Shown here in pieces: positions 1-64,000 of a stretch of 64,000 nt of DNA. The stretch is from Geotoga petraea (lineage in GTDB: Bacteria > Thermotogota > Thermotogae > Petrotogales > Petrotogaceae). The DNA lies in NCBI RefSeq assembly GCF_900102615.1, contig NZ_FMYV01000003.1:62001-126000 (forward strand), read 5' to 3'. How positions within the stretch are numbered: position 1 is the first letter of the stretch; every line of letters starts with the position of its first letter. The position numbers and the translations under genes were made by a program. The notes beneath the pieces were generated by a model. That model saw nothing but the letters and a program-made list of their open reading frames with translations, searched no databases and was not told where the DNA came from.

Positions 1-1
1 G

Positions 2-835
2 ACACTTAGAACATCTGTTTCTAATTGGAATAGTTTTTCTTCGTTGGCAATGGGGGAATATAAGTTTGTTGGATTGAGAAACTTTCAAAGGTTATTTATG
101 GATCCTCGATTCCAGTCTGATTTATGGAATACTCTATTTTTCACAGCATTTTTTATTATTGCGTGCATAACTATTGGGTTGTTTCTTGCTAACATTTTAG
201 ATAAGGGACTAAAAGGGTCTAAATTGTTTCAAAATATATTTTTATTTCCAATGGCAATATCTTTTGTAGTAACAGGTACTGTTATGAGTTGGATTTTTGC
301 TCCAGGAAGAATTCCAGGCAGCCCACAAGGGTTGAATATTTTGTTTGAAAAATTGGGGTTAGATTTCTTGCAATGGCAGTGGTATACAAGCACAGAGTCA
401 GTTATGAATTTTAATTTGGCTTTAATTCCTGTAATATTAGCTGCTGTTTGGCAATTTTCTGGATATATCATGGCAATGTATTTGGCGGGTATGAGGGCTA
501 TTCCAAATGACATAATTGAGGCATCTAAGGTTGATGGTGCAAGTGATGCAAAAATATTTTGGAAAATAAAAATGCCTTTACTACAACCTATAACTTTATC
601 GGCGATGATAGTTTTGGGTCATATATCTCTTAAAATATTTGACCTTATATACGCTATGACAGGTAGTGGACCAAATAATGTAACCGATATGCCAGCTGTA
701 TATATGTTTGAACTTACATTTAGATCAAACAGATACGCTATGGGGTCAGCAATTTCAATTATCATGCTTCTTTTTGTGGCAGTAGTAATAATCCCTTATC
801 TTTGGAGCTCTTTTAGAAAAGGTAGTGAAGCATGA
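2..835 (+). CDS. Sugar ABC transporter permease, MalF/UgpA type (5' end cut by window)
   Basis: Inner-membrane permease of a binding-protein-dependent carbohydrate importer. The reading frame is open back to base 2, and the residues before the first ATG (base 44) continue family-like sequence (…SFSSLAMGEYKFVGLRNF), so the true start lies outside the window. The motif VGLRNFQRLF followed by NTLFFTAFF is typical of MalF/UgpA N-terminal halves. The EAA loop that docks on the ATPase is seen as EASKVDGASDAKIFWKIKMP. About five to six membrane segments are visible. The gene overlaps the next permease by four bases (ATGA). The solute-binding protein probably lies upstream, out of view; the substrate cannot be named. 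Confidence 0.93.
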   Translation, partial: TLRTSVSNWNSFSSLAMGEYKFVGLRNFQRLFMDPRFQSDLWNTLFFTAFFIIACITIGLFLANILDKGLKGSKLFQNIFLFPMAISFVVTGTVMSWIFAPGRIPGSPQGLNILFEKLGLDFLQWQWYTSTESVMNFNLALIPVILAAVWQFSGYIMAMYLAGMRAIPNDIIEASKVDGASDAKIFWKIKMPLLQPITLSAMIVLGHISLKIFDLIYAMTGSGPNNVTDMPAVYMFELTFRSNRYAMGSAISIIMLLFVAVVIIPYLWSSFRKGSEA

Positions 836-1668
836 TGAATAATTCTAAAGGTATCTCAACAAAAAGAATTTTAATGATGTTAGTTTTGCTCATTATGGCT
901 TTGATCTTTATAGCTCCTTTTTATGTTGCGGTTATAACAAGTTTTAAATCAATTGAAAATATTTCTATATCTCAGATGTGGGATTTTCCAACCAGTTTTT
1001 CTTGGTATGGATTTGCTGAAGCTTTTAAAAAGTTGTCACCTAATTTATTGAATAGTTTGTATCTCACTATACCGGCTACAATAATTTCTTCATTTATAGG
1101 ATCTTTGAATGGGTTGGCTTTTGCAAAGTTGAAATTCAAATACTCAAATATTTTGTTTGCAATAATTTTATTTGGAATGTTCATACCTTATCAGAGTGTA
1201 CTGTTCCCATTGATTCAGTTTTTTCAAAGTATAGGTTTATATGGAACTATTCCAGCTTTGATAATAATTCATGTCATATACGGAATTCCAATAACAACTT
1301 TGATGTTTAAAAACTATTACGAGGAAATACCAGATTCTTTGATAGAAGTTGCATCCATTGACGGAGCAAACTTTTTTCAGATGTACACTAAAATTATTCT
1401 ACCAATTTCAATACCTGGGTTTGTTGTAACTGCAATATGGCAGTTCACAAACATATGGAACGAGTTTTTATTCGCTGTAACTGTAACAAGTAATCCTGCA
1501 AAACAGCCGATAACAGTTGCCCTTGTTAATTTAGCGGGAAGTCAGGTTGTTGAATGGAATGTTCAAATGGCAGGAGCCTTGGTAGCAGCACTTCCTACAT
1601 TAATTGTTTATATCATCCTGGGTAGATATTTTATAAGAGGTCTTTTAGCAGGTTCTGTTAAAGGATAA
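832..1668 (+). CDS. Sugar ABC transporter permease, MalG/UgpE type
   Basis: Second inner-membrane permease of the carbohydrate importer, expected to heterodimerise with the upstream MalF-like subunit. At 278 residues with six hydrophobic segments it has the usual MalG length. The EAA loop reads EVASIDGANFFQMYTKIILP near residues 175-195, and the NIWNEFLFA segment that follows is characteristic. It starts at an ATG that overlaps the upstream stop (ATGA), so translation is probably coupled. A strong hairpin terminator follows, so the operon ends here. No ATPase gene is adjacent; such systems often share a common MsmK-type ATPase, but that is inference. Confidence 0.93.
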   Translation: MMNNSKGISTKRILMMLVLLIMALIFIAPFYVAVITSFKSIENISISQMWDFPTSFSWYGFAEAFKKLSPNLLNSLYLTIPATIISSFIGSLNGLAFAKLKFKYSNILFAIILFGMFIPYQSVLFPLIQFFQSIGLYGTIPALIIIHVIYGIPITTLMFKNYYEEIPDSLIEVASIDGANFFQMYTKIILPISIPGFVVTAIWQFTNIWNEFLFAVTVTSNPAKQPITVALVNLAGSQVVEWNVQMAGALVAALPTLIVYIILGRYFIRGLLAGSVKG

Positions 1669-1673
1669 GAAAC

Positions 1674-1706
1674 AAAAAATGCCATGATTATAATCATGGC
1701 ATTTTT
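1674..1706. terminator. Bidirectional intrinsic terminator
   Basis: A perfect 11-bp stem (ATGCCATGATT / AATCATGGCAT, 1679-1702) is flanked by A-rich sequence on the left and a T-run on the right. It can end the permease operon on + and the convergent unknown gene on -, whose stop codon overlaps the T-run. Confidence 0.85.
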
Positions 1707-2100
1707 AATGATTTTTTTTATATTGATCAATCAAATATTCGTATTCGTTTTGAGGAATTTCCAATTCTTTTAGCTTCATGTCTATTGATTGACAAATGTT
1801 ATTAAAATTTTTTTCTCCTTCTTGAAGTTTCTTAAGGTCATTATCCAAAAAAAGTATTCTTTCAGAATAGTTTTTGTAATTGTTGAACTTTTCATAAACT
1901 TTGTCTTGTTCTTCTTCGTCGATTATGAATAAAATGAACTTATAGCCTTTGAATAAGTCATCCAAAGTATCTATAGATAAATAACTATCATAGACTTCTA
2001 AGCTCAAAGTCTTATTGAAATTATCTTCTAACTCGTTCTTTAACTTAAAAACAAAATCTGAATATTTGAGTTTATAAAATAATAATAGGTCTTTACTCAT
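1705..2100 (-). CDS. Conserved-looking hypothetical protein, 131 aa
   Basis: I do not recognise a family. The protein is soluble, charged and Glu/Lys/Asp-rich, with no signal peptide or membrane segment. A hydrophobic strand followed by acids (FILFIIDEEEQ, about residues 55-65) suggests an alpha/beta fold, and the C-terminal half is predicted helical. The ATG is preceded by a good ribosome-binding site (GAGGTGA), which supports a real gene. It stands alone, convergent with the sugar permeases and divergent from pyroglutamyl-peptidase. The composition matches its neighbours, with no sign of transfer. The function is unknown. Confidence 0.7.
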   Translation of the reverse strand: MSKDLLLFYKLKYSDFVFKLKNELEDNFNKTLSLEVYDSYLSIDTLDDLFKGYKFILFIIDEEEQDKVYEKFNNYKNYSERILFLDNDLKKLQEGEKNFNNICQSIDMKLKELEIPQNEYEYLIDQYKKNH

Positions 2101-2202
2101 AAATCACCTCTGCTAATTAATATATCGGTTGATTAATTAATTCCTTTATAGTTTGATATAATAAGAAGTAAAGAGCTTTTTTTGTTGGAGGACTGAATGA
2201 AG

Positions 2203-2250
2203 TTGGGAGTTGGAAGAGAAGAAACCAACAACAAAATGCAATGCATTTTA
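2203..2250. repeat. Intergenic hairpin repeat, copy A
   Basis: The element has an AGTTGGAAG-like arm, then CCAACAAC, then a 7-bp hairpin (AAAATGC..GCATTTT, 2233-2249). The same parts recur at 25.2-25.7 kb and 57.35 kb. It lies in the leader of the pyroglutamyl-peptidase gene, just before its ribosome-binding site. Confidence 0.5.
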
Positions 2251-2269
2251 TATAAATAGGAGGAAAAAT

Positions 2270-2911
2270 ATGAGAGTTTTGATAACAGGATTTACGCCTT
2301 TTGGCGGGGAAAAGATCAATCCTTCTTGGGAAGCGATAAAAAGAATGAAAGATAATTATGGAGATATAAAAGTTTTTAAATCAGAAATCCCAACAGTATT
2401 TAATAAAGCTATTTATTTTTTAGAAGAAGAAATTCAGAGGTATAACCCTGATGTTGTAATATGCACGGGCCAAGCAGGAGGTAGAACAGCAATTACTCCC
2501 GAAAGAGTTGCAATAAATGTTAACGATGCCAGAATTCCAGATAATGAAGGCAACACACCAATAGACAAGAAAATATTTGAAGATGGAGAAAATGCTTATT
2601 TTTCATCTCTTCCGATAAAAGCAATTGTAAAAGAATTAAAAGAAAAGAATATACCCGCCACTGTAAGTAATTCTGCTGGTACTTTTGTTTGTAATAATAT
2701 TATGTACGGGCTTTTATATTATATAGATAAAAATTACGAGAATTTAAAAGGTGGATTTGTTCATATTCCTTATATACATGAACAAGTTGTTGACAAACCT
2801 AACAATCCATCTATGGATCTTGAAACTATTAAAAAGGCTTTTGAAATTATAATTGAAACTGTTTTTAGATATGATAGCGACATAGCCATTTCTGATGGAA
2901 AAACACGTTGA
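2270..2911 (+). CDS. pcp: Pyroglutamyl-peptidase I (pyrrolidone-carboxylate peptidase, C15)
   Basis: Cytoplasmic cysteine peptidase that removes N-terminal pyroglutamate from peptides. The start is the ATG at 2270, nine bases after AGGAGG. An upstream in-frame ATG at 2210 would add 20 unconserved residues encoded by a repeat element. From 2270 the protein is 213 aa, the usual length. It opens with VLITGFTPFGG. The catalytic triad is visible: Glu78 (ITPERVAIN), Cys141 (NSAGTFVCNN) and His165 (GGFVHIPYIHEQ), at the spacing of the C15 family. It is a single gene. With the opp operon, S9 peptidase and subtilase elsewhere in the window it fits a peptide-scavenging lifestyle. Confidence 0.95.
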   Translation: MRVLITGFTPFGGEKINPSWEAIKRMKDNYGDIKVFKSEIPTVFNKAIYFLEEEIQRYNPDVVICTGQAGGRTAITPERVAINVNDARIPDNEGNTPIDKKIFEDGENAYFSSLPIKAIVKELKEKNIPATVSNSAGTFVCNNIMYGLLYYIDKNYENLKGGFVHIPYIHEQVVDKPNNPSMDLETIKKAFEIIIETVFRYDSDIAISDGKTR

Positions 2912-2975
2912 TAAAAATCACAAAGTGATTTTTTGCTTCCATATTCCAACAGAGCTAATTTCAATGAAATTAGCT

Positions 2976-4664
2976 CTATAGGTCTTTAGACAACAATTTT
3001 TCAGTTGATTTTACAACTTCTTTGTATAAAATTATCGATCCTATTCCAGAAATTAACACGAGAATTAAAGTCATTGACCATGTAGGTAATACATCATTTA
3101 ACAAATAGCCTAAAAAGCCTAATCCTGCGATGTATCCAAATACAATTAATATTCCCAATAAGCCGTTTATATTTTGTTTCATGGCTTTTTGTGGGTTATC
3201 CCATTCAAGTACGGGTTTTTTAGTATCAATAACCATTTGAGCAAGGTTTATAAAAGTAATAGTCAATACAGAAGCTAAAAATTGTATGATAATTTGAATT
3301 AGACTGAATTCTCCAATATAGGCTATAACTGCATTCATGGCTACTACTCCAATTAAACTTAACAGCATTATTTGCTTAAATTTTACGTTTAATATTTCTT
3401 TTGCAGAAATCGGAAGTATTTTTAACTCTTTTATATTGCTACCTTCTCTTGAAAATAAAGAATAAGAAAGGCCATTTATTCCTCCGCCTAAAACCGACGC
3501 TAAAATCCCAATTGGAACTAAGTATTCCTTGAAATTATTTATTATATCCAATAAAAATTTTAATTCAGGATCATTAGCAAGAGCAGTAAAACTACTTGAA
3601 ATAACTATTATAATTGGAAATATAATTACATTCATAAAACCGTTGATAGAAAACGCTGGTATCCTTAAAAAATATCTCCATTCTCTTTTTTCAAAAGCTT
3701 TTAAAGGTGTATTTTGTTTAGAAAATATTTTTTCAAAAGAATCTTTTGTATAAATTTTTTTATTAGAAGCATTTTGTTGTAATTCTGAGTAAGTATCATA
3801 ATAAAACTTTTTGCCCATGAACAAAGCTATTATAAATAACCCTATATTCATCCCTATATATAAAAGTATCCATAAAAAACTTATTATTCCTGAGGTAGAT
3901 ATAGATTTCAATGCGACCAAAGCAGGTGGAAAAGCTGCTGCGATTCTATTCATAAAGTTTTGATTTCCAGCTATTTGATTATAGAAATCTTGCGGGTTTT
4001 CAGAAAAGCTAATAATATTACTATTCATAAAGTAAACAAATAAAAGGGCTAATGCCATGAATAATATGCTTGCAAAAAATATCATAAAGTCTTTATTTTT
4101 TTGTGATTTAAATATTCTTGAAATAGGTAATATGAATATAGTTAATAAAGTTAATGCAAATACTTGAGAAAATAAAAATATTATAAAAGCATATATATAA
4201 TAAACCCAAGATGCACCTGTACTTACACCATAATAAATTAATGCAGGTAGCAGTATAACTAAAGATATTATCATTTGATCGAAAATGATTAAAAATAGTT
4301 TTGAAAAAATAACTTCTTGTGGTTTTAATGGTAAAGAAACTAAGACTCTCATATCTTTTGAAAAAAAGAATTCTGCTATTAATATAAAAAGACCTAAAAA
4401 CAAACCAAAAAATCCACTTATCATAACTGCATTAGATATGAATAATTCTTTTAAATTAAGAGAAGCATAAGACATTAAAGAATTTCTCATAAACTCAATG
4501 TACAGGGGTAACATAGTAACAGCAGCAAACCCAAGAGCTACTACAACAACAATCATAGTAATAGCATCACTTTTTTTATTTTTTAAATCATATTTAGTTT
4601 TTGAAATTTTGAAATGCTGATTTAGCTCAATCGAGATAAGAGAAATCAATTTTTTCACTTTCAC
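2976..4664 (-). CDS. ABC exporter permease, large ABC-2-like membrane subunit (562 aa)
   Basis: Polytopic membrane protein with at least ten hydrophobic segments and short loops. It is the probable membrane partner of the ATPase encoded just upstream. It starts at GTG 4664, inside the last codons of the ATPase gene (38-bp overlap). An excellent ribosome-binding site (GGAGGTGA) sits just upstream of that GTG, so the overlap looks real. Length and the residue pattern (…MRVLVSLPLKPQEVIFSK) resemble putative ABC exporter permeases of Firmicutes and Thermotogota. The substrate is unknown; the GntR/YtrA-type regulator upstream suggests an envelope-stress or antimicrobial export role, which is inference. 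Confidence 0.85.
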   Translation of the reverse strand: MKVKKLISLISIELNQHFKISKTKYDLKNKKSDAITMIVVVVALGFAAVTMLPLYIEFMRNSLMSYASLNLKELFISNAVMISGFFGLFLGLFILIAEFFFSKDMRVLVSLPLKPQEVIFSKLFLIIFDQMIISLVILLPALIYYGVSTGASWVYYIYAFIIFLFSQVFALTLLTIFILPISRIFKSQKNKDFMIFFASILFMALALLFVYFMNSNIISFSENPQDFYNQIAGNQNFMNRIAAAFPPALVALKSISTSGIISFLWILLYIGMNIGLFIIALFMGKKFYYDTYSELQQNASNKKIYTKDSFEKIFSKQNTPLKAFEKREWRYFLRIPAFSINGFMNVIIFPIIIVISSSFTALANDPELKFLLDIINNFKEYLVPIGILASVLGGGINGLSYSLFSREGSNIKELKILPISAKEILNVKFKQIMLLSLIGVVAMNAVIAYIGEFSLIQIIIQFLASVLTITFINLAQMVIDTKKPVLEWDNPQKAMKQNINGLLGILIVFGYIAGLGFLGYLLNDVLPTWSMTLILVLISGIGSIILYKEVVKSTEKLLSKDL

Positions 4665-5382
4665 TTCCTGTCACCTCCAAGAAGATTTGTTCAAGAGTTT
4701 CATTACCTCTTGCTTCTCTTAATTCATCAACTGTACCAATAAATACAATTTTACCATTTCCAATAATTGCTATTCTGTCACACATTTTTTCTGCGATTTC
4801 CATTATATGAGTTGAGAAAAAAACTGTTTTACCTTCGTTGGCGTGATTTCTCATCATCTTTTTGAGTATAAACGCTGATTCAGGATCTAATCCTACAATA
4901 GGCTCGTCTAATATCCATAAATCAGGATTGTGAATCAAAGCAGAAATTAAAGATACTTTTTGTTTCATACCGTGAGAATATGTGGATATAGGATTTTCAA
5001 TGAAATCTTTCAGTTTAAAATGCTCTATCAATTTTTCAGCTCTTTTTATCCTTGTTTCTGGAGGTACTTCGAAAACATCTGCTATGAAATTTATATATTC
5101 AGCCCCAGTTACCTTTTCCATAATCAAGGGTTCGTCTGCTACATAACCTAAAGATTTTTTCACAGATAAAGGATTTTTTAGCACATCAAAACCGTTTACA
5201 TGAATGTTCCCTTTTGTTGGTTTGAAAAATCCTGTAATCATTTTTATGGTAGTTGTTTTCCCAGCTCCATTTGGCCCTAAAAAGCCAAATACTTCGCCTT
5301 TTTTTACTTCAAACGAAATATCATCCACAGCAGTGTGGTTACCAAATTTCTTAGTAACATTTTCTATTTTAATCATACTCAT
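4627..5382 (-). CDS. ABC transporter ATP-binding protein, CcmA/exporter type
   Basis: ATPase of an ABC exporter, 251 aa. The Walker A is GPNGAGKTT, the signature is YSHGMKQKVSL, the Walker B is LWILDEP with the D-loop GLDPES, and the H-loop histidine is in FFSTHIM. The C-terminal tail (residues about 215-251) is the short extension typical of single-subunit export ATPases. It begins at ATG 5382; MSMIKIENV gives a close alternative ATG two codons in. It overlaps the permease gene by 38 bp and follows the GntR regulator by about 50 bp, so regulator, ATPase and permease probably form one operon, as in ytr-type loci. Confidence 0.93.
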   Translation of the reverse strand: MSMIKIENVTKKFGNHTAVDDISFEVKKGEVFGFLGPNGAGKTTTIKMITGFFKPTKGNIHVNGFDVLKNPLSVKKSLGYVADEPLIMEKVTGAEYINFIADVFEVPPETRIKRAEKLIEHFKLKDFIENPISTYSHGMKQKVSLISALIHNPDLWILDEPIVGLDPESAFILKKMMRNHANEGKTVFFSTHIMEIAEKMCDRIAIIGNGKIVFIGTVDELREARGNETLEQIFLEVTGSESEKIDFSYLD

Positions 5383-5435
5383 ATACCTTCACCCCTATTA
5401 ATAATCTCTTTTTAAAAATATCATGCGAGATAAAA

Positions 5436-5804
5436 TTATTTTTCTTCATTCTTGTATATATTTTCCAAAATAGAAGACAGTTTTGACTTTTTGATACCAG
5501 AAGACTTACACATTTCAACAGACTTTTTGAATTTCTCTATTTTTTCTTTGAAAAATAAATCTTCGTCAACACTTTTTGGTTTGTACCCTCTTCCTCTTTC
5601 AACTTTTAAAACCTCTTCTGATACCAGCTCTCTGTAAGCACGTGATACTGTATTCAAATTTACCCCCAAATCTTTCGCCAAATTACGAATGGATGGAAGG
5701 AACTCATCTTCTTTTATGTTTTCGGTTATTATATTTTCTTTTATTTTGTCCTTTATTTGTTGATAAACAGGAGTATGGGAATTAAAGTCAATCGAAAACC
5801 ACAA
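5436..5804 (-). CDS. GntR-family transcriptional regulator, YtrA subfamily
   Basis: DNA-binding repressor of 122 aa: a winged-helix GntR domain (about residues 8-75, with LPSIRNLAKDLGVNLNTVSR as the HTH) and a short helical C-terminal tail, the YtrA layout. The start is the TTG at 5804, preceded by GAGGTGAT at the right spacing and giving the typical opening MWFSIDFNSHTPVYQQI. A longer in-frame ORF (from 5903) runs across the promoter and is not believed. It is the first gene of the exporter operon, whose ligand-responsive repressor it probably is. A consensus promoter lies just upstream. Confidence 0.9.
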   Translation of the reverse strand: MWFSIDFNSHTPVYQQIKDKIKENIITENIKEDEFLPSIRNLAKDLGVNLNTVSRAYRELVSEEVLKVERGRGYKPKSVDEDLFFKEKIEKFKKSVEMCKSSGIKKSKLSSILENIYKNEEK

Positions 5805-5822
5805 TTTTATCACCTCTGTAAT

Positions 5823-5852
5823 ATTATAATATGACAGTTCTTGCTTTGTCAA
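5823..5852 (-). promoter_or_regulatory. Sigma-70-type promoter of the GntR/ABC exporter operon
   Basis: Read on the minus strand, TTGACA is followed by an 18-bp spacer and TATAAT, about 20 bp before the TTG start codon of the GntR gene. Both boxes match consensus fully. The spacer and the short leader are where an autoregulating YtrA-type repressor would be expected to bind. Confidence 0.75.
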
Positions 5853-5864
5853 GTGATTATTATC

Positions 5865-5900
5865 AAAAAAAATAATCCGTCTATAAGACAGATTATTTTT
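5865..5900 (-). terminator. Intrinsic terminator of the ExbB/ExbD-like operon
   Basis: A 12-bp stem with one mismatch (5871-5882 / 5886-5897) is followed on the minus strand by a run of T. It overlaps the last codons of the upstream gene and precedes the GntR promoter. Confidence 0.7.
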
Positions 5901-6231
5901 CAATTATAGTCAAATTCAATTTTTTTAAAATATCCTCAACTACCAAATAAGTCGTTCTCTTTGCCTTGCTATAATCTATTTCTACTCTTTCTATTTTCTT
6001 AAAAAGGTTTTCAAAAGTAGATCTTAAATTATCTTTGCTCACTAATTCTCCATTAACATATATTTTGTCAGATTCAATAGTAATTAATGGTATTTTTCCT
6101 TCTTCAATCTGAATTCCTGTTGCTTTGGTACCTTGAGTTTCTCCGCCAAGTCCAAATCCTTCAAATGCAAACACTAAAAATAATACTAAAGCTATGATTA
6201 TAGCTATAAGTACAAAAATCAGTTTTTTAAT
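5893..6231 (-). CDS. ExbD/TolR-like periplasmic-domain protein with probable ATT start
   Basis: Small inner-membrane protein: one N-terminal membrane helix (KKLIFVLIAIIIALVLFLV) then a periplasmic domain with the ExbD/TolR pattern. In that domain ITIESDKIYVNGELV is followed by a helix, the strand VEIDYSK, YLVVEDILKKLN and the final strand LTIIEK. The best start is an ATT at 6231, seven bases after an AGGGGTGAT ribosome-binding site that overlaps the stop of the preceding gene. The only conventional alternative is GTG 6291, which has a weak ribosome-binding site and would overlap the upstream gene by 50 bp. The membrane helix lacks the aspartate of true ExbD. Third gene of the ExbB/ExbD-like operon; its cargo or role is unknown. 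Confidence 0.7.
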   Translation of the reverse strand: MKKLIFVLIAIIIALVLFLVFAFEGFGLGGETQGTKATGIQIEEGKIPLITIESDKIYVNGELVSKDNLRSTFENLFKKIERVEIDYSKAKRTTYLVVEDILKKLNLTIIEK

Positions 6232-6241
6232 AATATCACCC

Positions 6242-6967
6242 CTAATAATTGAATAAAAATGGTATTTCTGTGTAATAGATTCTATCAGCACCGTATTTAT
6301 TTTGAATTCTTCTAACTGCTTCTAACAACAAATTATATGAATAAAGAAAAACTTCTTCATCACTCTGTTTTATTGTTATATAAACCATTTGAGGAATTCC
6401 GTTTTTTTTCAAAGAGTTTTCTATTTTATCAGTAAGGCTCCTTAGCTTGCTGTTTCTGCTGTTTTCAGAAATATACTGTTCATAAGTTATTGAAAAATCA
6501 ATTTTCTGATCATTTAAAAATATCTCTGGTTCTTCTCCTTGTATAAGTATATCTACCACAAAGAAATTTTCCATTAAACCTTGATTTTTAATAATATAAT
6601 CTAAATTTATATCTCTATTATCTAATAGTTCTTTTATTTTTTCTAATTCTTCTTCACTTATATCCTCAGGTAATTTTAAATCGTTAAAAGCTTTTTCAAT
6701 TTTATTGGACAGTTCTTTGTAATAATTTTTATAAAAGTTGTTTTGTTTTTCTAATTTTTCGTTTTTATTGGACAGTTCTTGAAAAGCTTTAGAAATATTT
6801 TCTAAGTCATTTTTTAGCTCCAAATTTTCTTGAGCTAACTCTGTACTCTTATTTGTAGCAATATCAGCTTCTTTATTAGTTTCAGATATATTAAATAAAA
6901 AAGCAAAAAGAAGTATCAAAAGGATGTCTACAAATGCAGTGAGTTCAATTATCGTTCTTTTTTTCAT
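6242..6967 (-). CDS. ExbD/TolR-like proton-channel subunit with long coiled coil
   Basis: Inner-membrane protein of 241 aa. The single N-terminal helix (IELTAFVDILLILLFAFLF) carries an aspartate, Asp14, where ExbD/TolR/MotB have their proton-carrying Asp. A Lys/Glu/Asn-rich coiled coil (about residues 35-110) follows, and a C-terminal alpha/beta domain ends in YITIKQ…RIYYTEIPFLFNY. ATG 6967 is chosen because GAGTGAT precedes it; the ORF could start five codons earlier. It overlaps the ExbB-like gene by 23 bp. It probably forms an ion-driven complex with that ExbB-like channel. It is longer than ExbD (about 140 aa) because of the coiled coil, so the periplasmic reach differs. Confidence 0.75.
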   Translation of the reverse strand: MKKRTIIELTAFVDILLILLFAFLFNISETNKEADIATNKSTELAQENLELKNDLENISKAFQELSNKNEKLEKQNNFYKNYYKELSNKIEKAFNDLKLPEDISEEELEKIKELLDNRDINLDYIIKNQGLMENFFVVDILIQGEEPEIFLNDQKIDFSITYEQYISENSRNSKLRSLTDKIENSLKKNGIPQMVYITIKQSDEEVFLYSYNLLLEAVRRIQNKYGADRIYYTEIPFLFNY

Positions 6968-7454
6968 TTGTATCACTCGCATTCTTGAGCATGATATCTA
7001 TTATATAATTGTTATCCTCTATTTTATAGGCAAGTATACCTTCTAATAGTTTAAAAACTATTGCAAATGCAAGCCCTAAAAATGTAGAAGATAAAGCATT
7101 TACAAAGTTTTGAGTTATAATTTCAGAAGTAAGTTCTGAAAGGTTCAAAAATGATGTAACTGTACCTAAAATACCCAAAAGAGGGAAAATACTCGTCAAA
7201 GAACCATAAATGGAGAAATACTTGTTAATAGAATTATTTTCACCTTCAATATAACCAAAGTTGTTTTTTGCGCTGTAGTTTTTATGCATATTTCTGAAAA
7301 ATTCATAAAGTTCTAAATGTTCTGCCCTGTTTGGCCTTAATTTTGAAGAAAGGTTTTTTGATTTAGAGAAAATTATAAAGAATAAAACAAAGTTTCCAAT
7401 TCCAAGAAAAATTATTAACCAATTCACCCAAAAAGAACTTAAAATATTTTCCAT
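6945..7454 (-). CDS. MotA/TolQ/ExbB-family proton channel protein
   Basis: Inner-membrane channel subunit of 169 aa. One N-terminal helix (about residues 10-30), a cytoplasmic loop, then two helices carry the family core: PLLGILGTVTSFL (about 92-104) and NALSSTFLGLAFAIVFKLLE. These match the LGLLGTVxG…ALxxTaxGLxxAI signature of ExbB/TolQ. It couples the ion gradient to work on envelope partners in known relatives. It is the first gene of a three-gene operon with two ExbD-like proteins. Thermotogota have an outer sheath (toga), so energising an envelope process is plausible, but no TonB or receptor gene is seen here. Confidence 0.85.
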   Translation of the reverse strand: MENILSSFWVNWLIIFLGIGNFVLFFIIFSKSKNLSSKLRPNRAEHLELYEFFRNMHKNYSAKNNFGYIEGENNSINKYFSIYGSLTSIFPLLGILGTVTSFLNLSELTSEIITQNFVNALSSTFLGLAFAIVFKLLEGILAYKIEDNNYIIDIMLKNASDTNEKKNDN

Positions 7455-7495
7455 AATAAAACCCCCGTTATAAAGTCATTTTAATTATAACATAT

Positions 7496-7522
7496 AAAAA
7501 AGTGACGCTTATAAACGTCACT
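7496..7522 (-). terminator. Intrinsic terminator after the PrcB-domain gene
   Basis: A 7-bp GC-containing stem (AGTGACG / CGTCACT, 7501-7522) is followed on the minus strand by a T-run. It ends the lipoprotein/subtilase/PrcB locus and separates it from the ExbB-like operon. Confidence 0.75.
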
Positions 7523-7578
7523 TACAATCTATAGTCTATATGAGACATTATTAAAAAACTTTTTGTAGTTATATTTCG

Positions 7579-8136
7579 TTATGGATTTGTTATAACGATT
7601 GTCTTCATAAGTACTTCTTCCGTTTTTTGGTCATCTTCTAGAACAACTACCAAGTTCCATTCACCTGGTTCTATTTGTGATTTATCAATTGCAATTACTT
7701 TTGAAGGATATGTGAATGCTTGAGTTGTAGGACCTTTTGGGATGTTTAAAAATGCATGTACTATAATATTTCTTTCATACAAAAATACATTTTCAATATC
7801 TATGCTATATCCACCAGTTTTTTTTTCACCTGCAGAAATCATAACCTTTAAGTTTTCTTCCATATTCTGTATTTCAATGGTTCTGAATTTTACTCTAAAA
7901 GATTCATCTAAAACTTTAAAATCTAAAATATCTTCCTCATCAAAATCATCTGGAATATCAGAAAGAGTAAATCTATTCATGGGCATAACCTTCTCCATCA
8001 TTTTATCTTCGGCATTTCTTTCAACTTTTTCCTCAATACGAGTTTCGAAGCTTCTTTCTTCTGGCATTAAGAAAAACAAAGAACCTCCAACAGCGACAAT
8101 TGCTGCTCCAATCAAAATCCACCATTTAAAATCCAT
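7579..8136 (-). CDS. PrcB-domain protein, membrane-anchored
   Basis: Protein of 185 aa with one N-terminal membrane helix (WWILIGAAIVAVGGSLFFL), a charged linker, and a C-terminal domain (about residues 90-160). In that domain VMISAGEKKTGGYSIDI and the following strands match the PrcB_C fold, named after the protease complex subunit PrcB of Treponema denticola. The start is ATG 8136, preceded by GGAGGTGGGG; an in-frame extension to 8259 would run into the subtilase gene and its terminator. It lies directly downstream of a subtilase, the same pairing as in the dentilisin locus. A role as chaperone or subunit of the neighbouring protease is inferred. Confidence 0.75.
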   Translation of the reverse strand: MDFKWWILIGAAIVAVGGSLFFLMPEERSFETRIEEKVERNAEDKMMEKVMPMNRFTLSDIPDDFDEEDILDFKVLDESFRVKFRTIEIQNMEENLKVMISAGEKKTGGYSIDIENVFLYERNIIVHAFLNIPKGPTTQAFTYPSKVIAIDKSQIEPGEWNLVVVLEDDQKTEEVLMKTIVITNP

Positions 8137-8163
8137 ATACCCCACCTCCAGTGATATTATATC

Positions 8164-8190
8164 AAAAAAGCGGGGAAATAAATCCCCGCT
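8164..8190 (-). terminator. Intrinsic terminator after the subtilase gene
   Basis: A perfect 8-bp GC-rich stem (AGCGGGGA / TCCCCGCT, 8169-8190) is followed on the minus strand by T6. It lies between the subtilase stop and the PrcB-domain gene, so the latter probably has its own promoter or is read by partial read-through. Confidence 0.85.
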
Positions 8191-8203
8191 TAAATTGTTT
8201 ATA

Positions 8204-10585
8204 TTAATAAATTGTGTAAGGTGCGTCAATTCCATCAAATTCGTCAATAATAGGTCCATTATATAGAGAATGGTTTATTGGTATAGTTTTTCCATTTATA
8301 ATGATATCACCTGTAACAGCATAATCACCGTAATCGTCAGGTATTTTTGATATTGAAACATTATCTAACCATGCGGTGTCTTCATATGATGAAACCATTT
8401 GATCTTTTTTGTAAACAAATTCTATTGTATTTTCACCTGCAAGCAAATTGATAGTTTGAGTTGTCCAATTAACTAATCCGGAGTCTCTAAATACGGTTGT
8501 TCCATTAACTTCTACTATAAAAAAGTCCCAATCTTGTTCGCTAGAAACTTTATAATCAAAACTCATTTTATAACCAAATGTGGCTGGATCAAGAGTAACT
8601 ACTGTAGCAATAGATGATTCCTGTTCATTATCTAAATCAGGGAATGAAACTATATGATTTGTTGGATCATTTGGATCTTCTATAACAGTGGGTATGCCAT
8701 CACCTTGAGTAACCCAATCAAAACCAGAAAAATCCTCTGTTTCAAAATCATCTGTCATAAATGGTGCTGGTAAAGATGGCATATTATCTGAAGAAACTCC
8801 TATATAGAATACCGGTGTTATAATATCTTTTTCTGTAATGTTAGTTGTTGAATCAAAACCTTTAGTTAAAATACGCCCAAAATTTGAATTAAGAATATCT
8901 ATAGAATAGTTACCTGTTGCAGTAGGTGGATTTAACTTGATTTCTATTGTAGATTTAAATTTAATAGATTCGTTTGTTAATCCATCTGAAATTACTTTAT
9001 CTTCTAAAGTCATTGAGTTTTGTTCTTCTCCTCTTAATATCAAAGTTGATGAGGCTAATAAATCAGGTCCACCAATTATAACATCGTATGTATCTGGATC
9101 TATTTGATAAAATCCAACTTTCCCAGTTGAATCTGTTCTAGCATAATATGATGGTCCATCGACTCTTTTTAAAGTAACATAAACACCACTAAGTGGGACT
9201 GATCCTGTACTATCTGTAACAGTTATAATATAATTAGAACCTTTTTTAGATGGTAATGGTGCATTCAATGCAGCAACTGGATTTATAACTCCATATCCAT
9301 AATCTTCATCCCAGCCTGGATTACCTTTATCATCAGCGGTTGATTCGATTAATTTCCTTATTTGGTATGCTGTAGCATCAGGATGTTTTTCAAATAACAA
9401 TGCTGCTAAAGCAGAAACATAAGGGGATGCCATAGATGTTCCGTCCCAATAAGCATATGGGCCATAAAGTGTAGAAACATCTGGGCTACCTACAGGGATA
9501 GTAGATAATATTTGAACTCCAGGTGCTACAACAGACACACTATCTCCTCTTGAAGAGAATTTTGAAACTTTTCCATTTACATCACTAGCCCCAACACCAA
9601 TTATTCCTGGTAATGAATTTGGAGAACCCCAGTTTTCATTAATATGAGTATTTCCTGTTGAAACAACTACTATTGCATCATTCATAAGTGCGTAGTCAAA
9701 GCCAACTTTCAATGTATCTGAGTAACCTGGCCCACCCCAACTGTTTTGAAGAATTTTGGCTCCATTATCTACCGACCAAATTACATTATTAGCAACATAA
9801 AAGTCACCTACAAAACCTGGTACAAATACAGGAGCAACCATTAATGATGCTTCTGGTGATAATCCAGTTATACCTTTACCATCATTTTTTGCAGCTACTA
9901 TTCCTGAAACATGAGTTCCATGATCACCATATGGAACAGATGTGTTTGCCGGGATTAATGTAGCATGATAAGAATCAAACCCATCAGCATATTGTCCGCT
10001 TAAATCTGGGTGACTTGAATCAGAACCACCGTCCATAATAGAAACGATAACGCCTTTACCAGTAGCTATTTTCCAAGCTTCTTCAGCTCTAAGATGTTTA
10101 TTGTTTATAGCCCATTGGTAATCTGTTAAGTCATCACCAATTCCAGCAGCTCTTGTATCCATTTCATTTTTTGAAATTGTAGGTTCATCCAATTCTCTTT
10201 TAAAATTTGGTTCTGCAAACTTGATGCCTTTTGGATTTAACTTTTGAATTTTTTCTAAAGCCTCTTTTGTGGATATATCTAATTTGATATTAGCTATTTT
10301 TAATTTTTCTATTGTTCGAACATTTCTTCTTGAAACTTTTAATGTCTCTAATAATTCATCTAAACTTTCTTGATCAATATAACCTATGTTTATTTGATTT
10401 TCAAAATAATCAAAATTATCTAATTCTTTCATCCGATTTGCAATAAGATCATTTACCAAAGTTACTTCTGTTGGATTTTTAATTGGTTCATTTTTTATTT
10501 TATTTTCTTCATTAGAAGTAAAAGTAGAACAACTTACGAGTAACAAAGAAATAACTATTAAAAATACTATATATAATTTTTTCAT
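8204..10585 (-). CDS. Subtilisin-like serine protease lipoprotein (S8)
   Basis: Secreted, lipid-anchored protease of 793 aa. A lipoprotein signal ends at LLLVSC (Cys19). Residues about 40-140 form an inhibitor-like propeptide. The S8 domain has Asp185 (IMDGGSDSSHPDL), His222 (GDHGTHVSG), oxyanion Asn312 (VVVSTGNTH) and Ser384 (GTSMASP), all intact. After the catalytic domain comes a carboxypeptidase-regulatory-like beta domain (about 450-510), then a beta-sandwich (about 610-755) resembling carbohydrate- or galactose-binding folds. It lies 18 bp after a large Ig-like lipoprotein gene and before a PrcB-domain gene. It probably digests extracellular protein at the cell surface, feeding the peptide importers. 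Confidence 0.93.
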   Translation of the reverse strand: MKKLYIVFLIVISLLLVSCSTFTSNEENKIKNEPIKNPTEVTLVNDLIANRMKELDNFDYFENQINIGYIDQESLDELLETLKVSRRNVRTIEKLKIANIKLDISTKEALEKIQKLNPKGIKFAEPNFKRELDEPTISKNEMDTRAAGIGDDLTDYQWAINNKHLRAEEAWKIATGKGVIVSIMDGGSDSSHPDLSGQYADGFDSYHATLIPANTSVPYGDHGTHVSGIVAAKNDGKGITGLSPEASLMVAPVFVPGFVGDFYVANNVIWSVDNGAKILQNSWGGPGYSDTLKVGFDYALMNDAIVVVSTGNTHINENWGSPNSLPGIIGVGASDVNGKVSKFSSRGDSVSVVAPGVQILSTIPVGSPDVSTLYGPYAYWDGTSMASPYVSALAALLFEKHPDATAYQIRKLIESTADDKGNPGWDEDYGYGVINPVAALNAPLPSKKGSNYIITVTDSTGSVPLSGVYVTLKRVDGPSYYARTDSTGKVGFYQIDPDTYDVIIGGPDLLASSTLILRGEEQNSMTLEDKVISDGLTNESIKFKSTIEIKLNPPTATGNYSIDILNSNFGRILTKGFDSTTNITEKDIITPVFYIGVSSDNMPSLPAPFMTDDFETEDFSGFDWVTQGDGIPTVIEDPNDPTNHIVSFPDLDNEQESSIATVVTLDPATFGYKMSFDYKVSSEQDWDFFIVEVNGTTVFRDSGLVNWTTQTINLLAGENTIEFVYKKDQMVSSYEDTAWLDNVSISKIPDDYGDYAVTGDIIINGKTIPINHSLYNGPIIDEFDGIDAPYTIY

Positions 10586-10603
10586 ATTAAATCAGCCCCC
10601 CTT

Positions 10604-13174
10604 TTATTGTTCTGTCTCTGTAGTGAAATCAGCATGTAAATCTGGTTCAATACCATAGGCTTCGAACCACCAGCCAGCATCTCTGTATCTAAAATCAGCG
10701 CTTAATGAATAAGATGAACTATCTTCATCAAAAGAGTAAGCGTATGCAACATTTACTCCCCAATTATATGATTTTCCATGCTCTAAATTCCCTTCTGGAT
10801 AAAGGAAACTATCTAAAGAATAAGGATTAAAAGTATTCCAAATTATATCTCCGTTATTACCAGTAAACTGAACACTAACATCTTTTTTCCCTTCAGTAGT
10901 AAAGAACTTTCCAATTTGTGAGTTAGTATCAATGTTAACTGTATCAAAAGGAATCATGAGTCCGTTGTCTGATTGATTCCAGTCATAAACAAATATTTGA
11001 TATTCATACACGACTGTTGAGTCAGAAGTCAAAGCTTTATCAGGCCCCCAAGTAAAAGTAGGGTTAACACTAACATTTGAAGAATTGTGTTCTGGTGATT
11101 TTAATTCAACATTAAATTCTTTCATTGGGACAACAGAACCAAGAAGAACTTTTTCACCTTCATAATTGTTGTATACTGGTGAAACCTTATACCATACTTC
11201 TTCTTCTGGTGTAAGTTCAGGTGATTTATCTATATAGTTAGCCATAGGAGATGCTTGAGCTACTCTATATTTCACATAATCAGATCTAACCATAGCTATT
11301 TTTTCAAAGTTTTCTCCGTTAAAAGATCTATAAATATTGTAGCCTTCGGGTTTTGAATATTCATTAGGGTCTATCAATACTGAATATGTATCCCAATCAA
11401 CCCAATATAATTCAATATATAAATTAGAATCGCTTGTATGGCTATCTAAGTCTTTAGGATTTCCACTTTTCCCAATTACAGGGTTGTTATAATAACCAAC
11501 TCCTCTTCTTTTCGTCCATGAAGTCAAGTTGTCGTATGTTGGTTCAAATTCATTAGCTTTCATAATTTTATAAGGATTAGCAGGAGCTGTAACTACAGCT
11601 CTTTGAACGTTAAAATAGTCTATTTTTTGGACCAAATTATCATTGTGATCAAAAATTACAGTGTTCAAATCGTGCATACCATTTTCTAATCCATCCAAAG
11701 TAATTATAGAAGTCATTTTTGTGGCTTCTTGACTGAAACTTCCCATTCTATCAGATGTCATAGTGCTTGAACCAGGGATTCTATCCCAGTTAGAACCATA
11801 AGCTATATATTGATGTTCTGTGTTTTGTTTAATTTCTATAACAGAATAAAAATCTTCTGTAGCTGGTAAAGTTATATCAACAGGAGAATCGTCATTTTTG
11901 TAATAATTAATAGAAACATCATTCAATACATAGTCACCGTCGTATTCATCAGAAGTTCTTATACTAGCTTCTCTCAACTGAGTTTCTATTATTTTGTTAC
12001 CGATAAAATACTCAGGTTTAACATCTATAATTTTAGTTAACGCATGTCCATCTTTTGAAATTTTAATATCAACATATTTTGGCATCAATGGATAGTTTAT
12101 ATCAGCATAGCCATTTGCATTTGTCAATACTTCTTCGATAACGGTATTTCCATCAAGTAATTGAATTTTTGCATTTTGAACAATAGGACCTGAATTATAT
12201 TTAGAAACATATATTTCTAAACCTTTTGTCCAGAATTCAAAAACATCACTTTTTACAGAAGTTTCTCCGTTTGTAGCTTCAACTTGCCAATAATATTTTT
12301 CGTTCAGTTTAGTAAAAACTGAATAATTGGTTTTGGTGGTTTCTGATAAAACTTTAGCTAAGTTTGTGGGGCCTTTTCCAATAAATAAGTTATATTTAAC
12401 ATTGGTGTCTTGACCTATATCCAGACCTCCCCAGCTAACTATAACTTCGCCTTCTAAACCTTTGGTACCATTAGCGGGTGAAAATGAACCTTCTAATCCA
12501 GCTTCATTTGCTACTTGGAATTCATAAGTTGCTGAAGGTCCTGCAACTGAATCAGATAGTTCATAAGGAGTAATTCTTATTTGATAAACTCCTGGGTTTT
12601 CTAAATCAGTAGCTGTTAATGTGTATGATTTTTCTGTTATTTTTTCAGCTAAAACATTAAAATTTCCGTCATTAAATTTTAGTTCTACGTCATAAGTATA
12701 AGTTCTTCCTTCTAACTTTTTACTTACATTCCAATTGAAAGTTTTTGAAGTAGAAACTTTTAAAGACAATAGTTGGTCTTCTGGCACTTCTTCAAAGTAA
12801 ACTTCGTTTATGGAAGAAGTTACCTTTATAGGTAGCTCTGGTGTCGATTTTGAAATATCTTCAACAGTAGTAGTGACTTTTACAGTATACATACCTATAA
12901 CAGAAAGTTCTTCGCCTGGTATAGTTGCTTTTGTAGCACTACCTGAAATAACTTTTGTAGAATTATCTGGTTTAGTTAAAGTAACTTTGGTTGTAGCGGG
13001 GTCATCAGATAAATTAGTAATTCCATAACTAATTTCTAAATCCTCGCCAACAACGGTTTCCAGGTTTTCTGTAGTATCTCTTGTGAATACTACAGATAAA
13101 GAATCTTTAGGTGTACAAGATATGAATAAAAAGGTTACTAACAACAAAGTAACAACAAACAGTATCTTTCTCAT
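10604..13174 (-). CDS. Large surface lipoprotein with Ig/Fn3-like repeats (856 aa)
   Basis: Lipoprotein signal with lipobox LFISC (Cys20), then a chain of beta-sandwich modules: residues about 30-110 (CARDB/Ig-like), 115-225, 230-320 (Fn3-like, YYWQVEATNG), a carboxypeptidase-regulatory-like unit (about 325-400), and further Fn3-like domains to the end. No catalytic motif is seen. It is cotranscribed, 18 bp upstream, with the subtilase lipoprotein. A structural, adhesive or protease-partner role (as PrcA is for dentilisin) is suggested by position and anchoring only; sequence homology to PrcA is not established from what I can see. Confidence 0.8.
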   Translation of the reverse strand: MRKILFVVTLLLVTFLFISCTPKDSLSVVFTRDTTENLETVVGEDLEISYGITNLSDDPATTKVTLTKPDNSTKVISGSATKATIPGEELSVIGMYTVKVTTTVEDISKSTPELPIKVTSSINEVYFEEVPEDQLLSLKVSTSKTFNWNVSKKLEGRTYTYDVELKFNDGNFNVLAEKITEKSYTLTATDLENPGVYQIRITPYELSDSVAGPSATYEFQVANEAGLEGSFSPANGTKGLEGEVIVSWGGLDIGQDTNVKYNLFIGKGPTNLAKVLSETTKTNYSVFTKLNEKYYWQVEATNGETSVKSDVFEFWTKGLEIYVSKYNSGPIVQNAKIQLLDGNTVIEEVLTNANGYADINYPLMPKYVDIKISKDGHALTKIIDVKPEYFIGNKIIETQLREASIRTSDEYDGDYVLNDVSINYYKNDDSPVDITLPATEDFYSVIEIKQNTEHQYIAYGSNWDRIPGSSTMTSDRMGSFSQEATKMTSIITLDGLENGMHDLNTVIFDHNDNLVQKIDYFNVQRAVVTAPANPYKIMKANEFEPTYDNLTSWTKRRGVGYYNNPVIGKSGNPKDLDSHTSDSNLYIELYWVDWDTYSVLIDPNEYSKPEGYNIYRSFNGENFEKIAMVRSDYVKYRVAQASPMANYIDKSPELTPEEEVWYKVSPVYNNYEGEKVLLGSVVPMKEFNVELKSPEHNSSNVSVNPTFTWGPDKALTSDSTVVYEYQIFVYDWNQSDNGLMIPFDTVNIDTNSQIGKFFTTEGKKDVSVQFTGNNGDIIWNTFNPYSLDSFLYPEGNLEHGKSYNWGVNVAYAYSFDEDSSSYSLSADFRYRDAGWWFEAYGIEPDLHADFTTETEQ

Positions 13175-13417
13175 AAAAATCCCCCTTTATTAAAATGTGA
13201 TCAACATTATTACGCTATATTACCCCAAAATTACCAAAACAAACAATCGTATTAAATATTATAACATATTTTATAATTTTTTATTTTAAGAAAATTAAAA
13301 AAATAATACTATTTTAATTTTTAGATAATTAATTTATCACTTGATTAATTTATAGACCTTTTTCAAAGTACTTTTTAGTAATTGAAATAATAATATCTTT
13401 AAATGTTACATTTTTAA
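13175..13417. other. AT-rich intergenic stretch upstream of the surface-lipoprotein operon
   Basis: Very AT-rich sequence of about 240 bp with no credible ORF. It must contain the minus-strand promoter of the lipoprotein/subtilase operon; the ribosome-binding site (AAAGGGGGA) sits just before the lipoprotein ATG. I see no further structured element. Confidence 0.4.
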
Positions 13418-13447
13418 TAAAAAATCCAGCTAAATTAATAGCTGGAT
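13418..13447 (-). terminator. Intrinsic terminator of galE
   Basis: A 7-bp stem (ATCCAGC / GCTGGAT, 13424-13447) is followed on the minus strand by a T-run, 16 bp after the galE stop codon. Confidence 0.8.
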
Positions 13448-13462
13448 AAATTTTAATTTTAT

Positions 13463-14470
13463 TCATAAACCATTTGGGTTGTTTTTTTGCCAATTCCATG
13501 AATCTCTACACATTTCTTCGATCCCTTTTTCTGCTTCCCAATTTAATTCTTTTTTCGCTTTTGTTGGATCAGCATAACAAATCGCTATATCGCCAGGTCT
13601 TCTGCCTGTTATCTCGTATGGAATTTCTACCTCATTAACTTTTTGAAAAGTTTTTACGAGATCCAGTACACTGTATCCTTTTCCAGTTCCAAGGTTATAT
13701 GCTTCAGCGATATTTTCTTTCATTATTTTTTCAAGTGCTTTTAAATGACCTTTTGCCAAATCAACTACATGTATGTAGTCTCTGACTCCTGTTCCGTCTG
13801 GTGTATCATAATCATCTCCAAAAACACTCAGTTTATCTCTCTTGCCTATTGCTACTTGAGTGATATAAGGCATTAGGTTGTTAGGTTTACCGTTTGGATC
13901 TTCTCCTATTAAACCACTTTCGTGAGCACCAATTGGGTTAAAATATCTCAACAAAGCAATTCCCCAAGAGTTATCTGAAACATAAATATCTCTTAAAATT
14001 TCTTCTATCATCAATTTTGTTTTTCCGTATGGGTTTGTTGCAGATAGCGGAGTATTTTCGTTAAAAGGAACATCGGTTGAATACCCGTAAACTGTAGCTG
14101 AAGAACTAAAAACGATTTTTTTTACGTCATATTCTTTCATTACTTCAAGAAGGTTAATAGTTCCAGATATATTGTTTTTGTAGTATAAAAGAGGTTTTTC
14201 GACAGATTCTCCAACAGCTTTGAGCCCTGCAAAATGAATTACTGAATCGATTTTGTTTTCTTCAAAAATCTCTTTCATGCCTTCTTTATCTAACAAGTCA
14301 ATTTCATAGAATTTTGGCATTTTACCTGTTATTTTTTCTATCCTATTCAAGGCTTCTTTTTTAGAATTACTTAGATTATCCATTATTATTACATCATAAT
14401 CATTATTCAGAAATTCTACTACTGTATGACTACCAATATATCCAGTTCCCCCTGTTATCAAAACAGACAT
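13463..14470 (-). CDS. galE: UDP-glucose 4-epimerase
   Basis: Interconverts UDP-glucose and UDP-galactose using tightly bound NAD; cytoplasmic. The 335-aa length is standard. An N-terminal Rossmann motif GGTGYIGSH (7-15) binds NAD, SSSATVYG (about 123-130) supplies the catalytic serine/threonine, and Tyr148-x3-Lys152 (NPYGKTK) is the SDR catalytic pair. The C-terminal GRRPGDIAICYADPTKAKKELNW is diagnostic of GalE. It is a monocistronic gene with its own terminator. The product could feed polysaccharide synthesis or galactose use. Confidence 0.97.
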   Translation of the reverse strand: MSVLITGGTGYIGSHTVVEFLNNDYDVIIMDNLSNSKKEALNRIEKITGKMPKFYEIDLLDKEGMKEIFEENKIDSVIHFAGLKAVGESVEKPLLYYKNNISGTINLLEVMKEYDVKKIVFSSSATVYGYSTDVPFNENTPLSATNPYGKTKLMIEEILRDIYVSDNSWGIALLRYFNPIGAHESGLIGEDPNGKPNNLMPYITQVAIGKRDKLSVFGDDYDTPDGTGVRDYIHVVDLAKGHLKALEKIMKENIAEAYNLGTGKGYSVLDLVKTFQKVNEVEIPYEITGRRPGDIAICYADPTKAKKELNWEAEKGIEEMCRDSWNWQKNNPNGL

Positions 14471-14774
14471 ATCATCAACTCCTTATTATTAATATATTCT
14501 ATATTAATTTTATCATTTAATTATAAAAAACAAAATAGAGTAAAATTTGTCGACTCATTGAGTAGTGAAATATGTAATTTTATTGTATGTCCAAAGCTAA
14601 ATACTAATCAGCAAATTTTTGTTAATAAAAATTTGTATAAAGTTAAATTTTGAATATCAATATTACAACAACGTTCTTTTACAAAATCATTAATTTTAAC
14701 CATTCGTAAAGAATTTTCAAGGATTATTATAAAATATTGTTTCTAATCTTTTTCATAAAAAAGTTAATATTTGG
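14471..14774. other. AT-rich intergenic stretch between galE and the GNAT leader
   Basis: About 300 bp with the galE promoter region at the left (AAGGAG ribosome-binding site just upstream of the galE ATG). A weak + ORF (14426-14653) has no ribosome-binding site and lies partly antisense to galE. I see no RNA gene or repeat in the remainder. Confidence 0.4.
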
Positions 14775-14803
14775 TTGACCAAAGTTAATATTTTTGGTAT
14801 AAT
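14775..14803 (+). promoter_or_regulatory. Sigma-70-type promoter of the GNAT gene
   Basis: TTGACC, a 17-bp spacer and TATAAT. It lies about 190 bp before the GNAT start codon, which implies a long 5' leader. Confidence 0.7.
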
Positions 14804-14809
14804 GAGTAT

Positions 14810-14980
14810 GATAAATAATTTAGTGGCTAATCGCTTCTAAATGACTTCATTTGAACTTCTTTGTTGAAAACTTCATGTTGTCTGCCTTATTTTATTTTTT
14901 AGCAGATTTAGTTGTGAAAATGTGTGTATTTTTTATGGGGATATTGATCTCCCATGTTTTTTTGTGTTTTTATATTTTTA
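14810..14980 (+). promoter_or_regulatory. Long structured 5' leader with attenuator-like hairpin
   Basis: Between the promoter and the GNAT gene lie a small TCTGC/GCAGA hairpin (around 14881-14906) and then a 6-bp stem (ATGGGG / CTCCCAT, 14935-14955) followed directly by T7 and more T-rich sequence. The second structure looks like an intrinsic terminator placed before the ribosome-binding site (GGAGG, 14981-14985). This is the arrangement of an attenuator or riboswitch; it matches no riboswitch class I can name. Confidence 0.4.
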
Positions 14981-14998
14981 GGAGGTGGTTTTGTAAGA

Positions 14999-15484
14999 AT
15001 GTTTAAAATAAAAAATTTAGAAGGTGTAGAAAACGTACAACTCAAGGTGATTGAGAATAGGGAAAATTTTATGGATGATGATTTTGATTTTACAAAGATT
15101 GAAATTGCAGAGTTCCTTGAAGAGCATTTAGGCAGATTTGGGGATCCTCTGGATGAGATAATAGATTCTATGGATTACGCTTTAGCAGATGGAAAATATA
15201 GAGGTGGTTTCATTTTGGTTCTTCATAATGAAGATAATATTTTAGGTGCTGTTGTTATGAACAATACTGGAATGAAAGGATATATCCCTGAAAACATATT
15301 GGTATATATCGCTGTAAATAAAGAATACAGAGGAAAAGGTATCGGTGGGAAATTGATTGATGAAGCGATTAAAAAGGCTGATGGTGAAGTAGCTCTTCAT
15401 GTTGAGTATGATAATCCTGCAAAAAGGCTTTACGAGAGAAAGGGTTTTGAATCAAAATACGCTGAAATGAGATTAAAAAATTAA
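14999..15484 (+). CDS. GNAT-family N-acetyltransferase
   Basis: Cytoplasmic acyl-CoA-dependent acetyltransferase of 161 aa. The acetyl-CoA pyrophosphate loop is YRGKGIGGKLIDEAI (motif A), preceded by the strand ENILVYIAVN, and the C-terminal DNPAKRLYERKGF is the usual motif B. The substrate cannot be told. The start is ATG 14999, because in-frame sequence further upstream (to 14954) encodes terminator and ribosome-binding-site DNA. The ribosome-binding site GGAGG is 13 bases away, slightly far. It is monocistronic, with a long leader that may control it. Confidence 0.88.
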   Translation: MFKIKNLEGVENVQLKVIENRENFMDDDFDFTKIEIAEFLEEHLGRFGDPLDEIIDSMDYALADGKYRGGFILVLHNEDNILGAVVMNNTGMKGYIPENILVYIAVNKEYRGKGIGGKLIDEAIKKADGEVALHVEYDNPAKRLYERKGFESKYAEMRLKN

Positions 15485-15493
15485 AGATTATAT

Positions 15494-15534
15494 AGAAAAA
15501 AGAGTTGAAGTTTTAAACTTCAACTCTTTTTTTT
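15494..15534. terminator. Bidirectional terminator between GNAT gene and ftsH
   Basis: A long perfect stem (AAAAAGAGTTGAAGTTT / AAACTTCAACTCTTTTT) with A-run and T-run flanks serves both convergent genes. Confidence 0.9.
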
Positions 15535-15537
15535 ATT

Positions 15538-17418
15538 TTAGACTAATTCTTTAATTTCAACATCATCGTTATTTAAAACAAAGTTTTTCAAGTCTTCGAT
15601 ATCTTTCTTCATAAGTTCTTTGAATTCTTTCCCGTCTAATGTTTCAATATTATATAGATATATAGCAAGTAGTTTTAGCCTTTCTTTATTCTCGGTTAGA
15701 ATTTTTTTTGCTTTTTCGTAACTGCTTAAAATGAAACTTTTTATTTCAGAATCTATTTCTTTTGCAGTTTCTTGAGAGTAATTTTTCATCTTAGTTAGTT
15801 CCCTTCCCAAGAATACTTCTCCTTCTTCTTCTCCCCAGGAAATCGGGCCTATTTTCTTTGACATTCCGAGTTGCATGATCATTTTTTTGGCTAGTTCTGT
15901 AGATTGTTTAAGATCATTTCCTGCTCCAGAAGTTATTTCATCAAAAATAATTTCTTCTGCAGCTCTACCTCCGAGTAAAGTAACTATTCTGTCCCTTAGT
16001 TCGTCTTCGCTCATTAGGTATTTTTCTTTTAAAGGAAGCTGAAGAGTATATCCTAAAGCGGCATTACCTCTTGGAACTATTGTTATTTTATGTACGGGAT
16101 CGGAATTTGGAAGCAAATACCCAAGTATGGCATGCCCTAATTCATGATAAGTGACAATTTTTTTCTCTTTTTCGGATAGCTTTCTCGATTTTCTTGCTGG
16201 ACCAGCTATAACTCTTTCTATAGCCTCTTGGCAATCATCCATTGTAATGAACTCTCTATTGTCTCTTGCGGCTAACAAAGCAGCTTCGTTCACAAGATTT
16301 TCGAGGTCTGCACCAACAAAACCAGGTGTAGATCTCGCTAAAACTTCTAAGTCTAAATCTTTTGCGATTTTTTTACCTCTAAAATGAATTTTAAGTATTT
16401 CTTCTCTTCCTTTTAGGTCTGGAACATCTATAGTTATTTTTTTATCGAATCTTCCTGGTCTTAAAAGAGCTTTATCCAAAATATCGGGCCTGTTTGTAGC
16501 TGCCATAACTATAATTCCTGCACTTGGATCAAAACCATCCATTTCAACCAAAAGTGAGTTAAGTGTCTGTTCTCTTTCGTCATGACCTCCACCAAGTCCG
16601 GCTCCTCTTTGTCTACCAACAGCATCGATTTCATCTATAAATATTATAGCTGGGCTTTCAGCCTTTGCCTGGGTAAACAATTCTCTAACTCTTGATGCAC
16701 CAACACCTACAAACAATTCTACAAAATCAGAACCACTGATGTAAAAGAAAGGTACTTGCGCTTCTCCGGCTACGGCTCTTGCAGCTAAAGTTTTACCAGT
16801 TCCTGGTTGTCCCACAAGTAATACGCCTTTTGGCATCCTTGCACCTAAATTGTTAAAACTTTTAGGGTCTTTTAAAAACGAAACTATATCTTGCAACTCT
16901 TCTTTGGCCTCTTCTATTCCAGCTACATTTTTAAAAGTTATTTTATCTTTTTGTGGATCGTATTTTTTTGCTGGTGATTTGGTGAATCTCATGCCTGGTC
17001 CACCACCACCGCTTCTATTTCCCATGCTTCTAAAGATCCATAGCCAGAATACGATCATAATTGCAATAGGGGCTAAATATATTAATATACTCATCCACCA
17101 ACTCGAACCAGAACTTTCAATATACTGTATTCTTACTCCGTCTTTTACTAGTGATCTTGTATAAGCTTCATCAACTACTAATGTAGGGGCGTAAGCTGTG
17201 TATAAGGTTCCGTTGGCTGCTTTTGCAGTTACATTACCTGAATCTGCGATTTCTAAACTAATAATTTGTCCTTTGTCCAGCATATTCACCAATTCAGTGT
17301 AAGTTATTTCCATAGTATTTGAACTATTTAGTCTTGAAATACTTGTAAATATTAAAATAGCCAGTAAAAGGTATATTATCAAAGGTCCTAAATTTATTTT
17401 TCGAACATTTCTACTCAT
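15538..17418 (-). CDS. ftsH: ATP-dependent zinc metalloprotease FtsH
   Basis: Membrane-anchored AAA+ protease that degrades misfolded membrane and regulatory proteins. There are two N-terminal helices (about 11-27 and 108-128) around a periplasmic domain. The AAA module has Walker A GQPGTGKT (203-210), Walker B IIFIDEIDA (about 258-266), and a second region of homology ending RPGRFD (about 320-325). The pore loop F-V-G is in VELFVGVG. The M41 zinc site is HELGH (425-429) with Asp502 as third ligand. All key residues are present and the 626-aa length is normal. Its ATG follows GAGAGGAGG. Monocistronic. Confidence 0.98.
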   Translation of the reverse strand: MSRNVRKINLGPLIIYLLLAILIFTSISRLNSSNTMEITYTELVNMLDKGQIISLEIADSGNVTAKAANGTLYTAYAPTLVVDEAYTRSLVKDGVRIQYIESSGSSWWMSILIYLAPIAIMIVFWLWIFRSMGNRSGGGGPGMRFTKSPAKKYDPQKDKITFKNVAGIEEAKEELQDIVSFLKDPKSFNNLGARMPKGVLLVGQPGTGKTLAARAVAGEAQVPFFYISGSDFVELFVGVGASRVRELFTQAKAESPAIIFIDEIDAVGRQRGAGLGGGHDEREQTLNSLLVEMDGFDPSAGIIVMAATNRPDILDKALLRPGRFDKKITIDVPDLKGREEILKIHFRGKKIAKDLDLEVLARSTPGFVGADLENLVNEAALLAARDNREFITMDDCQEAIERVIAGPARKSRKLSEKEKKIVTYHELGHAILGYLLPNSDPVHKITIVPRGNAALGYTLQLPLKEKYLMSEDELRDRIVTLLGGRAAEEIIFDEITSGAGNDLKQSTELAKKMIMQLGMSKKIGPISWGEEEGEVFLGRELTKMKNYSQETAKEIDSEIKSFILSSYEKAKKILTENKERLKLLAIYLYNIETLDGKEFKELMKKDIEDLKNFVLNNDDVEIKELV

Positions 17419-17611
17419 GGTTTCCTCCTCTCAAAAGTACATTTACTATTATTATACATTATTAGATTAAAATGTAAAAAGATTTTTCAAATATTTAATA
17501 ATTTTTAGACTCAAAATTGTATAATTTATATAGTTTTTTTATAATAACAAATATAATTTTATTTTGTAAATCTTAAATTTAAATTAGAATAGGATATTTT
17601 TCAAAAACAGA

Positions 17612-17632
17612 GGGGGGTATATGTGTTATAAT
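17612..17632 (+). promoter_or_regulatory. Promoter -10 with candidate CsoR-type half-operator
   Basis: GGGGGGTAT (17612-17620), a rare G-run in this AT-rich DNA, resembles one half of the GGGGTAT-type operators used by CsoR/CstR repressors. It lies just upstream of a TATAAT box (17627-17632) about 40 bp before the CsoR-like gene. No clear second half-site is visible and the -35 is weak. Confidence 0.4.
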
Positions 17633-17674
17633 TAATTATAATAAATTATAACTAAAAGACAAGGAGAAGATACG

Positions 17675-17932
17675 ATGGATAAAAAGAAATTATTGAATAG
17701 ACTTAGAAGAATAGAAGGACAAGTCAGAGGACTTCAGAAAATGATAGAAGAAGAAAGAGAGTGTAATGATATACTAACTCAAATGTCAGCTATAACAGGA
17801 GCACTTCACAAAACTGGAGAAGAAATAGTAAGAAGTTATACAAAAACCTGTATTATGGAATATGATAAATCAGGTGATGAAACTTTGTTAGAAGATTTAA
17901 TAGCAAATTTATCTAAGTTTAAAAATCTTTAG
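17675..17932 (+). CDS. CsoR/RcnR/CstR-family transcriptional repressor (variant ligand triad)
   Basis: All-helical DNA-binding repressor of 85 aa, the normal family size. The conserved N-terminal helix NRLRRIEGQVRGLQKMIEE and CNDILTQ are present. Aligned on the family, the ligand positions are Cys30, Tyr55 and Cys59 (SYTKTC), where copper CsoR has Cys-His-Cys and CstR has Cys-Cys with the second at the His position. The His-to-Tyr change argues against ordinary copper sensing. It heads a five-gene operon (protease, two unknown membrane proteins, RND exporter) and probably autoregulates it. The inducer is unknown. Confidence 0.85.
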   Translation: MDKKKLLNRLRRIEGQVRGLQKMIEEERECNDILTQMSAITGALHKTGEEIVRSYTKTCIMEYDKSGDETLLEDLIANLSKFKNL

Positions 17933-17948
17933 GAAGGAGTTTATAATT

Positions 17949-19229
17949 ATGAGCAGAAAATTTAAAAAAATTACGATAGTTTTGATGGTAGCGGCTCTTT
18001 TGTTAACAGCATTGGTTTTTGGTGCGACTAATCAAGAGACTAAATCGGTAGAAGAAATATATTTTGAGAAATTCCAACAACCAATTTACGATCTTCTTTA
18101 TTATATTGATACTATTTATTATGAACAAGATAAAATTGATTATGACAAAATATTGGATTCCACTTTAGCAGGGCTTATAAAGGGTTTGAATGATCCGTTT
18201 GCATGGTATTTTGATGCACAACAAACTCAAGAAAACCAGATTGACGAACAAGGTGAGTATGGAGGTCTTGGTATAACTGTAAGATGGGATCAAGAGATGG
18301 AAGCTATTGTTATAGTAAGTCCTATGTCAGGAACCCCGGCTGACAAAGCTGGACTTCAAGCTAACGACTACATTATAACAGTGGATGGTACACCAGTTTC
18401 TGATATGGGGTATATGGAATCTGTTAACAACATGAGGGGAAAACCAGGAGAACCAATCATTTTAGAAATCTTTAGAGAAGGTTGGGAAGAACCGAAAGAA
18501 GTTAAGTTAGTTAGGGCACTTATTGAAACAAAAACTGTTAAATACACTACAATAAACCAAGAAGAAAAAATTGGATACATAAGATTGACTAACTTTGCTG
18601 AAAAAAGTGCTTCAGAAATGGAAGAAGCCTTAACAGAAATGAAAAATGAAAAGGTAAATGGGCTTATATTTGATTTGAGAAATAATCCAGGAGGACTTTT
18701 GAGTACTGCAATAGACGTGTCTTCTATGTTTATAAAAAAAGGTGAAATAGTTTCTTTAGACTATTACAATGGTCAAAGAGAAATTATAAGCACGATTCCT
18801 GGTAAGTATTTTTATTTTTTAGATAATATTCCAATTACTGTTTTAGTAAATGGTGCTTCGGCTTCTGCTTCTGAAATTTTTACAGGAGCTATGAAAGATA
18901 AAGCACTTGCAACTATAATAGGGACAACAACTTATGGAAAAGCTGCTGTTCAAAGACCAGTTTCATTGGGGAACGGTGGAGAAGCTTGGATTCCTATGGC
19001 TCATTATTTAACCCCATCCGGTAATGACATTCATTTAAAAGGTATAGAACCAGACATAATTGTTGAAATGCCTGAAAGAAAATTACAAGATATGACAGAA
19101 ATAACAGAAGAAGAACAAGAAAAAGCGAAAAACGAAACTACCACTCAAGCAAGTATAGACTTGGAAACTGATGCTCAGCTAATGAAAGCTGTTGAGTTTA
19201 TTAAAAAGGAATTGGGAATAATAAATTGA
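17949..19229 (+). CDS. C-terminal processing peptidase, S41 family (CtpA-like)
   Basis: Exported serine protease of 426 aa that trims periplasmic or envelope proteins. An N-terminal signal/anchor helix (8-25) is followed by a PDZ domain (about 102-180, with GLGITV and GDYI-like turns) and the S41 core. The Ser/Lys dyad is visible: Ser306 within NGASASASEI and Lys331 in TTTYGKAAV, 25 residues apart as in characterised Ctp enzymes. The start follows AAGGAGT, 16 bp after the CsoR-like gene. The downstream gene starts within its stop codon (TTGA), so expression is coupled. Confidence 0.94.
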   Translation: MSRKFKKITIVLMVAALLLTALVFGATNQETKSVEEIYFEKFQQPIYDLLYYIDTIYYEQDKIDYDKILDSTLAGLIKGLNDPFAWYFDAQQTQENQIDEQGEYGGLGITVRWDQEMEAIVIVSPMSGTPADKAGLQANDYIITVDGTPVSDMGYMESVNNMRGKPGEPIILEIFREGWEEPKEVKLVRALIETKTVKYTTINQEEKIGYIRLTNFAEKSASEMEEALTEMKNEKVNGLIFDLRNNPGGLLSTAIDVSSMFIKKGEIVSLDYYNGQREIISTIPGKYFYFLDNIPITVLVNGASASASEIFTGAMKDKALATIIGTTTYGKAAVQRPVSLGNGGEAWIPMAHYLTPSGNDIHLKGIEPDIIVEMPERKLQDMTEITEEEQEKAKNETTTQASIDLETDAQLMKAVEFIKKELGIIN

Positions 19230-19915
19230 GGATTCATGCTTGGGCTATGATTTTTTTTGGCGTGTTAATGACCGTTAGCCTTATAATGTTTTTTGGGTTT
19301 GGTCAAAGAGAAATTGATAAATATACAATAGAAAAAACCCCCATTTTTGATTTGGGGGTTAATATTGATATTGACAGATATTCAAGGAGATTAGAGAACA
19401 CCAGAAATTTATCTTATTTTTCTTCTGGTATGATGGATTTTGAGTATTTTGTGGGTAATATAGATGTCAATTTGGAATCAAATGAGATAAATATAGAACC
19501 ATTAACACCTAATATGTATGATGATTATAAGAATTTGATAGTTTCAATTGATAATAATTACAAAGAAGAAGTTGACTATATAGAATTTTTTGGTTTGAAA
19601 TTGCCTATAAAACAACTTAAAACCCCATCCATTTATATGCTTTTAAAGCCTAAAATTTATCTTTTAAATTTGGAAGAATATGATGAAGATCTTGTTGATT
19701 TTATAAATAACAGATATTTTTTGTTGACTGAAGAAGAATACAGATCTTGGAGCTTTAATAAAGATATTTTGGATAATCTGGACTTGTACGGTTCGGTCTT
19801 GATTGACGAAAAATTATTAGAAAAAGATAATGTTAGGCTTCTTTTTGAAAACTTATCAGAAAATGGAATAATTACTGAAACAGAGTTTAAAATTATAAAT
19901 TTTAAGGAAGATTGA
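19226..19915 (+). CDS. Unknown membrane-anchored protein, 229 aa
   Basis: I do not recognise a family. One N-terminal hydrophobic helix (about residues 5-26) is followed by an acidic, probably extracytoplasmic domain rich in Asp/Glu/Asn/Tyr. The TTG start overlaps the stop of the CtpA-like gene. Its position between a processing protease and an RND exporter suggests an envelope function. No cysteine pairs, lipobox or catalytic motif is visible. The C-terminal part has alternating strands and helices. Confidence 0.75.
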   Translation: MRIHAWAMIFFGVLMTVSLIMFFGFGQREIDKYTIEKTPIFDLGVNIDIDRYSRRLENTRNLSYFSSGMMDFEYFVGNIDVNLESNEINIEPLTPNMYDDYKNLIVSIDNNYKEEVDYIEFFGLKLPIKQLKTPSIYMLLKPKIYLLNLEEYDEDLVDFINNRYFLLTEEEYRSWSFNKDILDNLDLYGSVLIDEKLLEKDNVRLLFENLSENGIITETEFKIINFKED

Positions 19916-19916
19916 T

Positions 19917-20312
19917 ATGGGAAAAATGTTGGTTCAAATGTTTAACTCTATTTTTTCTCCTGAAAAAGTAAATAACGGAATTAGGTCTTCTTTTTTTATT
20001 CCCTTCATTATTATGTTGCTTTACTTTTTAAGTCCAAATGTGGAATTGGGGTTTAATTTTGTTTTTTTTATAATTACTTTTACATATATGAGTAATGGAT
20101 TGAGGTTTATTTTTTCAAAAAAAGACATATCTTATATTTTACTGTCAGCTTCATCTCCTCTTATTTTTGGAATTATAAATGAATATACATTTATAGTATC
20201 GGCTTTTTGGAGTGTTGGGCTAAAGAGTTATTATGAGATAAAAAACAAGAATTTTTATTCTTTTATTTTAGGGGCAGCGTTTGATATGTTGATTATTTGG
20301 TGGTATTTGTGA
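19917..20312 (+). CDS. Unknown integral membrane protein, 131 aa
   Basis: Four hydrophobic segments (about residues 22-40, 45-65, 74-100 and 110-130) separated by short loops; no recognised motif. Its ATG lies one base after the previous stop and its own stop overlaps the GTG start of the RND gene, so it is firmly inside the operon. It may be an accessory subunit of that exporter, but only the position supports this. Confidence 0.75.
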   Translation: MGKMLVQMFNSIFSPEKVNNGIRSSFFIPFIIMLLYFLSPNVELGFNFVFFIITFTYMSNGLRFIFSKKDISYILLSASSPLIFGIINEYTFIVSAFWSVGLKSYYEIKNKNFYSFILGAAFDMLIIWWYL

Positions 20313-22723
20313 GTAGATTTAATATATACAAATTTCTTGCGAATTTTGTGATAAAAAATTCTAAAATAATAATTATTCTAACCGCTATTTTAACAGCGGT
20401 TTTTGGTTTTTTAGCCACAAAATTAGGAATAGACTCTGATATCTTGAAGATAGCTCCACAAGATTCTGACATTATTCAGGTTTTGAATGAAGAAAACAAA
20501 ATATTACAAGGAAACGATATTTTAATTACTGCTTTTTATTTGGAGGAAGATTCAAACCCAAATGAAATAGCCCAAAAATTTTATACTGAAATGAATAAAA
20601 TAGATTCTTTCAGCGGTTTTACTGAAACAGATTTATCCTTTTTGTTGTCATTTGGTTTTGTTTCTATAAGTAACACAGATGTTATTAACTCCATTTCTCA
20701 GAGTGTAGAAGGCCTTTTAAACGTTATAAAAACAGCTAATCCATATGATTTTAAAACTATTGACTATATAAATGATACTTTAAAACAAATTTATTCATTG
20801 GAAGATGAGTTGTCTAATGATCAAAATGCCAATATGCTAAAATCTTATTATGCACTTTCTCCAAATGGAGAAATTATGATAATGGGCTCTTTTTTTGAAG
20901 AGCCTCCGACGAATATAGATTATGTTAATGATTTGATCCCTAAGGTAAGAAAAATTACTGATGAAATAACAAATGAATTTGGTATTAGAACAGGTTTAAC
21001 TAATGATTATATCTCTCAGTATGAAGCTAACCAAACAGTTTCAGAAGATTTTTTTGTTACAACAATTATATCTGTATTTTTGATAATTTTAGTTTTTATT
21101 ATAGCCTTTGGAGGAGTTACTACAAGCGGAATAGTATTTTCAGGGTTAATAATATCTATGGTCTTGACTTTAGGGGTATCCCAAGTGGTTTTTGGAGAAC
21201 TAAATATAATAACTTCTTTTGTAGCGGCTATTACCCTTGGGTTAGGTATTGACTATGGTATTCATATAGTAACACATTTAGTAACGGAATATAAAGAGAA
21301 AAACGATTTTAAAGAAGCTCTTACCATAACCTACGAAACGAGTTTTATGCCTCTTTTGTTTGGCGTTATGACAACAATAATAGTTTTTTTGACTTTGATT
21401 TTAATGAGGCTTCCAGCTTTTACAGAGATGGCTATTATGAGCTCTTTTGGTTTGGTTATATTTTTCTTAGTTATGATTATTTTTATTCCAGCTTTTATGT
21501 ATCTCGTAAGAAAAAAAATAAAGATTGGCAACCTTGTTGTTTATGTAAATAGATTGTTTAAGAAATTAGGTTATTTAATCCCTAAAAATGGAACAGTCAT
21601 AAAGTGGATAATTATACCTTTTTCAATATTATTTGTTGTTTTTGGAATAATAAATGTCTTACATTTTTCGTATACTCCACCCGGAATGATTTCAGAAAAC
21701 TCAAAAAGTGTTCAAGTAGGCCAAGATATTTCTGAGTATTTTGGTACAGAAACTTTCAATTCCATGAAATATATAATAAGAATAGATGAAGATCCAGATG
21801 CAATCGCAGCTGAATTACTCTCCCTTGGAGTTATAGATAGTGTTGAAAGTCTACCTGAAATAATAGAAAAACAAATAGGAAATTTTAGTGATTTAAAAAC
21901 AAAGATTGGTGGTTTATCAGAAACCATAAAAAACCCTATTGTAGTTTCCTTGTTGAAAAAACACAACCTATATTCAGAAAGTATAAAGATAGTTGATATT
22001 GCCTCAAAATCTAATGATTTATATCAGTTTTCTTTAAATTTATTAGAAGTTCTCCCTGATAACTTAAAAAGTAACTTCTTTTTTGAAAAAGATAACAAGA
22101 AATATATGGTTTTAGAGATAAATTCATCCATTGATATTTGGAGTGATAATGGAATAAAAATTTTCTTTGATGCTCTTGGAGACAAGTCAGATAGAATAGC
22201 TGGATATCCAAAAGCTATGTATAAAATTATGGAAGTTGTAAGACAGAGGTTTGTACTTCCTATGGTTATTTCTTTTAGTATAATTTTCTTGTTGACTTTT
22301 GTTTCAAGAAGAAATATATTTGAAGCTTTAGAGGCCTTTATTGGACTTTTCACCTCATCAGCAGCAGCGTTTGGAGTTGGATACTTTTTAGGTATAGATG
22401 CAACTTTTGTGACTATGTTGACTTTTCCTTTGATCTTTGGTATCGGAGTTGATGGTTATATTCATATTTTCCATGCCATAGATGAAGATATAACACATTA
22501 CTGGCATACTTTAAAGTCGGTAACCTTATCTTTTTTAACGTCTATACTAACTTTTGCAAGTTTTCAAATATCCAGAGGAGATCTTTTAAAAGAGTTTTCT
22601 TTGAACATGATCATTTCCATTGGGCTGGTCTGGGTGTTTACCGTATTGATGATTCCAGCGTTTAGGGGAAAAATTCTAATTGGAAATTGGAATAAAAAGT
22701 TAAATAAAAAAGACGCAGATTGA
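20309..22723 (+). CDS. RND-superfamily exporter, MMPL/HpnN-like
   Basis: Large proton-driven inner-membrane transporter, 804 aa. It has the duplicated RND plan: one helix, a large extracytoplasmic loop (about 40-220), five helices, then a repeat of the same. GLGIDYGIH (first half) and GIGVDGYIH (second half) are the paired helix-4 motifs with their proton-relay Asp. The GTG at 20309 is chosen because it overlaps the preceding stop (GTGA); a TTG 12 bases upstream is possible. MMPL/HpnN relatives move lipids or hydrophobic molecules to the outer envelope. It is the last gene of the CsoR-headed operon. Confidence 0.9.
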   Translation: MSRFNIYKFLANFVIKNSKIIIILTAILTAVFGFLATKLGIDSDILKIAPQDSDIIQVLNEENKILQGNDILITAFYLEEDSNPNEIAQKFYTEMNKIDSFSGFTETDLSFLLSFGFVSISNTDVINSISQSVEGLLNVIKTANPYDFKTIDYINDTLKQIYSLEDELSNDQNANMLKSYYALSPNGEIMIMGSFFEEPPTNIDYVNDLIPKVRKITDEITNEFGIRTGLTNDYISQYEANQTVSEDFFVTTIISVFLIILVFIIAFGGVTTSGIVFSGLIISMVLTLGVSQVVFGELNIITSFVAAITLGLGIDYGIHIVTHLVTEYKEKNDFKEALTITYETSFMPLLFGVMTTIIVFLTLILMRLPAFTEMAIMSSFGLVIFFLVMIIFIPAFMYLVRKKIKIGNLVVYVNRLFKKLGYLIPKNGTVIKWIIIPFSILFVVFGIINVLHFSYTPPGMISENSKSVQVGQDISEYFGTETFNSMKYIIRIDEDPDAIAAELLSLGVIDSVESLPEIIEKQIGNFSDLKTKIGGLSETIKNPIVVSLLKKHNLYSESIKIVDIASKSNDLYQFSLNLLEVLPDNLKSNFFFEKDNKKYMVLEINSSIDIWSDNGIKIFFDALGDKSDRIAGYPKAMYKIMEVVRQRFVLPMVISFSIIFLLTFVSRRNIFEALEAFIGLFTSSAAAFGVGYFLGIDATFVTMLTFPLIFGIGVDGYIHIFHAIDEDITHYWHTLKSVTLSFLTSILTFASFQISRGDLLKEFSLNMIISIGLVWVFTVLMIPAFRGKILIGNWNKKLNKKDAD

Positions 22724-22746
22724 ATTTTTTCAATCTGCGTTTTATT
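22706..22746. terminator. Bidirectional terminator after the RND gene
   Basis: A perfect 11-bp stem (ACGCAGATTGA / TCAATCTGCGT, 22713-22740) is flanked by A-rich sequence on the left and a T-rich tail on the right, shared by the converging operons. Confidence 0.88.
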
Positions 22747-25170
22747 TTATTTGTTCAAAGGATATTCTAAAGGAATGTTAACAGGTAACCAGTAGAATAA
22801 AGCCATTTCCATTTCAATTGATACTTTGTAATCAAATTTGCTTTGCATGAAATAATAGTTTATTTCAGCTCCTATATCAATTCCATCAAATCTGTACTTT
22901 CCATCTTTTAAAGCATAGTGAGGTTTCCATAAATCGTATTCAAACTTTAAATTGGGGTTTACTTCATATAAAGAGGTCTTATAATAATTTATTCCAGGAG
23001 TTAGCTTTAATTTTTTGTGGATAATATCTTTTGAATAACCGATAAGAAAACCAAAGTTTTCTTTTTGCTGTACATATTCTGCCTGAAAAATATTTTTATA
23101 TCCACTATTGTAATTGTTTTTTATTGGGGTATTGCCTAAAATCCCACCTATTCTAAATTCATCAAAAGAAAGGTTTTTAAAAGATATTTGGGCATTGTAG
23201 TTAAAAGTGTTTTTATCTTTCAAATTGAATTGGTTGTTTGAATTAAAACCATATCCATAGTTAAAATTGTTATTTTTATAGTTGAAAAAAATCTCATTAC
23301 TAAAAATATAATCAAATTGGAAATACGAATTTATTATAAAATCATCTACAAAATTATGATAAAACCCGAATTCACCAGTATAATTGACAGCTTCTCCGAT
23401 AACCAAAATATCTGGTCCAAAATATATTTGATCGTTGTTGATTGCCAAGTTGACAAGCGGAATAATCGTTGGTTTTTCAAAATAATTTTTAGAGTTAAGC
23501 TCTACATTTTTATAGTCAACAGGGTCAAAGTCATATTTTTTTGTATTTATAGCAGTAAAATAGTCTATATTATCCAACTCGTCTGAAGTAAGATGATACC
23601 CATTATGATCATAATAAAAATAATAAAGTTCGTTGTTTAAAATTACGGGATTAAAAGTTCCTGGTATCTTTTTGGTTATTTGGGTGATTTGTTTGTTATC
23701 CAAGTTTAAATAGTGAATGTTGTATATATGATTATAGTTTGCTGAGAAGAACAAATACCCGTCATTGTAAAATAAATCCCTTTCAATGAATTTGTCATTC
23801 GTTAATTGGTATATTTCTCCACTGTTTATATTGTAAGAATAAATATCCGATTGATTGTTTGTATTCATTGTAAAATAAAACTTGCTGTTATGCCCTTCTA
23901 TAGAGGAAATAGTCATGTTATTGTAGTCAACCAATTTTTTTCTCGAATTATTTTTAAAGTTGTATAAAAATAAACCAGTAAGTCCATCTTTAATTTTAGA
24001 ATAGACAACAGTATTTTTATCTACGAAAGAAAATTCTACCACTCTTTCATCAATTAAGGTGTCTTTAAAATCACACGCACAAATATGATATAAACTATAA
24101 TTTTGCTCGTTGTTATTATTTTCCGAAACTCTGTAAATAATTTCTCCGTTGGAATTAACATCAAACTTTGAAATGCCTTCTTTGATAAGTTCGTTGTTTT
24201 TGTATATGCCATAATTTTGATCTGGGCTTTCTTTGTAATAATACAAATTTTTCCCATCAGTTTTTAAGTTTCCAGAATTATGAAAAGAATTATCAATTTT
24301 GTTGAAATCATTTGAAAAGCCTTCGTTTAGAAGGTTCTCTTTTTCTTTACTATATTCATTTTCGATTCTATCCAAAAATGTAGAAAATTTTACTCCTGTA
24401 CTTTTCAAAAATGAATCTGATATATCGTCAAAAAAAGAAGAATTAATTTCAAAAATAAAGTTTTTAAGAGTTTCATAACCGTAGTATTCTTCAATTTTTT
24501 TAATAATTAAAGTACCATACATATAGTTGAACCCAGCGGGACTCCAAACGTTAGTAGGCGCTCCTCCACCAAGTTTATATCTTGGATACTTATCAGAAAG
24601 AATTTCTGCAAAAAGATAGGTGTTGAACAAATCATCAGAAAATCGACCCTCGAAATACTTACTTTCCATGAATATAGACAATCCTTCGTGCAAAAGACTC
24701 GGTTGATTAACCATGTTCAAAGATTTCTTAATAGTTTCTGAAGGTATCCAGGATAAAATAGGGTCTGTAACAGTGTTACCATAAAAAATATGGTTTAGTT
24801 CGTGAGAAAAAACAAACCTGATCCAATCATTTGGAGAACCGCCAAGACCTAAATAATCCAGAGGTCTGTTAATGTAAAGTCTGATTTGGTTTGTCATGTT
24901 CAAAGAAAAACCGTTGACATAATCCACATCATCCAAAATAAAAACTTGTATATTGTCTATTTCAGTTTCATAGAACTCAGAATAATCTTCATATAATCTT
25001 ATAGAAAAATTATCCAGTTGATTTATTAGATAGGATAAATCTTCCTCGTATATAAAAGTAAAATGTTTGTTGGAATATTCTTTTAAATCTTTAGGTGGTT
25101 GGTAAATTGGTCCAGACAAAAAAGTAATTGCAATAAAAATAAAAGTTGTTATTAAAATAAATTTTTTCAT
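22747..25170 (-). CDS. Exported HExxH metallopeptidase-like protein with propeller-like and barrel-like regions
   Basis: Protein of 807 aa with a signal peptide (1-20). Residues about 30-250 resemble peptidase MA-like gluzincins: HELNH at 123-127 and HEG at 161-163, where Glu162 may be the third zinc ligand. Residues about 290-540 hold repeated Asp/Asn/Tyr-rich blades (YSYNINSGEIYQLTND, HYLNLDNKQITQIT) like a TolB/WD-type propeller. The last 240 residues alternate aromatic beta-strands (such as NFNYGYGFNSNNQFNL) and look like an outer-membrane barrel. The layout resembles exported peptidase-propeller proteins that end in a surface-antigen-type barrel. Monocistronic. Substrate unknown; domain borders are by eye. 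Confidence 0.75.
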   Translation of the reverse strand: MKKFILITTFIFIAITFLSGPIYQPPKDLKEYSNKHFTFIYEEDLSYLINQLDNFSIRLYEDYSEFYETEIDNIQVFILDDVDYVNGFSLNMTNQIRLYINRPLDYLGLGGSPNDWIRFVFSHELNHIFYGNTVTDPILSWIPSETIKKSLNMVNQPSLLHEGLSIFMESKYFEGRFSDDLFNTYLFAEILSDKYPRYKLGGGAPTNVWSPAGFNYMYGTLIIKKIEEYYGYETLKNFIFEINSSFFDDISDSFLKSTGVKFSTFLDRIENEYSKEKENLLNEGFSNDFNKIDNSFHNSGNLKTDGKNLYYYKESPDQNYGIYKNNELIKEGISKFDVNSNGEIIYRVSENNNNEQNYSLYHICACDFKDTLIDERVVEFSFVDKNTVVYSKIKDGLTGLFLYNFKNNSRKKLVDYNNMTISSIEGHNSKFYFTMNTNNQSDIYSYNINSGEIYQLTNDKFIERDLFYNDGYLFFSANYNHIYNIHYLNLDNKQITQITKKIPGTFNPVILNNELYYFYYDHNGYHLTSDELDNIDYFTAINTKKYDFDPVDYKNVELNSKNYFEKPTIIPLVNLAINNDQIYFGPDILVIGEAVNYTGEFGFYHNFVDDFIINSYFQFDYIFSNEIFFNYKNNNFNYGYGFNSNNQFNLKDKNTFNYNAQISFKNLSFDEFRIGGILGNTPIKNNYNSGYKNIFQAEYVQQKENFGFLIGYSKDIIHKKLKLTPGINYYKTSLYEVNPNLKFEYDLWKPHYALKDGKYRFDGIDIGAEINYYFMQSKFDYKVSIEMEMALFYWLPVNIPLEYPLNK

Positions 25171-25210
25171 AAAAAACCTCCAAATCTTTTTTTAATAAAT
25201 TATAACACAG

Positions 25211-25258
25211 AAAAATGCTTTGCATTTTTGTTGTTAGTTGATTGTTGTTGGTTGTTGG
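25211..25258. repeat. Intergenic hairpin repeat, copy B
   Basis: A hairpin (AAAAATGC-TTT-GCATTTTT, 25211-25229) is directly followed by GTTGTTAGTTG and more GTTGTTGG-rich sequence. It is the reverse-oriented counterpart of copies A and C. Confidence 0.55.
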
Positions 25259-25406
25259 AGCAAAAGGTCACGCGAAGAATAGGGGGGTTAGAACTTTTAT
25301 TTTAAATAATAAATAGATGCAATGAATTATTTTTACTGAAAAATCAAAATCATTAAAAGTAAAAAGACAATTTCGAAATATAAAAATTCAAAGAAGCTCA
25401 TATAGT

Positions 25407-25427
25407 AGAAATTATTACATAATTTCT
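25407..25427. repeat. Perfect 9-bp hairpin in repeat region
   Basis: AGAAATTAT-TAC-ATAATTTCT, followed by GTTGAAGGTT. A similar hairpin (AGAAATC-TCC-GATTTCT) lies at 57.4 kb next to copy E of the repeat family. Confidence 0.4.
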
Positions 25428-25439
25428 GTTGAAGGTTTA

Positions 25440-25542
25440 TGGTTGGAAGTTGGAAGAAAAAAACATTGATAAACATCTAAAACAGACAAAAACCAACAAC
25501 CTTCATCCAGCAACTAACAACAAAAATTGTGAAACAATTTTT
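25440..25542. repeat. Intergenic hairpin repeat, copy C
   Basis: GGTTGGAAGTTGGAAG (25441-25456), CCAACAAC, then CAACTAACAAC (25511-25521) directly abutting a hairpin (AAAAATTG-TGAAA-CAATTTTT). The AGTTGGAAG arm also occurs at 2.2 kb and 57.36 kb, and the same hairpin at 57.37 kb. Confidence 0.55.
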
Positions 25543-25546
25543 ATAA

Positions 25547-25584
25547 TGTCATTCTGAACGACGATTTTTGGAGTTGAAGAATCT
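25547..25584. repeat. GTCATTCTGA…GAAGAATCT-type dispersed repeat
   Basis: TGTCATTCTGAACG followed by GAAGAATCT resembles the widespread bacterial intergenic element GTCATTCTGAGCGAAGCGAAGAATCT. Here about 14 bp of unrelated sequence separate the two ends. Confidence 0.5.
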
Positions 25585-25604
25585 AAAACCAAGTGCCTAA
25601 ACAC

Positions 25605-25646
25605 CCCTGTGCTTTGCACTTCCCCTCTTACATATTAAGAGGGGAT
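25605..25646. repeat. Double-hairpin element
   Basis: A short hairpin GTGC-TTT-GCAC (25609-25619) is followed by a 9-bp perfect stem CCCCTCTTA / TAAGAGGGG (25622-25644). The G/C-rich stem is conspicuous in this AT-rich patch. Confidence 0.45.
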
Positions 25647-25659
25647 TTAATTAACTTTT

Positions 25660-25714
25660 ACCAACAACGATTTTTCTGAAAGAAAAATCTTAACAACTAT
25701 CAACAAACAACAAA
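25660..25714. repeat. Intergenic hairpin repeat, copy D
   Basis: ACCAACAAC, then a 9-bp perfect hairpin (GATTTTTCT-GAA-AGAAAAATC, 25669-25689), then CAACTATCAACAAACAACAA. The arms match the family but the hairpin sequence differs from copies A-C. Confidence 0.5.
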
Positions 25715-25779
25715 ATAAATACAACAATTTCTAAAACTCTCTTTTCATCAAAAGGATATCTTAAATTAACATAAAAGTC

Positions 25780-25808
25780 TTGACAACCTTTTGTATTTAT
25801 GATAGAAT
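25780..25808 (+). promoter_or_regulatory. Strong promoter of the Leu-fMet-Met tRNA operon
   Basis: TTGACA, a 17-bp spacer and TAGAAT, ending 24 bp before tRNA-Leu. This is close to a perfect sigma-70 promoter, as expected for stable RNA. Confidence 0.8.
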
Positions 25809-25832
25809 TCTTTACGGAATGAATGAGTGCCT

Positions 25833-25920
25833 GCCGGGGTGGCGGAATTGGTAGACGCTGTGGACTTAAAATCCATTGGGCATTATGCTCGTGTCGGTTC
25901 GAGTCCGACCCTCGGCACCA
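25833..25920 (+). tRNA. tRNA-Leu (anticodon TAA)
   Basis: An 88-base class II tRNA with a long variable arm. The acceptor stem GCCGGGG pairs with CCTCGGC, CCA is encoded, the anticodon loop is CTTAAAA on a GTGGA/TCCAT stem, and the T-loop is GGTTCGAGTCC. First of three tandem tRNAs. Confidence 0.97.
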
Positions 25921-25949
25921 TTAATTCCTTTTTTAGTACCATTACTTGG

Positions 25950-26026
<77 letters not shown>

Positions 26027-26053
26027 TTTTTTTTATGTTAATTTATTATATTT

Positions 26054-26130
26054 GGCGAGGTAGCTCAGTTGGCTAGAGCATGCGGTTCATACCCGCAGTG
26101 TCGGGGGTTCGAATCCCTTCCTCGCTACCA
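26054..26130 (+). tRNA. Elongator tRNA-Met (anticodon CAT)
   Basis: A 77-base tRNA: acceptor GGCGAGG / CCTCGCT with a G1:T72 wobble, CCA encoded, anticodon stem TGCGG-TTCATAC-CCGCA. The paired acceptor end and TTCATACCCG loop/stem fit elongator Met. A lysidine-modified tRNA-Ile2 also has CAT but usually a different loop context, so Met is favoured. Confidence 0.88.
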
Positions 26131-26131
26131 T

Positions 26132-26169
26132 AAATAAAACGGAATGCATTTATGCATTCCGTTTTATTT
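26132..26169 (+). terminator. Terminator of the tRNA operon
   Basis: A long perfect stem (AAATAAAACGGAATGCA / TGCATTCCGTTTTATTT) lies just after the third tRNA. Confidence 0.85.
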
Positions 26170-26263
26170 ATTGTCCTTTTTGTCGTATAAGTAATCAAAT
26201 ATTTATATAGATTATTTTTATGTTATAATAGTTAGTAAGACTAATCTTTTAGGAGGGAACAGA

Positions 26264-28219
26264 ATGAAATTAAAATTAGAAGATTTTATTGATTTTAAGT
26301 ATCCTTCAGATTTGAAATTTTCACCTGATGGGGACAAAATATGTTTTGTACAAACAGAAGCAGATTTAGAGAACAACAATTATCAAAAATTTTTATGGAT
26401 CCACAATTTGAAAACGAAAAAGACTTACAAGTTAACAAATAGTGGGAAAGATGGAAGTTATATTTGGTATGATGATGGAAACATTCTTTTCATTTCCAAC
26501 AGAGAAGAAAAAAAAGAAGAAGACAAAAAACCTAAAACTACATTCTATATAATAAATATTAATGGTGGAGAAGCACAGAAAAAGTTTGATATTGAAGAAA
26601 CTGTTACTTCTTTTGAAATGATAGATAAAACCAAATTTGCTATGACTATTAAATACGATGGTTATCTTGAAAAGATACCAGAAGAAGAAAGAGAAGAAGA
26701 GAAGGATTACCATGTTTTTGACGAAATACCTTTTTGGTCAAATGGACAGGGATTCACTTCTAAAGTGAGAAATAGATTGTATATATACAATACCGTGGAT
26801 AAAAAAACAGAACCCGTTGTAAACGAGCTAACAAATGTGAGAAACATCAAAATTAAAGATGACACTATTTATTTTATAGCAAACACCTACAAAGATATGA
26901 TGGAACACTATGATTCTATTTTGAAATATGATGTAAAAGGTAAAAAGGTTGAAACTTTAATCGATGAATCAGAAAAATTGAGTATTCCTTCAATGCATTT
27001 TTTAAATGATGAAAAACTTATATTTACAGGTTCTGACATGAAAAAATATGGATTAAATGAAAATAGAAAATTCTATACACTTAAATTAAAAGATAAATCC
27101 TACAAATGTATTACACCAAATTTTGAATATTCTTTATGGAATTCTGTTGGTTCTGATGCAAGATTTGGTGGAGGAAAAGGTCAAGAAGTTTTTGACGGTA
27201 AACTATATTTTACTTCAACTAGAATTAAAGATAGTTTTTTACACAGTATCGATGAATATGGAAATATCGAAGAAGTTATTAAAAATGATGGAACTGTTGA
27301 TGTGTTTGATATCTCTAAAAATGGGATTTACTTCATAGGATTCAGAGGATTAAGAATACCCGAAGTTTATTCTTATATAAACGGAACAGAAGAAAAAATC
27401 ACATCATTTAACGATTGGTTAGTAGAAGAAAGAGATTTGTCAAAACCTGAACATTTTTCTTTTGAAAATTCTGATGGAGTTGAAATAGACGGTTGGGTTA
27501 TGAAACCTGTTAATTATGAAAAAGGTAAAAAATATCCTACAATTTTAGATATTCACGGTGGCCCTAAAACTGCTTATGGAGATATCTATTACCATGAAAT
27601 GCAATATTGGGCAAATGAAGGTTATGCTGTTATATTTTGTAACCCTCGTGGTAGTGACGGAAAAGATAATGAATTTGCAGATATAAGAGGCAAATTTGGA
27701 AAAGAAGATTTTAGAGACATTATGGAATTTGTCGACCAGGCTGTTGAAAAATATAAATTTATTAACGAAGATAAAATGGGAGTAACTGGTGGATCTTATG
27801 GGGGTTTTATGACTAACTGGATAATCGGAAATACCAATAGATTCAAGGCAGCTGCTTCTCAAAGAAGTATATCAAACTGGATATCAAAATCTATGGTTAC
27901 AGATATTGGTTATTATTTTGTTCAAGATCAACAGGCAGGTAATGCATGGACTGATCCTGAAGGCCTTTGGGAACAATCACCATTGAAATATGCTAATAAA
28001 GCAAAAACCCCAACTCTTTTCATTCATAGTGACGAAGATTACAGATGTTATAAAGCCGAAGGTTATCAAATGTTTACAGCTTTAAAGTTGTTTGGAGTTG
28101 AAGCAAGGTTTGTATTATTTGATGGAGAAAATCATGAATTAAGCAGAAGTGGTAAGCCAAAACATAGAATTAGAAGGTTGAAAGAAATAACTCAATGGAT
28201 GGATAAATATTTAAAATAA
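26264..28219 (+). CDS. S9-family prolyl-oligopeptidase-type peptidase (acylaminoacyl-peptidase-like)
   Basis: Cytoplasmic serine peptidase acting on short peptides; no signal peptide. Residues about 1-390 form a beta-propeller with repeated YxW/I-blade patterns, and residues about 400-651 the alpha/beta-hydrolase domain. The catalytic triad is Ser511 (TGGSYGGFM), Asp592 (IHSDEDYR) and His624 (GENHELSR). HGGP, near residue 430, forms the oxyanion site. All residues are intact and the 651-aa length matches acylaminoacyl-peptidase/YuxL-type proteins. It starts at ATG after AGGAGGGAA, with a TATAAT box about 40 bp upstream. It probably finishes peptides imported by opp-type transporters. Confidence 0.95.
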   Translation: MKLKLEDFIDFKYPSDLKFSPDGDKICFVQTEADLENNNYQKFLWIHNLKTKKTYKLTNSGKDGSYIWYDDGNILFISNREEKKEEDKKPKTTFYIININGGEAQKKFDIEETVTSFEMIDKTKFAMTIKYDGYLEKIPEEEREEEKDYHVFDEIPFWSNGQGFTSKVRNRLYIYNTVDKKTEPVVNELTNVRNIKIKDDTIYFIANTYKDMMEHYDSILKYDVKGKKVETLIDESEKLSIPSMHFLNDEKLIFTGSDMKKYGLNENRKFYTLKLKDKSYKCITPNFEYSLWNSVGSDARFGGGKGQEVFDGKLYFTSTRIKDSFLHSIDEYGNIEEVIKNDGTVDVFDISKNGIYFIGFRGLRIPEVYSYINGTEEKITSFNDWLVEERDLSKPEHFSFENSDGVEIDGWVMKPVNYEKGKKYPTILDIHGGPKTAYGDIYYHEMQYWANEGYAVIFCNPRGSDGKDNEFADIRGKFGKEDFRDIMEFVDQAVEKYKFINEDKMGVTGGSYGGFMTNWIIGNTNRFKAAASQRSISNWISKSMVTDIGYYFVQDQQAGNAWTDPEGLWEQSPLKYANKAKTPTLFIHSDEDYRCYKAEGYQMFTALKLFGVEARFVLFDGENHELSRSGKPKHRIRRLKEITQWMDKYLK

Positions 28220-28222
28220 AAT

Positions 28223-28260
28223 AAAAAAAGATGCAGATATTCAAATCTGCATCTTTTTTT
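28223..28260. terminator. Bidirectional terminator between S9 peptidase and HAD genes
   Basis: Stem GATGCAGAT / ATCTGCATC (28230-28253) with A-run on the left and T-run on the right. Confidence 0.85.
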
Positions 28261-28306
28261 ATTTTGGGATTATTTTTAAGCGCTTTAAAATAATAATTAA
28301 AAAGCC

Positions 28307-28954
28307 TCACATTTCTTCATTTAATTTTTCAATTATTTGTAAAATTTCGCAGGGGTTATCCACTACATAATCAGCTTTTATGAGTTCTTCTTTTCCAAAA
28401 CCATGAGTTACTCCAATTGAGATGTTCCCAGTGTTTTTAGCTGCCTCAAAATCAATATATCTATCACCAACAAAAACCAATCTATCTGCATTTTCATCTT
28501 TCATTATTTCTTTTAAATGGTCTTCTTTTGTTTTATCTTTCTCATATCCTTTTACTGATGAAAAATATTTTTTTAGATGGAAATGTTCTAATATAGTTTC
28601 AATATAATCGATTTTCCCATGGGAACAAATGCTAAGCTTATAGCCTTTTTCGTGAAGACTTTTGATCACATCTTCCATTTTGTCGTATAATTTTCCCTGT
28701 TCTTTTATGAATCTATCTTTGTGTGAGTATATTTCTTTTTTAATATCTTTTACTTCGTCTTCCTCGTATTCGTATAACAGTTCATTATAAAAGGCATCAG
28801 ATTGAAGCCCTATTTTTTCTCTTATTTCATCTTCCCCTTTTTCTGGTAGGTCCATATTTCTAAGTGAATAATTTATCCCGTCAATAATGAAAGATTCGGT
28901 ATCCAATATTGTGCCATCTAAATCGAAGACTATATTTTTAATCAAAAAACTCAC
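28307..28954 (-). CDS. HAD-superfamily phosphatase (phosphoglycolate-phosphatase-like)
   Basis: Cytoplasmic Mg-dependent phosphohydrolase of 215 aa. Motif I is FDLDGTILDTE (both nucleophile Asp and acid/base Asp present), motif II is in SICSHGK, motif III is the lysine in YEKDKTK, and motif IV is FVGDRYIDFEAAKNTG. A helical cap of about 65 residues follows motif I, the subfamily I layout of Gph/PgmB-like enzymes. The substrate cannot be predicted. Monocistronic, converging with the S9 peptidase gene. Confidence 0.92.
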   Translation of the reverse strand: MSFLIKNIVFDLDGTILDTESFIIDGINYSLRNMDLPEKGEDEIREKIGLQSDAFYNELLYEYEEDEVKDIKKEIYSHKDRFIKEQGKLYDKMEDVIKSLHEKGYKLSICSHGKIDYIETILEHFHLKKYFSSVKGYEKDKTKEDHLKEIMKDENADRLVFVGDRYIDFEAAKNTGNISIGVTHGFGKEELIKADYVVDNPCEILQIIEKLNEEM

Positions 28955-29011
28955 TCCTTAAAATTCTACGCTTGATTATATTATAACATTAAATTGAGAG
29001 AGTGGGGGAAA

Positions 29012-29818
29012 TCATATTTTTATTGTTTTTAGAGCTTTTTTAATTTCTGTATATGCATCTTTTGAATAAAACCATTGGTTTCTATAATTCAAACAGTTGC
29101 AGATAAAAATAGTTCCATCTTCCTTTATTTTTTTTCTGTAATGAACATGCCCCATGATAACGTACTTAACATTTTCTTTTTTATATAAATCATCATAATT
29201 TTTGGTTCCCAAATAGGCGTTAAAATATTCCCACATATCTCGGTTTTTCACTGTAAATTTCTCATGAGTCACAACATGAGTTACCAATATAATATTCTTG
29301 TCTTTTAAATCATCTATTTGTTGGTTTAATTTTTCTTTGAATTCATTTGTCACAGAAATATCGTCTTTTTGCCAGTTTACGTATTTTTTATCTTGCCAAT
29401 GTCTGTTGAAATCATTTCCCGCAGATAGTTGTTCTAAACTATATTTTTCATGAGCAAAAGAGTAATCATACCAACCAACATCTCCGACGATTGCCCAATT
29501 TCCTATTATTACAGGACCATTGGATAAGTTTCCTTTAAACTCTTTCATCTTCAAATATATTTCATTTGTATTTTCAATGCCATTTTCTTTACTCCATAAA
29601 TCATGATTCCCTGGCACAAATAATATCTTTGTTTTTGTGTTCTTTTCAAGAAAATATAATATTTCTAAACTTTTTCTATAATCGTCTGCTATGTCTCCAG
29701 CTATTATCAGGTAATCTGGCTTTTCTTCGTTCAAAACTTTTATAAGGGCATCTTCGATAGGATCAGATTCAACAAATTGTTTGTCTACGTGTATATCCGA
29801 TAAAATGGAGATTTTCAT
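29012..29818 (-). CDS. Metallophosphoesterase (calcineurin-like)
   Basis: Cytoplasmic dinuclear-metal phosphoesterase, 268 aa. The metal-binding set is visible in order: SDIHVD, AGDIADD, GNHDLW, VTHVV and GHVH. The start is the ATG at 29818, which overlaps the stop of the upstream ABC ATPase gene (ATGA) and follows GGAGAAG. An in-frame extension lies inside the ATPase gene and is discarded. It is the last gene of the opp-type operon, so it is probably cotranscribed with a peptide or oligosaccharide importer. Its substrate is unknown. Confidence 0.92.
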   Translation of the reverse strand: MKISILSDIHVDKQFVESDPIEDALIKVLNEEKPDYLIIAGDIADDYRKSLEILYFLEKNTKTKILFVPGNHDLWSKENGIENTNEIYLKMKEFKGNLSNGPVIIGNWAIVGDVGWYDYSFAHEKYSLEQLSAGNDFNRHWQDKKYVNWQKDDISVTNEFKEKLNQQIDDLKDKNIILVTHVVTHEKFTVKNRDMWEYFNAYLGTKNYDDLYKKENVKYVIMGHVHYRKKIKEDGTIFICNCLNYRNQWFYSKDAYTEIKKALKTIKI

Positions 29819-30795
29819 TCTTCTTCTCCATCCAAATATAAAAAACATTTAACTTCATGTCCTTTGTTTATTTCATAATCCCCTGGAACTTCATTTTTAC
29901 ATTTATCTTTTACGAAATTACACCTTGTATGGAATTTGCAACCTTTTGGAGGGTTCGAAGGGTCTGGCATTTCTCCAGAAAGAATTATTCTTTTTGTACC
30001 TTCTTTGGTTATTTTTGGAATAGCAGAAAAAAGAGCCTTTGTATAGGGGTGTTTTGGTGAATGGTATATTTCGTCGGCTGTTGCAAGTTCAACGATTTCA
30101 CCCATATACATTACAGCAATTCTATCACTTATATAGTGAACCACGTTTAAATTATGAGAAATGAATAAATATGTGAGGTCAAATTCTTTTTGTAATTTAT
30201 TTAAAAGGTTCAAAATTTGAGATTGTACTGAAACGTCTAATGCAGAAACTGCTTCATCTAAAATTATAAAATCTGGATTAAGCATCAAAGCATGAATTAT
30301 CATTATACGCTGTCTTTGACCACCAGATAATTCATGTGGATATCTTTTGTAATATTCTTCGTTAAACCCTACTTCTTTTAACATTGCTAAAACTTTTTCA
30401 TACCTCTCTTTTTTATCTTTATATCCGTGAGCTTTTAAAGGTTCTTCCAATATCCAGCCTATTTTTTTCTTTGGATTTAAAGAACTATAAGGATCTTGAA
30501 AAACAATTTGAACATTGCTTCTAAATTTTTTTAATTCATCGCCTTTAATGTTTGTAACATCTTTGCCTTTGAATATGAGTTTCCCTTCATCTGGTTCATA
30601 TAGTTTGATAAGGCTATAGCCTGTAGTTGTTTTTCCACAGCCTGACTCCCCAACTAAACCAAATGTTTCTCCTTTTTTGATTTTAAAGTTAATTCCGTTT
30701 ACTGCCTTTAAAACATCTCTTTTTTTGAATAAACTTTTCTTAGGGGATTTAAAAAATTTTTTTAAATTTTCTACTTCGTATATGTATTCTGACAT
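29815..30795 (-). CDS. Oligopeptide-type ABC transporter ATPase, OppF/DppF-like
   Basis: Second ATPase subunit of the importer, 326 aa. Walker A GESGCGKTT, signature LSGGQRQRIMI, Walker B FIILDEAVSALDVSVQ. The C-terminal oligopeptide/dipeptide domain has HPYTKALFSAIP and the cysteine cluster CKFHTRC…C that binds an Fe-S centre in some relatives. It lies 12 bp after the OppD-like gene and pairs with it to drive the OppB/OppC-like permeases. Confidence 0.95.
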   Translation of the reverse strand: MSEYIYEVENLKKFFKSPKKSLFKKRDVLKAVNGINFKIKKGETFGLVGESGCGKTTTGYSLIKLYEPDEGKLIFKGKDVTNIKGDELKKFRSNVQIVFQDPYSSLNPKKKIGWILEEPLKAHGYKDKKERYEKVLAMLKEVGFNEEYYKRYPHELSGGQRQRIMIIHALMLNPDFIILDEAVSALDVSVQSQILNLLNKLQKEFDLTYLFISHNLNVVHYISDRIAVMYMGEIVELATADEIYHSPKHPYTKALFSAIPKITKEGTKRIILSGEMPDPSNPPKGCKFHTRCNFVKDKCKNEVPGDYEINKGHEVKCFLYLDGEEE

Positions 30796-30807
30796 ATTAT
30801 CTACCTC

Positions 30808-31770
30808 TCAAGTAAGATGACATCTTGCAAAATGTTTATCACTTTTTTCTTCTAAAAGTGGTAATTTTTCTCTGCAAATTTCTTTTGCGATAGAGCATCT
30901 ATCTACAAAAGGACAATAATCTATATGTGATTCTATTCTCGGAACAATACCGGGAATTGATTCTAATTCTTTACCTTTTTTTTCAGGAAGAGGGATGGAT
31001 TGAAGCAATTTCAAAGTGTAAGGATGTTTTGGTTCTGAATACAGATCACCCCTTGAAGCAATTTCCACAATAAATCCAGCATACATTACTATAACCCTGT
31101 CTGCAATATCGTTAATCACGCCAAGATCATGAGATATAAATAAAATGGAAGATTTTTCCTCTTCGTTTATTTTTTTTAGGAGTTCCAAGATTTGAGATTG
31201 TATAGTCACATCCAGTGCTGTTGTCGGTTCATCAGCGATGATAAGATCTGGATGATTTGCTATTGCAATACCTATCATCACTCTTTGCCTTTGACCACCA
31301 GAAAGTTCGTGAGGGTATTTACTATATATTGTTTCTGGATTTGGCAATCCTACATTTTTAATTATTTTCAAAACTCTACTTTTAAGATCTTTTTTGTCTA
31401 TTTTATTGTGGAGCTTTATTGCTTCGCCTATTTGATTTCCGCATTTCCATAAGGGATTTAAAGATGTCATAGGTTCTTGGAAAATCATAGAAATTTCCTT
31501 TCCCCTAATTTTTCTTTTTTCATCCTCTTTTATATTTAAAATGTCTTTTCCATTGTAATGAATTTTTCCAGAATTTATGTTGGCACTATTAGGCAAAAGA
31601 CCTATTATACCTAAAGAAGTTACTGTTTTACCACATCCAGATTCACCAACTAAGCCCACGATTTCACTTTTACCTATATCAAAAGAAACATCGTTAACTG
31701 CGATAATTTTTTTCTTTTCATTTTCAAAACTAATTGTAAGATTTTCGATAGAAAATAAACTATTTGACAT
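30808..31770 (-). CDS. Oligopeptide-type ABC transporter ATPase, OppD/DppD-like
   Basis: First ATPase subunit of the importer, 320 aa. Walker A GESGCGKT, signature LSGGQRQRVMIGIA, Walker B LIIADEPTTALDVTIQ. The C-terminal domain carries HPYTLKLLQSIP and the cysteine motif CPFVDRC. It starts nine bases after the OppC-like gene. Together with the OppF-like partner it forms the heterodimeric motor. Confidence 0.95.
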   Translation of the reverse strand: MSNSLFSIENLTISFENEKKKIIAVNDVSFDIGKSEIVGLVGESGCGKTVTSLGIIGLLPNSANINSGKIHYNGKDILNIKEDEKRKIRGKEISMIFQEPMTSLNPLWKCGNQIGEAIKLHNKIDKKDLKSRVLKIIKNVGLPNPETIYSKYPHELSGGQRQRVMIGIAIANHPDLIIADEPTTALDVTIQSQILELLKKINEEEKSSILFISHDLGVINDIADRVIVMYAGFIVEIASRGDLYSEPKHPYTLKLLQSIPLPEKKGKELESIPGIVPRIESHIDYCPFVDRCSIAKEICREKLPLLEEKSDKHFARCHLT

Positions 31771-31779
31771 TTATATCCC

Positions 31780-32583
31780 TCAATTCCTATTGTCTGAAAA
31801 TTCTCTAAGACCATCTCCGAGAAAATTGAAACCCAAAACAGTTAAAGTAATCATAATTCCAGGCGCCAGAGCATACCACGGAGCTGTAGTTAAATAAACC
31901 TGAGATTCGTTTAACATCCTTCCCCAGCTTGGATATGGAGGTTGTACACCCAATCCCAAATAGCTTAAAGCTGCTTCAGAAAGAACAGCTGTCGCAAACC
32001 CCAAAGAAGAAGCAACAATAATGGGAGATAAAACATTTGGTAAAATATGAAAAAATATTATTCTTGAAGATGAAGCGCCTGCGACTATTCCTGTTTTAAC
32101 GTAATCAAACTGTTTATGCTGCATGAAACTACCTCTTACAATTCTTGCAAAATTTGGAATAGCCATGATTCCTATGGCTATTATAGTGTTGGTAATACCA
32201 ACTCCAAAAATAGCAACGAACATCAAGGCAAAAAGAATTCCTGGAAAAGCTATCATGGCATCCATAATTCTCATTATTATCTCGTCAACAATACCTCCGA
32301 AATAACCTGATACGGCGCCCAACATAACACCAAAAAATAGCCCAATTCCCACAGAAAGTCCACCAACAAAAAAAGCAGTTTGAGAGCCAGTCATAATTCT
32401 GCTGAATATGTCTCTCCCAAAGTTGTCTGTTCCCATAATGTGTTGCAAAGAAGGACCTTTTAATTTGTTTAAAATATCCATTTGTGTAACTTCATATGGA
32501 GTGTACACAAGACTTATTAACATTAATATAAACAAGAATAAAACTATGAAAAAACCTATTCTAAAATTTATGCTTTTTTTCAT
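31780..32583 (-). CDS. Oligopeptide-type ABC transporter permease, OppC/DppC-like
   Basis: Inner-membrane permease of 267 aa with six hydrophobic segments. The DxxGRD-type entry MGTDNFGRDIFSRIM and the terminal GVQPPYPSWGRMLNESQ are diagnostic of DppC/OppC. The EAA-like loop is around YVKTGIVAGASSSRIIFFHI. It lies 12 bp after the OppB-like gene. The protein lacks the extra N-terminal extension of longer OppC proteins. Confidence 0.95.
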   Translation of the reverse strand: MKKSINFRIGFFIVLFLFILMLISLVYTPYEVTQMDILNKLKGPSLQHIMGTDNFGRDIFSRIMTGSQTAFFVGGLSVGIGLFFGVMLGAVSGYFGGIVDEIIMRIMDAMIAFPGILFALMFVAIFGVGITNTIIAIGIMAIPNFARIVRGSFMQHKQFDYVKTGIVAGASSSRIIFFHILPNVLSPIIVASSLGFATAVLSEAALSYLGLGVQPPYPSWGRMLNESQVYLTTAPWYALAPGIMITLTVLGFNFLGDGLREFSDNRN

Positions 32584-32595
32584 GTAAAAATCCCC

Positions 32596-33537
32596 TTAAG
32601 TATATTTAATTCTTGGATCTATGAGTTTGTATATAATGTCTATCAAGAAATTTATTATAACAATCAATACTGAAAAGTAGAGTATCATGCCTTGAACTAA
32701 TGGAAGGTCTCTTGTAGAAATTGCGTTGATTAACAGCCTTCCAAGGCCAGGTAAACTAAATACCTGCTCTATTATAATGCTTCCTGCTAATATTTTTGCA
32801 GCAATCATACCAAAAACAGTCACGACTGGTATAAGGGCATTTCTCAAGATATGTCTGGTCAAAACATAACCAGGTTTAGCTCCTTTTGATAAAGCAGTTC
32901 GGGTATAATCTTGATTTTTTTGTTCTAAAATGGTGTTTCTAAGATACCTCACAATTACCGCTATATTAGGTATTGCTATGGCTAAACTGGGTAAAATCAG
33001 AGATTTAAAAGCTTCAAAAGCATTTTCAGACCAAGGAGTATAAGCTCCTGGAGTGATCCAATTTAGTATTAGCCCAAATAGATACATGAGCAATATTCCA
33101 GTCCAAAAAGAAGGTATAGCCATACTAACTTGAGTTAAAAAGTTTATAAAAAAACCAGAAGCCTTTTTATCGTATTTTGCTGAAAGAATTCCTATAGGAA
33201 TGCCAAATATAATTACCAATAACATGGAGATTATTGACAAAGAAAAAGTAACCGGTAATCTCGATAATATCATTTCTCCAACATCTCTATCATATCTTAT
33301 TGAATTGCCAAGGTCACCTTTAAAAATACCAGTCAACCAGGAGAAATATCTCCTGATGACTGGTTGATCTAAATTTAATTCATTTGTCAATGCATCTATT
33401 TGAGCCTGGTCAGCATCCACTCCTAATTTTGAAAGGACAGGATCTCCAGGTATAATTTGAAAAGCAAAAAATGTTATAAGGCTTACTATGAAAATTGTTA
33501 CAACCATGGTGAAAGTTCTTCTAATATAGTATAACAA
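32596..33537 (-). CDS. Oligopeptide-type ABC transporter permease, OppB/DppB-like
   Basis: Inner-membrane permease of 313 aa. It opens MLYYIRRTFTMVVTIFIVSL and contains IPGDPV; the C-terminal half has LRNALIPVVTVFG and VFSLPGLGRLL, all typical of DppB/OppB. Six membrane segments. It lies 12 bp after the binding-protein gene. Confidence 0.95.
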   Translation of the reverse strand: MLYYIRRTFTMVVTIFIVSLITFFAFQIIPGDPVLSKLGVDADQAQIDALTNELNLDQPVIRRYFSWLTGIFKGDLGNSIRYDRDVGEMILSRLPVTFSLSIISMLLVIIFGIPIGILSAKYDKKASGFFINFLTQVSMAIPSFWTGILLMYLFGLILNWITPGAYTPWSENAFEAFKSLILPSLAIAIPNIAVIVRYLRNTILEQKNQDYTRTALSKGAKPGYVLTRHILRNALIPVVTVFGMIAAKILAGSIIIEQVFSLPGLGRLLINAISTRDLPLVQGMILYFSVLIVIINFLIDIIYKLIDPRIKYT

Positions 33538-33549
33538 ATGGAATCACCC

Positions 33550-35061
33550 TTATTTTACATAATGTATAACTGCCATGTCCTGAATGTATAATGGATATAA
33601 AGTGTATCCTGCTAAATTGTTTTGTAATGCTACTATGAAGTTTGGATCCATTAAAAATATAGCTGGTAAATCTTCGGATAATATAACCTGGGCTTGTTTG
33701 TATAATTCTATACTTTTTTCTGTATCTGTTTCTTTTACAGCAGCTTTTAATAATCGATCGTATTCAGGGTTGTTATAATTAAGGAAGTTTCTTGAATAAT
33801 CACTTATGTACCTTTTCAAAATGTCGTATGCACTAAGCTTACCTGTAAAACCGATTATGGTTGAGTCAAAATCTCTTCCAGCATAAACTCTATCTAACCA
33901 AACTCCCCATTCTATCTGTTCTATTTTAGCTTTTATACCAATTTGCTTTAACATTTCTACGATTACTTGGGCAGTATCAACATGGAATTTGTAGTTTGAA
34001 GGAACAGTTATAGTAGTTTCAAATCCATTTGGATATCCTGCTTCTTCTAACAACTCAACGGCTTTTTCAATGTTTACAGAATATTTGTCAGCCAAACCTT
34101 CTTTAAAATATTTTCCCATTACAGGAGACATGTTAGAACCTAACTTAGTACCGTAACCATCTGCAACAGCTTGGATTAAAAGGTCTTTGTCTATTGCATA
34201 ACTCATAGCCCTTCTCACTCTGACATCATCAAAAGGTTCTCTATTTAAATTTAGTGCCAATATTTGTATCAAATTTTGTTCTCCACTTATTATATAGCCA
34301 TTATTTCCTATTAGGTTTATATACTGAGCTCCAAGTCTTGGGATCATGTCTATTTCTCCAGCTTGAAAAGCTATCAAAGAAGCTTGTGGATCAGTTATTA
34401 TTCTGAATTCTACTTTATCTAAATAAGGTAATTTTTCGTCCCAATATTTATCAAATTTTTCTATTACTATTCTCTGGCCTGGTAAGTATTCAACAAATTT
34501 AAAAGGCCCAGTTCCTATAGGATTTATATTGTGTTGCCCATCGTTTGATTTTGGTAAAATAGACTCTGTAAAATTGAATAAAAATGTTGTATCTGTTTCT
34601 TTTAGTTCAAATCTTATCTTATTTGGTTGTATAATTTTAACACTTTCTACACTACCTTCAAAGTCAGATGAAAGAGCTTCTCCATTTACACCCATAAGTC
34701 TTTCGTAGGAATATTTTATGTCTTCTAAAGTAACTTTTTCCCCGTTGTGGAAGTAAACATCATCCCTAATTTCAAAAGTATATGTTAGCCCATCATCCGA
34801 TACTTCATAGCCTTTAGCTACTGCTGGTCTTGCTCCTCCGTTTGAATCTGGTTTTAAAAGACCTTCAAAAACATTGAACATTATTTCATATGTTCCTGAA
34901 GCAGCTGCCCTGTGAGGATCTAAATAATCTGGGTCTTGAGGAATAGCGACAACTACCTCTCCTCCATATATTGCTTCACCTTTTGGTTCATTTGCTGAAA
35001 AGATGCTGATACTTAAAATCATAATTAGTCCAAACAAGAGAATCGTTTTGATTTTTTTCAT
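33550..35061 (-). CDS. Oligopeptide-type solute-binding protein (SBP family 5)
   Basis: Extracytoplasmic substrate receptor of the importer, 503 aa. The signal peptide (MKKIKTILLFGLIMILSISI, then FSA) has no lipobox cysteine, so it may be periplasmic rather than lipid-anchored. Family 5 landmarks include PQDPDYLDPHRA, YTFEIRDDVYFHNGEKVTLED and VRRAMSYAIDK. The substrate may be peptide; in Thermotogota many family 5 systems bind oligosaccharides instead, so the ligand is left open. It lies 14 bp after the metallo-beta-lactamase-fold gene. Confidence 0.95.
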   Translation of the reverse strand: MKKIKTILLFGLIMILSISIFSANEPKGEAIYGGEVVVAIPQDPDYLDPHRAAASGTYEIMFNVFEGLLKPDSNGGARPAVAKGYEVSDDGLTYTFEIRDDVYFHNGEKVTLEDIKYSYERLMGVNGEALSSDFEGSVESVKIIQPNKIRFELKETDTTFLFNFTESILPKSNDGQHNINPIGTGPFKFVEYLPGQRIVIEKFDKYWDEKLPYLDKVEFRIITDPQASLIAFQAGEIDMIPRLGAQYINLIGNNGYIISGEQNLIQILALNLNREPFDDVRVRRAMSYAIDKDLLIQAVADGYGTKLGSNMSPVMGKYFKEGLADKYSVNIEKAVELLEEAGYPNGFETTITVPSNYKFHVDTAQVIVEMLKQIGIKAKIEQIEWGVWLDRVYAGRDFDSTIIGFTGKLSAYDILKRYISDYSRNFLNYNNPEYDRLLKAAVKETDTEKSIELYKQAQVILSEDLPAIFLMDPNFIVALQNNLAGYTLYPLYIQDMAVIHYVK

Positions 35062-35075
35062 TTTAACCCTCCTAA

Positions 35076-35807
35076 TCAGAGTTTTATAGTTTTATTTTCC
35101 TCTGCCAAAATAATTTCTTTTTTGAAATATTTGGATGCTTGTTTTTTAAGCAGTTCAATAACCCCAAAATGTGGAAAGTGAGTGAGAAGAAGTTTCTTCA
35201 CGTTTGCTTCATTGGCCAATTTACCAGCTTCTCCAGCAGTCAAATGGCCTTCTACTTTTCCCTTCATTCCATCAAAAAGGCTTGCTTCACAAATCAATAA
35301 ATCTGCGTTTTTAGAAAAGTCTACCAATTCGTCCGACCATGCGGTATCTCCTGTATAAACTATACTTTTACCAATCTTTTTAACTTTTACGGCATAAGAA
35401 TCTATAACATGGTTTGTTTTCAAAAAAGTGGTTATAAAACCGTTTATATCAAAAATCGGCCCTTGATTGTACATAATATTTTTTGTAAACGTCTTATAAT
35501 CCATAGTATCAGAATAATTAGGATCGTAAGGTGTATATATGTTTATAGGCTCTTTTCTTTTTCCAATATTTTGCTGGATCATTGAATTAAACTGAAGAGG
35601 ATAAATATCCACAAAATGGTCATAATGAAAGTGACTTATTATAATATCGTTTATTTTGTTTATGTTTTCATACTTTGTTAATTTTGAAAGGGCTCCTGAG
35701 CCAATATCTAAGACTATTTTCGATTCTTCATCAGAAATTACATAGCAGGAAGTTGCTGAATCAGGTTCTGGGTATGCACCCCAATAACCGATTACTTTTA
35801 AATTCAC
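35076..35807 (-). CDS. Metallo-beta-lactamase-fold hydrolase (YhfI/RNase Z-like)
   Basis: Cytoplasmic zinc hydrolase of 243 aa. Motifs: SHFHYDH (HxHxDH), NHVIDSYAVKV, YTGDTAW with the bridging Asp, and LLLTHF carrying the last histidine. EASLFD…GHLTAGEAGKLA is typical of the YhfI-like branch rather than true tRNase Z. It is the first gene of the seven-gene opp-type operon, so it may act on an imported compound, but no substrate is known. Confidence 0.9.
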   Translation of the reverse strand: MNLKVIGYWGAYPEPDSATSCYVISDEESKIVLDIGSGALSKLTKYENINKINDIIISHFHYDHFVDIYPLQFNSMIQQNIGKRKEPINIYTPYDPNYSDTMDYKTFTKNIMYNQGPIFDINGFITTFLKTNHVIDSYAVKVKKIGKSIVYTGDTAWSDELVDFSKNADLLICEASLFDGMKGKVEGHLTAGEAGKLANEANVKKLLLTHFPHFGVIELLKKQASKYFKKEIILAEENKTIKL

Positions 35808-35921
35808 TTAAATCACCTTCTCTTATATATATTATGTAATATTAATAATAATTAAACATTAACATTTATTAAAGACTTTTAATGAATGAATATTTTTATT
35901 AAAGTGAGAGATGATTCATAT

Positions 35922-35953
35922 TAAAAAATACCAAGGATAAAAATCCTTGGTAT
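35922..35953 (-). terminator. Intrinsic terminator downstream of the unknown exported-protein gene
   Basis: A perfect 11-bp stem (ATACCAAGGAT / ATCCTTGGTAT, 35928-35953) is followed on the minus strand by a T-run. It separates the unknown gene from the opp operon. Confidence 0.85.
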
Positions 35954-36034
35954 TATGAATTAATAGTTATTTAATCTAAAAATTTTTGTATTTCAACAGT
36001 GTGGCTAAATCAATGAACCCGTTAAAGATATATT

Positions 36035-36700
36035 TTACCTCCAGTCTTGAGCTGTTATTATTACATTCTGTATTTTTGGAAAAATATTCAAACCATCGTA
36101 TTTAAGGTACATACCGTTTTCAGAATTAAACCAATATTCACCCTTCCAAAAAATGGACATAAACCCTGTCAACCTTGTGTTAAGAAGAAATGTGTCATAA
36201 GTTTTTTCATTTATGGTTATTTTTTCTTTTGATATTTTTTCAACCTTCATCTTACTCATCGAAAGGTCAAATGGGTTGAATACCCAATATTGCCTTGTTT
36301 TATCATCCGAAAAGATAAAATCAGTGAAGGAAAAAACGAACAATTGGTACCATGGATCATCATCTATCTTTAATTTTTTTTGAACTTCTTCCCCTTCGGA
36401 AGTTCCAGAAAGCTCTATAAAATTCCCTTTTCTGATTAAATTTAGATTTGTATTATCCGATTCATAATTCATTTTGATGGTCTTTAAACTTTTGTCTGTT
36501 TCAATTGTTGTAATATCGTTTATACTTTCCCACTGAACTTTCATAGGTATAAAGTTAATTATTTTTAATTTAGAATCGTTCACGTACTCTCCGTAATTTT
36601 CTTTATAGTTTATTTCTTCTATACCTTGTTTGAAAAAAGGTGTAGAATATGTAATTACAGTTAAAAACATTAATATTATTATTAAAATAGAATTTTTCAA
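36035..36700 (-). CDS. Unknown exported protein, LolA-like in outline (221 aa)
   Basis: A signal peptide (MKNSILIIILMFLTVITYSTP) is followed by a beta-rich domain with alternating strands and the C-terminal GEYWFNSENGMYLKYDG. That pattern recalls LolA/DUF3108-type proteins that bind lipid or trim outer-membrane components, but I cannot assign a family securely. The start is placed at TTG 36700, nine bases after GAGGG; GTG 36709 and TTG 36706 sit too close to that site. Monocistronic, with its own terminator, divergent from the GGDEF gene. Confidence 0.7.
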   Translation of the reverse strand: MKNSILIIILMFLTVITYSTPFFKQGIEEINYKENYGEYVNDSKLKIINFIPMKVQWESINDITTIETDKSLKTIKMNYESDNTNLNLIRKGNFIELSGTSEGEEVQKKLKIDDDPWYQLFVFSFTDFIFSDDKTRQYWVFNPFDLSMSKMKVEKISKEKITINEKTYDTFLLNTRLTGFMSIFWKGEYWFNSENGMYLKYDGLNIFPKIQNVIITAQDWR

Positions 36701-36830
36701 AGCCAACACTCCCTCGAGCTAATTATATAATTAAAAGTTATCTTTTCAAAATATATTATTTAATAGTTAAAATAAATTTAAAATCTAAACTATGTTATAA
36801 TTTAGAAAAGAATGATAATGGGGGATTACT

Positions 36831-38477
36831 ATGAATTTAAAGATAAAAAATATAATATTATTCATTATCTCAATATTAACTTTTTATTTTCTTGATATGG
36901 ATTTTTCGAGTATAAATCCAATGGATGCGTTTTTAGTAATTTCTATAACCTATTTTGCAGACAATTTAAAAATATATTGGTTGAAAAATAAAAGACTCGT
37001 CAGCAATACAGTTGCTTTTGTATTTTCTTTTGCTTTAGGGCCTGAATACATCCTTTTATCAACTTTAGTGATAATATTTAGCAAAAATAAAAACAAGTCT
37101 TTCACAAGGAAGGCTTATAGAGTTCTTGTTTATGGAGCTACCTATTCATTAGCGGCATTTGTTTCTTATGGGTTTTCTCCATTGCTTGCTTTATTTTTGT
37201 TCATTACCATATCGAAAATTATTAACTCTATTATAGTAGATGGTGTAAAAGGGTTTTCACTAAAAATATTTGCTTTTGAATATTTTTATTTTTTAACTTT
37301 AATCCCATATACCTACCTTTTCTTATACTTTAACGAATCACCTTTTAGGTATATGTTTGTTTTAGTCAACATAGTTTTTTTAATATTGTACTATTTCATA
37401 ATCAAATCAAACAATGAAAAAAATAGAGAAATTCTAAAAAGTGAGCGGTTAAAAAAATTCAACGAAATAACCGTTGAATTGAGCAATATTATTAAAGAAT
37501 TTTCTTTGAAAAGTTCTAATTTAAAGATATTAGATGAAACTTCAGAGATAATACATAAAAAACTGGGTTATTCTCATGTTTTGATTAGTTTGTTTGATTT
37601 TGGTAAAGGTATCATAAAAAGAGTGGGTCAAAAAGGTATAAATGAAGATATCTATGAGAAAATAAAAAATCAAAATGTACCAATTAAATCTATAACAAGG
37701 TTTTTTAATGAAAAGTATAGATATAGAGAAACATACTTTGTCCCGAGGGCAGATAAACTAAATTCTGATTATCTTTATCAACTGAGGGATAACGTAGAAG
37801 TTACATCTTTAGAAGAAGACATAAATAAATGGCATCCTAATGATTTATTATTAGTTGCTTTAAGAGATGGTAAAAATAATCTGATAGGATATATATCTGT
37901 AGATGAACCTGAAAACAATTTGAGACCGTCTAAAGAAGAATTGAATATTTTGTCTGTTTTTGGTCAAATGGTCTCTCTTACTCTTGAACATTCGCAGAAG
38001 TTTTCGGAAATCAAGAATATAGCTGAAAGAGATGGGCTAACAGGTTTATACAACCATTCAAAACTTTTTGCTGATTTAGAAGCTTTTAAAAATCAAAAAG
38101 AGCAATTTTGCTTGGCGTTTTTTGATTTAGATAATTTTAAGCAGATTAATGATTCATTGGGGCATTTTGGTGGTGACAAGATACTTAAAAAGGTTGCAGA
38201 AGTTTTTTTAATGCACATTAGAGATGATGACTTAGTCTATAGGTATGGAGGAGATGAATTTGTAATTATATTTAGAAATATTTCCAAAGATTCCGCTTTG
38301 AAGATAATAAAAAGATTTTATAGTTACATAAAACAAATACATAAATCATTATCTTTTAGTGCGGGAGTATCTTGTTCCAATGATTACGAAGATTTTCGTG
38401 AGTTATTAAAGAGTGCTGATAGAAAAGCTTATATTTCAAAAAATAATGGTAAAGGTAAAATAATTTCTGAGGAGTGA
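36831..38477 (+). CDS. Membrane GAF-GGDEF diguanylate cyclase
   Basis: Makes the second messenger c-di-GMP from two GTP. The N-terminal ~195 residues form about six to seven membrane helices, a sensor region I cannot name. A GAF-like domain follows (about 205-390), then the GGDEF domain (about 400-548). The active-site loop is GGDEF (473-477) and the product-inhibition site RxxD (RDDD, 464-467) is present at the canonical five-residue spacing, so it should be active and feedback-controlled. It is the first gene of an operon with an ECF S-component and a degenerate S41 protein. A TATAAT box lies about 40 bp upstream. Confidence 0.93.
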   Translation: MNLKIKNIILFIISILTFYFLDMDFSSINPMDAFLVISITYFADNLKIYWLKNKRLVSNTVAFVFSFALGPEYILLSTLVIIFSKNKNKSFTRKAYRVLVYGATYSLAAFVSYGFSPLLALFLFITISKIINSIIVDGVKGFSLKIFAFEYFYFLTLIPYTYLFLYFNESPFRYMFVLVNIVFLILYYFIIKSNNEKNREILKSERLKKFNEITVELSNIIKEFSLKSSNLKILDETSEIIHKKLGYSHVLISLFDFGKGIIKRVGQKGINEDIYEKIKNQNVPIKSITRFFNEKYRYRETYFVPRADKLNSDYLYQLRDNVEVTSLEEDINKWHPNDLLLVALRDGKNNLIGYISVDEPENNLRPSKEELNILSVFGQMVSLTLEHSQKFSEIKNIAERDGLTGLYNHSKLFADLEAFKNQKEQFCLAFFDLDNFKQINDSLGHFGGDKILKKVAEVFLMHIRDDDLVYRYGGDEFVIIFRNISKDSALKIIKRFYSYIKQIHKSLSFSAGVSCSNDYEDFRELLKSADRKAYISKNNGKGKIISEE

Positions 38478-38483
38478 TAGCAT

Positions 38484-39269
38484 TTGAGAGTTAAGAGCAT
38501 CATTTATGCTGGTATGATGATAGCCCTTGTTTTTGTGGCTACATTTGTTATTAAAATTCCAATTCCTTTTACTCAAGGATACATTCATGCAGGCGATGCA
38601 ATGATTTTTTTAGCCTCTATTTTATTTGGGCCACTTATCGGAGGCTTGGCAGGTGGAATAGGTTCTGCAATGGCTGATTTGTTTGGTGGTTATGCAATTT
38701 GGGCCCTTCCAACTCTTATAATAAAATTTTTTATGGGGTATCTTGTGGGTTTTTTTGGATACAAGACAGAGAAAAGAAAGAAATCAAAAAAATTCTACAT
38801 TAGCTTATCAGGAGTGGCTATTTGGGCTATTTTTGGAATTTGGGTTAGTAATACTCTTAACAATTTATTAGTTGATATTCAAGACAAAGAAAGAGCTACA
38901 GAATTAATGAAACAGATGCAAGTAACTACGCAAGATGCTTTAGTTTCAACGATATCAAATGTACAAACAACAATAATTGTTGCTTCAATTATCATTCCTT
39001 TGATAATTTTATTTTTAAGTTTACTGTTGAAAAACAAAGACAAATACCTGTTTTCTTTTTCCACTTTAATTGGAATGACTTTATCGGGGTTATGGATGAT
39101 TATAACTTACTTTTTTACAGAAATATTGATTTATGGAAATGTGATATTACCTATTTTTGGTATTCCATGGAACATTGTTCAATTTGGTGGAGGGCTTGTA
39201 ATAGCGTATATAATAATCTTTTCATTGAAAAGGTTAAAAATTTTCAAAAATGAAGAAAATACGCAATAA
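38484..39269 (+). CDS. ECF transporter S component (substrate-binding membrane subunit)
   Basis: Integral membrane protein of 261 aa with about six helices. IPIPFTQGYIHAGDAMIFL and FGPLIGGLAGGIGSAMADLFGG match S components of energy-coupling-factor importers, which capture vitamins or similar cofactors. It is longer than the usual ~190 aa because of an insertion of about 60 residues after helix 4 (around LNNLLVDIQDKERATELMK). The TTG start lies six bases after the GGDEF gene, with GAGGAGTG as ribosome-binding site. No ECF ATPase or T subunit is nearby, so it would use a shared module. The ligand is unknown. Confidence 0.85.
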   Translation: MRVKSIIYAGMMIALVFVATFVIKIPIPFTQGYIHAGDAMIFLASILFGPLIGGLAGGIGSAMADLFGGYAIWALPTLIIKFFMGYLVGFFGYKTEKRKKSKKFYISLSGVAIWAIFGIWVSNTLNNLLVDIQDKERATELMKQMQVTTQDALVSTISNVQTTIIVASIIIPLIILFLSLLLKNKDKYLFSFSTLIGMTLSGLWMIITYFFTEILIYGNVILPIFGIPWNIVQFGGGLVIAYIIIFSLKRLKIFKNEENTQ

Positions 39270-39290
39270 TAATTTGGAGGATTTTTAGGA

Positions 39291-40730
39291 ATGAAAAGAA
39301 TTTTCTTTTTCTCAGTTATAGTTTTATTAATAATAATTTTTTTAGGATTTGCTTTTGATTTAATAGGTGTTACTAAACATTTTGGGGAAAATATATTTTA
39401 TGTAGGTAATCAAAAAATTGCAATTGAAAATCATATAGAAAAAGAATATAAAAAAATAATTGAAGAATACAATAAAAATTATAAAAACGATAACTTATCT
39501 TTTTTTAACTTTTTTGTTGATACCATTGAAGAATCGTATGTTTTTTTAGACGAAAAAGAAAATATAAAAGGTTTTTCTTTTGAGGAATTGAAAAACTTTT
39601 ACAAAAGCAAAGTATCACTATCTAATTCAAATGAGGAGTTCGATTATTTAGTGTTTGAGATGCAGTCTATTTTGAACGATCCAAATCTAAGAGTTACCGG
39701 AATAATGAAAGATATAAAAACAATTCCTATTAATTTTGATTTTACAAATAAAGGTTTGTATGTAAATTCTTTCAACATAAGTTACTTTTTAGAAAATGCG
39801 TCTGCTTTTGATATTAGAGAAGGGCTAAAAATAAAATCTATAGATGGTGATGATGCTTTAGAGATATATGAAAAAGTCAAAAATATGACCTTTTATAAGA
39901 ATTTGAATTCTCAAGAATTTGAAAACATATTTTTTGCATCTTATTATAACTATTTTAGAAAAAAAGAAGGGTTTACTGAAATAACGTTTACCGATACAGT
40001 AAATGAATACACTCTAAATATAGAATTTAGTCCATACAATGAAATTTATAATATGGGGAATTTTATAACAGAAGAAAGAAAGAATATAAAAGGAATAGAA
40101 TCGAAGATAATTGGAGAAAATATAGGGTATCTAAAAATAGATTCATTAGATTTTGCCAATTTCCAAGAAACTTTATCCAAAGAAATGGAGAAGATAGCCT
40201 TAACAAAAATTTTAATAGTAGATATGAGGAACATTACTGGAGAAAACATGTCGAATGTGAAATATTTTTTGAGCTATTTTGAAAATGATGCTATATTTGC
40301 TTATTCCGAACAGAGTGTGAACCACCATCTTTCAGTGATTTCTAATAAATCACTGGAGGAAAGAGAGGGGTTGACCCCTTTGAAAACTTTTAACAGCACA
40401 AAAAAATATAATAAAGAGCTGATCTTTATTGTAGATGAAACACATAACAACCATAAAAATCTTATGATTTCTTATTTTTCGGAGCTGAATTACACCCATT
40501 TTATTGGCGAGAATTTTGTACTCCATGATTCTGAATCTATGAATATAGAAACACCTTGGGGTTATAATTTTTTGATGCCTTATTTACTATACTATGATGT
40601 AAATAAGAAACTTATAGAAGGCGAAAAATTTGAAGTAGATGTTGTAATTCCTTTTGTTAATACACAAATCATAGGTGAAGATTTTTATATAGAAACAGCG
40701 TTTAATTATGCTTTAACCTTAATAGAGTAA
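39291..40730 (+). CDS. Exported S41-like protein with degenerate active site (479 aa)
   Basis: An N-terminal helix (4-25) anchors or exports the protein. The middle to C-terminal part follows the S41 peptidase fold: GENIGYLKIDSLDFANFQ, then KILIVDMRNITGENM corresponds to IGYIRL…LIFDLRNNPGG of CtpA. Where active enzymes have the Ser motif (VNGASASASE) this one has IVDETHNNHKN, and no lysine fits the dyad, so it is probably catalytically dead. A plausible role is binding peptide or acting as a regulatory partner. Third gene of the GGDEF operon, 21 bp after the ECF gene, with a terminator after it. Confidence 0.65.
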   Translation: MKRIFFFSVIVLLIIIFLGFAFDLIGVTKHFGENIFYVGNQKIAIENHIEKEYKKIIEEYNKNYKNDNLSFFNFFVDTIEESYVFLDEKENIKGFSFEELKNFYKSKVSLSNSNEEFDYLVFEMQSILNDPNLRVTGIMKDIKTIPINFDFTNKGLYVNSFNISYFLENASAFDIREGLKIKSIDGDDALEIYEKVKNMTFYKNLNSQEFENIFFASYYNYFRKKEGFTEITFTDTVNEYTLNIEFSPYNEIYNMGNFITEERKNIKGIESKIIGENIGYLKIDSLDFANFQETLSKEMEKIALTKILIVDMRNITGENMSNVKYFLSYFENDAIFAYSEQSVNHHLSVISNKSLEEREGLTPLKTFNSTKKYNKELIFIVDETHNNHKNLMISYFSELNYTHFIGENFVLHDSESMNIETPWGYNFLMPYLLYYDVNKKLIEGEKFEVDVVIPFVNTQIIGEDFYIETAFNYALTLIE

Positions 40731-40758
40731 AAAAATCCTCCTTTAAGGAGGATTTTTT
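40731..40758 (+). terminator. Intrinsic terminator of the GGDEF/ECF/S41-like operon
   Basis: Stem AATCCTCC / GGAGGATT (40734-40754) followed by TTTTT, directly after the last stop codon. Confidence 0.88.
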
Positions 40759-40923
40759 AGTTTAAGATGCTTTTTGAGTTAATTCAGACAATTCATTTTT
40801 ATATGTTTTCAATACTATTTTTTCAATAATTTAATCAAGCTAATAGCCTATATATAGTTATTAGGAAATATACATAAAAAAATTGTTTAAAATCATGATA
40901 AAATAGGTAGAGGAGGGATAAAA

Positions 40924-41502
40924 ATGAATTTAGAATTAATCATTTTAACTGGTATTTTCTTTGTTTTGCTTATAATTCTTTTTGTATCTATGATGATTTT
41001 GAGTAATTTTAAAAAAGGTATAACAAAATACCCTTTGTTCTTTTATGATAGAGTTTTTTATAGTGAAACTGAAAATACACCTCCAAAAGAATCACTTTAT
41101 TTTGCAAATTTGGGGAATGAAATGTTATACAATGTTTTGCTTTTTTATAAAGTGGAAGGTAAGATAAGATACTCTTTTAAAAGGGTTGTTCCAACAGTTA
41201 TAACAAAAGAAAACGTAAAATCATCTATGGAAAAAAGAGTTATATATGCAACAGATAAAAACAGTATGAATTGGCTTGATGAACAGATATCCAACTATGC
41301 CTATCCCTCCGAAACACAAAATATAAACGATTTTTTGACTATAATGAAAAAAATATACGGTAAGAGCTATTTTAAAAAACTAAATATTGAAGAAGATCTT
41401 GTTTATGCAGTGTTTACCAATACTGAGGACGATATTTTTCTGTTGAGCAAAAGCATTAAAGATAGAACAGGAAAAACAATCAAGATAAAAGATATAAAAT
41501 GA
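40924..41502 (+). CDS. Unknown membrane-anchored protein, 192 aa
   Basis: One N-terminal helix (about 5-28) is followed by a soluble domain of about 160 residues rich in Lys/Tyr/Asn; no family recognised. It has a strong ribosome-binding site (GAGGAGGGA) and its own terminator, so it is a real single gene. The domain is probably cytoplasmic, given the Lys-rich region (NFKKGITK) just after the helix. Confidence 0.75.
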   Translation: MNLELIILTGIFFVLLIILFVSMMILSNFKKGITKYPLFFYDRVFYSETENTPPKESLYFANLGNEMLYNVLLFYKVEGKIRYSFKRVVPTVITKENVKSSMEKRVIYATDKNSMNWLDEQISNYAYPSETQNINDFLTIMKKIYGKSYFKKLNIEEDLVYAVFTNTEDDIFLLSKSIKDRTGKTIKIKDIK

Positions 41503-41527
41503 GGTAGCCTTGGCTACCTCATTTGTT
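41499..41527 (+). terminator. Intrinsic terminator
   Basis: A perfect stem GAGGTAGCC / GGCTACCTC (41501-41520) overlaps the stop codon of the unknown 192-aa protein gene and is followed by a T-rich tail. Confidence 0.8.
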
Positions 41528-41679
41528 TAGTGTGAAGTTTATAAATTGTGTTTATTATTATCCTCAAGCGCTTTTATCCAGCAAAATTAAATTCTCCAAT
41601 ATTTTTTCATTAAATTATAATACTATTAAATTACCTCTGTTATAATTTATACGACTAAAATCATAAAGGAGAGTTTTAT

Positions 41680-42012
41680 ATGGAGAACGGATTAATCAAG
41701 ATGTGGAAAGCAGTTTTAATTTTGGTTTTAACCGCATTTTTAGCTGTAGGTGTTTTGAATATAATGGCTGGGCAGATTCTTTTTTCTTTTGTTTTTATTT
41801 CCAGCTCAGTCATAATTTTTTATGCACTTTTTATGCTTTTTACTGAAAGACTCCCTATGCTTAGTTCTGCAGAAAGCAACCCTTTGTTTTTTGGATTGAC
41901 TTTTATTATCATGATTTTAGGGGCTAATTTATTTTTCCTTGGATTTGCTTATACATGGTTAATATGGATAGCTGGAATTATAAGTTTTTTGTATACAATT
42001 TTAAAAAAGTGA
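41680..42012 (+). CDS. Small unknown integral membrane protein, 110 aa
   Basis: Three to four hydrophobic segments nearly fill the protein; no motif recognised. The ATG follows AAAGGAGAG, and a TATAAT box sits about 38 bp upstream. It stands alone and converges with the pyridoxal-kinase-type gene. Confidence 0.75.
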   Translation: MENGLIKMWKAVLILVLTAFLAVGVLNIMAGQILFSFVFISSSVIIFYALFMLFTERLPMLSSAESNPLFFGLTFIIMILGANLFFLGFAYTWLIWIAGIISFLYTILKK

Positions 42013-42033
42013 GCTTTTTTAAAAAGCTCACAT
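42007..42033 (-). terminator. Terminator between converging genes
   Basis: Stem GTGAGCTTTTT / AAAAAGCTCAC (42009-42031). A T-run follows it on the minus strand, so it mainly serves the kinase gene, and it overlaps the + gene's stop codon. Confidence 0.75.
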
Positions 42034-42897
42034 TAATTCATATGATGAAATCATTACAGGCATTTTCAAATGATTTAAAACCTTCTCCAATAAAACACCT
42101 TCTATTTGAGGATAATCGTGTCCATAGCTTTGCCTAATTGCAGCTGTGATGAAATTTACCCCTCTGTCTATAGCAATTGGTAAAGAGTCTCCGCTCAACA
42201 AACTACCAACTAAAACACTTGTAAACATATCACCAGTTCCGGGGTAAAATGCAGGTATATACTCACAGCTTACTTTCCAATATTTATTATCTTTTTTATT
42301 GTAAGCCACTACCGCAGTTTCTTTTGTTTCATCTTTTTCAGGAACACTTGTCATAACTACAATATCTGGACCCATATCAGATAGTTCTTTTAACCACTTT
42401 TTGATCTCTTCTTTCGTAATTTCAAGATTGTATTCCTTTCCCAATAAGTAACTCGCTTCTGTATAGTTGGGGGTTATTATATCTGCATTTTTTATAAAAC
42501 TTTTCATACTTTCGACCATTTTCTTGTTCATCGTATCATAAAGCTTGCCGTTATCAGCCATAACAGGGTCAATAACAACCAAAGTATCATCGTCTTTAAA
42601 GTCCTTAATAAACTTTGTTATTATTTCTATTTGTTTTACTGAACCCAAAAATCCCGAATAAATAGAATCAAATTTCAAATTTAATTTTTTCCAGTGTTCT
42701 ATGTAAGCCGGCATGGAATCTGTTAAATCCACAAACGTGTATCCATCATATTCTGTGTGAGTTGATAAAACTGCCGTTGGAATAGCACAAACTTGAATTT
42801 CCATAGTAGATAGAATTGGAGTTACAACTGATAAAGAAGCCCTTCCAAAACCTGATAAATCGTGTATAGCGGCTACTCTTTTTATTTTTCTATTCAT
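42028..42897 (-). CDS. Pyridoxal/pyridoxamine kinase-like protein (PdxY/PdxK type)
   Basis: ATP-dependent kinase that salvages vitamin B6 (pyridoxal, pyridoxamine), cytoplasmic, 289 aa. The family opening AIHDLSGFGRASLSVVTPIL is present, as are YSGFLGSVKQ, VIDPVMADNGKLY and TPNYTEASYLLG. The ribokinase-superfamily anion hole and catalytic Asp are in GTGDMFTSVLVG. The ATG follows AAGGAAGG. Monocistronic. The exact vitamer preference cannot be read from sequence. Confidence 0.92.
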   Translation of the reverse strand: MNRKIKRVAAIHDLSGFGRASLSVVTPILSTMEIQVCAIPTAVLSTHTEYDGYTFVDLTDSMPAYIEHWKKLNLKFDSIYSGFLGSVKQIEIITKFIKDFKDDDTLVVIDPVMADNGKLYDTMNKKMVESMKSFIKNADIITPNYTEASYLLGKEYNLEITKEEIKKWLKELSDMGPDIVVMTSVPEKDETKETAVVAYNKKDNKYWKVSCEYIPAFYPGTGDMFTSVLVGSLLSGDSLPIAIDRGVNFITAAIRQSYGHDYPQIEGVLLEKVLNHLKMPVMISSYELM

Positions 42898-43077
42898 ATT
42901 AAGACCTTCCTTTTGAAAACGATATTTTGAACAAATACATTATATAATATTTTATTTAAAAAGAAAAATATAGAGTTAACTCCATTTCAAAATAAAACTT
43001 AATGTTTCTAAATATTTTCATATAAATACTAAACACTTCAGAAGTATTATATAGATAGATTATGTATGGAGGCTGTT

Positions 43078-44367
43078 ATGATAAATTTCATTTTAATTAT
43101 TTTTTTTATAGTAGTTTTAATTTTAACCATATTTTTGTTTATATCAAGAAGTAAAATACAAAAACAAGCGAGGGATTTGAGGTATAAGATAAAAGAGATC
43201 AAAAGCCACGAAGAAGAACTGGAAGAAATGAACAAGGACTTGGAGGAGTATTCCCAAGAAAACAATCAACTCAGTGAAAAGCTATATCTTCTAATAAACA
43301 TCCTTTCAGATTTGAATAACAAGAATTTGTCTGTGAATAAGTATTATGATAAGTTGCTAAAAACTATTTTGTTTTTAGTTCCTGAAGCAAAATATGGAAG
43401 TGTTTCAATAAGTGATGAAAAAGGATGGAGATTTTTATCAACAGTTGGGCACGATATTGAATACTTGAATAAATTAGACTTGAAAGCAAGTAACAAAATA
43501 ATTTCTAATGAAGTTAAAATATATGATAATTTGCTTGATAGACTGGGGAAATTCATGGACCGAGAAACACAAAAGAAGTTTGGATTTGGTACGAAACCGA
43601 TTAAGAGCTCTTTGATTGGGTCAATAGATATAGAAGATGAAATAAACCTTTCTATAAGTATTGATATTCCGTATTTTTCTAAAGAAAATTTTGATAATAA
43701 CTCAAAAAAAATATTGGAATCTTTTTTGAATTTGGCGTCTTCGTATTTAAATCAAAAACTTGAAGGAGATAAACTAAAAAGAGCATATATTAAGTTCACC
43801 AATAAGTTAGCTATGATTGCCGAAGGATATGACGACATAACGGGGACTCATATATATAGAGTTGGTAAATTATCAAAACTTTTGGCTAAAAATATGGACA
43901 TACCAGAAGAAAAAATCGAAGAAATAGAGGTTTTTGCACCACTTCACGATATAGGGAAAATATTTGTTCCCCCAGAAATCTTGAAAAAGCCTGGGAAATT
44001 AACTGAAGAAGAGTTTGAAGAGATGAAAAAACATACCATTATGTCCAAAAAACTTCTTGATTCAAAATATTTTAAAACTGCTCAAAATATTGCAATGTAT
44101 CATCATGAAAAATACGATGGGAGTGGATATCCTTTTGGGCTAAAAGGAGAAGAAATCCCAATAGAAGCCCAAATTGTTTCAATTATTGATGTTTATGATG
44201 CGTTAAGGAGTAAAAGGCCTTACAAAGATGGTTTCTCCCATGAAAAAACCATGAAAATTATTACAAATGGCGATAATAGAACAAAAACCTCACACTTTTC
44301 ACCAGAAATTTTAGAAGCGTTTTTAAAAGTGGAAAAAGAAATAGAAAATAAATGGGGAATATTATAG
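43078..44367 (+). CDS. Membrane-bound HD-GYP c-di-GMP phosphodiesterase
   Basis: Degrades c-di-GMP. One N-terminal helix (about 3-22), a coiled coil (about 25-75), a GAF-like region (about 80-225) and an HD-GYP domain (about 240-429). Metal and substrate residues are intact: THIYRVGKL, LHDIGKIFVPPEIL, MKKHT, YHHEKYDGSGYPFGLKG and IIDVYDAL. The start is ATG 43078, six bases after GGAGG. An ATG at 43066 overlaps that ribosome-binding site and is rejected. It is the first gene of an operon with a GGDEF protein and a chemoreceptor. Confidence 0.93.
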   Translation: MINFILIIFFIVVLILTIFLFISRSKIQKQARDLRYKIKEIKSHEEELEEMNKDLEEYSQENNQLSEKLYLLINILSDLNNKNLSVNKYYDKLLKTILFLVPEAKYGSVSISDEKGWRFLSTVGHDIEYLNKLDLKASNKIISNEVKIYDNLLDRLGKFMDRETQKKFGFGTKPIKSSLIGSIDIEDEINLSISIDIPYFSKENFDNNSKKILESFLNLASSYLNQKLEGDKLKRAYIKFTNKLAMIAEGYDDITGTHIYRVGKLSKLLAKNMDIPEEKIEEIEVFAPLHDIGKIFVPPEILKKPGKLTEEEFEEMKKHTIMSKKLLDSKYFKTAQNIAMYHHEKYDGSGYPFGLKGEEIPIEAQIVSIIDVYDALRSKRPYKDGFSHEKTMKIITNGDNRTKTSHFSPEILEAFLKVEKEIENKWGIL

Positions 44368-44378
44368 GAAGTGTTTAA

Positions 44379-46112
44379 ATGGGAAAAAATAATTTCAATA
44401 AACCTAAATATATTATTGTGTATGGTTTTATTGTGTTATTGATAATAAATCTTTTTTTTATCTATACATATAATTACTATAAAGATGAGAAAATACAGAT
44501 GAAGAAAGATGAATACACGATGTATGTTGAAGTATTTGAAAATAAATTAGAGTTTTTTTTCGAGGATACTTTAAATAAATTAGAAGAATTAAAAATAGAA
44601 AAGTTATTATCTGGTGAAGAAACTATAAGATTACAAAATACAAATTTTACTTCTTTAATAATAGATAGACAAGGTTTAGTTATTAGCAGCAACGATAAAG
44701 ACTATATAGATAGAAGTTATTCTACATACAATTTTTTTAAAAATACCCTTAGAAACAATACAGATGTTTCCAGGATATCTTTTTTAAAAGAAGAAGAAGG
44801 GTATATATTTTTTTCAAAATTAAAAAAATATAAAGAAAAAGAATTTGTTGTTTCTCTATTATTCAAAGAGGATGTTTTACTTGATTTTGTTTCCAATAAA
44901 GATGAATTAGTATTAATTTCTGAAGATGGGAAATACATAGTAAGACCAAATTATTTGACAGAATTCATAAAAGCAGTAGATACACACGATGAATTCTACA
45001 AAAAAGTGATGGGCAACGATGGGTACATATTTGAAAAGTTTAAAAAAGCAAAGTATGACACAATGATAGGGCTTGGTAAAAAAGTTAAATTCAGTAATTA
45101 TAGTGTGAATATAATTTATCAAAATTACGAAGAAAAAATAGTCGAAGGTGATAAAAATTATTTAGAAATTTTGTTTTTTTCTCTTATAATAATAAATTTA
45201 TTTCTTATTATTTTGATTTTTAATATATATAAAAATACTAAAAATGCCCTTGTTGTGAGGCAAAAATTGAAAAATGAATACATTTTTTCAAAAACGATTT
45301 TAGACACTATCGAGAGTATAGTTTTAATCACGGATAAAAAAGATAATATAAAAAGTGTAAACAAGGCTTTTGAAAAAATAGTGGGATATACTCAAGAAGA
45401 GGTTTACGGGAAAAATATCAACCGCTTTTTGTACAGTCTCAACAGTAAAAAAGTTTATTCTAATTCGGAAAAATTAATAGAAGTTTCTTGGATAACAAAG
45501 AATAAAAAAGAATTGCACACCACTTTAAACAAATCATATCTTTATGATTCAAATGATAAAATTTATAACATCATATATTCGGGATTGGATACAACAAAAC
45601 AAATAAAATATGAAAAAATATTGAAAGAAAAGGCAACAAAAGATCAAATGACTGGTTTATTTAATAGAAACTCTGGAATAGATTATTTGAAAACATTAAT
45701 AAAAGAAAACTCTGTTGATAACCATATTTCTATTGCTTATATAGATTTAGATAATTTGAAATTGATAAATGATAAATATGGCCACAATGTTGGTGATTCG
45801 TATATTGTAACCATATCTGAGATTCTAAAAACATCGATAAGAGAAAACGATTATGCAGTGCGTATGGGAGGAGACGAATTTATGCTTATTCTTCCTTCAT
45901 GCGGGTATGAAGATGCAGAAAATATTGTTTTTAAAAAAATAAGAAATAATATATCAATTAAAAACAGGGAATTATCAGCTGAGAATAAACCTGCAATAAA
46001 TATAAGTTATGGAATAAGCGAATATAAAGATAAATTATACAAAAACATAGATAGTTTTATAAGTAGTGCAGATGAAAAAATGTATAAAAATAAAAAGATG
46101 AAGAAAAATTAA
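44379..46112 (+). CDS. Extracytoplasmic-sensor PAS-GGDEF diguanylate cyclase
   Basis: Makes c-di-GMP. Two membrane helices (about 11-30 and 262-283) flank a Cache-like extracytoplasmic sensor (about 35-255). A PAS domain follows (about 300-420), then the GGDEF domain (about 425-577). The active loop is GGDEF (497-501) and the inhibitory RxxD is REND (488-491) at the right spacing, so activity and feedback control are expected. It starts 11 bp after the HD-GYP gene and precedes a chemoreceptor by 16 bp. Making and breaking activities are thus cotranscribed. Confidence 0.93.
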
Positions 46113-46128
46113 TTTAGGAGGATTATCA

Positions 46129-48087
46129 TTGAAAAAACTCAGTCAAAAGATCACCATAATTTTTTCTTTAGTTTTGGTAATATTTTTTGTATTTATTTTC
46201 GTAATTACAAACTCTCAAAATACGAGCATAGCCACAAATTTGATACAATCTCTTAGTCAAGAAGTTATTAAATCAAGATCTGAGCAAATATCAACCTATC
46301 TTGAGGGAGTAAAAACAGATTTAAGAAAATATGTTGATGCAAGTTGGTTGATGCAGGATGCAGCAATTTTAGAAGATTGGGGAATGATAGAATACGAGTT
46401 TGAAGAAACATTGAAAAATAACGAAGAAAGATTTTATGATGTTTTCATTACGGGAAAGGATAAAGAGGGTTGGTCAGTAATTGATGGAGAAAAAGATTAT
46501 TCTGATAAACCTTTTTATAAGAGTATCGTTGAGCAGGGGAAAGACTTTTATATTAGTGATCTCACAAAAAATGAGAGGAACGAGGAAGGTTTTTACGTTG
46601 TACTGAGTTTAAATGATGTTCAAGAGGGAACAAAAAAATTGTTGGGGTCTTATGGTGTTTTTATTAAATTTGATCCTATAGAAAATATATTAAAAGAAAT
46701 TAGTATAGATGGAGAAGGTTTTGGCACAATAATAAATAAAAATGGTGAAATGATGTACACTGAATCGGAAGAGACAATAGATTTTGATGCCAAAACTCTG
46801 GATCAAATTTATAAAACAGATTATGATTTAGCATATTCCGGAGAAAAAGTTTTGATACATGGAAGTATAAACAATACACCAAATTGGAAGTTAATACTTA
46901 TTATGGATAAAAATATATTGTTTAGAGGTGTAAATGATTTAACCAACATATTAATGTACACATTTTTCTTTGCTATTATATTATTCATATTTATTTCCGT
47001 TATAGTTAGTGGGGTTATTTCTGCTCCCCTTAGAACAATATCAAAAAGTATCCATGAATTTAAAAATGGTAATTTAAGAACTAATTTTTTGGTAAAATCA
47101 AAAGATGAAATTGGAAAAATTGCAGTTGAATTACAAGATATGGGGAGAAATTTATCAGAAAATATGAAACAAATAAAAACCATATCAAATGAGATAAAAG
47201 GTAATTCGAGTGATTTTCACAATATTTCTAAGACATTGACATCAAATTCCTCTACGATAAGTGAAGAATCGGAGAATATAAGTGGGAAAATATCAAATTT
47301 TAAGATTTCTATAGATGAATTAAAAGAAAATTCTTACGATATTTTAAAAACCTCTAATGAGTTGCAGAGCTTTTCAAAAGATTTAAAAGATTATTCAGAA
47401 AAAGTAGGAGAACTATCGGATAAAGGAGAATTAAATTTAAAAGAAACTGCCAGTATCTCTCAAGAGGCTGTAAAAGATATAAAGGTAACTTCTGAGTCTG
47501 TTAATGAGTTAATAAAACATGCTTTAGAAATTGAAAAAATCTTAAATACTATAAATACAATTACCGAGCAAACTAATTTGTTATCACTGAATGCTTCTAT
47601 TGAAGCTGCCAGAGCTGGAGAAGCGGGAAAAGGATTTTCAGTAGTTGCCGGTGAAATAAGAAAACTCGCCGATCAAAGTAAAAATGCTACAGAAGAAATT
47701 TCGAATATCTTGAAAGATGTAAAAAATTATTCAGAGGATTCAAAGATAGCCACTCAAAAATCTCAAAAGGCTATACAACATTCTTCAGACAATTTAGATA
47801 AAGCACAAAGACATTTTAAAGAAATATCTTCAGAAGTCAAGTTTTTGGATAATATGATATCTAAGATGAAAGATATATCAGTTTCTCAAAACGATAAATC
47901 CATATCATTGAAAAATATCTCCGAAAAGATATACGAAGAAACAGATTATCTAAAAAAAGAAATCGATAATATCCATGAAATTTCAAAAGATGAAAGAAAT
48001 CTTTCATATAAAATCAATAAAGATAGCTCGAAGTTATTGGAAATATCAAAAAAATTAAAGGATATCACAGATATTTATAAAATATAA
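46129..48087 (+). CDS. Methyl-accepting chemotaxis protein with dCache sensor
   Basis: Membrane chemoreceptor, 652 aa. Two helices (about 8-28 and 277-300) surround a periplasmic double-Cache domain (motifs [20 protein letters not shown] and YVVLSL). A HAMP domain (about 300-355) follows, then a long signalling coiled coil with the conserved tip [20 protein letters not shown] and [13 protein letters not shown], which contacts CheA/CheW. The TTG start follows AGGAGGAT. Last gene of the HD-GYP/GGDEF operon, suggesting that its signal is linked to c-di-GMP. The ligand is unknown. Confidence 0.94.
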
Positions 48088-48124
48088 AAAAAGCGGCCCA
48101 AAATTTTTGGGCCGATGTTTTTTT
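48086..48124. terminator. Bidirectional terminator between MCP and rubrerythrin-VIT1 genes
   Basis: Perfect stem CGGCCCAAAA / TTTTGGGCCG (48094-48114) with A-run and T-run flanks. Confidence 0.9.
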
Positions 48125-48992
48125 AAATATCTACTCCAAAAAAGATTCTTACAAGATAACCAACTAAGAATGAGAATACTGCAACCCCCATACTTATTGC
48201 AAACATTTCTAAGAATCTTTTTTTAAAAGAAAGATCTTTTGCAATTGCTATATAAAAATTAAAAAATACAATTACAAGTACTGCAACAGCTAAGGTTACT
48301 ATGAGAGAAATGAAGTATTGACTAATTAACAAATAAGGTAACACCAAGAGAGTAACTGTCACAATATAAGCTAATCCGGTATATAAAGAAGATTTAAGAG
48401 CATCTTCATCACCGTCAGATTTTTTTGCTAAGTATTCTGAAGCAGCCATTGAAAAAGAGGCAGCTATACCAGTGATTAGACCAGAAATAGCTATTAAATT
48501 TGTATTTCTCAATGCAAATGTTAAACCGGCTAAAGTGCCTGTTAATTCTACTAATGCATCGTTTAATCCCAAGACAACTGAGCCAACATAATTTAATCTA
48601 TCATCATCTATCATTGCTATAAGTTTACTTTCATGATCGTATTCATCACTAATAATCTCTTTTACGCCTTCTATTTTGTTTGTTATGTCTCCATAAACAT
48701 CTTGTGCTTGTTCTTCTCCCTTTTCTAAGAGTTTAATTCCAAAGACTAAACCAAAAACAACACTGATAAAATAAAATAAATAAACTTTAAAATAATTAGG
48801 AGAAATTTTTTTACCAGATACATCCTCCCAAAAATCGTAATGTTTCTTTTCATCATCTGCGATATCAGAAAGAACTTGTTTATTATTTTCATCTTTTACT
48901 CTTTTTGATAATTTTTCATAAATACGGCATTCTGTAATTTCATCTTTTTGGAATTGATGGATCTTTTTATAATCGCTTTTAGTTAATTCCAT
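48123..48992 (-). CDS. Rubrerythrin/ferritin-like domain fused to VIT1/CCC1 transporter
   Basis: Probable Fe(II)/Mn(II) transporter, 289 aa. Residues about 1-60 form a short ferritin-like two-helix unit with metal-ligand candidates (DEITECRIYEKL and DDEKKHYDFW). Then come a membrane helix (about 70-90), a cytoplasmic linker (KGEEQAQDVYGDI), and the VIT1-like membrane domain beginning GSVVLGLNDALVELTGTLAG, with AASFSMAASEYLAKKSDGD carrying the metal-entry residues. The arrangement resembles MbfA-type iron exporters. It lies 16 bp from the DNA glycosylase gene, both on the minus strand, so they may share a transcript and a link to oxidative damage. Confidence 0.9.
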   Translation of the reverse strand: MELTKSDYKKIHQFQKDEITECRIYEKLSKRVKDENNKQVLSDIADDEKKHYDFWEDVSGKKISPNYFKVYLFYFISVVFGLVFGIKLLEKGEEQAQDVYGDITNKIEGVKEIISDEYDHESKLIAMIDDDRLNYVGSVVLGLNDALVELTGTLAGLTFALRNTNLIAISGLITGIAASFSMAASEYLAKKSDGDEDALKSSLYTGLAYIVTVTLLVLPYLLISQYFISLIVTLAVAVLVIVFFNFYIAIAKDLSFKKRFLEMFAISMGVAVFSFLVGYLVRIFFGVDI

Positions 48993-49008
48993 TTTTTTTG
49001 CCCCTCCA

Positions 49009-49593
49009 CTATTTTTTCGATATAAATTTGTTGCCTTTTATATAAAATCTCCATAATTTATTTGCGTATTCTCCGGCATAATCTATGTTTATTCTTTTTG
49101 AAGCAACTATTTCGTGATTTGATAAGTTATCTTGTATATAAAGAACACTATTATTTAAAAGGTCTATACCATCTAAGGATGTATCGATATCAAGTGCTTG
49201 ACATAATTTTCCAGGACCGTTTGTGAGGTCTTCGACCTTATTTGATTTAATTTTTCTATTCATCCTAATATATTCGATTTCGTTTAAAGGCTCTACAGCT
49301 CTAATCAAAACAGCTTCTGGTTTATCTTTTTCAGAGCAAACAATGTTTAAGCAATTGTACATCCCATAGATTAGGTAGATGTATGCGTGCCCACCTTCTT
49401 TAAACATAGTTTCTGTTCTTTTGGTTCTTTTGTTGTTGTAAGCATGAGAGCCTTTGTCTTCAGGTCCCACATATGCCTCAGTCTCTGTTATCAAAGAGTT
49501 AATTATTCTTCCTTCCACTTTTCTTACCAGCATCTTGCCAAGCAGATCTTTGGCTAAAGTAACTGCATCTTGCTTGAAAAAATATCTATTCAT
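49009..49593 (-). CDS. 3-methyladenine DNA glycosylase (AAG/MPG family)
   Basis: Base-excision repair enzyme that removes alkylated or deaminated purines, 194 aa. Family landmarks: DAVTLAKDLLGKMLVR, ITETEAYVGPEDKGSHAY (catalytic Glu and following His), GGHAYIYLIYGMYNCLNIV, and LTNGPGKLCQAL. All are present and the length is normal. It is cotranscribed with the downstream rubrerythrin-VIT1 gene. The ATG follows AGGAGGAA. Confidence 0.94.
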   Translation of the reverse strand: MNRYFFKQDAVTLAKDLLGKMLVRKVEGRIINSLITETEAYVGPEDKGSHAYNNKRTKRTETMFKEGGHAYIYLIYGMYNCLNIVCSEKDKPEAVLIRAVEPLNEIEYIRMNRKIKSNKVEDLTNGPGKLCQALDIDTSLDGIDLLNNSVLYIQDNLSNHEIVASKRINIDYAGEYANKLWRFYIKGNKFISKK

Positions 49594-49683
49594 AAATTCC
49601 TCCTATTATATATTTTAACATCTTTTAATTATATAAGATTTATCAATATGTTATAAAAATAATACAAATATTTACAATCATCA

Positions 49684-49720
49684 AAAAAATAACAACCAAC
49701 CTTTTCAGGCAAGCTGTTAT
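49684..49720 (-). terminator. Intrinsic terminator of the ABC-2 exporter operon
   Basis: An imperfect stem (outer AATAACA / TGTTATT with inner G:C and wobble pairs) is followed on the minus strand by T7, just after the permease stop codon. Confidence 0.7.
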
Positions 49721-50526
49721 TATATATTAATATCTTTGTTTTTGAACAAATAATAGGAAAAATAGTATATACCGAGTGAGATAAGTATGATTATTATTGA
49801 ATTAATCCAAAAGATTTTTTCTTCTAAAACAGTTTCCGTTAATGGAATATAATGAAATATACTAAAATATTTTATCCAGCTTGTCGCATCTATTATGTTT
49901 GCCATCGTATCTCCAAAAGACATGAAGATTAGAATGGCAAAAGAAAAACCCATGTTTGAAGAACTGTTTTGTGTTAAAATACTTATTATCACTGATAGTG
50001 ACGAGAAGAATATTTGAACTGTAAAAGAATATATCCCAAACCCTATTAATATTTCTGGATTGTATTCATATTCCATAAAAATCGCATACATTGAAACTAC
50101 TGAAATAGTAAATATTATGTTTAAAAAAAGAATATTTATAATTATGTTAATGAACTTTGTTATGTATAGTGTAGACCTACTAATTGGCTTTACACATAGA
50201 TATTCTATGGTCCCTTTCTCGTATTCTCTGGCAAAAACATTACTTATTAGCATTGTTGCGAAAACTGCGCCCAATATGTACACAAAACTCATGCCTTCTG
50301 AGCCAAATATTCCTTCTGGTTTTGTAAACACTTGCTCGTTGAAATTAAAAGATTCAAGAAGAAATCTTGGCATGTTATTGATAAATTTTAACAAATCTCC
50401 TGATTGAGAGAGAAGTTGATTACTAATAGGTATATACATACTTGTAAATAAAACGAACAATAATGTCCATAATATCGAGCTTTTATATGTGAATTTAATT
50501 TCTTTTTTCAACAAGTTGAAGTTCAT
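49720..50526 (-). CDS. ABC-2 type transporter permease
   Basis: Inner-membrane subunit of an ABC exporter, 268 aa, six hydrophobic segments. FAREYEKGTIEYLCVKPISRSTLYITKF is the characteristic cytoplasmic loop of ABC-2/NatB-type permeases. It overlaps the ATPase gene by four bases (ATGA). The substrate is unknown. Confidence 0.9.
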   Translation of the reverse strand: MNFNLLKKEIKFTYKSSILWTLLFVLFTSMYIPISNQLLSQSGDLLKFINNMPRFLLESFNFNEQVFTKPEGIFGSEGMSFVYILGAVFATMLISNVFAREYEKGTIEYLCVKPISRSTLYITKFINIIINILFLNIIFTISVVSMYAIFMEYEYNPEILIGFGIYSFTVQIFFSSLSVIISILTQNSSSNMGFSFAILIFMSFGDTMANIIDATSWIKYFSIFHYIPLTETVLEEKIFWINSIIIILISLGIYYFSYYLFKNKDINI

Positions 50527-51395
50527 TCTTCATCACTCCTGTAATAATCAATGAATATTTCTTCAAGAGAAGGCCTTTTTATTTCTATGTCTTCATATGT
50601 GCAACTGGATAAAATATCAAAAAATTTGTTCAAATTTTGGTTTTTTACAAAATAAGTTATAAAAGAATCTGTTTCTTCCTTTATTTCAAAATCTTTAAAT
50701 TTATTTTTGTCATCAAGCTTATAGATTGATATGGCTTTTTTATACATTTTTGATAACTCATCTATAGTGTTTTCTTTGATTATCTTTCCTTTTTTTACTA
50801 TACCAACTCTATCACAAATTTTTTCAACTTCTGAGAGTATATGAGATGAAAAAAGAATTGTGGCACCTCTTTCTTTTTCTCTTTTTAAAATGCCGTACAA
50901 TTTTTGTTGGAGTAAAGGGTCGAGACCGTTTGTTGGCTCGTCAAATATTATATAATCAGGCTTATGTATAATAGCCTGGATTATACCAACCTTTTTTTTG
51001 TTTCCCATAGAAAGCTCTTTGAACTTTTTGTTTGTTTCAAGTTCCAATAATTTTATTAGCTCATTTTCATATTCTTTATCTATATTTTTATAAAATCTGT
51101 CGTTGAAATCAAAAAAATCCTTAACTTTCATAGTTTCATAGAAGTTGACTTCTCCAGGTAAATAACCTATTTGATTTTTAATCTTTTTCAAGTCGTGTGG
51201 TATTTTTTTACCTCCAATTGTGATTTCACCTTTATCAATGGAAATCATACCCATCATAGCTCTGATAGTAGTTGTTTTACCGGCACCGTTAGGACCTATC
51301 AGACCATATATTTCACCTTTTTTTATTTTAAAACTAATGTCCTCTACACCAAGGTATTTTCCATAATATTTTTTTATATGTTCTACTTTGATCAA
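50523..51395 (-). CDS. ABC transporter ATP-binding protein (exporter)
   Basis: ATPase of the ABC-2 exporter, 290 aa. Walker A GPNGAGKTT, signature LSMGNKKKVGI, Walker B YIIFDEPTNGLDP, H-loop FSSHILSE. The C-terminal ~75 residues form the usual regulatory tail. The start is a TTG (51395) preceded by AAGGAGG. It is coupled to the permease gene by a four-base overlap. Related to BcrA/NatA-type ATPases; the cargo is unknown. Confidence 0.93.
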   Translation of the reverse strand: MIKVEHIKKYYGKYLGVEDISFKIKKGEIYGLIGPNGAGKTTTIRAMMGMISIDKGEITIGGKKIPHDLKKIKNQIGYLPGEVNFYETMKVKDFFDFNDRFYKNIDKEYENELIKLLELETNKKFKELSMGNKKKVGIIQAIIHKPDYIIFDEPTNGLDPLLQQKLYGILKREKERGATILFSSHILSEVEKICDRVGIVKKGKIIKENTIDELSKMYKKAISIYKLDDKNKFKDFEIKEETDSFITYFVKNQNLNKFFDILSSCTYEDIEIKRPSLEEIFIDYYRSDEE

Positions 51396-51474
51396 ACCAA
51401 TAACCTCCTTATTCTGGAGTTAATAAAAATATATAATCCTTATGAATTTTAACAATTTTATGTTTCCAAAATAT

Positions 51475-51501
51475 AAAAAGGAGTGGAAATCCACCCCTTT
51501 G
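51475..51501 (-). terminator. Intrinsic terminator of the second MCP gene
   Basis: Stem AAAGGAGTGG / CCACCCCTTT with one mismatch, followed by A-rich sequence on the + strand (T-run on the minus strand). Confidence 0.75.
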
Positions 51502-51513
51502 ATTATTAATAAA

Positions 51514-53199
51514 TTATATATCGTATTGACTGATTGATTTTTTTAAACTGTCAGACAAATCTTTTAATTCATCAGAATGTGAAGCAACACTTTCAATATT
51601 TTTAACCTGTTGCCCCATAGCTTCGTTAATACCATCAATTTTGTTTTTCATTTCTTCCATCGCTTCTGAAATGGAGTTCATAGTTCCACTTATTTCTTCT
51701 GTTGATGCTGATTGCTCTTCACTTGAAGAAGTTAAGTCCTCTATCATAGTGTTCATCTGCAATACATTAGAATTGATGTTCTTAAACTTATTTTCTATTT
51801 CTCGGAAATCTGTATTAACTTTTTCAATCATATCTTTGGTTTTATTTGAAACATTTTTAGCTTTTTTAGCGCCACTTTTTACATTGTTCAATATCTTTGC
51901 GATTTCTTCCGTTGCGGATTGACTTTCTTCTGCCAGTTTTCTTATCTCATCTGCAACAACGGAAAACCCTCTACCAGCTTCGCCAGCCCGAGATGCTTCA
52001 ATAGCTGCATTCAAAGCGAGTAAGTTAGTTTGTTCAGTAATAGAATTAATAGTTTCTAAAATTCTTCCAACTTCTTCTGCGCTATTTGAAACTTCAGTTG
52101 AAGTTTTTTCGTTTTCTTCAGCTTGCGCAACAGTTTCTAAAATAATTTTACCAGAAGCAGTAACAATATCTGTGCCATTGTTTGCAATTTCCGCTGTTTC
52201 ATTTGATTTTTTGGATAGTTCTTGTGCAGCCTTTGCTATATTTTCGGAACTTGAACTTATTTCTTCTATAGCAGCATTTATTTCGTTTACATTAGTTGAA
52301 ACTTCATCGGTTTGATTACTGAAATCACTCAAGTCATCCAATACATTTCTTATGTATTGTCTGGATTGGTTGCTTATTTCTTTCATTTCATTTGAAGATT
52401 TATTTAAAAATTCGCTCTGTTCTTTAATATGAATTATAGATTCTCTCAGATTTTCTGTCATATCCTTGAGAGCACCAGCCATGTTGCCAATAGAATCTTG
52501 AGTCTTTTGTTTAAATCTAACTTTTAAATTTCCTTTTCCAAAATCTATTACTTGGGAGGATAAATATTTTAATGGGGAAGTTATTCCCCTGTTTATATAA
52601 AAAAAGAAGAGAATTGAACCTATGATTGCTATAACTATAGAAATAATTAGAGAGGTCCATATAGTTGATACTGCTTGGTTCTCTATATCTTGGTTATCAA
52701 ATCCCATGAAGAATACTCCAACAGTTCTTCCATTATTTGTAAGTTCTGAATAAACTGATCTATAAAGAGTTCCAAAAAGTTCAGAATCAGTATAAATTAC
52801 GCTCTCATTCTGTACTCTATTATACAAATCTCTATTTAAATTAGTGTTGAGTACCAAATCGCCATTTTCATTTTTGATTGTTGTTGCAATTCTTTTATTT
52901 CCAACAAAAAAAGTGATATCTGCATTAGTTATGTTTTTCAAATTATTAACTATTTGTTGGTTTCCAGAAATCTTTATTTCACCTTTGTAAAGTTCACCAT
53001 CTTGGATGTTCCAATCTCCAGGCATTTTTTGATCTATTACTTCTGTAGTTAATTTAAACACACTTTCAAGGTTATCGTCTCTCAAATCAGTTGCTATATT
53101 CAATATAGTGTTACTATAAAGGGCTACAACAATACTTATAGAAGCTATCAAAAAAACTACAAAAAAAAGTATAAGTTTTTGTCCTATTTTCAGATTCAT
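51514..53199 (-). CDS. Methyl-accepting chemotaxis protein with single-Cache sensor
   Basis: Membrane chemoreceptor of 561 aa. Two helices (about 7-30 and 182-205) flank a periplasmic Cache-like domain with [16 protein letters not shown] and [13 protein letters not shown], typical of the Cache_3-Cache_2 group. A HAMP region and the signalling coiled coil with tip [20 protein letters not shown] and [14 protein letters not shown] follow. The start is ATG 53199 after GGGGGGACC; an in-frame extension upstream has no ribosome-binding site. Monocistronic. It differs in sensor type from the other MCP in the window. Confidence 0.93.
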
Positions 53200-53344
53200 A
53201 TGGTCCCCCCTTAATTTTATAATAATATTCAACTTTATCATATATTATATGAAAGAAAAAGTCAATTTTTTGAACTGGTTATTTTATTTTTGATTATAAA
53301 TTGATATAATTATATTGACAAAAAATTTATCAAGGGGGATTTTT

Positions 53345-54223
53345 ATGAATAAAATAGCACAGATCGTTGATTTTGCAAGCAATTTACCAAAAGAAATTTC
53401 TGAGAAATATAACATTGTTAAAATTCCTTTTTACATTACGTTTGATGGCGAAGATTATCTTGTTCAAGGAAAGGATATATCAGATGAAGAATTCTATAAC
53501 AAAATGGCAGAAAACCCTAACAAAGTTCCCAAAACAGCGGCACCTAATTCTGAAGATTGGTTCAAAGCATTTAAAGAAAAGTATGATAAAGGATTTAAAG
53601 AGTTTATAGTTACAACAATATCAAACGAATTATCTGCGAGTTACCAAAACGCTTATATAGCAAAAAACGATTTCACCAAAAAATATGAAGATTCAAAAAT
53701 AACTTTAATAGATACTCGAACTTGTACGTGTGGACAAGCGGCATTGGAAATAAAAATTGCAGAATTGATTAAAAAAGGGGTAAAATCTTTTGAAGAAATA
53801 TCCAAAATAGCTAAAGAATCTGTCAAAAAGACTACCACAATATTCAGTGTGAAAACATTGAAATATATGAAAGCCGGTGGAAGAATAGGTGGAGCTACAG
53901 AGTTTGTCGGCACTCTTTTGAATATAAAACCAATAAGTGAATTTGTGGATGGCGTTGTTAAACCTATAAAAGCGGTTAGAACAAGGAAAAAATCCTTAGA
54001 TAAAATGGTTGATATAATAGTAGATAGAATAAAAGACCCTAAAAAAGTAATTCTCTGTACAAGGAGTGCTATGTTTGAAGAAGACGAAAATTATATGGTG
54101 GAGAAATTGAGAGAAAAATTGAATTATGAAGGTGAAATTTATTCTGGTATGTTGGGGGCGGTGATTGGTGCACATTCTGGCCCAGGTGCTATAGGGATAG
54201 GGTTCACTGAATTAGAAGAATAA
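53345..54223 (+). CDS. DegV-family (fatty-acid-binding) protein
   Basis: Cytoplasmic 292-aa protein of the DegV/FakB fold, which binds a fatty acid between two domains; some relatives present it to the FakA kinase. The opening IAQIVDFASNLPKE is a DegV variant (usual T/S-DSTAD is here VDFASN). TAAPNSEDWFKAF, TISNELSASYQNA, IDTRTCTCGQ and KYMKAGGRIG follow in the right order. The start is ATG 53345 after AAGGGGGA; an in-frame ATG at 53315 lies upstream of that site. No fakA neighbour. Monocistronic. Confidence 0.9.
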   Translation: MNKIAQIVDFASNLPKEISEKYNIVKIPFYITFDGEDYLVQGKDISDEEFYNKMAENPNKVPKTAAPNSEDWFKAFKEKYDKGFKEFIVTTISNELSASYQNAYIAKNDFTKKYEDSKITLIDTRTCTCGQAALEIKIAELIKKGVKSFEEISKIAKESVKKTTTIFSVKTLKYMKAGGRIGGATEFVGTLLNIKPISEFVDGVVKPIKAVRTRKKSLDKMVDIIVDRIKDPKKVILCTRSAMFEEDENYMVEKLREKLNYEGEIYSGMLGAVIGAHSGPGAIGIGFTELEE

Positions 54224-54254
54224 ACAAAAGGCATCTTAAGATGCCTTTTGTTTT
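54222..54254. terminator. Bidirectional terminator between degV and DUF2804 genes
   Basis: Perfect stem AAAAGGCATCTT / AAGATGCCTTTT (54226-54249) with A and T flanks. Confidence 0.9.
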
Positions 54255-55266
54255 ACCATTTTGCGAAATGTTCTTCTGAACACCCGGGTAATTTATTTAT
54301 ATAGATTTTGTTGTTATATTCATCTTTGATATATCCAGAAAAATAGCCAATCATTTGGTAGATGTTGGATTTTATAATTACAAAGTTTGTTTGAGCATGT
54401 CTCTTATATACAGGAGTAAAAGTCAAATCCACTTTGTCGGTTTCTTTTGTTTTTAGCTTCCAAGGTTTTATCAAATCGTTTTTATCATAAGAAAAAATAA
54501 CCTCTTCACTAATTTTAATCAAGTTTCCATCTATTACTACGGCGTTTTCTGTCATACCAGTGTTGTCTGTCCACTTTGCTCCTAAGTTTAAGCCTATTCT
54601 TTTATCTTCTGAATGTCCTCCAGCATTTGCCCAGTTCCAACTGATTTTATAAGGCCAAACACCTCTACCAAAATCAAGCGTAGCAAATGAAAAATCTTTT
54701 TTTAGTATATGCTTCTTATCATCTAATCTGATAAATCCTTCGCAAGCTAACCCTTCTTGTTTTGAAGTAAATTGAAAATGTTTTTTATCCCAAGGTATTA
54801 CAACATTGAGAGTGTCGTAATCTTTTGGTTGATAAACTGTCAATTCTGCCTTAAAATGTTTTGAATCAAAATCATTTGTTTGTACTTCTATTTTTGTTTT
54901 TTCATTTTCGTAAATCATCTTTATTTTCATTTTATCGTTATCAAAGATTGTATCAGAATACACTTCATTGCTAATTTTTACGTCTTTACCAAATAATGTT
55001 GTAATTGTTTTTTCAGCAAAATATCCAGTATTAAAATCATAAAAATATATAAAAGCCATACCAGCATAGTCAAGATCGGTTATAGTAACAGAAAAAAGGC
55101 AATCGTCATTAATAAATGCCCAATAGTTCCATCTTTTCTTTCTGAAAATATGTTTCTTTAGATTTAAATTAAATATAGGACTTCTAGACCATCCTACACT
55201 TTTTTCGTTTAAATTCCCTTTTTCATCACATAAATTTACATTTTTCTTTATTTCTTTTTCTGTCAT
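54253..55266 (-). CDS. DUF2804 family protein
   Basis: Soluble 337-aa protein matching DUF2804: the N-terminal CDEKGNLNEKSVGWSR and RKKRWNYWAF, and the central DFGRGVWPYKISWNWANAGG are the family's landmarks. It is rich in beta strands and probably forms a lipocalin/sugar-binding-like sandwich. The function is not known for the family as I know it. It lies about 20 bp downstream of the histidine kinase gene and is probably cotranscribed with the two-component system. Confidence 0.85.
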   Translation of the reverse strand: MTEKEIKKNVNLCDEKGNLNEKSVGWSRSPIFNLNLKKHIFRKKRWNYWAFINDDCLFSVTITDLDYAGMAFIYFYDFNTGYFAEKTITTLFGKDVKISNEVYSDTIFDNDKMKIKMIYENEKTKIEVQTNDFDSKHFKAELTVYQPKDYDTLNVVIPWDKKHFQFTSKQEGLACEGFIRLDDKKHILKKDFSFATLDFGRGVWPYKISWNWANAGGHSEDKRIGLNLGAKWTDNTGMTENAVVIDGNLIKISEEVIFSYDKNDLIKPWKLKTKETDKVDLTFTPVYKRHAQTNFVIIKSNIYQMIGYFSGYIKDEYNNKIYINKLPGCSEEHFAKW

Positions 55267-55287
55267 GAAATCCCCCCAAGAAATAGA

Positions 55288-56655
55288 TTATCTTTCAATT
55301 TCTATGTAGAATGCAACACCATTTTTCTCATTTTTAGCATAAATTTTACCCCCATAAAGATTTACAATTCTTTTCACAATTGCCAAACCAAGTCCATTTT
55401 CACCCTTTTTACCTTTTTCATAAGCGAAGAAAATATTTTCGAAAATATTTTTTTCGATTTTGGGGCCGTCGTTAAACAATCTTATCACTATTGAATTGTC
55501 TGTTTCTTCCAAATTTATTTCTATTATATTATTAGCATATCTTACAAAATTTTCTAATATATTTTCAAAAATAATAGTCCATTGCTCTTCATTGGCTTTA
55601 ATTTCAACATCTTCTAAATCAATATTCCATTTGATATTTTCGTTAAAATCTTTGAATCTGTCGTAAACGTCAGTTATGATATTTTTTAAATTTAGTTTGT
55701 TTTGATCTTTCTGATAACCAGATATATATTTTAGCTTTGAAAATAAAATCATGTCTTTTATCCTTTTTTCTAAAAGAAGACTTTCTTTTTCTATTACGTC
55801 TAATGAACTTTCTAAATCGTCTTTTGGAAAAATTCCATCTTTGATAGACTGTGTATAGCTTCTCATGATCATTATAGGTGTTTTGAGCTCATGAGAAATA
55901 TATTGTAGTGAGGCTTCTTGTGATTTGTCATTTTCAATTAACTTTTTTCTCATTTTTTCTATAGATTCAGCTAAAGACCCTATTTCGTCTTTTCTATCGA
56001 TTTCAACCTTTTCTTCCCATTGTCTCTTTGCTATTTTGTTCACAACTTTCTGTAATTTTATTAAAGGGGTGGAAAGCCTTTTTGAAAATAGAGCTGCAAA
56101 AAACATTGATACTATCAATGGAATCAAAGAACCAATTAATAATTGTTTAAAAAGAGTGTTTTCGAGTTCAACTTTATATTCATTTGGTAGGTAAGAAACC
56201 AAATAAAAACTGCTATTGTTTAAGTCAACTTCTCTGATTTTATAGTATATAACTTCATTGTTGGACGGGACTTTGTATTCGCCTTTAACTTTATCTGATT
56301 TAATATTTTCAACTATATTTTCAATAAATCTTGTATCTTGATTTATTCGATTCATACCCCGCATATTAACTATATTCATATTTTTATCCATTATGATGTG
56401 TTCTACGCTTCTTATTTCACGTAAAAGCTGACTCTCTGATGTATCTTGTCTTGAATTCATCATGTTCATAATACCAATTCTACCAGTTTCCACCACATAT
56501 TTTTGAGCAGCTTCAATGTTATTGTAAGTTTCGTTGGTAAAAAAGTTTCTTAAAGCTATTCTATTTATAGTCCAAATAGAAATCAAAGTTATTAAAATAG
56601 CTACAGTGAAATAGAAAATTATCTCCCAAAAAAGAGATCTCTTTTTTATCTTCAT
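55288..56655 (-). CDS. Sensor histidine kinase
   Basis: Inner-membrane kinase of 455 aa. Helices at about 10-31 and 171-193 enclose an extracytoplasmic sensor of about 140 residues that is unusually Met-rich (GRIGIMNMMNSR and IIMDKNMNIVNMRGMNR). HAMP (about 193-245), HisKA with His255 in YISHELKTP, and the HATPase domain (ENILENFVRYANN, NDGPKIEKNIF, GENGLGLAIVKRIV) follow. It overlaps the response-regulator gene by four bases, so the pair is coupled. The Met clusters suggest, but do not prove, metal sensing. Confidence 0.94.
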   Translation of the reverse strand: MKIKKRSLFWEIIFYFTVAILITLISIWTINRIALRNFFTNETYNNIEAAQKYVVETGRIGIMNMMNSRQDTSESQLLREIRSVEHIIMDKNMNIVNMRGMNRINQDTRFIENIVENIKSDKVKGEYKVPSNNEVIYYKIREVDLNNSSFYLVSYLPNEYKVELENTLFKQLLIGSLIPLIVSMFFAALFSKRLSTPLIKLQKVVNKIAKRQWEEKVEIDRKDEIGSLAESIEKMRKKLIENDKSQEASLQYISHELKTPIMIMRSYTQSIKDGIFPKDDLESSLDVIEKESLLLEKRIKDMILFSKLKYISGYQKDQNKLNLKNIITDVYDRFKDFNENIKWNIDLEDVEIKANEEQWTIIFENILENFVRYANNIIEINLEETDNSIVIRLFNDGPKIEKNIFENIFFAYEKGKKGENGLGLAIVKRIVNLYGGKIYAKNEKNGVAFYIEIER

Positions 56656-57323
56656 TTTTTAACCATCCTATAACCATATCCATAAATTGTTTCTATCCCA
56701 ATATCTGGCATTTTTTTTCTTAGCCGTCGAATCAAATCGTCGACAACCCTTTCAGAACCGTAATAATCATAACCCCAAATTTTTTCCAGAAGTTTTTCTC
56801 TTGAAAATGCATTATTAGCATTATTTGCAAAAAAAGCAATCATATCAAACTCTTTGGATGTTAGATCAATTTCATTATTTTTTTTATCTAACACCTTTCT
56901 TTTTGTAAAATCTATCGTATAGCTTGATATATTTATGTTTTCATCATTTTCAGTAAGATTATGTGTTCTTTGAAGGATTCTTTTAGCCCTTATAACAAGT
57001 TCTCTTGGTAAAAAAGGTTTTGCTAAATAATCATCACTTCCCATATCCAGACCAACAACTCTATCGATTTGTGCATCTCTTGCAGAAATAAAGATAACTG
57101 GTGTGTTAGGCGTTTTCTGTTTAATCTCTTTTATTATTTCATATCCATCTATATCTGGTAGCATAATATCCAAGATCCAGAGGTCTGGTTGTTCATCTAT
57201 AGAAGATATAGCAGAGTCTCCATCATAAAAACTTTTGACTATCCAATTTTCTTTTTTTAAATATGAAGTTAGAACTTTGTTTAAATCTTCTTCGTCTTCT
57301 ACTAAAAAAACTTTTATATCCAT
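56652..57323 (-). CDS. OmpR/PhoB-family response regulator
   Basis: DNA-binding partner of the adjacent kinase, 223 aa. The receiver domain has the acidic pair in LVEDEED, phospho-acceptor Asp52 (WILDIMLPD), and Lys in YLAKPF. A winged-helix output domain (about 125-223) carries LTSKEFDMIAFF and SERVVDDLIRRLRKKM. First gene of the kinase/DUF2804 group; the ATG follows GAGGAGG. It may also control the neighbouring Met-rich secreted protein gene. Confidence 0.95.
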   Translation of the reverse strand: MDIKVFLVEDEEDLNKVLTSYLKKENWIVKSFYDGDSAISSIDEQPDLWILDIMLPDIDGYEIIKEIKQKTPNTPVIFISARDAQIDRVVGLDMGSDDYLAKPFLPRELVIRAKRILQRTHNLTENDENINISSYTIDFTKRKVLDKKNNEIDLTSKEFDMIAFFANNANNAFSREKLLEKIWGYDYYGSERVVDDLIRRLRKKMPDIGIETIYGYGYRMVKK

Positions 57324-57340
57324 AAAAACCTCCTCTTAGT

Positions 57341-57420
57341 TAAAATGCTATGCAATTTAACTTCCAACTGAATTTGTGAAACAATTTTTCACCAGTTTCT
57401 CCAACAGAAATCTCCGATTT
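57341..57420. repeat. Intergenic hairpin repeat, copy E
   Basis: AAAATGCTATGCAATTT, then CTTCCAACT (the reverse complement of AGTTGGAAG), then the TTGTGAAACAATTTTT hairpin also seen in copy C, then AGAAATC-TCC-GATTTCT. It lies between the response-regulator gene and the Met-rich protein gene. Confidence 0.5.
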
Positions 57421-57437
57421 CTAATTATTCATTTTGC

Positions 57438-57463
57438 AAAAAAAGCCACTTTTTCAAGTGGCT
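57438..57463 (-). terminator. Intrinsic terminator of the Met-rich protein gene
   Basis: Stem AGCCACTT / AAGTGGCT (57444-57463) followed on the minus strand by T7. Confidence 0.85.
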
Positions 57464-57486
57464 TATATGTTTATTATATAACATTT

Positions 57487-58059
57487 TTATTCAATTTCTT
57501 CAGTTTCAAAATTATCTATAGTTTCTCTCATTGTATTAACAATTCTTTCTAAAATTTCTTTTATTTCTTCTTCATCATTTTGTTGATATTCAGACATCAA
57601 TTCAGAATACATTCCTCTAAGCTCTAAACTGTTATTTATTCTATCTCTAATTTGTATAGGATCATCATTTGAAAAATCTCTTGTTCTTAGTTGAGTTTGT
57701 TGTTCTTCTCTTAATTGTAGTATTTCTTCTTGAAGAGAATTAAAATCCTTTGCTAACTCTGGAGAATATTTATCAATTAATAGTTCTAAAGTAACCATAG
57801 TATTTTCTCCTGCGTTTCTGAAACCATTGTCAAAACTTCCCATATTTCTTTGAATTGGCATCCGTCTGTTCATAGGCATCTGATTTCTGTTTTCAGGCAT
57901 TCTTTTGTTATATCCATTCTGTAGTTGGTTGAAGTTATCTTCTTGGTAATAACCACCTCTTGTATCTGGGTTAGCCTTTGTGTTGTACCCATTTCCTCCA
58001 AAAGCAAAAATACTCAATGACAATAATCCAATAACTGCTACTAATAAAATCTTTTTCAT
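57487..58059 (-). CDS. Exported Met/Arg/Asn-rich protein, CpxP/Spy-like in outline (190 aa)
   Basis: A signal peptide (1-20, LSIFAFGG) is followed by a low-complexity segment rich in Met, Asn, Arg, Pro (MPENRNQMPMNRRMPIQRNM, residues 54-73). A charged helical domain (about 85-190) with ELAKDFNSLQEEILQLREEQ follows. That outline resembles periplasmic stress proteins of the CpxP/Spy/CnrX group (signal peptide plus helical hairpin), but the LTxxQ motifs are not present. It lies next to, and in the same direction as, a two-component system with a Met-rich sensor. Its function is unproven; metal or envelope-stress binding is inferred. Confidence 0.7.
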   Translation of the reverse strand: MKKILLVAVIGLLSLSIFAFGGNGYNTKANPDTRGGYYQEDNFNQLQNGYNKRMPENRNQMPMNRRMPIQRNMGSFDNGFRNAGENTMVTLELLIDKYSPELAKDFNSLQEEILQLREEQQTQLRTRDFSNDDPIQIRDRINNSLELRGMYSELMSEYQQNDEEEIKEILERIVNTMRETIDNFETEEIE

Positions 58060-58164
58060 TTTTACTACCTCCTCTTATTTTTGATTACACTAATATTGTA
58101 GTTTTTAAGTATAAAAGAATAATCAAAAATTTGTGGGAAATTGTGTGATAAATATTGTAAATTA

Positions 58165-58200
58165 ACAAAAAAAACTCCAGACTTTAATAAGTCTGGAGTT
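58165..58200 (-). terminator. Terminator of the Lys-Leu-Gly tRNA operon
   Basis: Perfect 10-bp stem AACTCCAGAC / GTCTGGAGTT (58173-58200) followed on the minus strand by T-run. Confidence 0.88.
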
Positions 58201-58202
58201 TA

Positions 58203-58277
58203 TGGAGCGAAAGACGGGATTCGAACCCGCGACCCCTTGCTTGGCAAGCAAGTGCTCTACCACTGAGCTACATTCGC
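58203..58277 (-). tRNA. tRNA-Gly (anticodon GCC)
   Basis: A 75-base tRNA with CCA encoded. Anticodon stem/loop CTTGC-TTGCCAA-GCAAG, T-arm GCGGG-TTCGAAT-CCCGT. The acceptor GCGAATG pairs with CTTTCGC except for a T6:T67 mismatch. Third in transcription order. Confidence 0.95.
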
Positions 58278-58284
58278 AAATTCA

Positions 58285-58369
58285 TGGTGCGCGAGGTGGG
58301 AGTTGAACCCACACGGATCACTCCACTGGATTCTAAGTCCAGCGCGTCTGCCAATTCCGCCACTCGCGC
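58285..58369 (-). tRNA. tRNA-Leu (anticodon TAG)
   Basis: An 85-base class II tRNA with a long variable arm and CCA encoded. Acceptor GCGCGAG / CTCGCGC, anticodon loop CTTAGAA on a CTGGA/TCCAG stem. Middle tRNA of the operon. Confidence 0.97.
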
Positions 58370-58390
58370 AATCCGAAATTCATAAAAAAA

Positions 58391-58466
58391 TGGTGACCCG
58401 CCTGGGATTCGAACCCAGGGCCCTTTGATTAAAAGTCAAATGCTCTGCCATCTGAGCTAGCGGGTC
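58391..58466 (-). tRNA. tRNA-Lys (anticodon TTT)
   Basis: A 76-base tRNA, CCA encoded. Acceptor GACCCGC / GCGGGTC, anticodon stem/loop TTTGA-CTTTTAA-TCAAA. First tRNA after the promoter. Confidence 0.97.
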
Positions 58467-58512
58467 ACATGAATGTGATTTGGTATCTGTATTCATTCGA
58501 TAACCGTAAATA

Positions 58513-58541
58513 ATTATAACTGCTCTCCAAGATTTTGTCAA
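58513..58541 (-). promoter_or_regulatory. Strong promoter of the Lys-Leu-Gly tRNA operon
   Basis: On the minus strand, TTGACA, a 17-bp spacer and TATAAT: a perfect sigma-70 consensus, about 45 bp before tRNA-Lys. Confidence 0.85.
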
Positions 58542-58591
58542 GTTACAAGTTGTAACGACTTTCTTAAAATTCTAATTTAATCAATAATTGA

Positions 58592-59842
58592 CTATCTTTC
58601 ATATTCAGGGATTCTTAAATCGCTATCAGTTTTCATCAATAAAGGATAGACAATATCATTTCTTTTGATGTATCCAACGGCTATTACACTTTTATCATTT
58701 GCTATAATAAAATCATAAAATCGTTCTTCATCTGATTTGCCGTATATTTTTTGTTCGATTAATACTCCGTTTTTATTATTTATTCTTATAAAACCATTGT
58801 AATCAGGCCATTTTTCTACAGAAAAACCACCCATATATAAATTATCATTGTCTAAAACCATAGAAGTAATTCTCGATAGATTTTGAATGCTGTGACTGTC
58901 AAATTTAAGCGTTTTTATTTCTCCATTTTCTTCCAAATTTTTTATAGATTTGAAAAAAAAGTTTTGCCAAGTTGTTTTTCCGGAAGGGATTGAATAGCCC
59001 CCCACATATACGTATCCCTCTTTATCTATTATGATAGAGGCAGGATATTCATCATAATATTGATCTCCGTATTCTCCTTGGAAATTTCTTATACCGTCAG
59101 TGCTATATCTCAAAAACAATAAATCTTTTTGTTTTCTTGGGTTGGAATTTGTATTTCCCACAGTGTAAATTTGACTTCCAAACAAAAATGCATCTAAAAG
59201 TTCTTCATCATCAGATCTTCCATAGGTGTCTTCCCATATTTTAGTACCAACCTCATTTATTTCCAGTATATATGATTGTTTATTATTCTCAGTATATTTA
59301 TAACCACCTATTAGGTATCCAGTAGATAATGGTTTAATAAAGCTAAAAGAACCACCAAAATTGTATACTTCTGACCATAGCTTTGACCCTGATTCGTTTA
59401 TTGAAAGTATATAAGGTTTATTTTCCTTTTCGCCTACAAAGTTGATGACATTGTTAAAATAAGTAAGATCATAAAATCTTACATTACCTTTTTCTATCAC
59501 TCTTTTTGATAAAACATTTCCAGAAATATCTGTTTCAAACAAAATGTTTTCTCCTGCATTGTAACCCAATATGAAATATTTATCATCTTTAAATTTAATT
59601 ATTTTTGTGAAAACTACTCCTGGTTCGTCTATCTCTGTAAAGTAAGAGTATTTACTTTTTATTGGGACAGTTCCTTCTTGGTTTATATACTCATTAAAAG
59701 ATGTACCATTTGCATTTCCACTGGTTACCAAATATTCTAAATTCGAATCTGGCCCTGTCAGTGCCAAGATAATATTCAAAATAAATACAAAAACTACTAT
59801 CAACCCACTTGATAAAAATATGTATTTCACTATTTTTTTCAT
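58592..59842 (-). CDS. Membrane-anchored beta-propeller-like protein of unknown function (416 aa)
   Basis: An N-terminal helix (about 8-28) is followed by an extracytoplasmic domain made of repeated blades of about 45-50 residues. Each contains a pattern such as YILSINESGSKLWSEVYN, YILEINEVGTKIWEDTYG and FLRYSTDGIRNFQGEYG, as in SBBP/PQQ-like propellers. No catalytic residues are visible. It lies eight bp after the RNase G gene on the same strand and so probably shares its transcript, though a functional link is not evident. Confidence 0.75.
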   Translation of the reverse strand: MKKIVKYIFLSSGLIVVFVFILNIILALTGPDSNLEYLVTSGNANGTSFNEYINQEGTVPIKSKYSYFTEIDEPGVVFTKIIKFKDDKYFILGYNAGENILFETDISGNVLSKRVIEKGNVRFYDLTYFNNVINFVGEKENKPYILSINESGSKLWSEVYNFGGSFSFIKPLSTGYLIGGYKYTENNKQSYILEINEVGTKIWEDTYGRSDDEELLDAFLFGSQIYTVGNTNSNPRKQKDLLFLRYSTDGIRNFQGEYGDQYYDEYPASIIIDKEGYVYVGGYSIPSGKTTWQNFFFKSIKNLEENGEIKTLKFDSHSIQNLSRITSMVLDNDNLYMGGFSVEKWPDYNGFIRINNKNGVLIEQKIYGKSDEERFYDFIIANDKSVIAVGYIKRNDIVYPLLMKTDSDLRIPEYER

Positions 59843-59850
59843 TTTATCAC

Positions 59851-61275
59851 CTATTTTTTAAATCTGATATTGTAAGAGTTTGGATCATTCCAATTGAATT
59901 CAAAATTTATTTTTATGTTATTTTTAGTTTCTAATTCTTTTCTCACCTCTGGAGTTACATATCCAGACAGATTATGGTAAACGCTAATTATCAGTTCTTT
60001 TATTTCATGATCTTTTAGATCACTTAATGAATCCTCTATATCTTTTATCATTCTATTGTATATAACTGCTGGGGCTGCAACTCTTCCAGTTCCATGGCAA
60101 ATAGGGCAAGGAGAAAAAACCAATGATTCTATAGCTGCACTTGTTCTTTTTCTCGTAACCTCTAAAAGACCTAAATGTGTGAACCCAACAATGGTAACCC
60201 TTGCTTTGTCTTTTTTACTTTCTTCAGTAATTATATTTATTATCTTTTCTCTGTGTTTAGGAACGTTCATATCAATAAAGTCTATTATTATCATTCCAGC
60301 AAGGTTTCTTAATCTCATCTGCCTTGCTATTTCGTAAGCTGCTTCTTTATTAGTTGAAAAAGAAGTTTCTTCAACATTTTTCCCTTTTACGTTACTTGCT
60401 GAATCAACATCTATGACTGTCAATGCTTCTGCTTTATCTATAGTTATAGTACCCCCAGATTTTAGAGGTATTTTTCTTGCAAAAATGTCTTCTAATTGTT
60501 CATATATATTTTTGTAGTTAAACGAATCTCTATCGTATAACTCAAGTGCAGGTTTTTGTTCGAATTCTGTCAAGATATTTTGTATTTTATTGTATAGATT
60601 CCTCGAATCGACGACTATTTTTACTGTTTTATTGTCCATTCTTTCTCTTACAATGTATTCAACAAAATCTTCTTCAGAATAGAGTATATCTGGTTTGCTT
60701 GTTTTGTTGAATTTAATTACAATATCCCTCATCAAATTTCTCAGCTGAAGGACTTCTTCTTCAATTGTTTCTCTGTCAACTCCCTGACAATTCGTTCGAA
60801 ATATCAAACCTTCTGTTTCGTAAATAACGTCTTCTGCAATTTCTCTTATTCTATCTCTTTCGTCTTGGTCTGTTATTCTTCTTGATATACCAATACTACC
60901 CTCTCCATATGGCATGTATACTACATATCTACCGGGAAGGTTTATTTGCATAGATAGTTGAGGACCTTTTCTATTTGTTCCATCTTTTCTGACTTGAACT
61001 AAGAGCATGTCTCCTTTTCTGTACTCATTAGGTAGTCCAACAAGATCTTTAAACCTTAAAAATCCGTTTTTTTTCATGCCTATATTAACAAAAAAGGCCT
61101 CAAGACTTTTCACTTCATTTTCTATTCTACCTGAAAATATTTTTCCTGAATTTCTATCTGCTTCCATATCTTCAAAAAATATCTCAGATAATTCGTCTCC
61201 TTCTAATAATGCAACCCTAACTTCCTGATCAGAATCAGAAAAAACAAGGGTTCTTTGTATTTTTTCTTGCTGCAT
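59851..61275 (-). CDS. rng: Ribonuclease E/G family endoribonuclease
   Basis: Endoribonuclease acting in rRNA maturation and mRNA decay, cytoplasmic, 474 aa (RNase G length; no RNase E scaffold tail). An S1-like RNA-binding domain spans about 40-115 (GKIFSGRIENEV). The catalytic metal is held by Asp289 (VIDVDSASN) and Asp332 (IIIDFIDM), 43 residues apart as in E. coli RNase E. The zinc-link CPICHGTG (Cys390, Cys393) joins subunits. All sites are intact. The ATG has a GGGG-type ribosome-binding site. Confidence 0.95.
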   Translation of the reverse strand: MQQEKIQRTLVFSDSDQEVRVALLEGDELSEIFFEDMEADRNSGKIFSGRIENEVKSLEAFFVNIGMKKNGFLRFKDLVGLPNEYRKGDMLLVQVRKDGTNRKGPQLSMQINLPGRYVVYMPYGEGSIGISRRITDQDERDRIREIAEDVIYETEGLIFRTNCQGVDRETIEEEVLQLRNLMRDIVIKFNKTSKPDILYSEEDFVEYIVRERMDNKTVKIVVDSRNLYNKIQNILTEFEQKPALELYDRDSFNYKNIYEQLEDIFARKIPLKSGGTITIDKAEALTVIDVDSASNVKGKNVEETSFSTNKEAAYEIARQMRLRNLAGMIIIDFIDMNVPKHREKIINIITEESKKDKARVTIVGFTHLGLLEVTRKRTSAAIESLVFSPCPICHGTGRVAAPAVIYNRMIKDIEDSLSDLKDHEIKELIISVYHNLSGYVTPEVRKELETKNNIKINFEFNWNDPNSYNIRFKK

Positions 61276-61343
61276 ATTTTATCCCCTTTGTAATCTTTTC
61301 AATGATAATTCTACCACAATTATTTACGTGTTTAAGGAAAAAT

Positions 61344-61375
61344 TAAAAAAATGTAGACGTTTTTACGTCTACATT
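61344..61375 (-). terminator. Intrinsic terminator of the second HD-GYP gene
   Basis: Perfect stem AATGTAGACGT / ACGTCTACATT (61350-61375) followed on the minus strand by T-run; it abuts the stop codon. Confidence 0.88.
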
Positions 61376-62995
61376 CTAATTTTTTTCATATATTTCATAT
61401 ATACTTTTAAATTCAAGGTGATTTTCTTTAAATATTTTTAGTATTTTAGGGTCAAAATGTGTTGGCTGAGTTTTTATATCTCCTTCCACTATTATTTTAT
61501 AAGCTTCTTCGTGTGATAAAGCAGGTTTGTAAGTTCTTTTGCTTCTGAGAGAATCATATACATCAGCTAAAGCAACAATTCTTGCTTCAAGCGGTATATT
61601 TTCACCAGATAAACCATAAGGATAACCAGAACCATCGAATTTCTCATGATGGTATAAAGCTATATTTTTAGCAAAAGAAAATTCGTCATCTTCATCCAAG
61701 ATTTCTGCAGCATAAAGAGTGTGTTTTTTCATCTCTTCGTACTCATCAATAGTCAAACGTCCTTCTTTGTTCAATATTTTTTTGTCGATCATCAATTTTC
61801 CGAGGTCGTGAAGAGGAGAATAATAAAATATATTATTTGTAAAAAAGCTGTCTTTACCCAATTTTTCAGCTATTAATTTTGAATAATCTGCTACTCTTTC
61901 TATATGTTTCCCTGTGATATCGTCGTATTTTTCAGCTATTTTAGACAATTTTTTAGAAAAAGCAATATAAGAACCTTCTAATTTGTTGTATGTAAGTTCT
62001 AACTCTTTGTACAAATTTTCCAGTTCGTCGTTAGAAGACGAAATTTCTTCATATGAAGCGCTTAAATTTTCAATTAATTCAATAAATTCTCTGACAGCCA
62101 GTTCCTCTACTTCTCTCAATTCCTTAAGTTCTTGAAATTCATAATTTTTGTTTTTAATTTTTTCTAAAATTGAATCAAATTGAACTTCGGGTATGATTTT
62201 CATGCTTTGGTCATCTAACAATCTTAATTCATTAAGTAAAATTTCAATGGATTCTATCATGTCTTCGTATTCGTCCTCAAAATTTTGTAAAAGTTTCACA
62301 GTTTTTTTCTTAGAATTTAGATTCCATATAATCATAGCCAAGGTTATAATTGAAGCTATAAAAAGAAAATATACTTGTAAAGTAATATTCAAAGAAGTTA
62401 CTACTTTTATACCGCCATAACTATTTTTGTCATTCAAATAAAAATTAAAATCAGAGAAGGTTAAATGATTAATGTCATTATATTTCATATTCTTTTTAAA
62501 AATTCCGTTTGTAAGAATTCTCCCATTTTTATCAAATGAAGAAAATAGAACGCTTTCATTATTTAATTTCAATGATTCCATTTTAATTTTACTTAGAGAA
62601 TAACCATCACTAAAACGCGATGCCAAATAAATTTCATCTTTATTTGAATATAGATAATAATCATTTCCATTAAAAGTGAATGGATCAATCTTTTTCTCTT
62701 CTAAATTATTTGGTATTGTTTTAATTATATTCATGTTTAGATCATAAAAATATACTTCTGAGAAAAATGATTCAAGGCTTTTATATTCTGAATATTTCTT
62801 AGCGCTTGATAACTTTTGCCTGTAATCTTCTACAGTTTTTTCAAAATTTTCTAAATTATTTGAAGAAACTGTACTCAAAGTAGTAGAAAATATGGCAAGC
62901 ACTAAACCCCAAAAAATTATTATGGCAGCAACTAAAAAATAATTCTGTAAGGATATATTTCTTACAGTTCTTTTAAAAATTTGTTTAAACTTCAT
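61376..62995 (-). CDS. HD-GYP c-di-GMP phosphodiesterase with extracytoplasmic sensor
   Basis: Degrades c-di-GMP. Two helices (about 20-42 and 203-224) enclose an extracytoplasmic sensor of about 160 residues. A coiled coil (about 230-355) connects to the HD-GYP domain (about 360-539). Active-site residues are intact: KHIERVADYSKL, LHDLGKLMIDKKIL, MKKHT, YHHEKFDGSGYPYGLSG and LADVYDSLRSKRTYKP. The start is ATG 62995, seven bases after GGGAGA; the TTG five codons earlier overlaps that site. Its catalytic half is close to that of the 43-kb HD-GYP protein, whose sensor differs. Confidence 0.93.
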   Translation of the reverse strand: MKFKQIFKRTVRNISLQNYFLVAAIIIFWGLVLAIFSTTLSTVSSNNLENFEKTVEDYRQKLSSAKKYSEYKSLESFFSEVYFYDLNMNIIKTIPNNLEEKKIDPFTFNGNDYYLYSNKDEIYLASRFSDGYSLSKIKMESLKLNNESVLFSSFDKNGRILTNGIFKKNMKYNDINHLTFSDFNFYLNDKNSYGGIKVVTSLNITLQVYFLFIASIITLAMIIWNLNSKKKTVKLLQNFEDEYEDMIESIEILLNELRLLDDQSMKIIPEVQFDSILEKIKNKNYEFQELKELREVEELAVREFIELIENLSASYEEISSSNDELENLYKELELTYNKLEGSYIAFSKKLSKIAEKYDDITGKHIERVADYSKLIAEKLGKDSFFTNNIFYYSPLHDLGKLMIDKKILNKEGRLTIDEYEEMKKHTLYAAEILDEDDEFSFAKNIALYHHEKFDGSGYPYGLSGENIPLEARIVALADVYDSLRSKRTYKPALSHEEAYKIIVEGDIKTQPTHFDPKILKIFKENHLEFKSIYEIYEKN

Positions 62996-63057
62996 ATTAT
63001 ACTCTCCCAAGAAAAATTGATAATGAAAATTATTTCACACAATTTTATTATAACATA

Positions 63058-63495
63058 TCACTTGATAGATTTAAAAAAATCTATTAATTTTTTAAGCCTT
63101 TTTATTCTTAAATTATCTTCAAAATTTTGGGCCTTGTCTAATGAAAATTCTAAATATTTTATATTTCTATCTATGGAAGTTTTTTCATTTCTTTTCATGC
63201 TGAATTCATCTGAAATAAATGTAGATTTTAAAATATTTAAAGGTAATTCAGTAACGATTCTTTCATGATAAGGATCAAAAATTATTTTGTTATAAGCTTC
63301 TTTACTAACGATTCTATCTCCAAAAGAATTGATTATTTTCATTTTTTTTGAAGAAGTACTTGAGAGCTTATTTAGATGGTTTTTTTGGACTTCTTTGAAA
63401 CAGTTTTTACAATATTCAATATGCTTAACTATACCGTCCTCTATTATTGTCTGTTGTATATCAGAATCTTTAGAGTTACACAAATTACAAGCCAA
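63058..63495 (-). CDS. McsA-like zinc-finger protein (145 aa)
   Basis: The N-terminus has two Cys pairs (CNLC at 3-6 and CKNC at about 29-32) that form a probable treble-clef or ribbon zinc site. The C-terminus (IKYLEFSLDKAQNFEDNLRIKRLKKLI) resembles a degenerate UVR motif. This is the outline of McsA, an activator of the McsB arginine kinase that marks proteins for ClpCP, but the middle part is not clearly similar and no mcsB or clpC is next to it. The gene lies 13 bp after pth and is probably cotranscribed with it. Confidence 0.65.
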   Translation of the reverse strand: MACNLCNSKDSDIQQTIIEDGIVKHIEYCKNCFKEVQKNHLNKLSSTSSKKMKIINSFGDRIVSKEAYNKIIFDPYHERIVTELPLNILKSTFISDEFSMKRNEKTSIDRNIKYLEFSLDKAQNFEDNLRIKRLKKLIDFFKSIK

Positions 63496-63508
63496 AATGC
63501 TACACCTC

Positions 63509-64000
63509 TTATATTAAAAAATCACCATTATATTTATTCATGCTTTTTTCTAAATTACCTTCTAAAATCATGCCAATCGCATTTGATACTTCATCTAAAA
63601 TTTTATACAAATCGTAAATTTCTTCTTTTGAAAATTTTGACAAAACGAAATCAGCCAAATCAATATAATCTGGCTTCTTTCCTACACCTATTCTTATTCT
63701 TGGGAAATTCTTGGTGCCTAAAACCTTAATTATACTTTTCATACCATTGTGCCCGCCATCTGAGCCAGTTGGTCGGATTCTAATTTTTCCAAAGTCTAAA
63801 GCCACATCATCATATATAACGACAATGTTTTCAGGATCTGTCATTCCATATTTCTTAAACAGTTCAGGGAAAATTTGTCCACTAAGGTTCATATAAGTCA
63901 TAGGTTTAACCAGGATAAAGTCGTTAGTTTCTAAAGCCTCAAAAGTTCTACCAGAAGTTTTTTTAAAATCTATAAATTTGTTGTTCTCAACATATTGATC
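63509..64000 (-). CDS. pth: Peptidyl-tRNA hydrolase (N-terminus beyond window)
   Basis: Releases peptides from prematurely dropped peptidyl-tRNA, cytoplasmic. The frame is open to the window edge, and the residues upstream of an internal Met (FILVKPMTYMNLSGQ) are the conserved Pth block, so the internal ATG at 63901 is not the start. VIYDDVALDFGKIRIRPTGS and GGHNGMKSI (tRNA-binding Asn) and RIRIGVGKKP are diagnostic. The catalytic histidine lies in the missing N-terminal part. About 163 of an expected ~185-190 residues are visible. Confidence 0.95.
   Translation of the reverse strand, partial: DQYVENNKFIDFKKTSGRTFEALETNDFILVKPMTYMNLSGQIFPELFKKYGMTDPENIVVIYDDVALDFGKIRIRPTGSDGGHNGMKSIIKVLGTKNFPRIRIGVGKKPDYIDLADFVLSKFSKEEIYDLYKILDEVSNAIGMILEGNLEKSMNKYNGDFLI

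Follow-up and report, generated by a model that had tools for sequence, protein, structure and literature searches.

A lipoprotein-subtilase gene pair with an adjoining PrcB_C gene in Geotoga petraea and related Thermotogota

Three consecutive minus-strand genes of Geotoga petraea raise the question of whether a protease module of the dentilisin kind exists outside the spirochaetes. This had been proposed in an earlier note on the same DNA, a stretch of 64,000 nucleotides (here termed the window), in which an Ig/Fn3-like lipoprotein, a subtilase lipoprotein and a PrcB-domain protein were read in succession. The three genes were confirmed at the positions listed in Table 1 and are referred to as LIP, SUB and PrcB_C (or PrcB), which is also their order on the minus strand.

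Table 1. Positions in the window of the three genes and of the nearby hairpins.
Feature	Position	Strand	Description
LIP gene	10604..13174	(-)	Ig/Fn3-like lipoprotein, 856 aa
SUB gene	8204..10585	(-)	fervidolysin-type subtilase lipoprotein, 793 aa
PrcB_C gene	7579..8136	(-)	185 aa
Terminator-like hairpin and T run	8168..8191	(-)	just past SUB stop
Terminator-like hairpin	7500..7523	(-)	3' of PrcB_C gene; cluster end
Terminator-like hairpin	13424..13447	(-)	3' of galE; upstream limit of cluster

The locus and its three products

SUB was found by Pfam domain search to possess a Fervidolysin_NPro-like prodomain (residues 50-127, 1.7e-11), a Peptidase_S8 domain (176-432, 1.3e-52) and an Ig_DR_A0283-like domain (444-537, 1.9e-31), followed by an extra C-terminal beta-rich region which reaches residue 793. 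The catalytic triad is intact, with residues D185, H222 and S384, first read in the earlier note, having been checked letter by letter. This combination of a prodomain, an S8 domain with intact triad and an Ig-like domain after it is that of the fervidolysin type. The best solved relative of SUB is fervidolysin (1R6V, residues 54-509, E=1.3e-99), and no structure of PrtP was found among its solved relatives. SUB is the sole S8 gene of its genome and has the lipobox ...LLVS-C19, with Cys19 predicted to be acylated. LIP has the lipobox ...FLFIS-C20 and a conserved core spanning approximately residues 320-855.

The assignment of the 185-aa product to PrcB held when its profile was searched, the PrcB_C domain (PF14343) being found at residues 98-150 with 48.2 bits against a gathering cut-off of 24 (E=1.3e-12). 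The gene is the only one of its type in the genome. Its product begins with a hydrophobic helix and has no lipobox; the AlphaFold model consists of a confident helix at residues 3-22 (a predicted membrane anchor), a disordered linker at ~27-54 and a beta domain at ~70-182 with the motif GEKKTGGY...TQAFTYP. The TGGY part of this motif gave rise to the idea of a chagasin-type (I42) inhibitor, which was dropped because a PDB search with the PrcB model returned no structural match at E<=0.001. A plasmid search with PrcB yielded chance matches only.

Between the SUB and PrcB_C genes the terminator claimed previously was identified as a terminator-like hairpin (8191-8168), and the PrcB_C gene has a good ribosome-binding site ahead of its ATG. 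Sigma-70-like promoter matches at the locus did not outnumber those in shuffled sequence. Directly 3' of PrcB, on the minus strand (5893-7454), are genes for a MotA/TolQ/ExbB-type protein of 169 aa (2.1e-9), a coiled-coil membrane protein of 246 aa and a small membrane protein of 132 aa, the latter two with weak ExbD-like matches. To judge by these matches, the genes look like a divergent proton-channel-driven envelope motor.

Distribution of the pair and of PrcB in Thermotogota

Relatives of LIP and SUB are widespread in the 103 Thermotogota genomes surveyed, from which 48 subtilase loci of eight families were examined. The LIP gene is directly upstream of SUB on the same strand in 46 of these 48 loci, mostly with a gap of 6-20 nt, and of the two exceptions one is truncated at the edge of the examined stretch. 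A lipobox is present in nearly all LIP and SUB proteins with a clear start. The LIP and SUB trees are concordant (mirror-tree r=0.85) and both depart from the species families, with family f8 appearing in three groups and Petrotogaceae likewise in three. As the trees agree even against the families, the pair is therefore taken to have been inherited and exchanged as a unit. On the sequence evidence, it is the LIP-SUB pair and not the trio that is the unit conserved across the phylum. Two pairs occur in tandem in genome G067 (L139:3674-12735) and more than one pair is also found in other genomes of family f9, suggesting that the pair has expanded within f9.

Both PrcB and the pair are present in 37 genomes, PrcB only in 17, the pair only in 15 and neither in 34. 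Family history confounds this association at the level of the phylum. The pair occurs without PrcB in genomes of families f4, f6, f10 and f11. The PrcB of families f2, f8 and f9 is longer, of a secreted type, and found amid metabolic genes (PEPCK-, galactose- or aminotransferase-type) far from any pair. The PrcB tree follows the Thermotogota families; as far as tree and placement indicate, PrcB is vertically inherited and usually located away from the pair.

Petrotogaceae alone have PrcB directly after SUB, an arrangement found in 10 of the 10 genomes of this family which possess both, and the three-gene neighbourhood that had been noticed in the window is conserved within the family far beyond chance. 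The PrcB-linked loci occur in four flanking contexts (that of the window, that of G045, that of genus g4, and an ATP-synthase/amidohydrolase site in G035, G036 and genus g6), and their subtilases form two lineages, a single lineage being rejected by the AU test (p=7e-6). A single chromosomal site of genus g4 is occupied by a lineage A trio, LIP-SUB-PrcB, in G041 and G044 and by a lineage C pair, LIP-SUB lacking PrcB, in G038, G039 and G043. In G046 and G047 the pair is absent from the conserved site, where only a 124-codon PrcB frame without the N-terminal anchor is found (L099:4862-5236 and L151:6608-6982). In G037 the pair is gone and the PrcB gene is intact. A 280-aa protein without a Pfam match abuts PrcB in genus g3 only (G036, L097:7346-8194; G037, L096:3600-4442).

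These observations can be read in two ways. PrcB may have no functional tie to the pair and be an envelope protein of vertical descent which adjoins SUB in Petrotogaceae merely by location; a tree that tracks the families, the metabolic surroundings of PrcB in f2, f8 and f9, its survival in G037 and the hairpin standing between it and SUB are all consistent with this. However, the linkage holds through four flanking contexts and two subtilase lineages, the presence of PrcB varies with the type of pair at a single site in genus g4, and after loss of the pair just an anchorless frame is left in G046 and G047. Mere proximity is accordingly regarded as unlikely, though still a serious alternative, and the favoured view is that PrcB works with SUB in Petrotogaceae, although G037 calls for caution. 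Most PrcB-adjacent relatives have an equivalent hairpin between SUB and PrcB (G000, G045, G036, G051, G035 and G048), which suggests that PrcB is made separately or in smaller amounts, unlike the subunits of dentilisin, which are equimolar (PMC8167434).

Proposed roles of LIP and PrcB

On balance, the locus more probably than not encodes a two-lipoprotein surface protease with an accessory factor, in which LIP would anchor mature SUB and PrcB would aid it. SUB would be exported as an acylated proenzyme with its lipid on Cys19, ahead of the prodomain. Self-activation near residue 145, a site placed from relatives, would then shed a lipid-bearing piece of ~14.6 kDa (the computed mass of Cys19 to residue 144 being 14.6 kDa), and mature SUB would no longer carry an anchor of its own. 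LIP, whose gene immediately precedes that of SUB, would keep its lipid and hold mature SUB at the cell surface, which would explain why the LIP and SUB genes are almost never apart. The membrane-anchored PrcB of Petrotogaceae would face the periplasm and, being expressed behind an attenuating hairpin, would assist the folding or stability of SUB in less than equal amounts. In dentilisin, the complex loses PrtP-N, an acylated fragment of 15 kDa, while PrcA1 and PrcB remain lipidated and have been proposed as the surface holders of the protease in T. denticola, and PrtP is undetected in T. denticola without PrcB (PMC8167434). The propeptide of fervidolysin is 14 kDa in size (PMC12042847).

It is also conceivable that LIP is a substrate-capture module, or a dedicated substrate or inhibitor of SUB, and not an anchor. 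LIP consists of successive Ig/Fn3-like beta domains, bMG3 or CarboxypepD_reg matches occur in half of the LIPs, structure prediction of LIP gives a chain of several all-beta domains whose Foldseek matches include alpha-2-macroglobulins, and PrcA is itself cut in a PrtP-dependent manner (PMC8167434). However, the bMG3 match of the window LIP is under the curated cut-off, and Foldseek of the LIP model gave only the generic matches of tandem beta domains, with low TM-scores. The lipobox in LIP wherever the start is clear, together with the expected loss by SUB of its own anchor, argues further for anchoring, and a role as capture module, substrate or inhibitor is considered improbable, if worth keeping in mind. 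Weak matches of 20 LIPs to NikL (NF058648) were read as a common small beta domain and not as an indication of function.

Should LIP act as an anchor, the paired lipoprotein would readily account for the retention on the cell of a subtilase which sheds its own lipid anchor. It would also suggest that fervidolysin-type keratinases be studied and expressed together with the partner. For the action of PrcB-type factors, these non-pathogenic thermophiles may offer a safe system.

Relation to dentilisin, fervidolysin and a Deinococcus pair

Comparison with dentilisin was run against the NCBIfam curated models of its subunits (NF033595, NF033596 and NF033597). SUB scored 103.5 bits against the PrtP model NF033595, missing the cut-off of 300, and its higher score of 199.8 bits against mycosin TIGR03921 is yet also under cut-off. 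The PrcB_C protein scored 26.2 bits against the PrcB model NF033596 (cut-off 125; E=5.9e-6), with only model positions 110-169 of 176 being covered. The PrcA model NF033597 (cut-off 200 bits) had no match in the window genome at E<=10 and no genome of the phylum was above its cut-off, several of the best phylum-wide matches being LIP genes. With signal peptides removed, the LIPs of four relatives match the PrcA model at 7e-6, 1.4e-4, 0.0066 and 0.025 (model positions 33-153, 313-412, 200-336 and 359-412), roughly collinearly along the LIPs; these reduced values are used, the match in G078 having been 4e-9 while partly signal peptide and 7e-6 once this was removed. These matches suggest a distant relationship between LIP and PrcA.

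By the NCBIfam curated models, the locus is not dentilisin. Nor does it form a single prcB-prcA-prtP operon, its order being LIP-SUB-PrcB, with PrcB last as the earlier note had observed, and a terminator-like hairpin standing ahead of PrcB. The subunits of dentilisin are all lipoproteins, whereas lipoboxes are here found in LIP and SUB and not in the PrcB_C protein. Of the dentilisin-like module first proposed, a partial analogy stands and supports the view that the locus works partly like dentilisin; the closer identification does not, with the curated cut-offs missed, the pair as the phylum-wide unit and PrcB often absent or elsewhere. A true dentilisin, orthologous to that of Treponema and transferred between the two phyla, would fit the presence of all three ingredients, the match of LIP-to-SUB order with PrcA-to-PrtP and the weak LIP-PrcA similarity, but it is very improbable, already disfavoured by three missed cut-offs, by a PrcA model without any match in the window genome, by a protease of fervidolysin type and by a non-lipoprotein PrcB whose tree follows Thermotogota families.

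Genome G060 (family f8) encodes a near full-length relative of fervidolysin with LIP directly upstream. The second beta-sandwich, Fervidolysin_SD2 (PF22349), is present in this relative and had no match in SUB. No partner lipoprotein is mentioned in the fervidolysin literature searched.

The ordered LIP-subtilase pair was also identified in four Deinococcus replicons, namely those of D. taeanensis (whose LIP is annotated as two separate frames) and D. aquaticus, and chromosome II and plasmid MP1 of D. radiodurans, the second D. radiodurans pair being that of MP1 (L156:5200-10112). Both D. radiodurans subtilases carry the prodomain, S8 and Ig_DR_A0283-like domains as in SUB. The profiles of Thermotogota and Deinococcus LIPs align with an hhalign probability of 99.9 (E=1.6e-31). 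The LIP of D. radiodurans chromosome II is DRA0282, which scores 971 bits against its family model NF052428 (curated cut-off 800 bits); 11 of 32 aligned LIPs match this model, all under the cut-off and at best with 7.4e-11, and the window LIP has no direct match to it. On these comparisons, Thermotogota LIPs and DRA0282 are homologous and not the same equivalog.

The model NF052428 spans residues 114-615 of the 615-aa DRA0282, at the start of which is a lipoprotein signal with the lipobox LLLASC (L155:5836-7683); the signal is probably missing from the protein as originally annotated. In a passage of PMC7314050, DR_A0282 is described as a DNA-binding repair protein (citing Das and Misra, 2011). 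This role is put in question by a curated model that begins 113 residues past the start and by the presence of the lipoprotein signal. A passage of PMC8779699 that summarises the S-layer complex of D. radiodurans names both DR_A0282 and DR_A0283, and this second-hand listing is the only physical evidence that bears on the pair.

Taken as sequence relationships, the LIP-SUB pair ties together fervidolysin, DR_A0282/DR_A0283 and, more weakly, PrcA/PrtP, and a protease with a dedicated lipid-anchored partner is, by the same measure, inherited together in at least two bacterial phyla. The literatures on dentilisin, the keratinase fervidolysin and DRA0282, linked here, were not found connected in the literature searched. 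It is a credible proposal, held to be slightly less probable than its denial, that fervidolysin, DR_A0283 and PrtP are the catalytic halves of one ancient two-lipoprotein module, in which LIP, DRA0282 and PrcA would dock the self-cleaved enzyme on the outer envelope. If so, fervidolysin would have an overlooked partner subunit and DRA0282 would be a surface lipoprotein.

The locus has several counterparts among known systems. With dentilisin it shares a subtilase lipoprotein gene directly preceded by the gene of another lipoprotein, a PrcB_C protein and an acylated propeptide of similar size, and it differs in having a protease of fervidolysin and not PrtP type and a PrcB which comes last, behind a hairpin, and is no lipoprotein. 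The PrcB_C proteins of families f2, f8 and f9 (e.g., Kole_0652 of Kosmotoga olearia; PMC5674127) have the domain and the TGGY and TQ-F-YP motifs in common with the window protein, but are ~250-290 aa in length, with a signal-peptide-like start, an extra N-terminal domain and no adjoining subtilase. Fervidolysin of Fervidobacterium pennivorans (1R6V) resembles SUB in its prodomain and S8 domain and the Ig-like domain which follows, whereas SUB has another C-terminal region. DR_A0282-DR_A0283 differs in that no PrcB gene adjoins the Deinococcus pair and the Deinococcus subtilase ends in a PPC domain; it is similar in gene order and architecture, in having lipoboxes in both proteins and in its homologous LIP.
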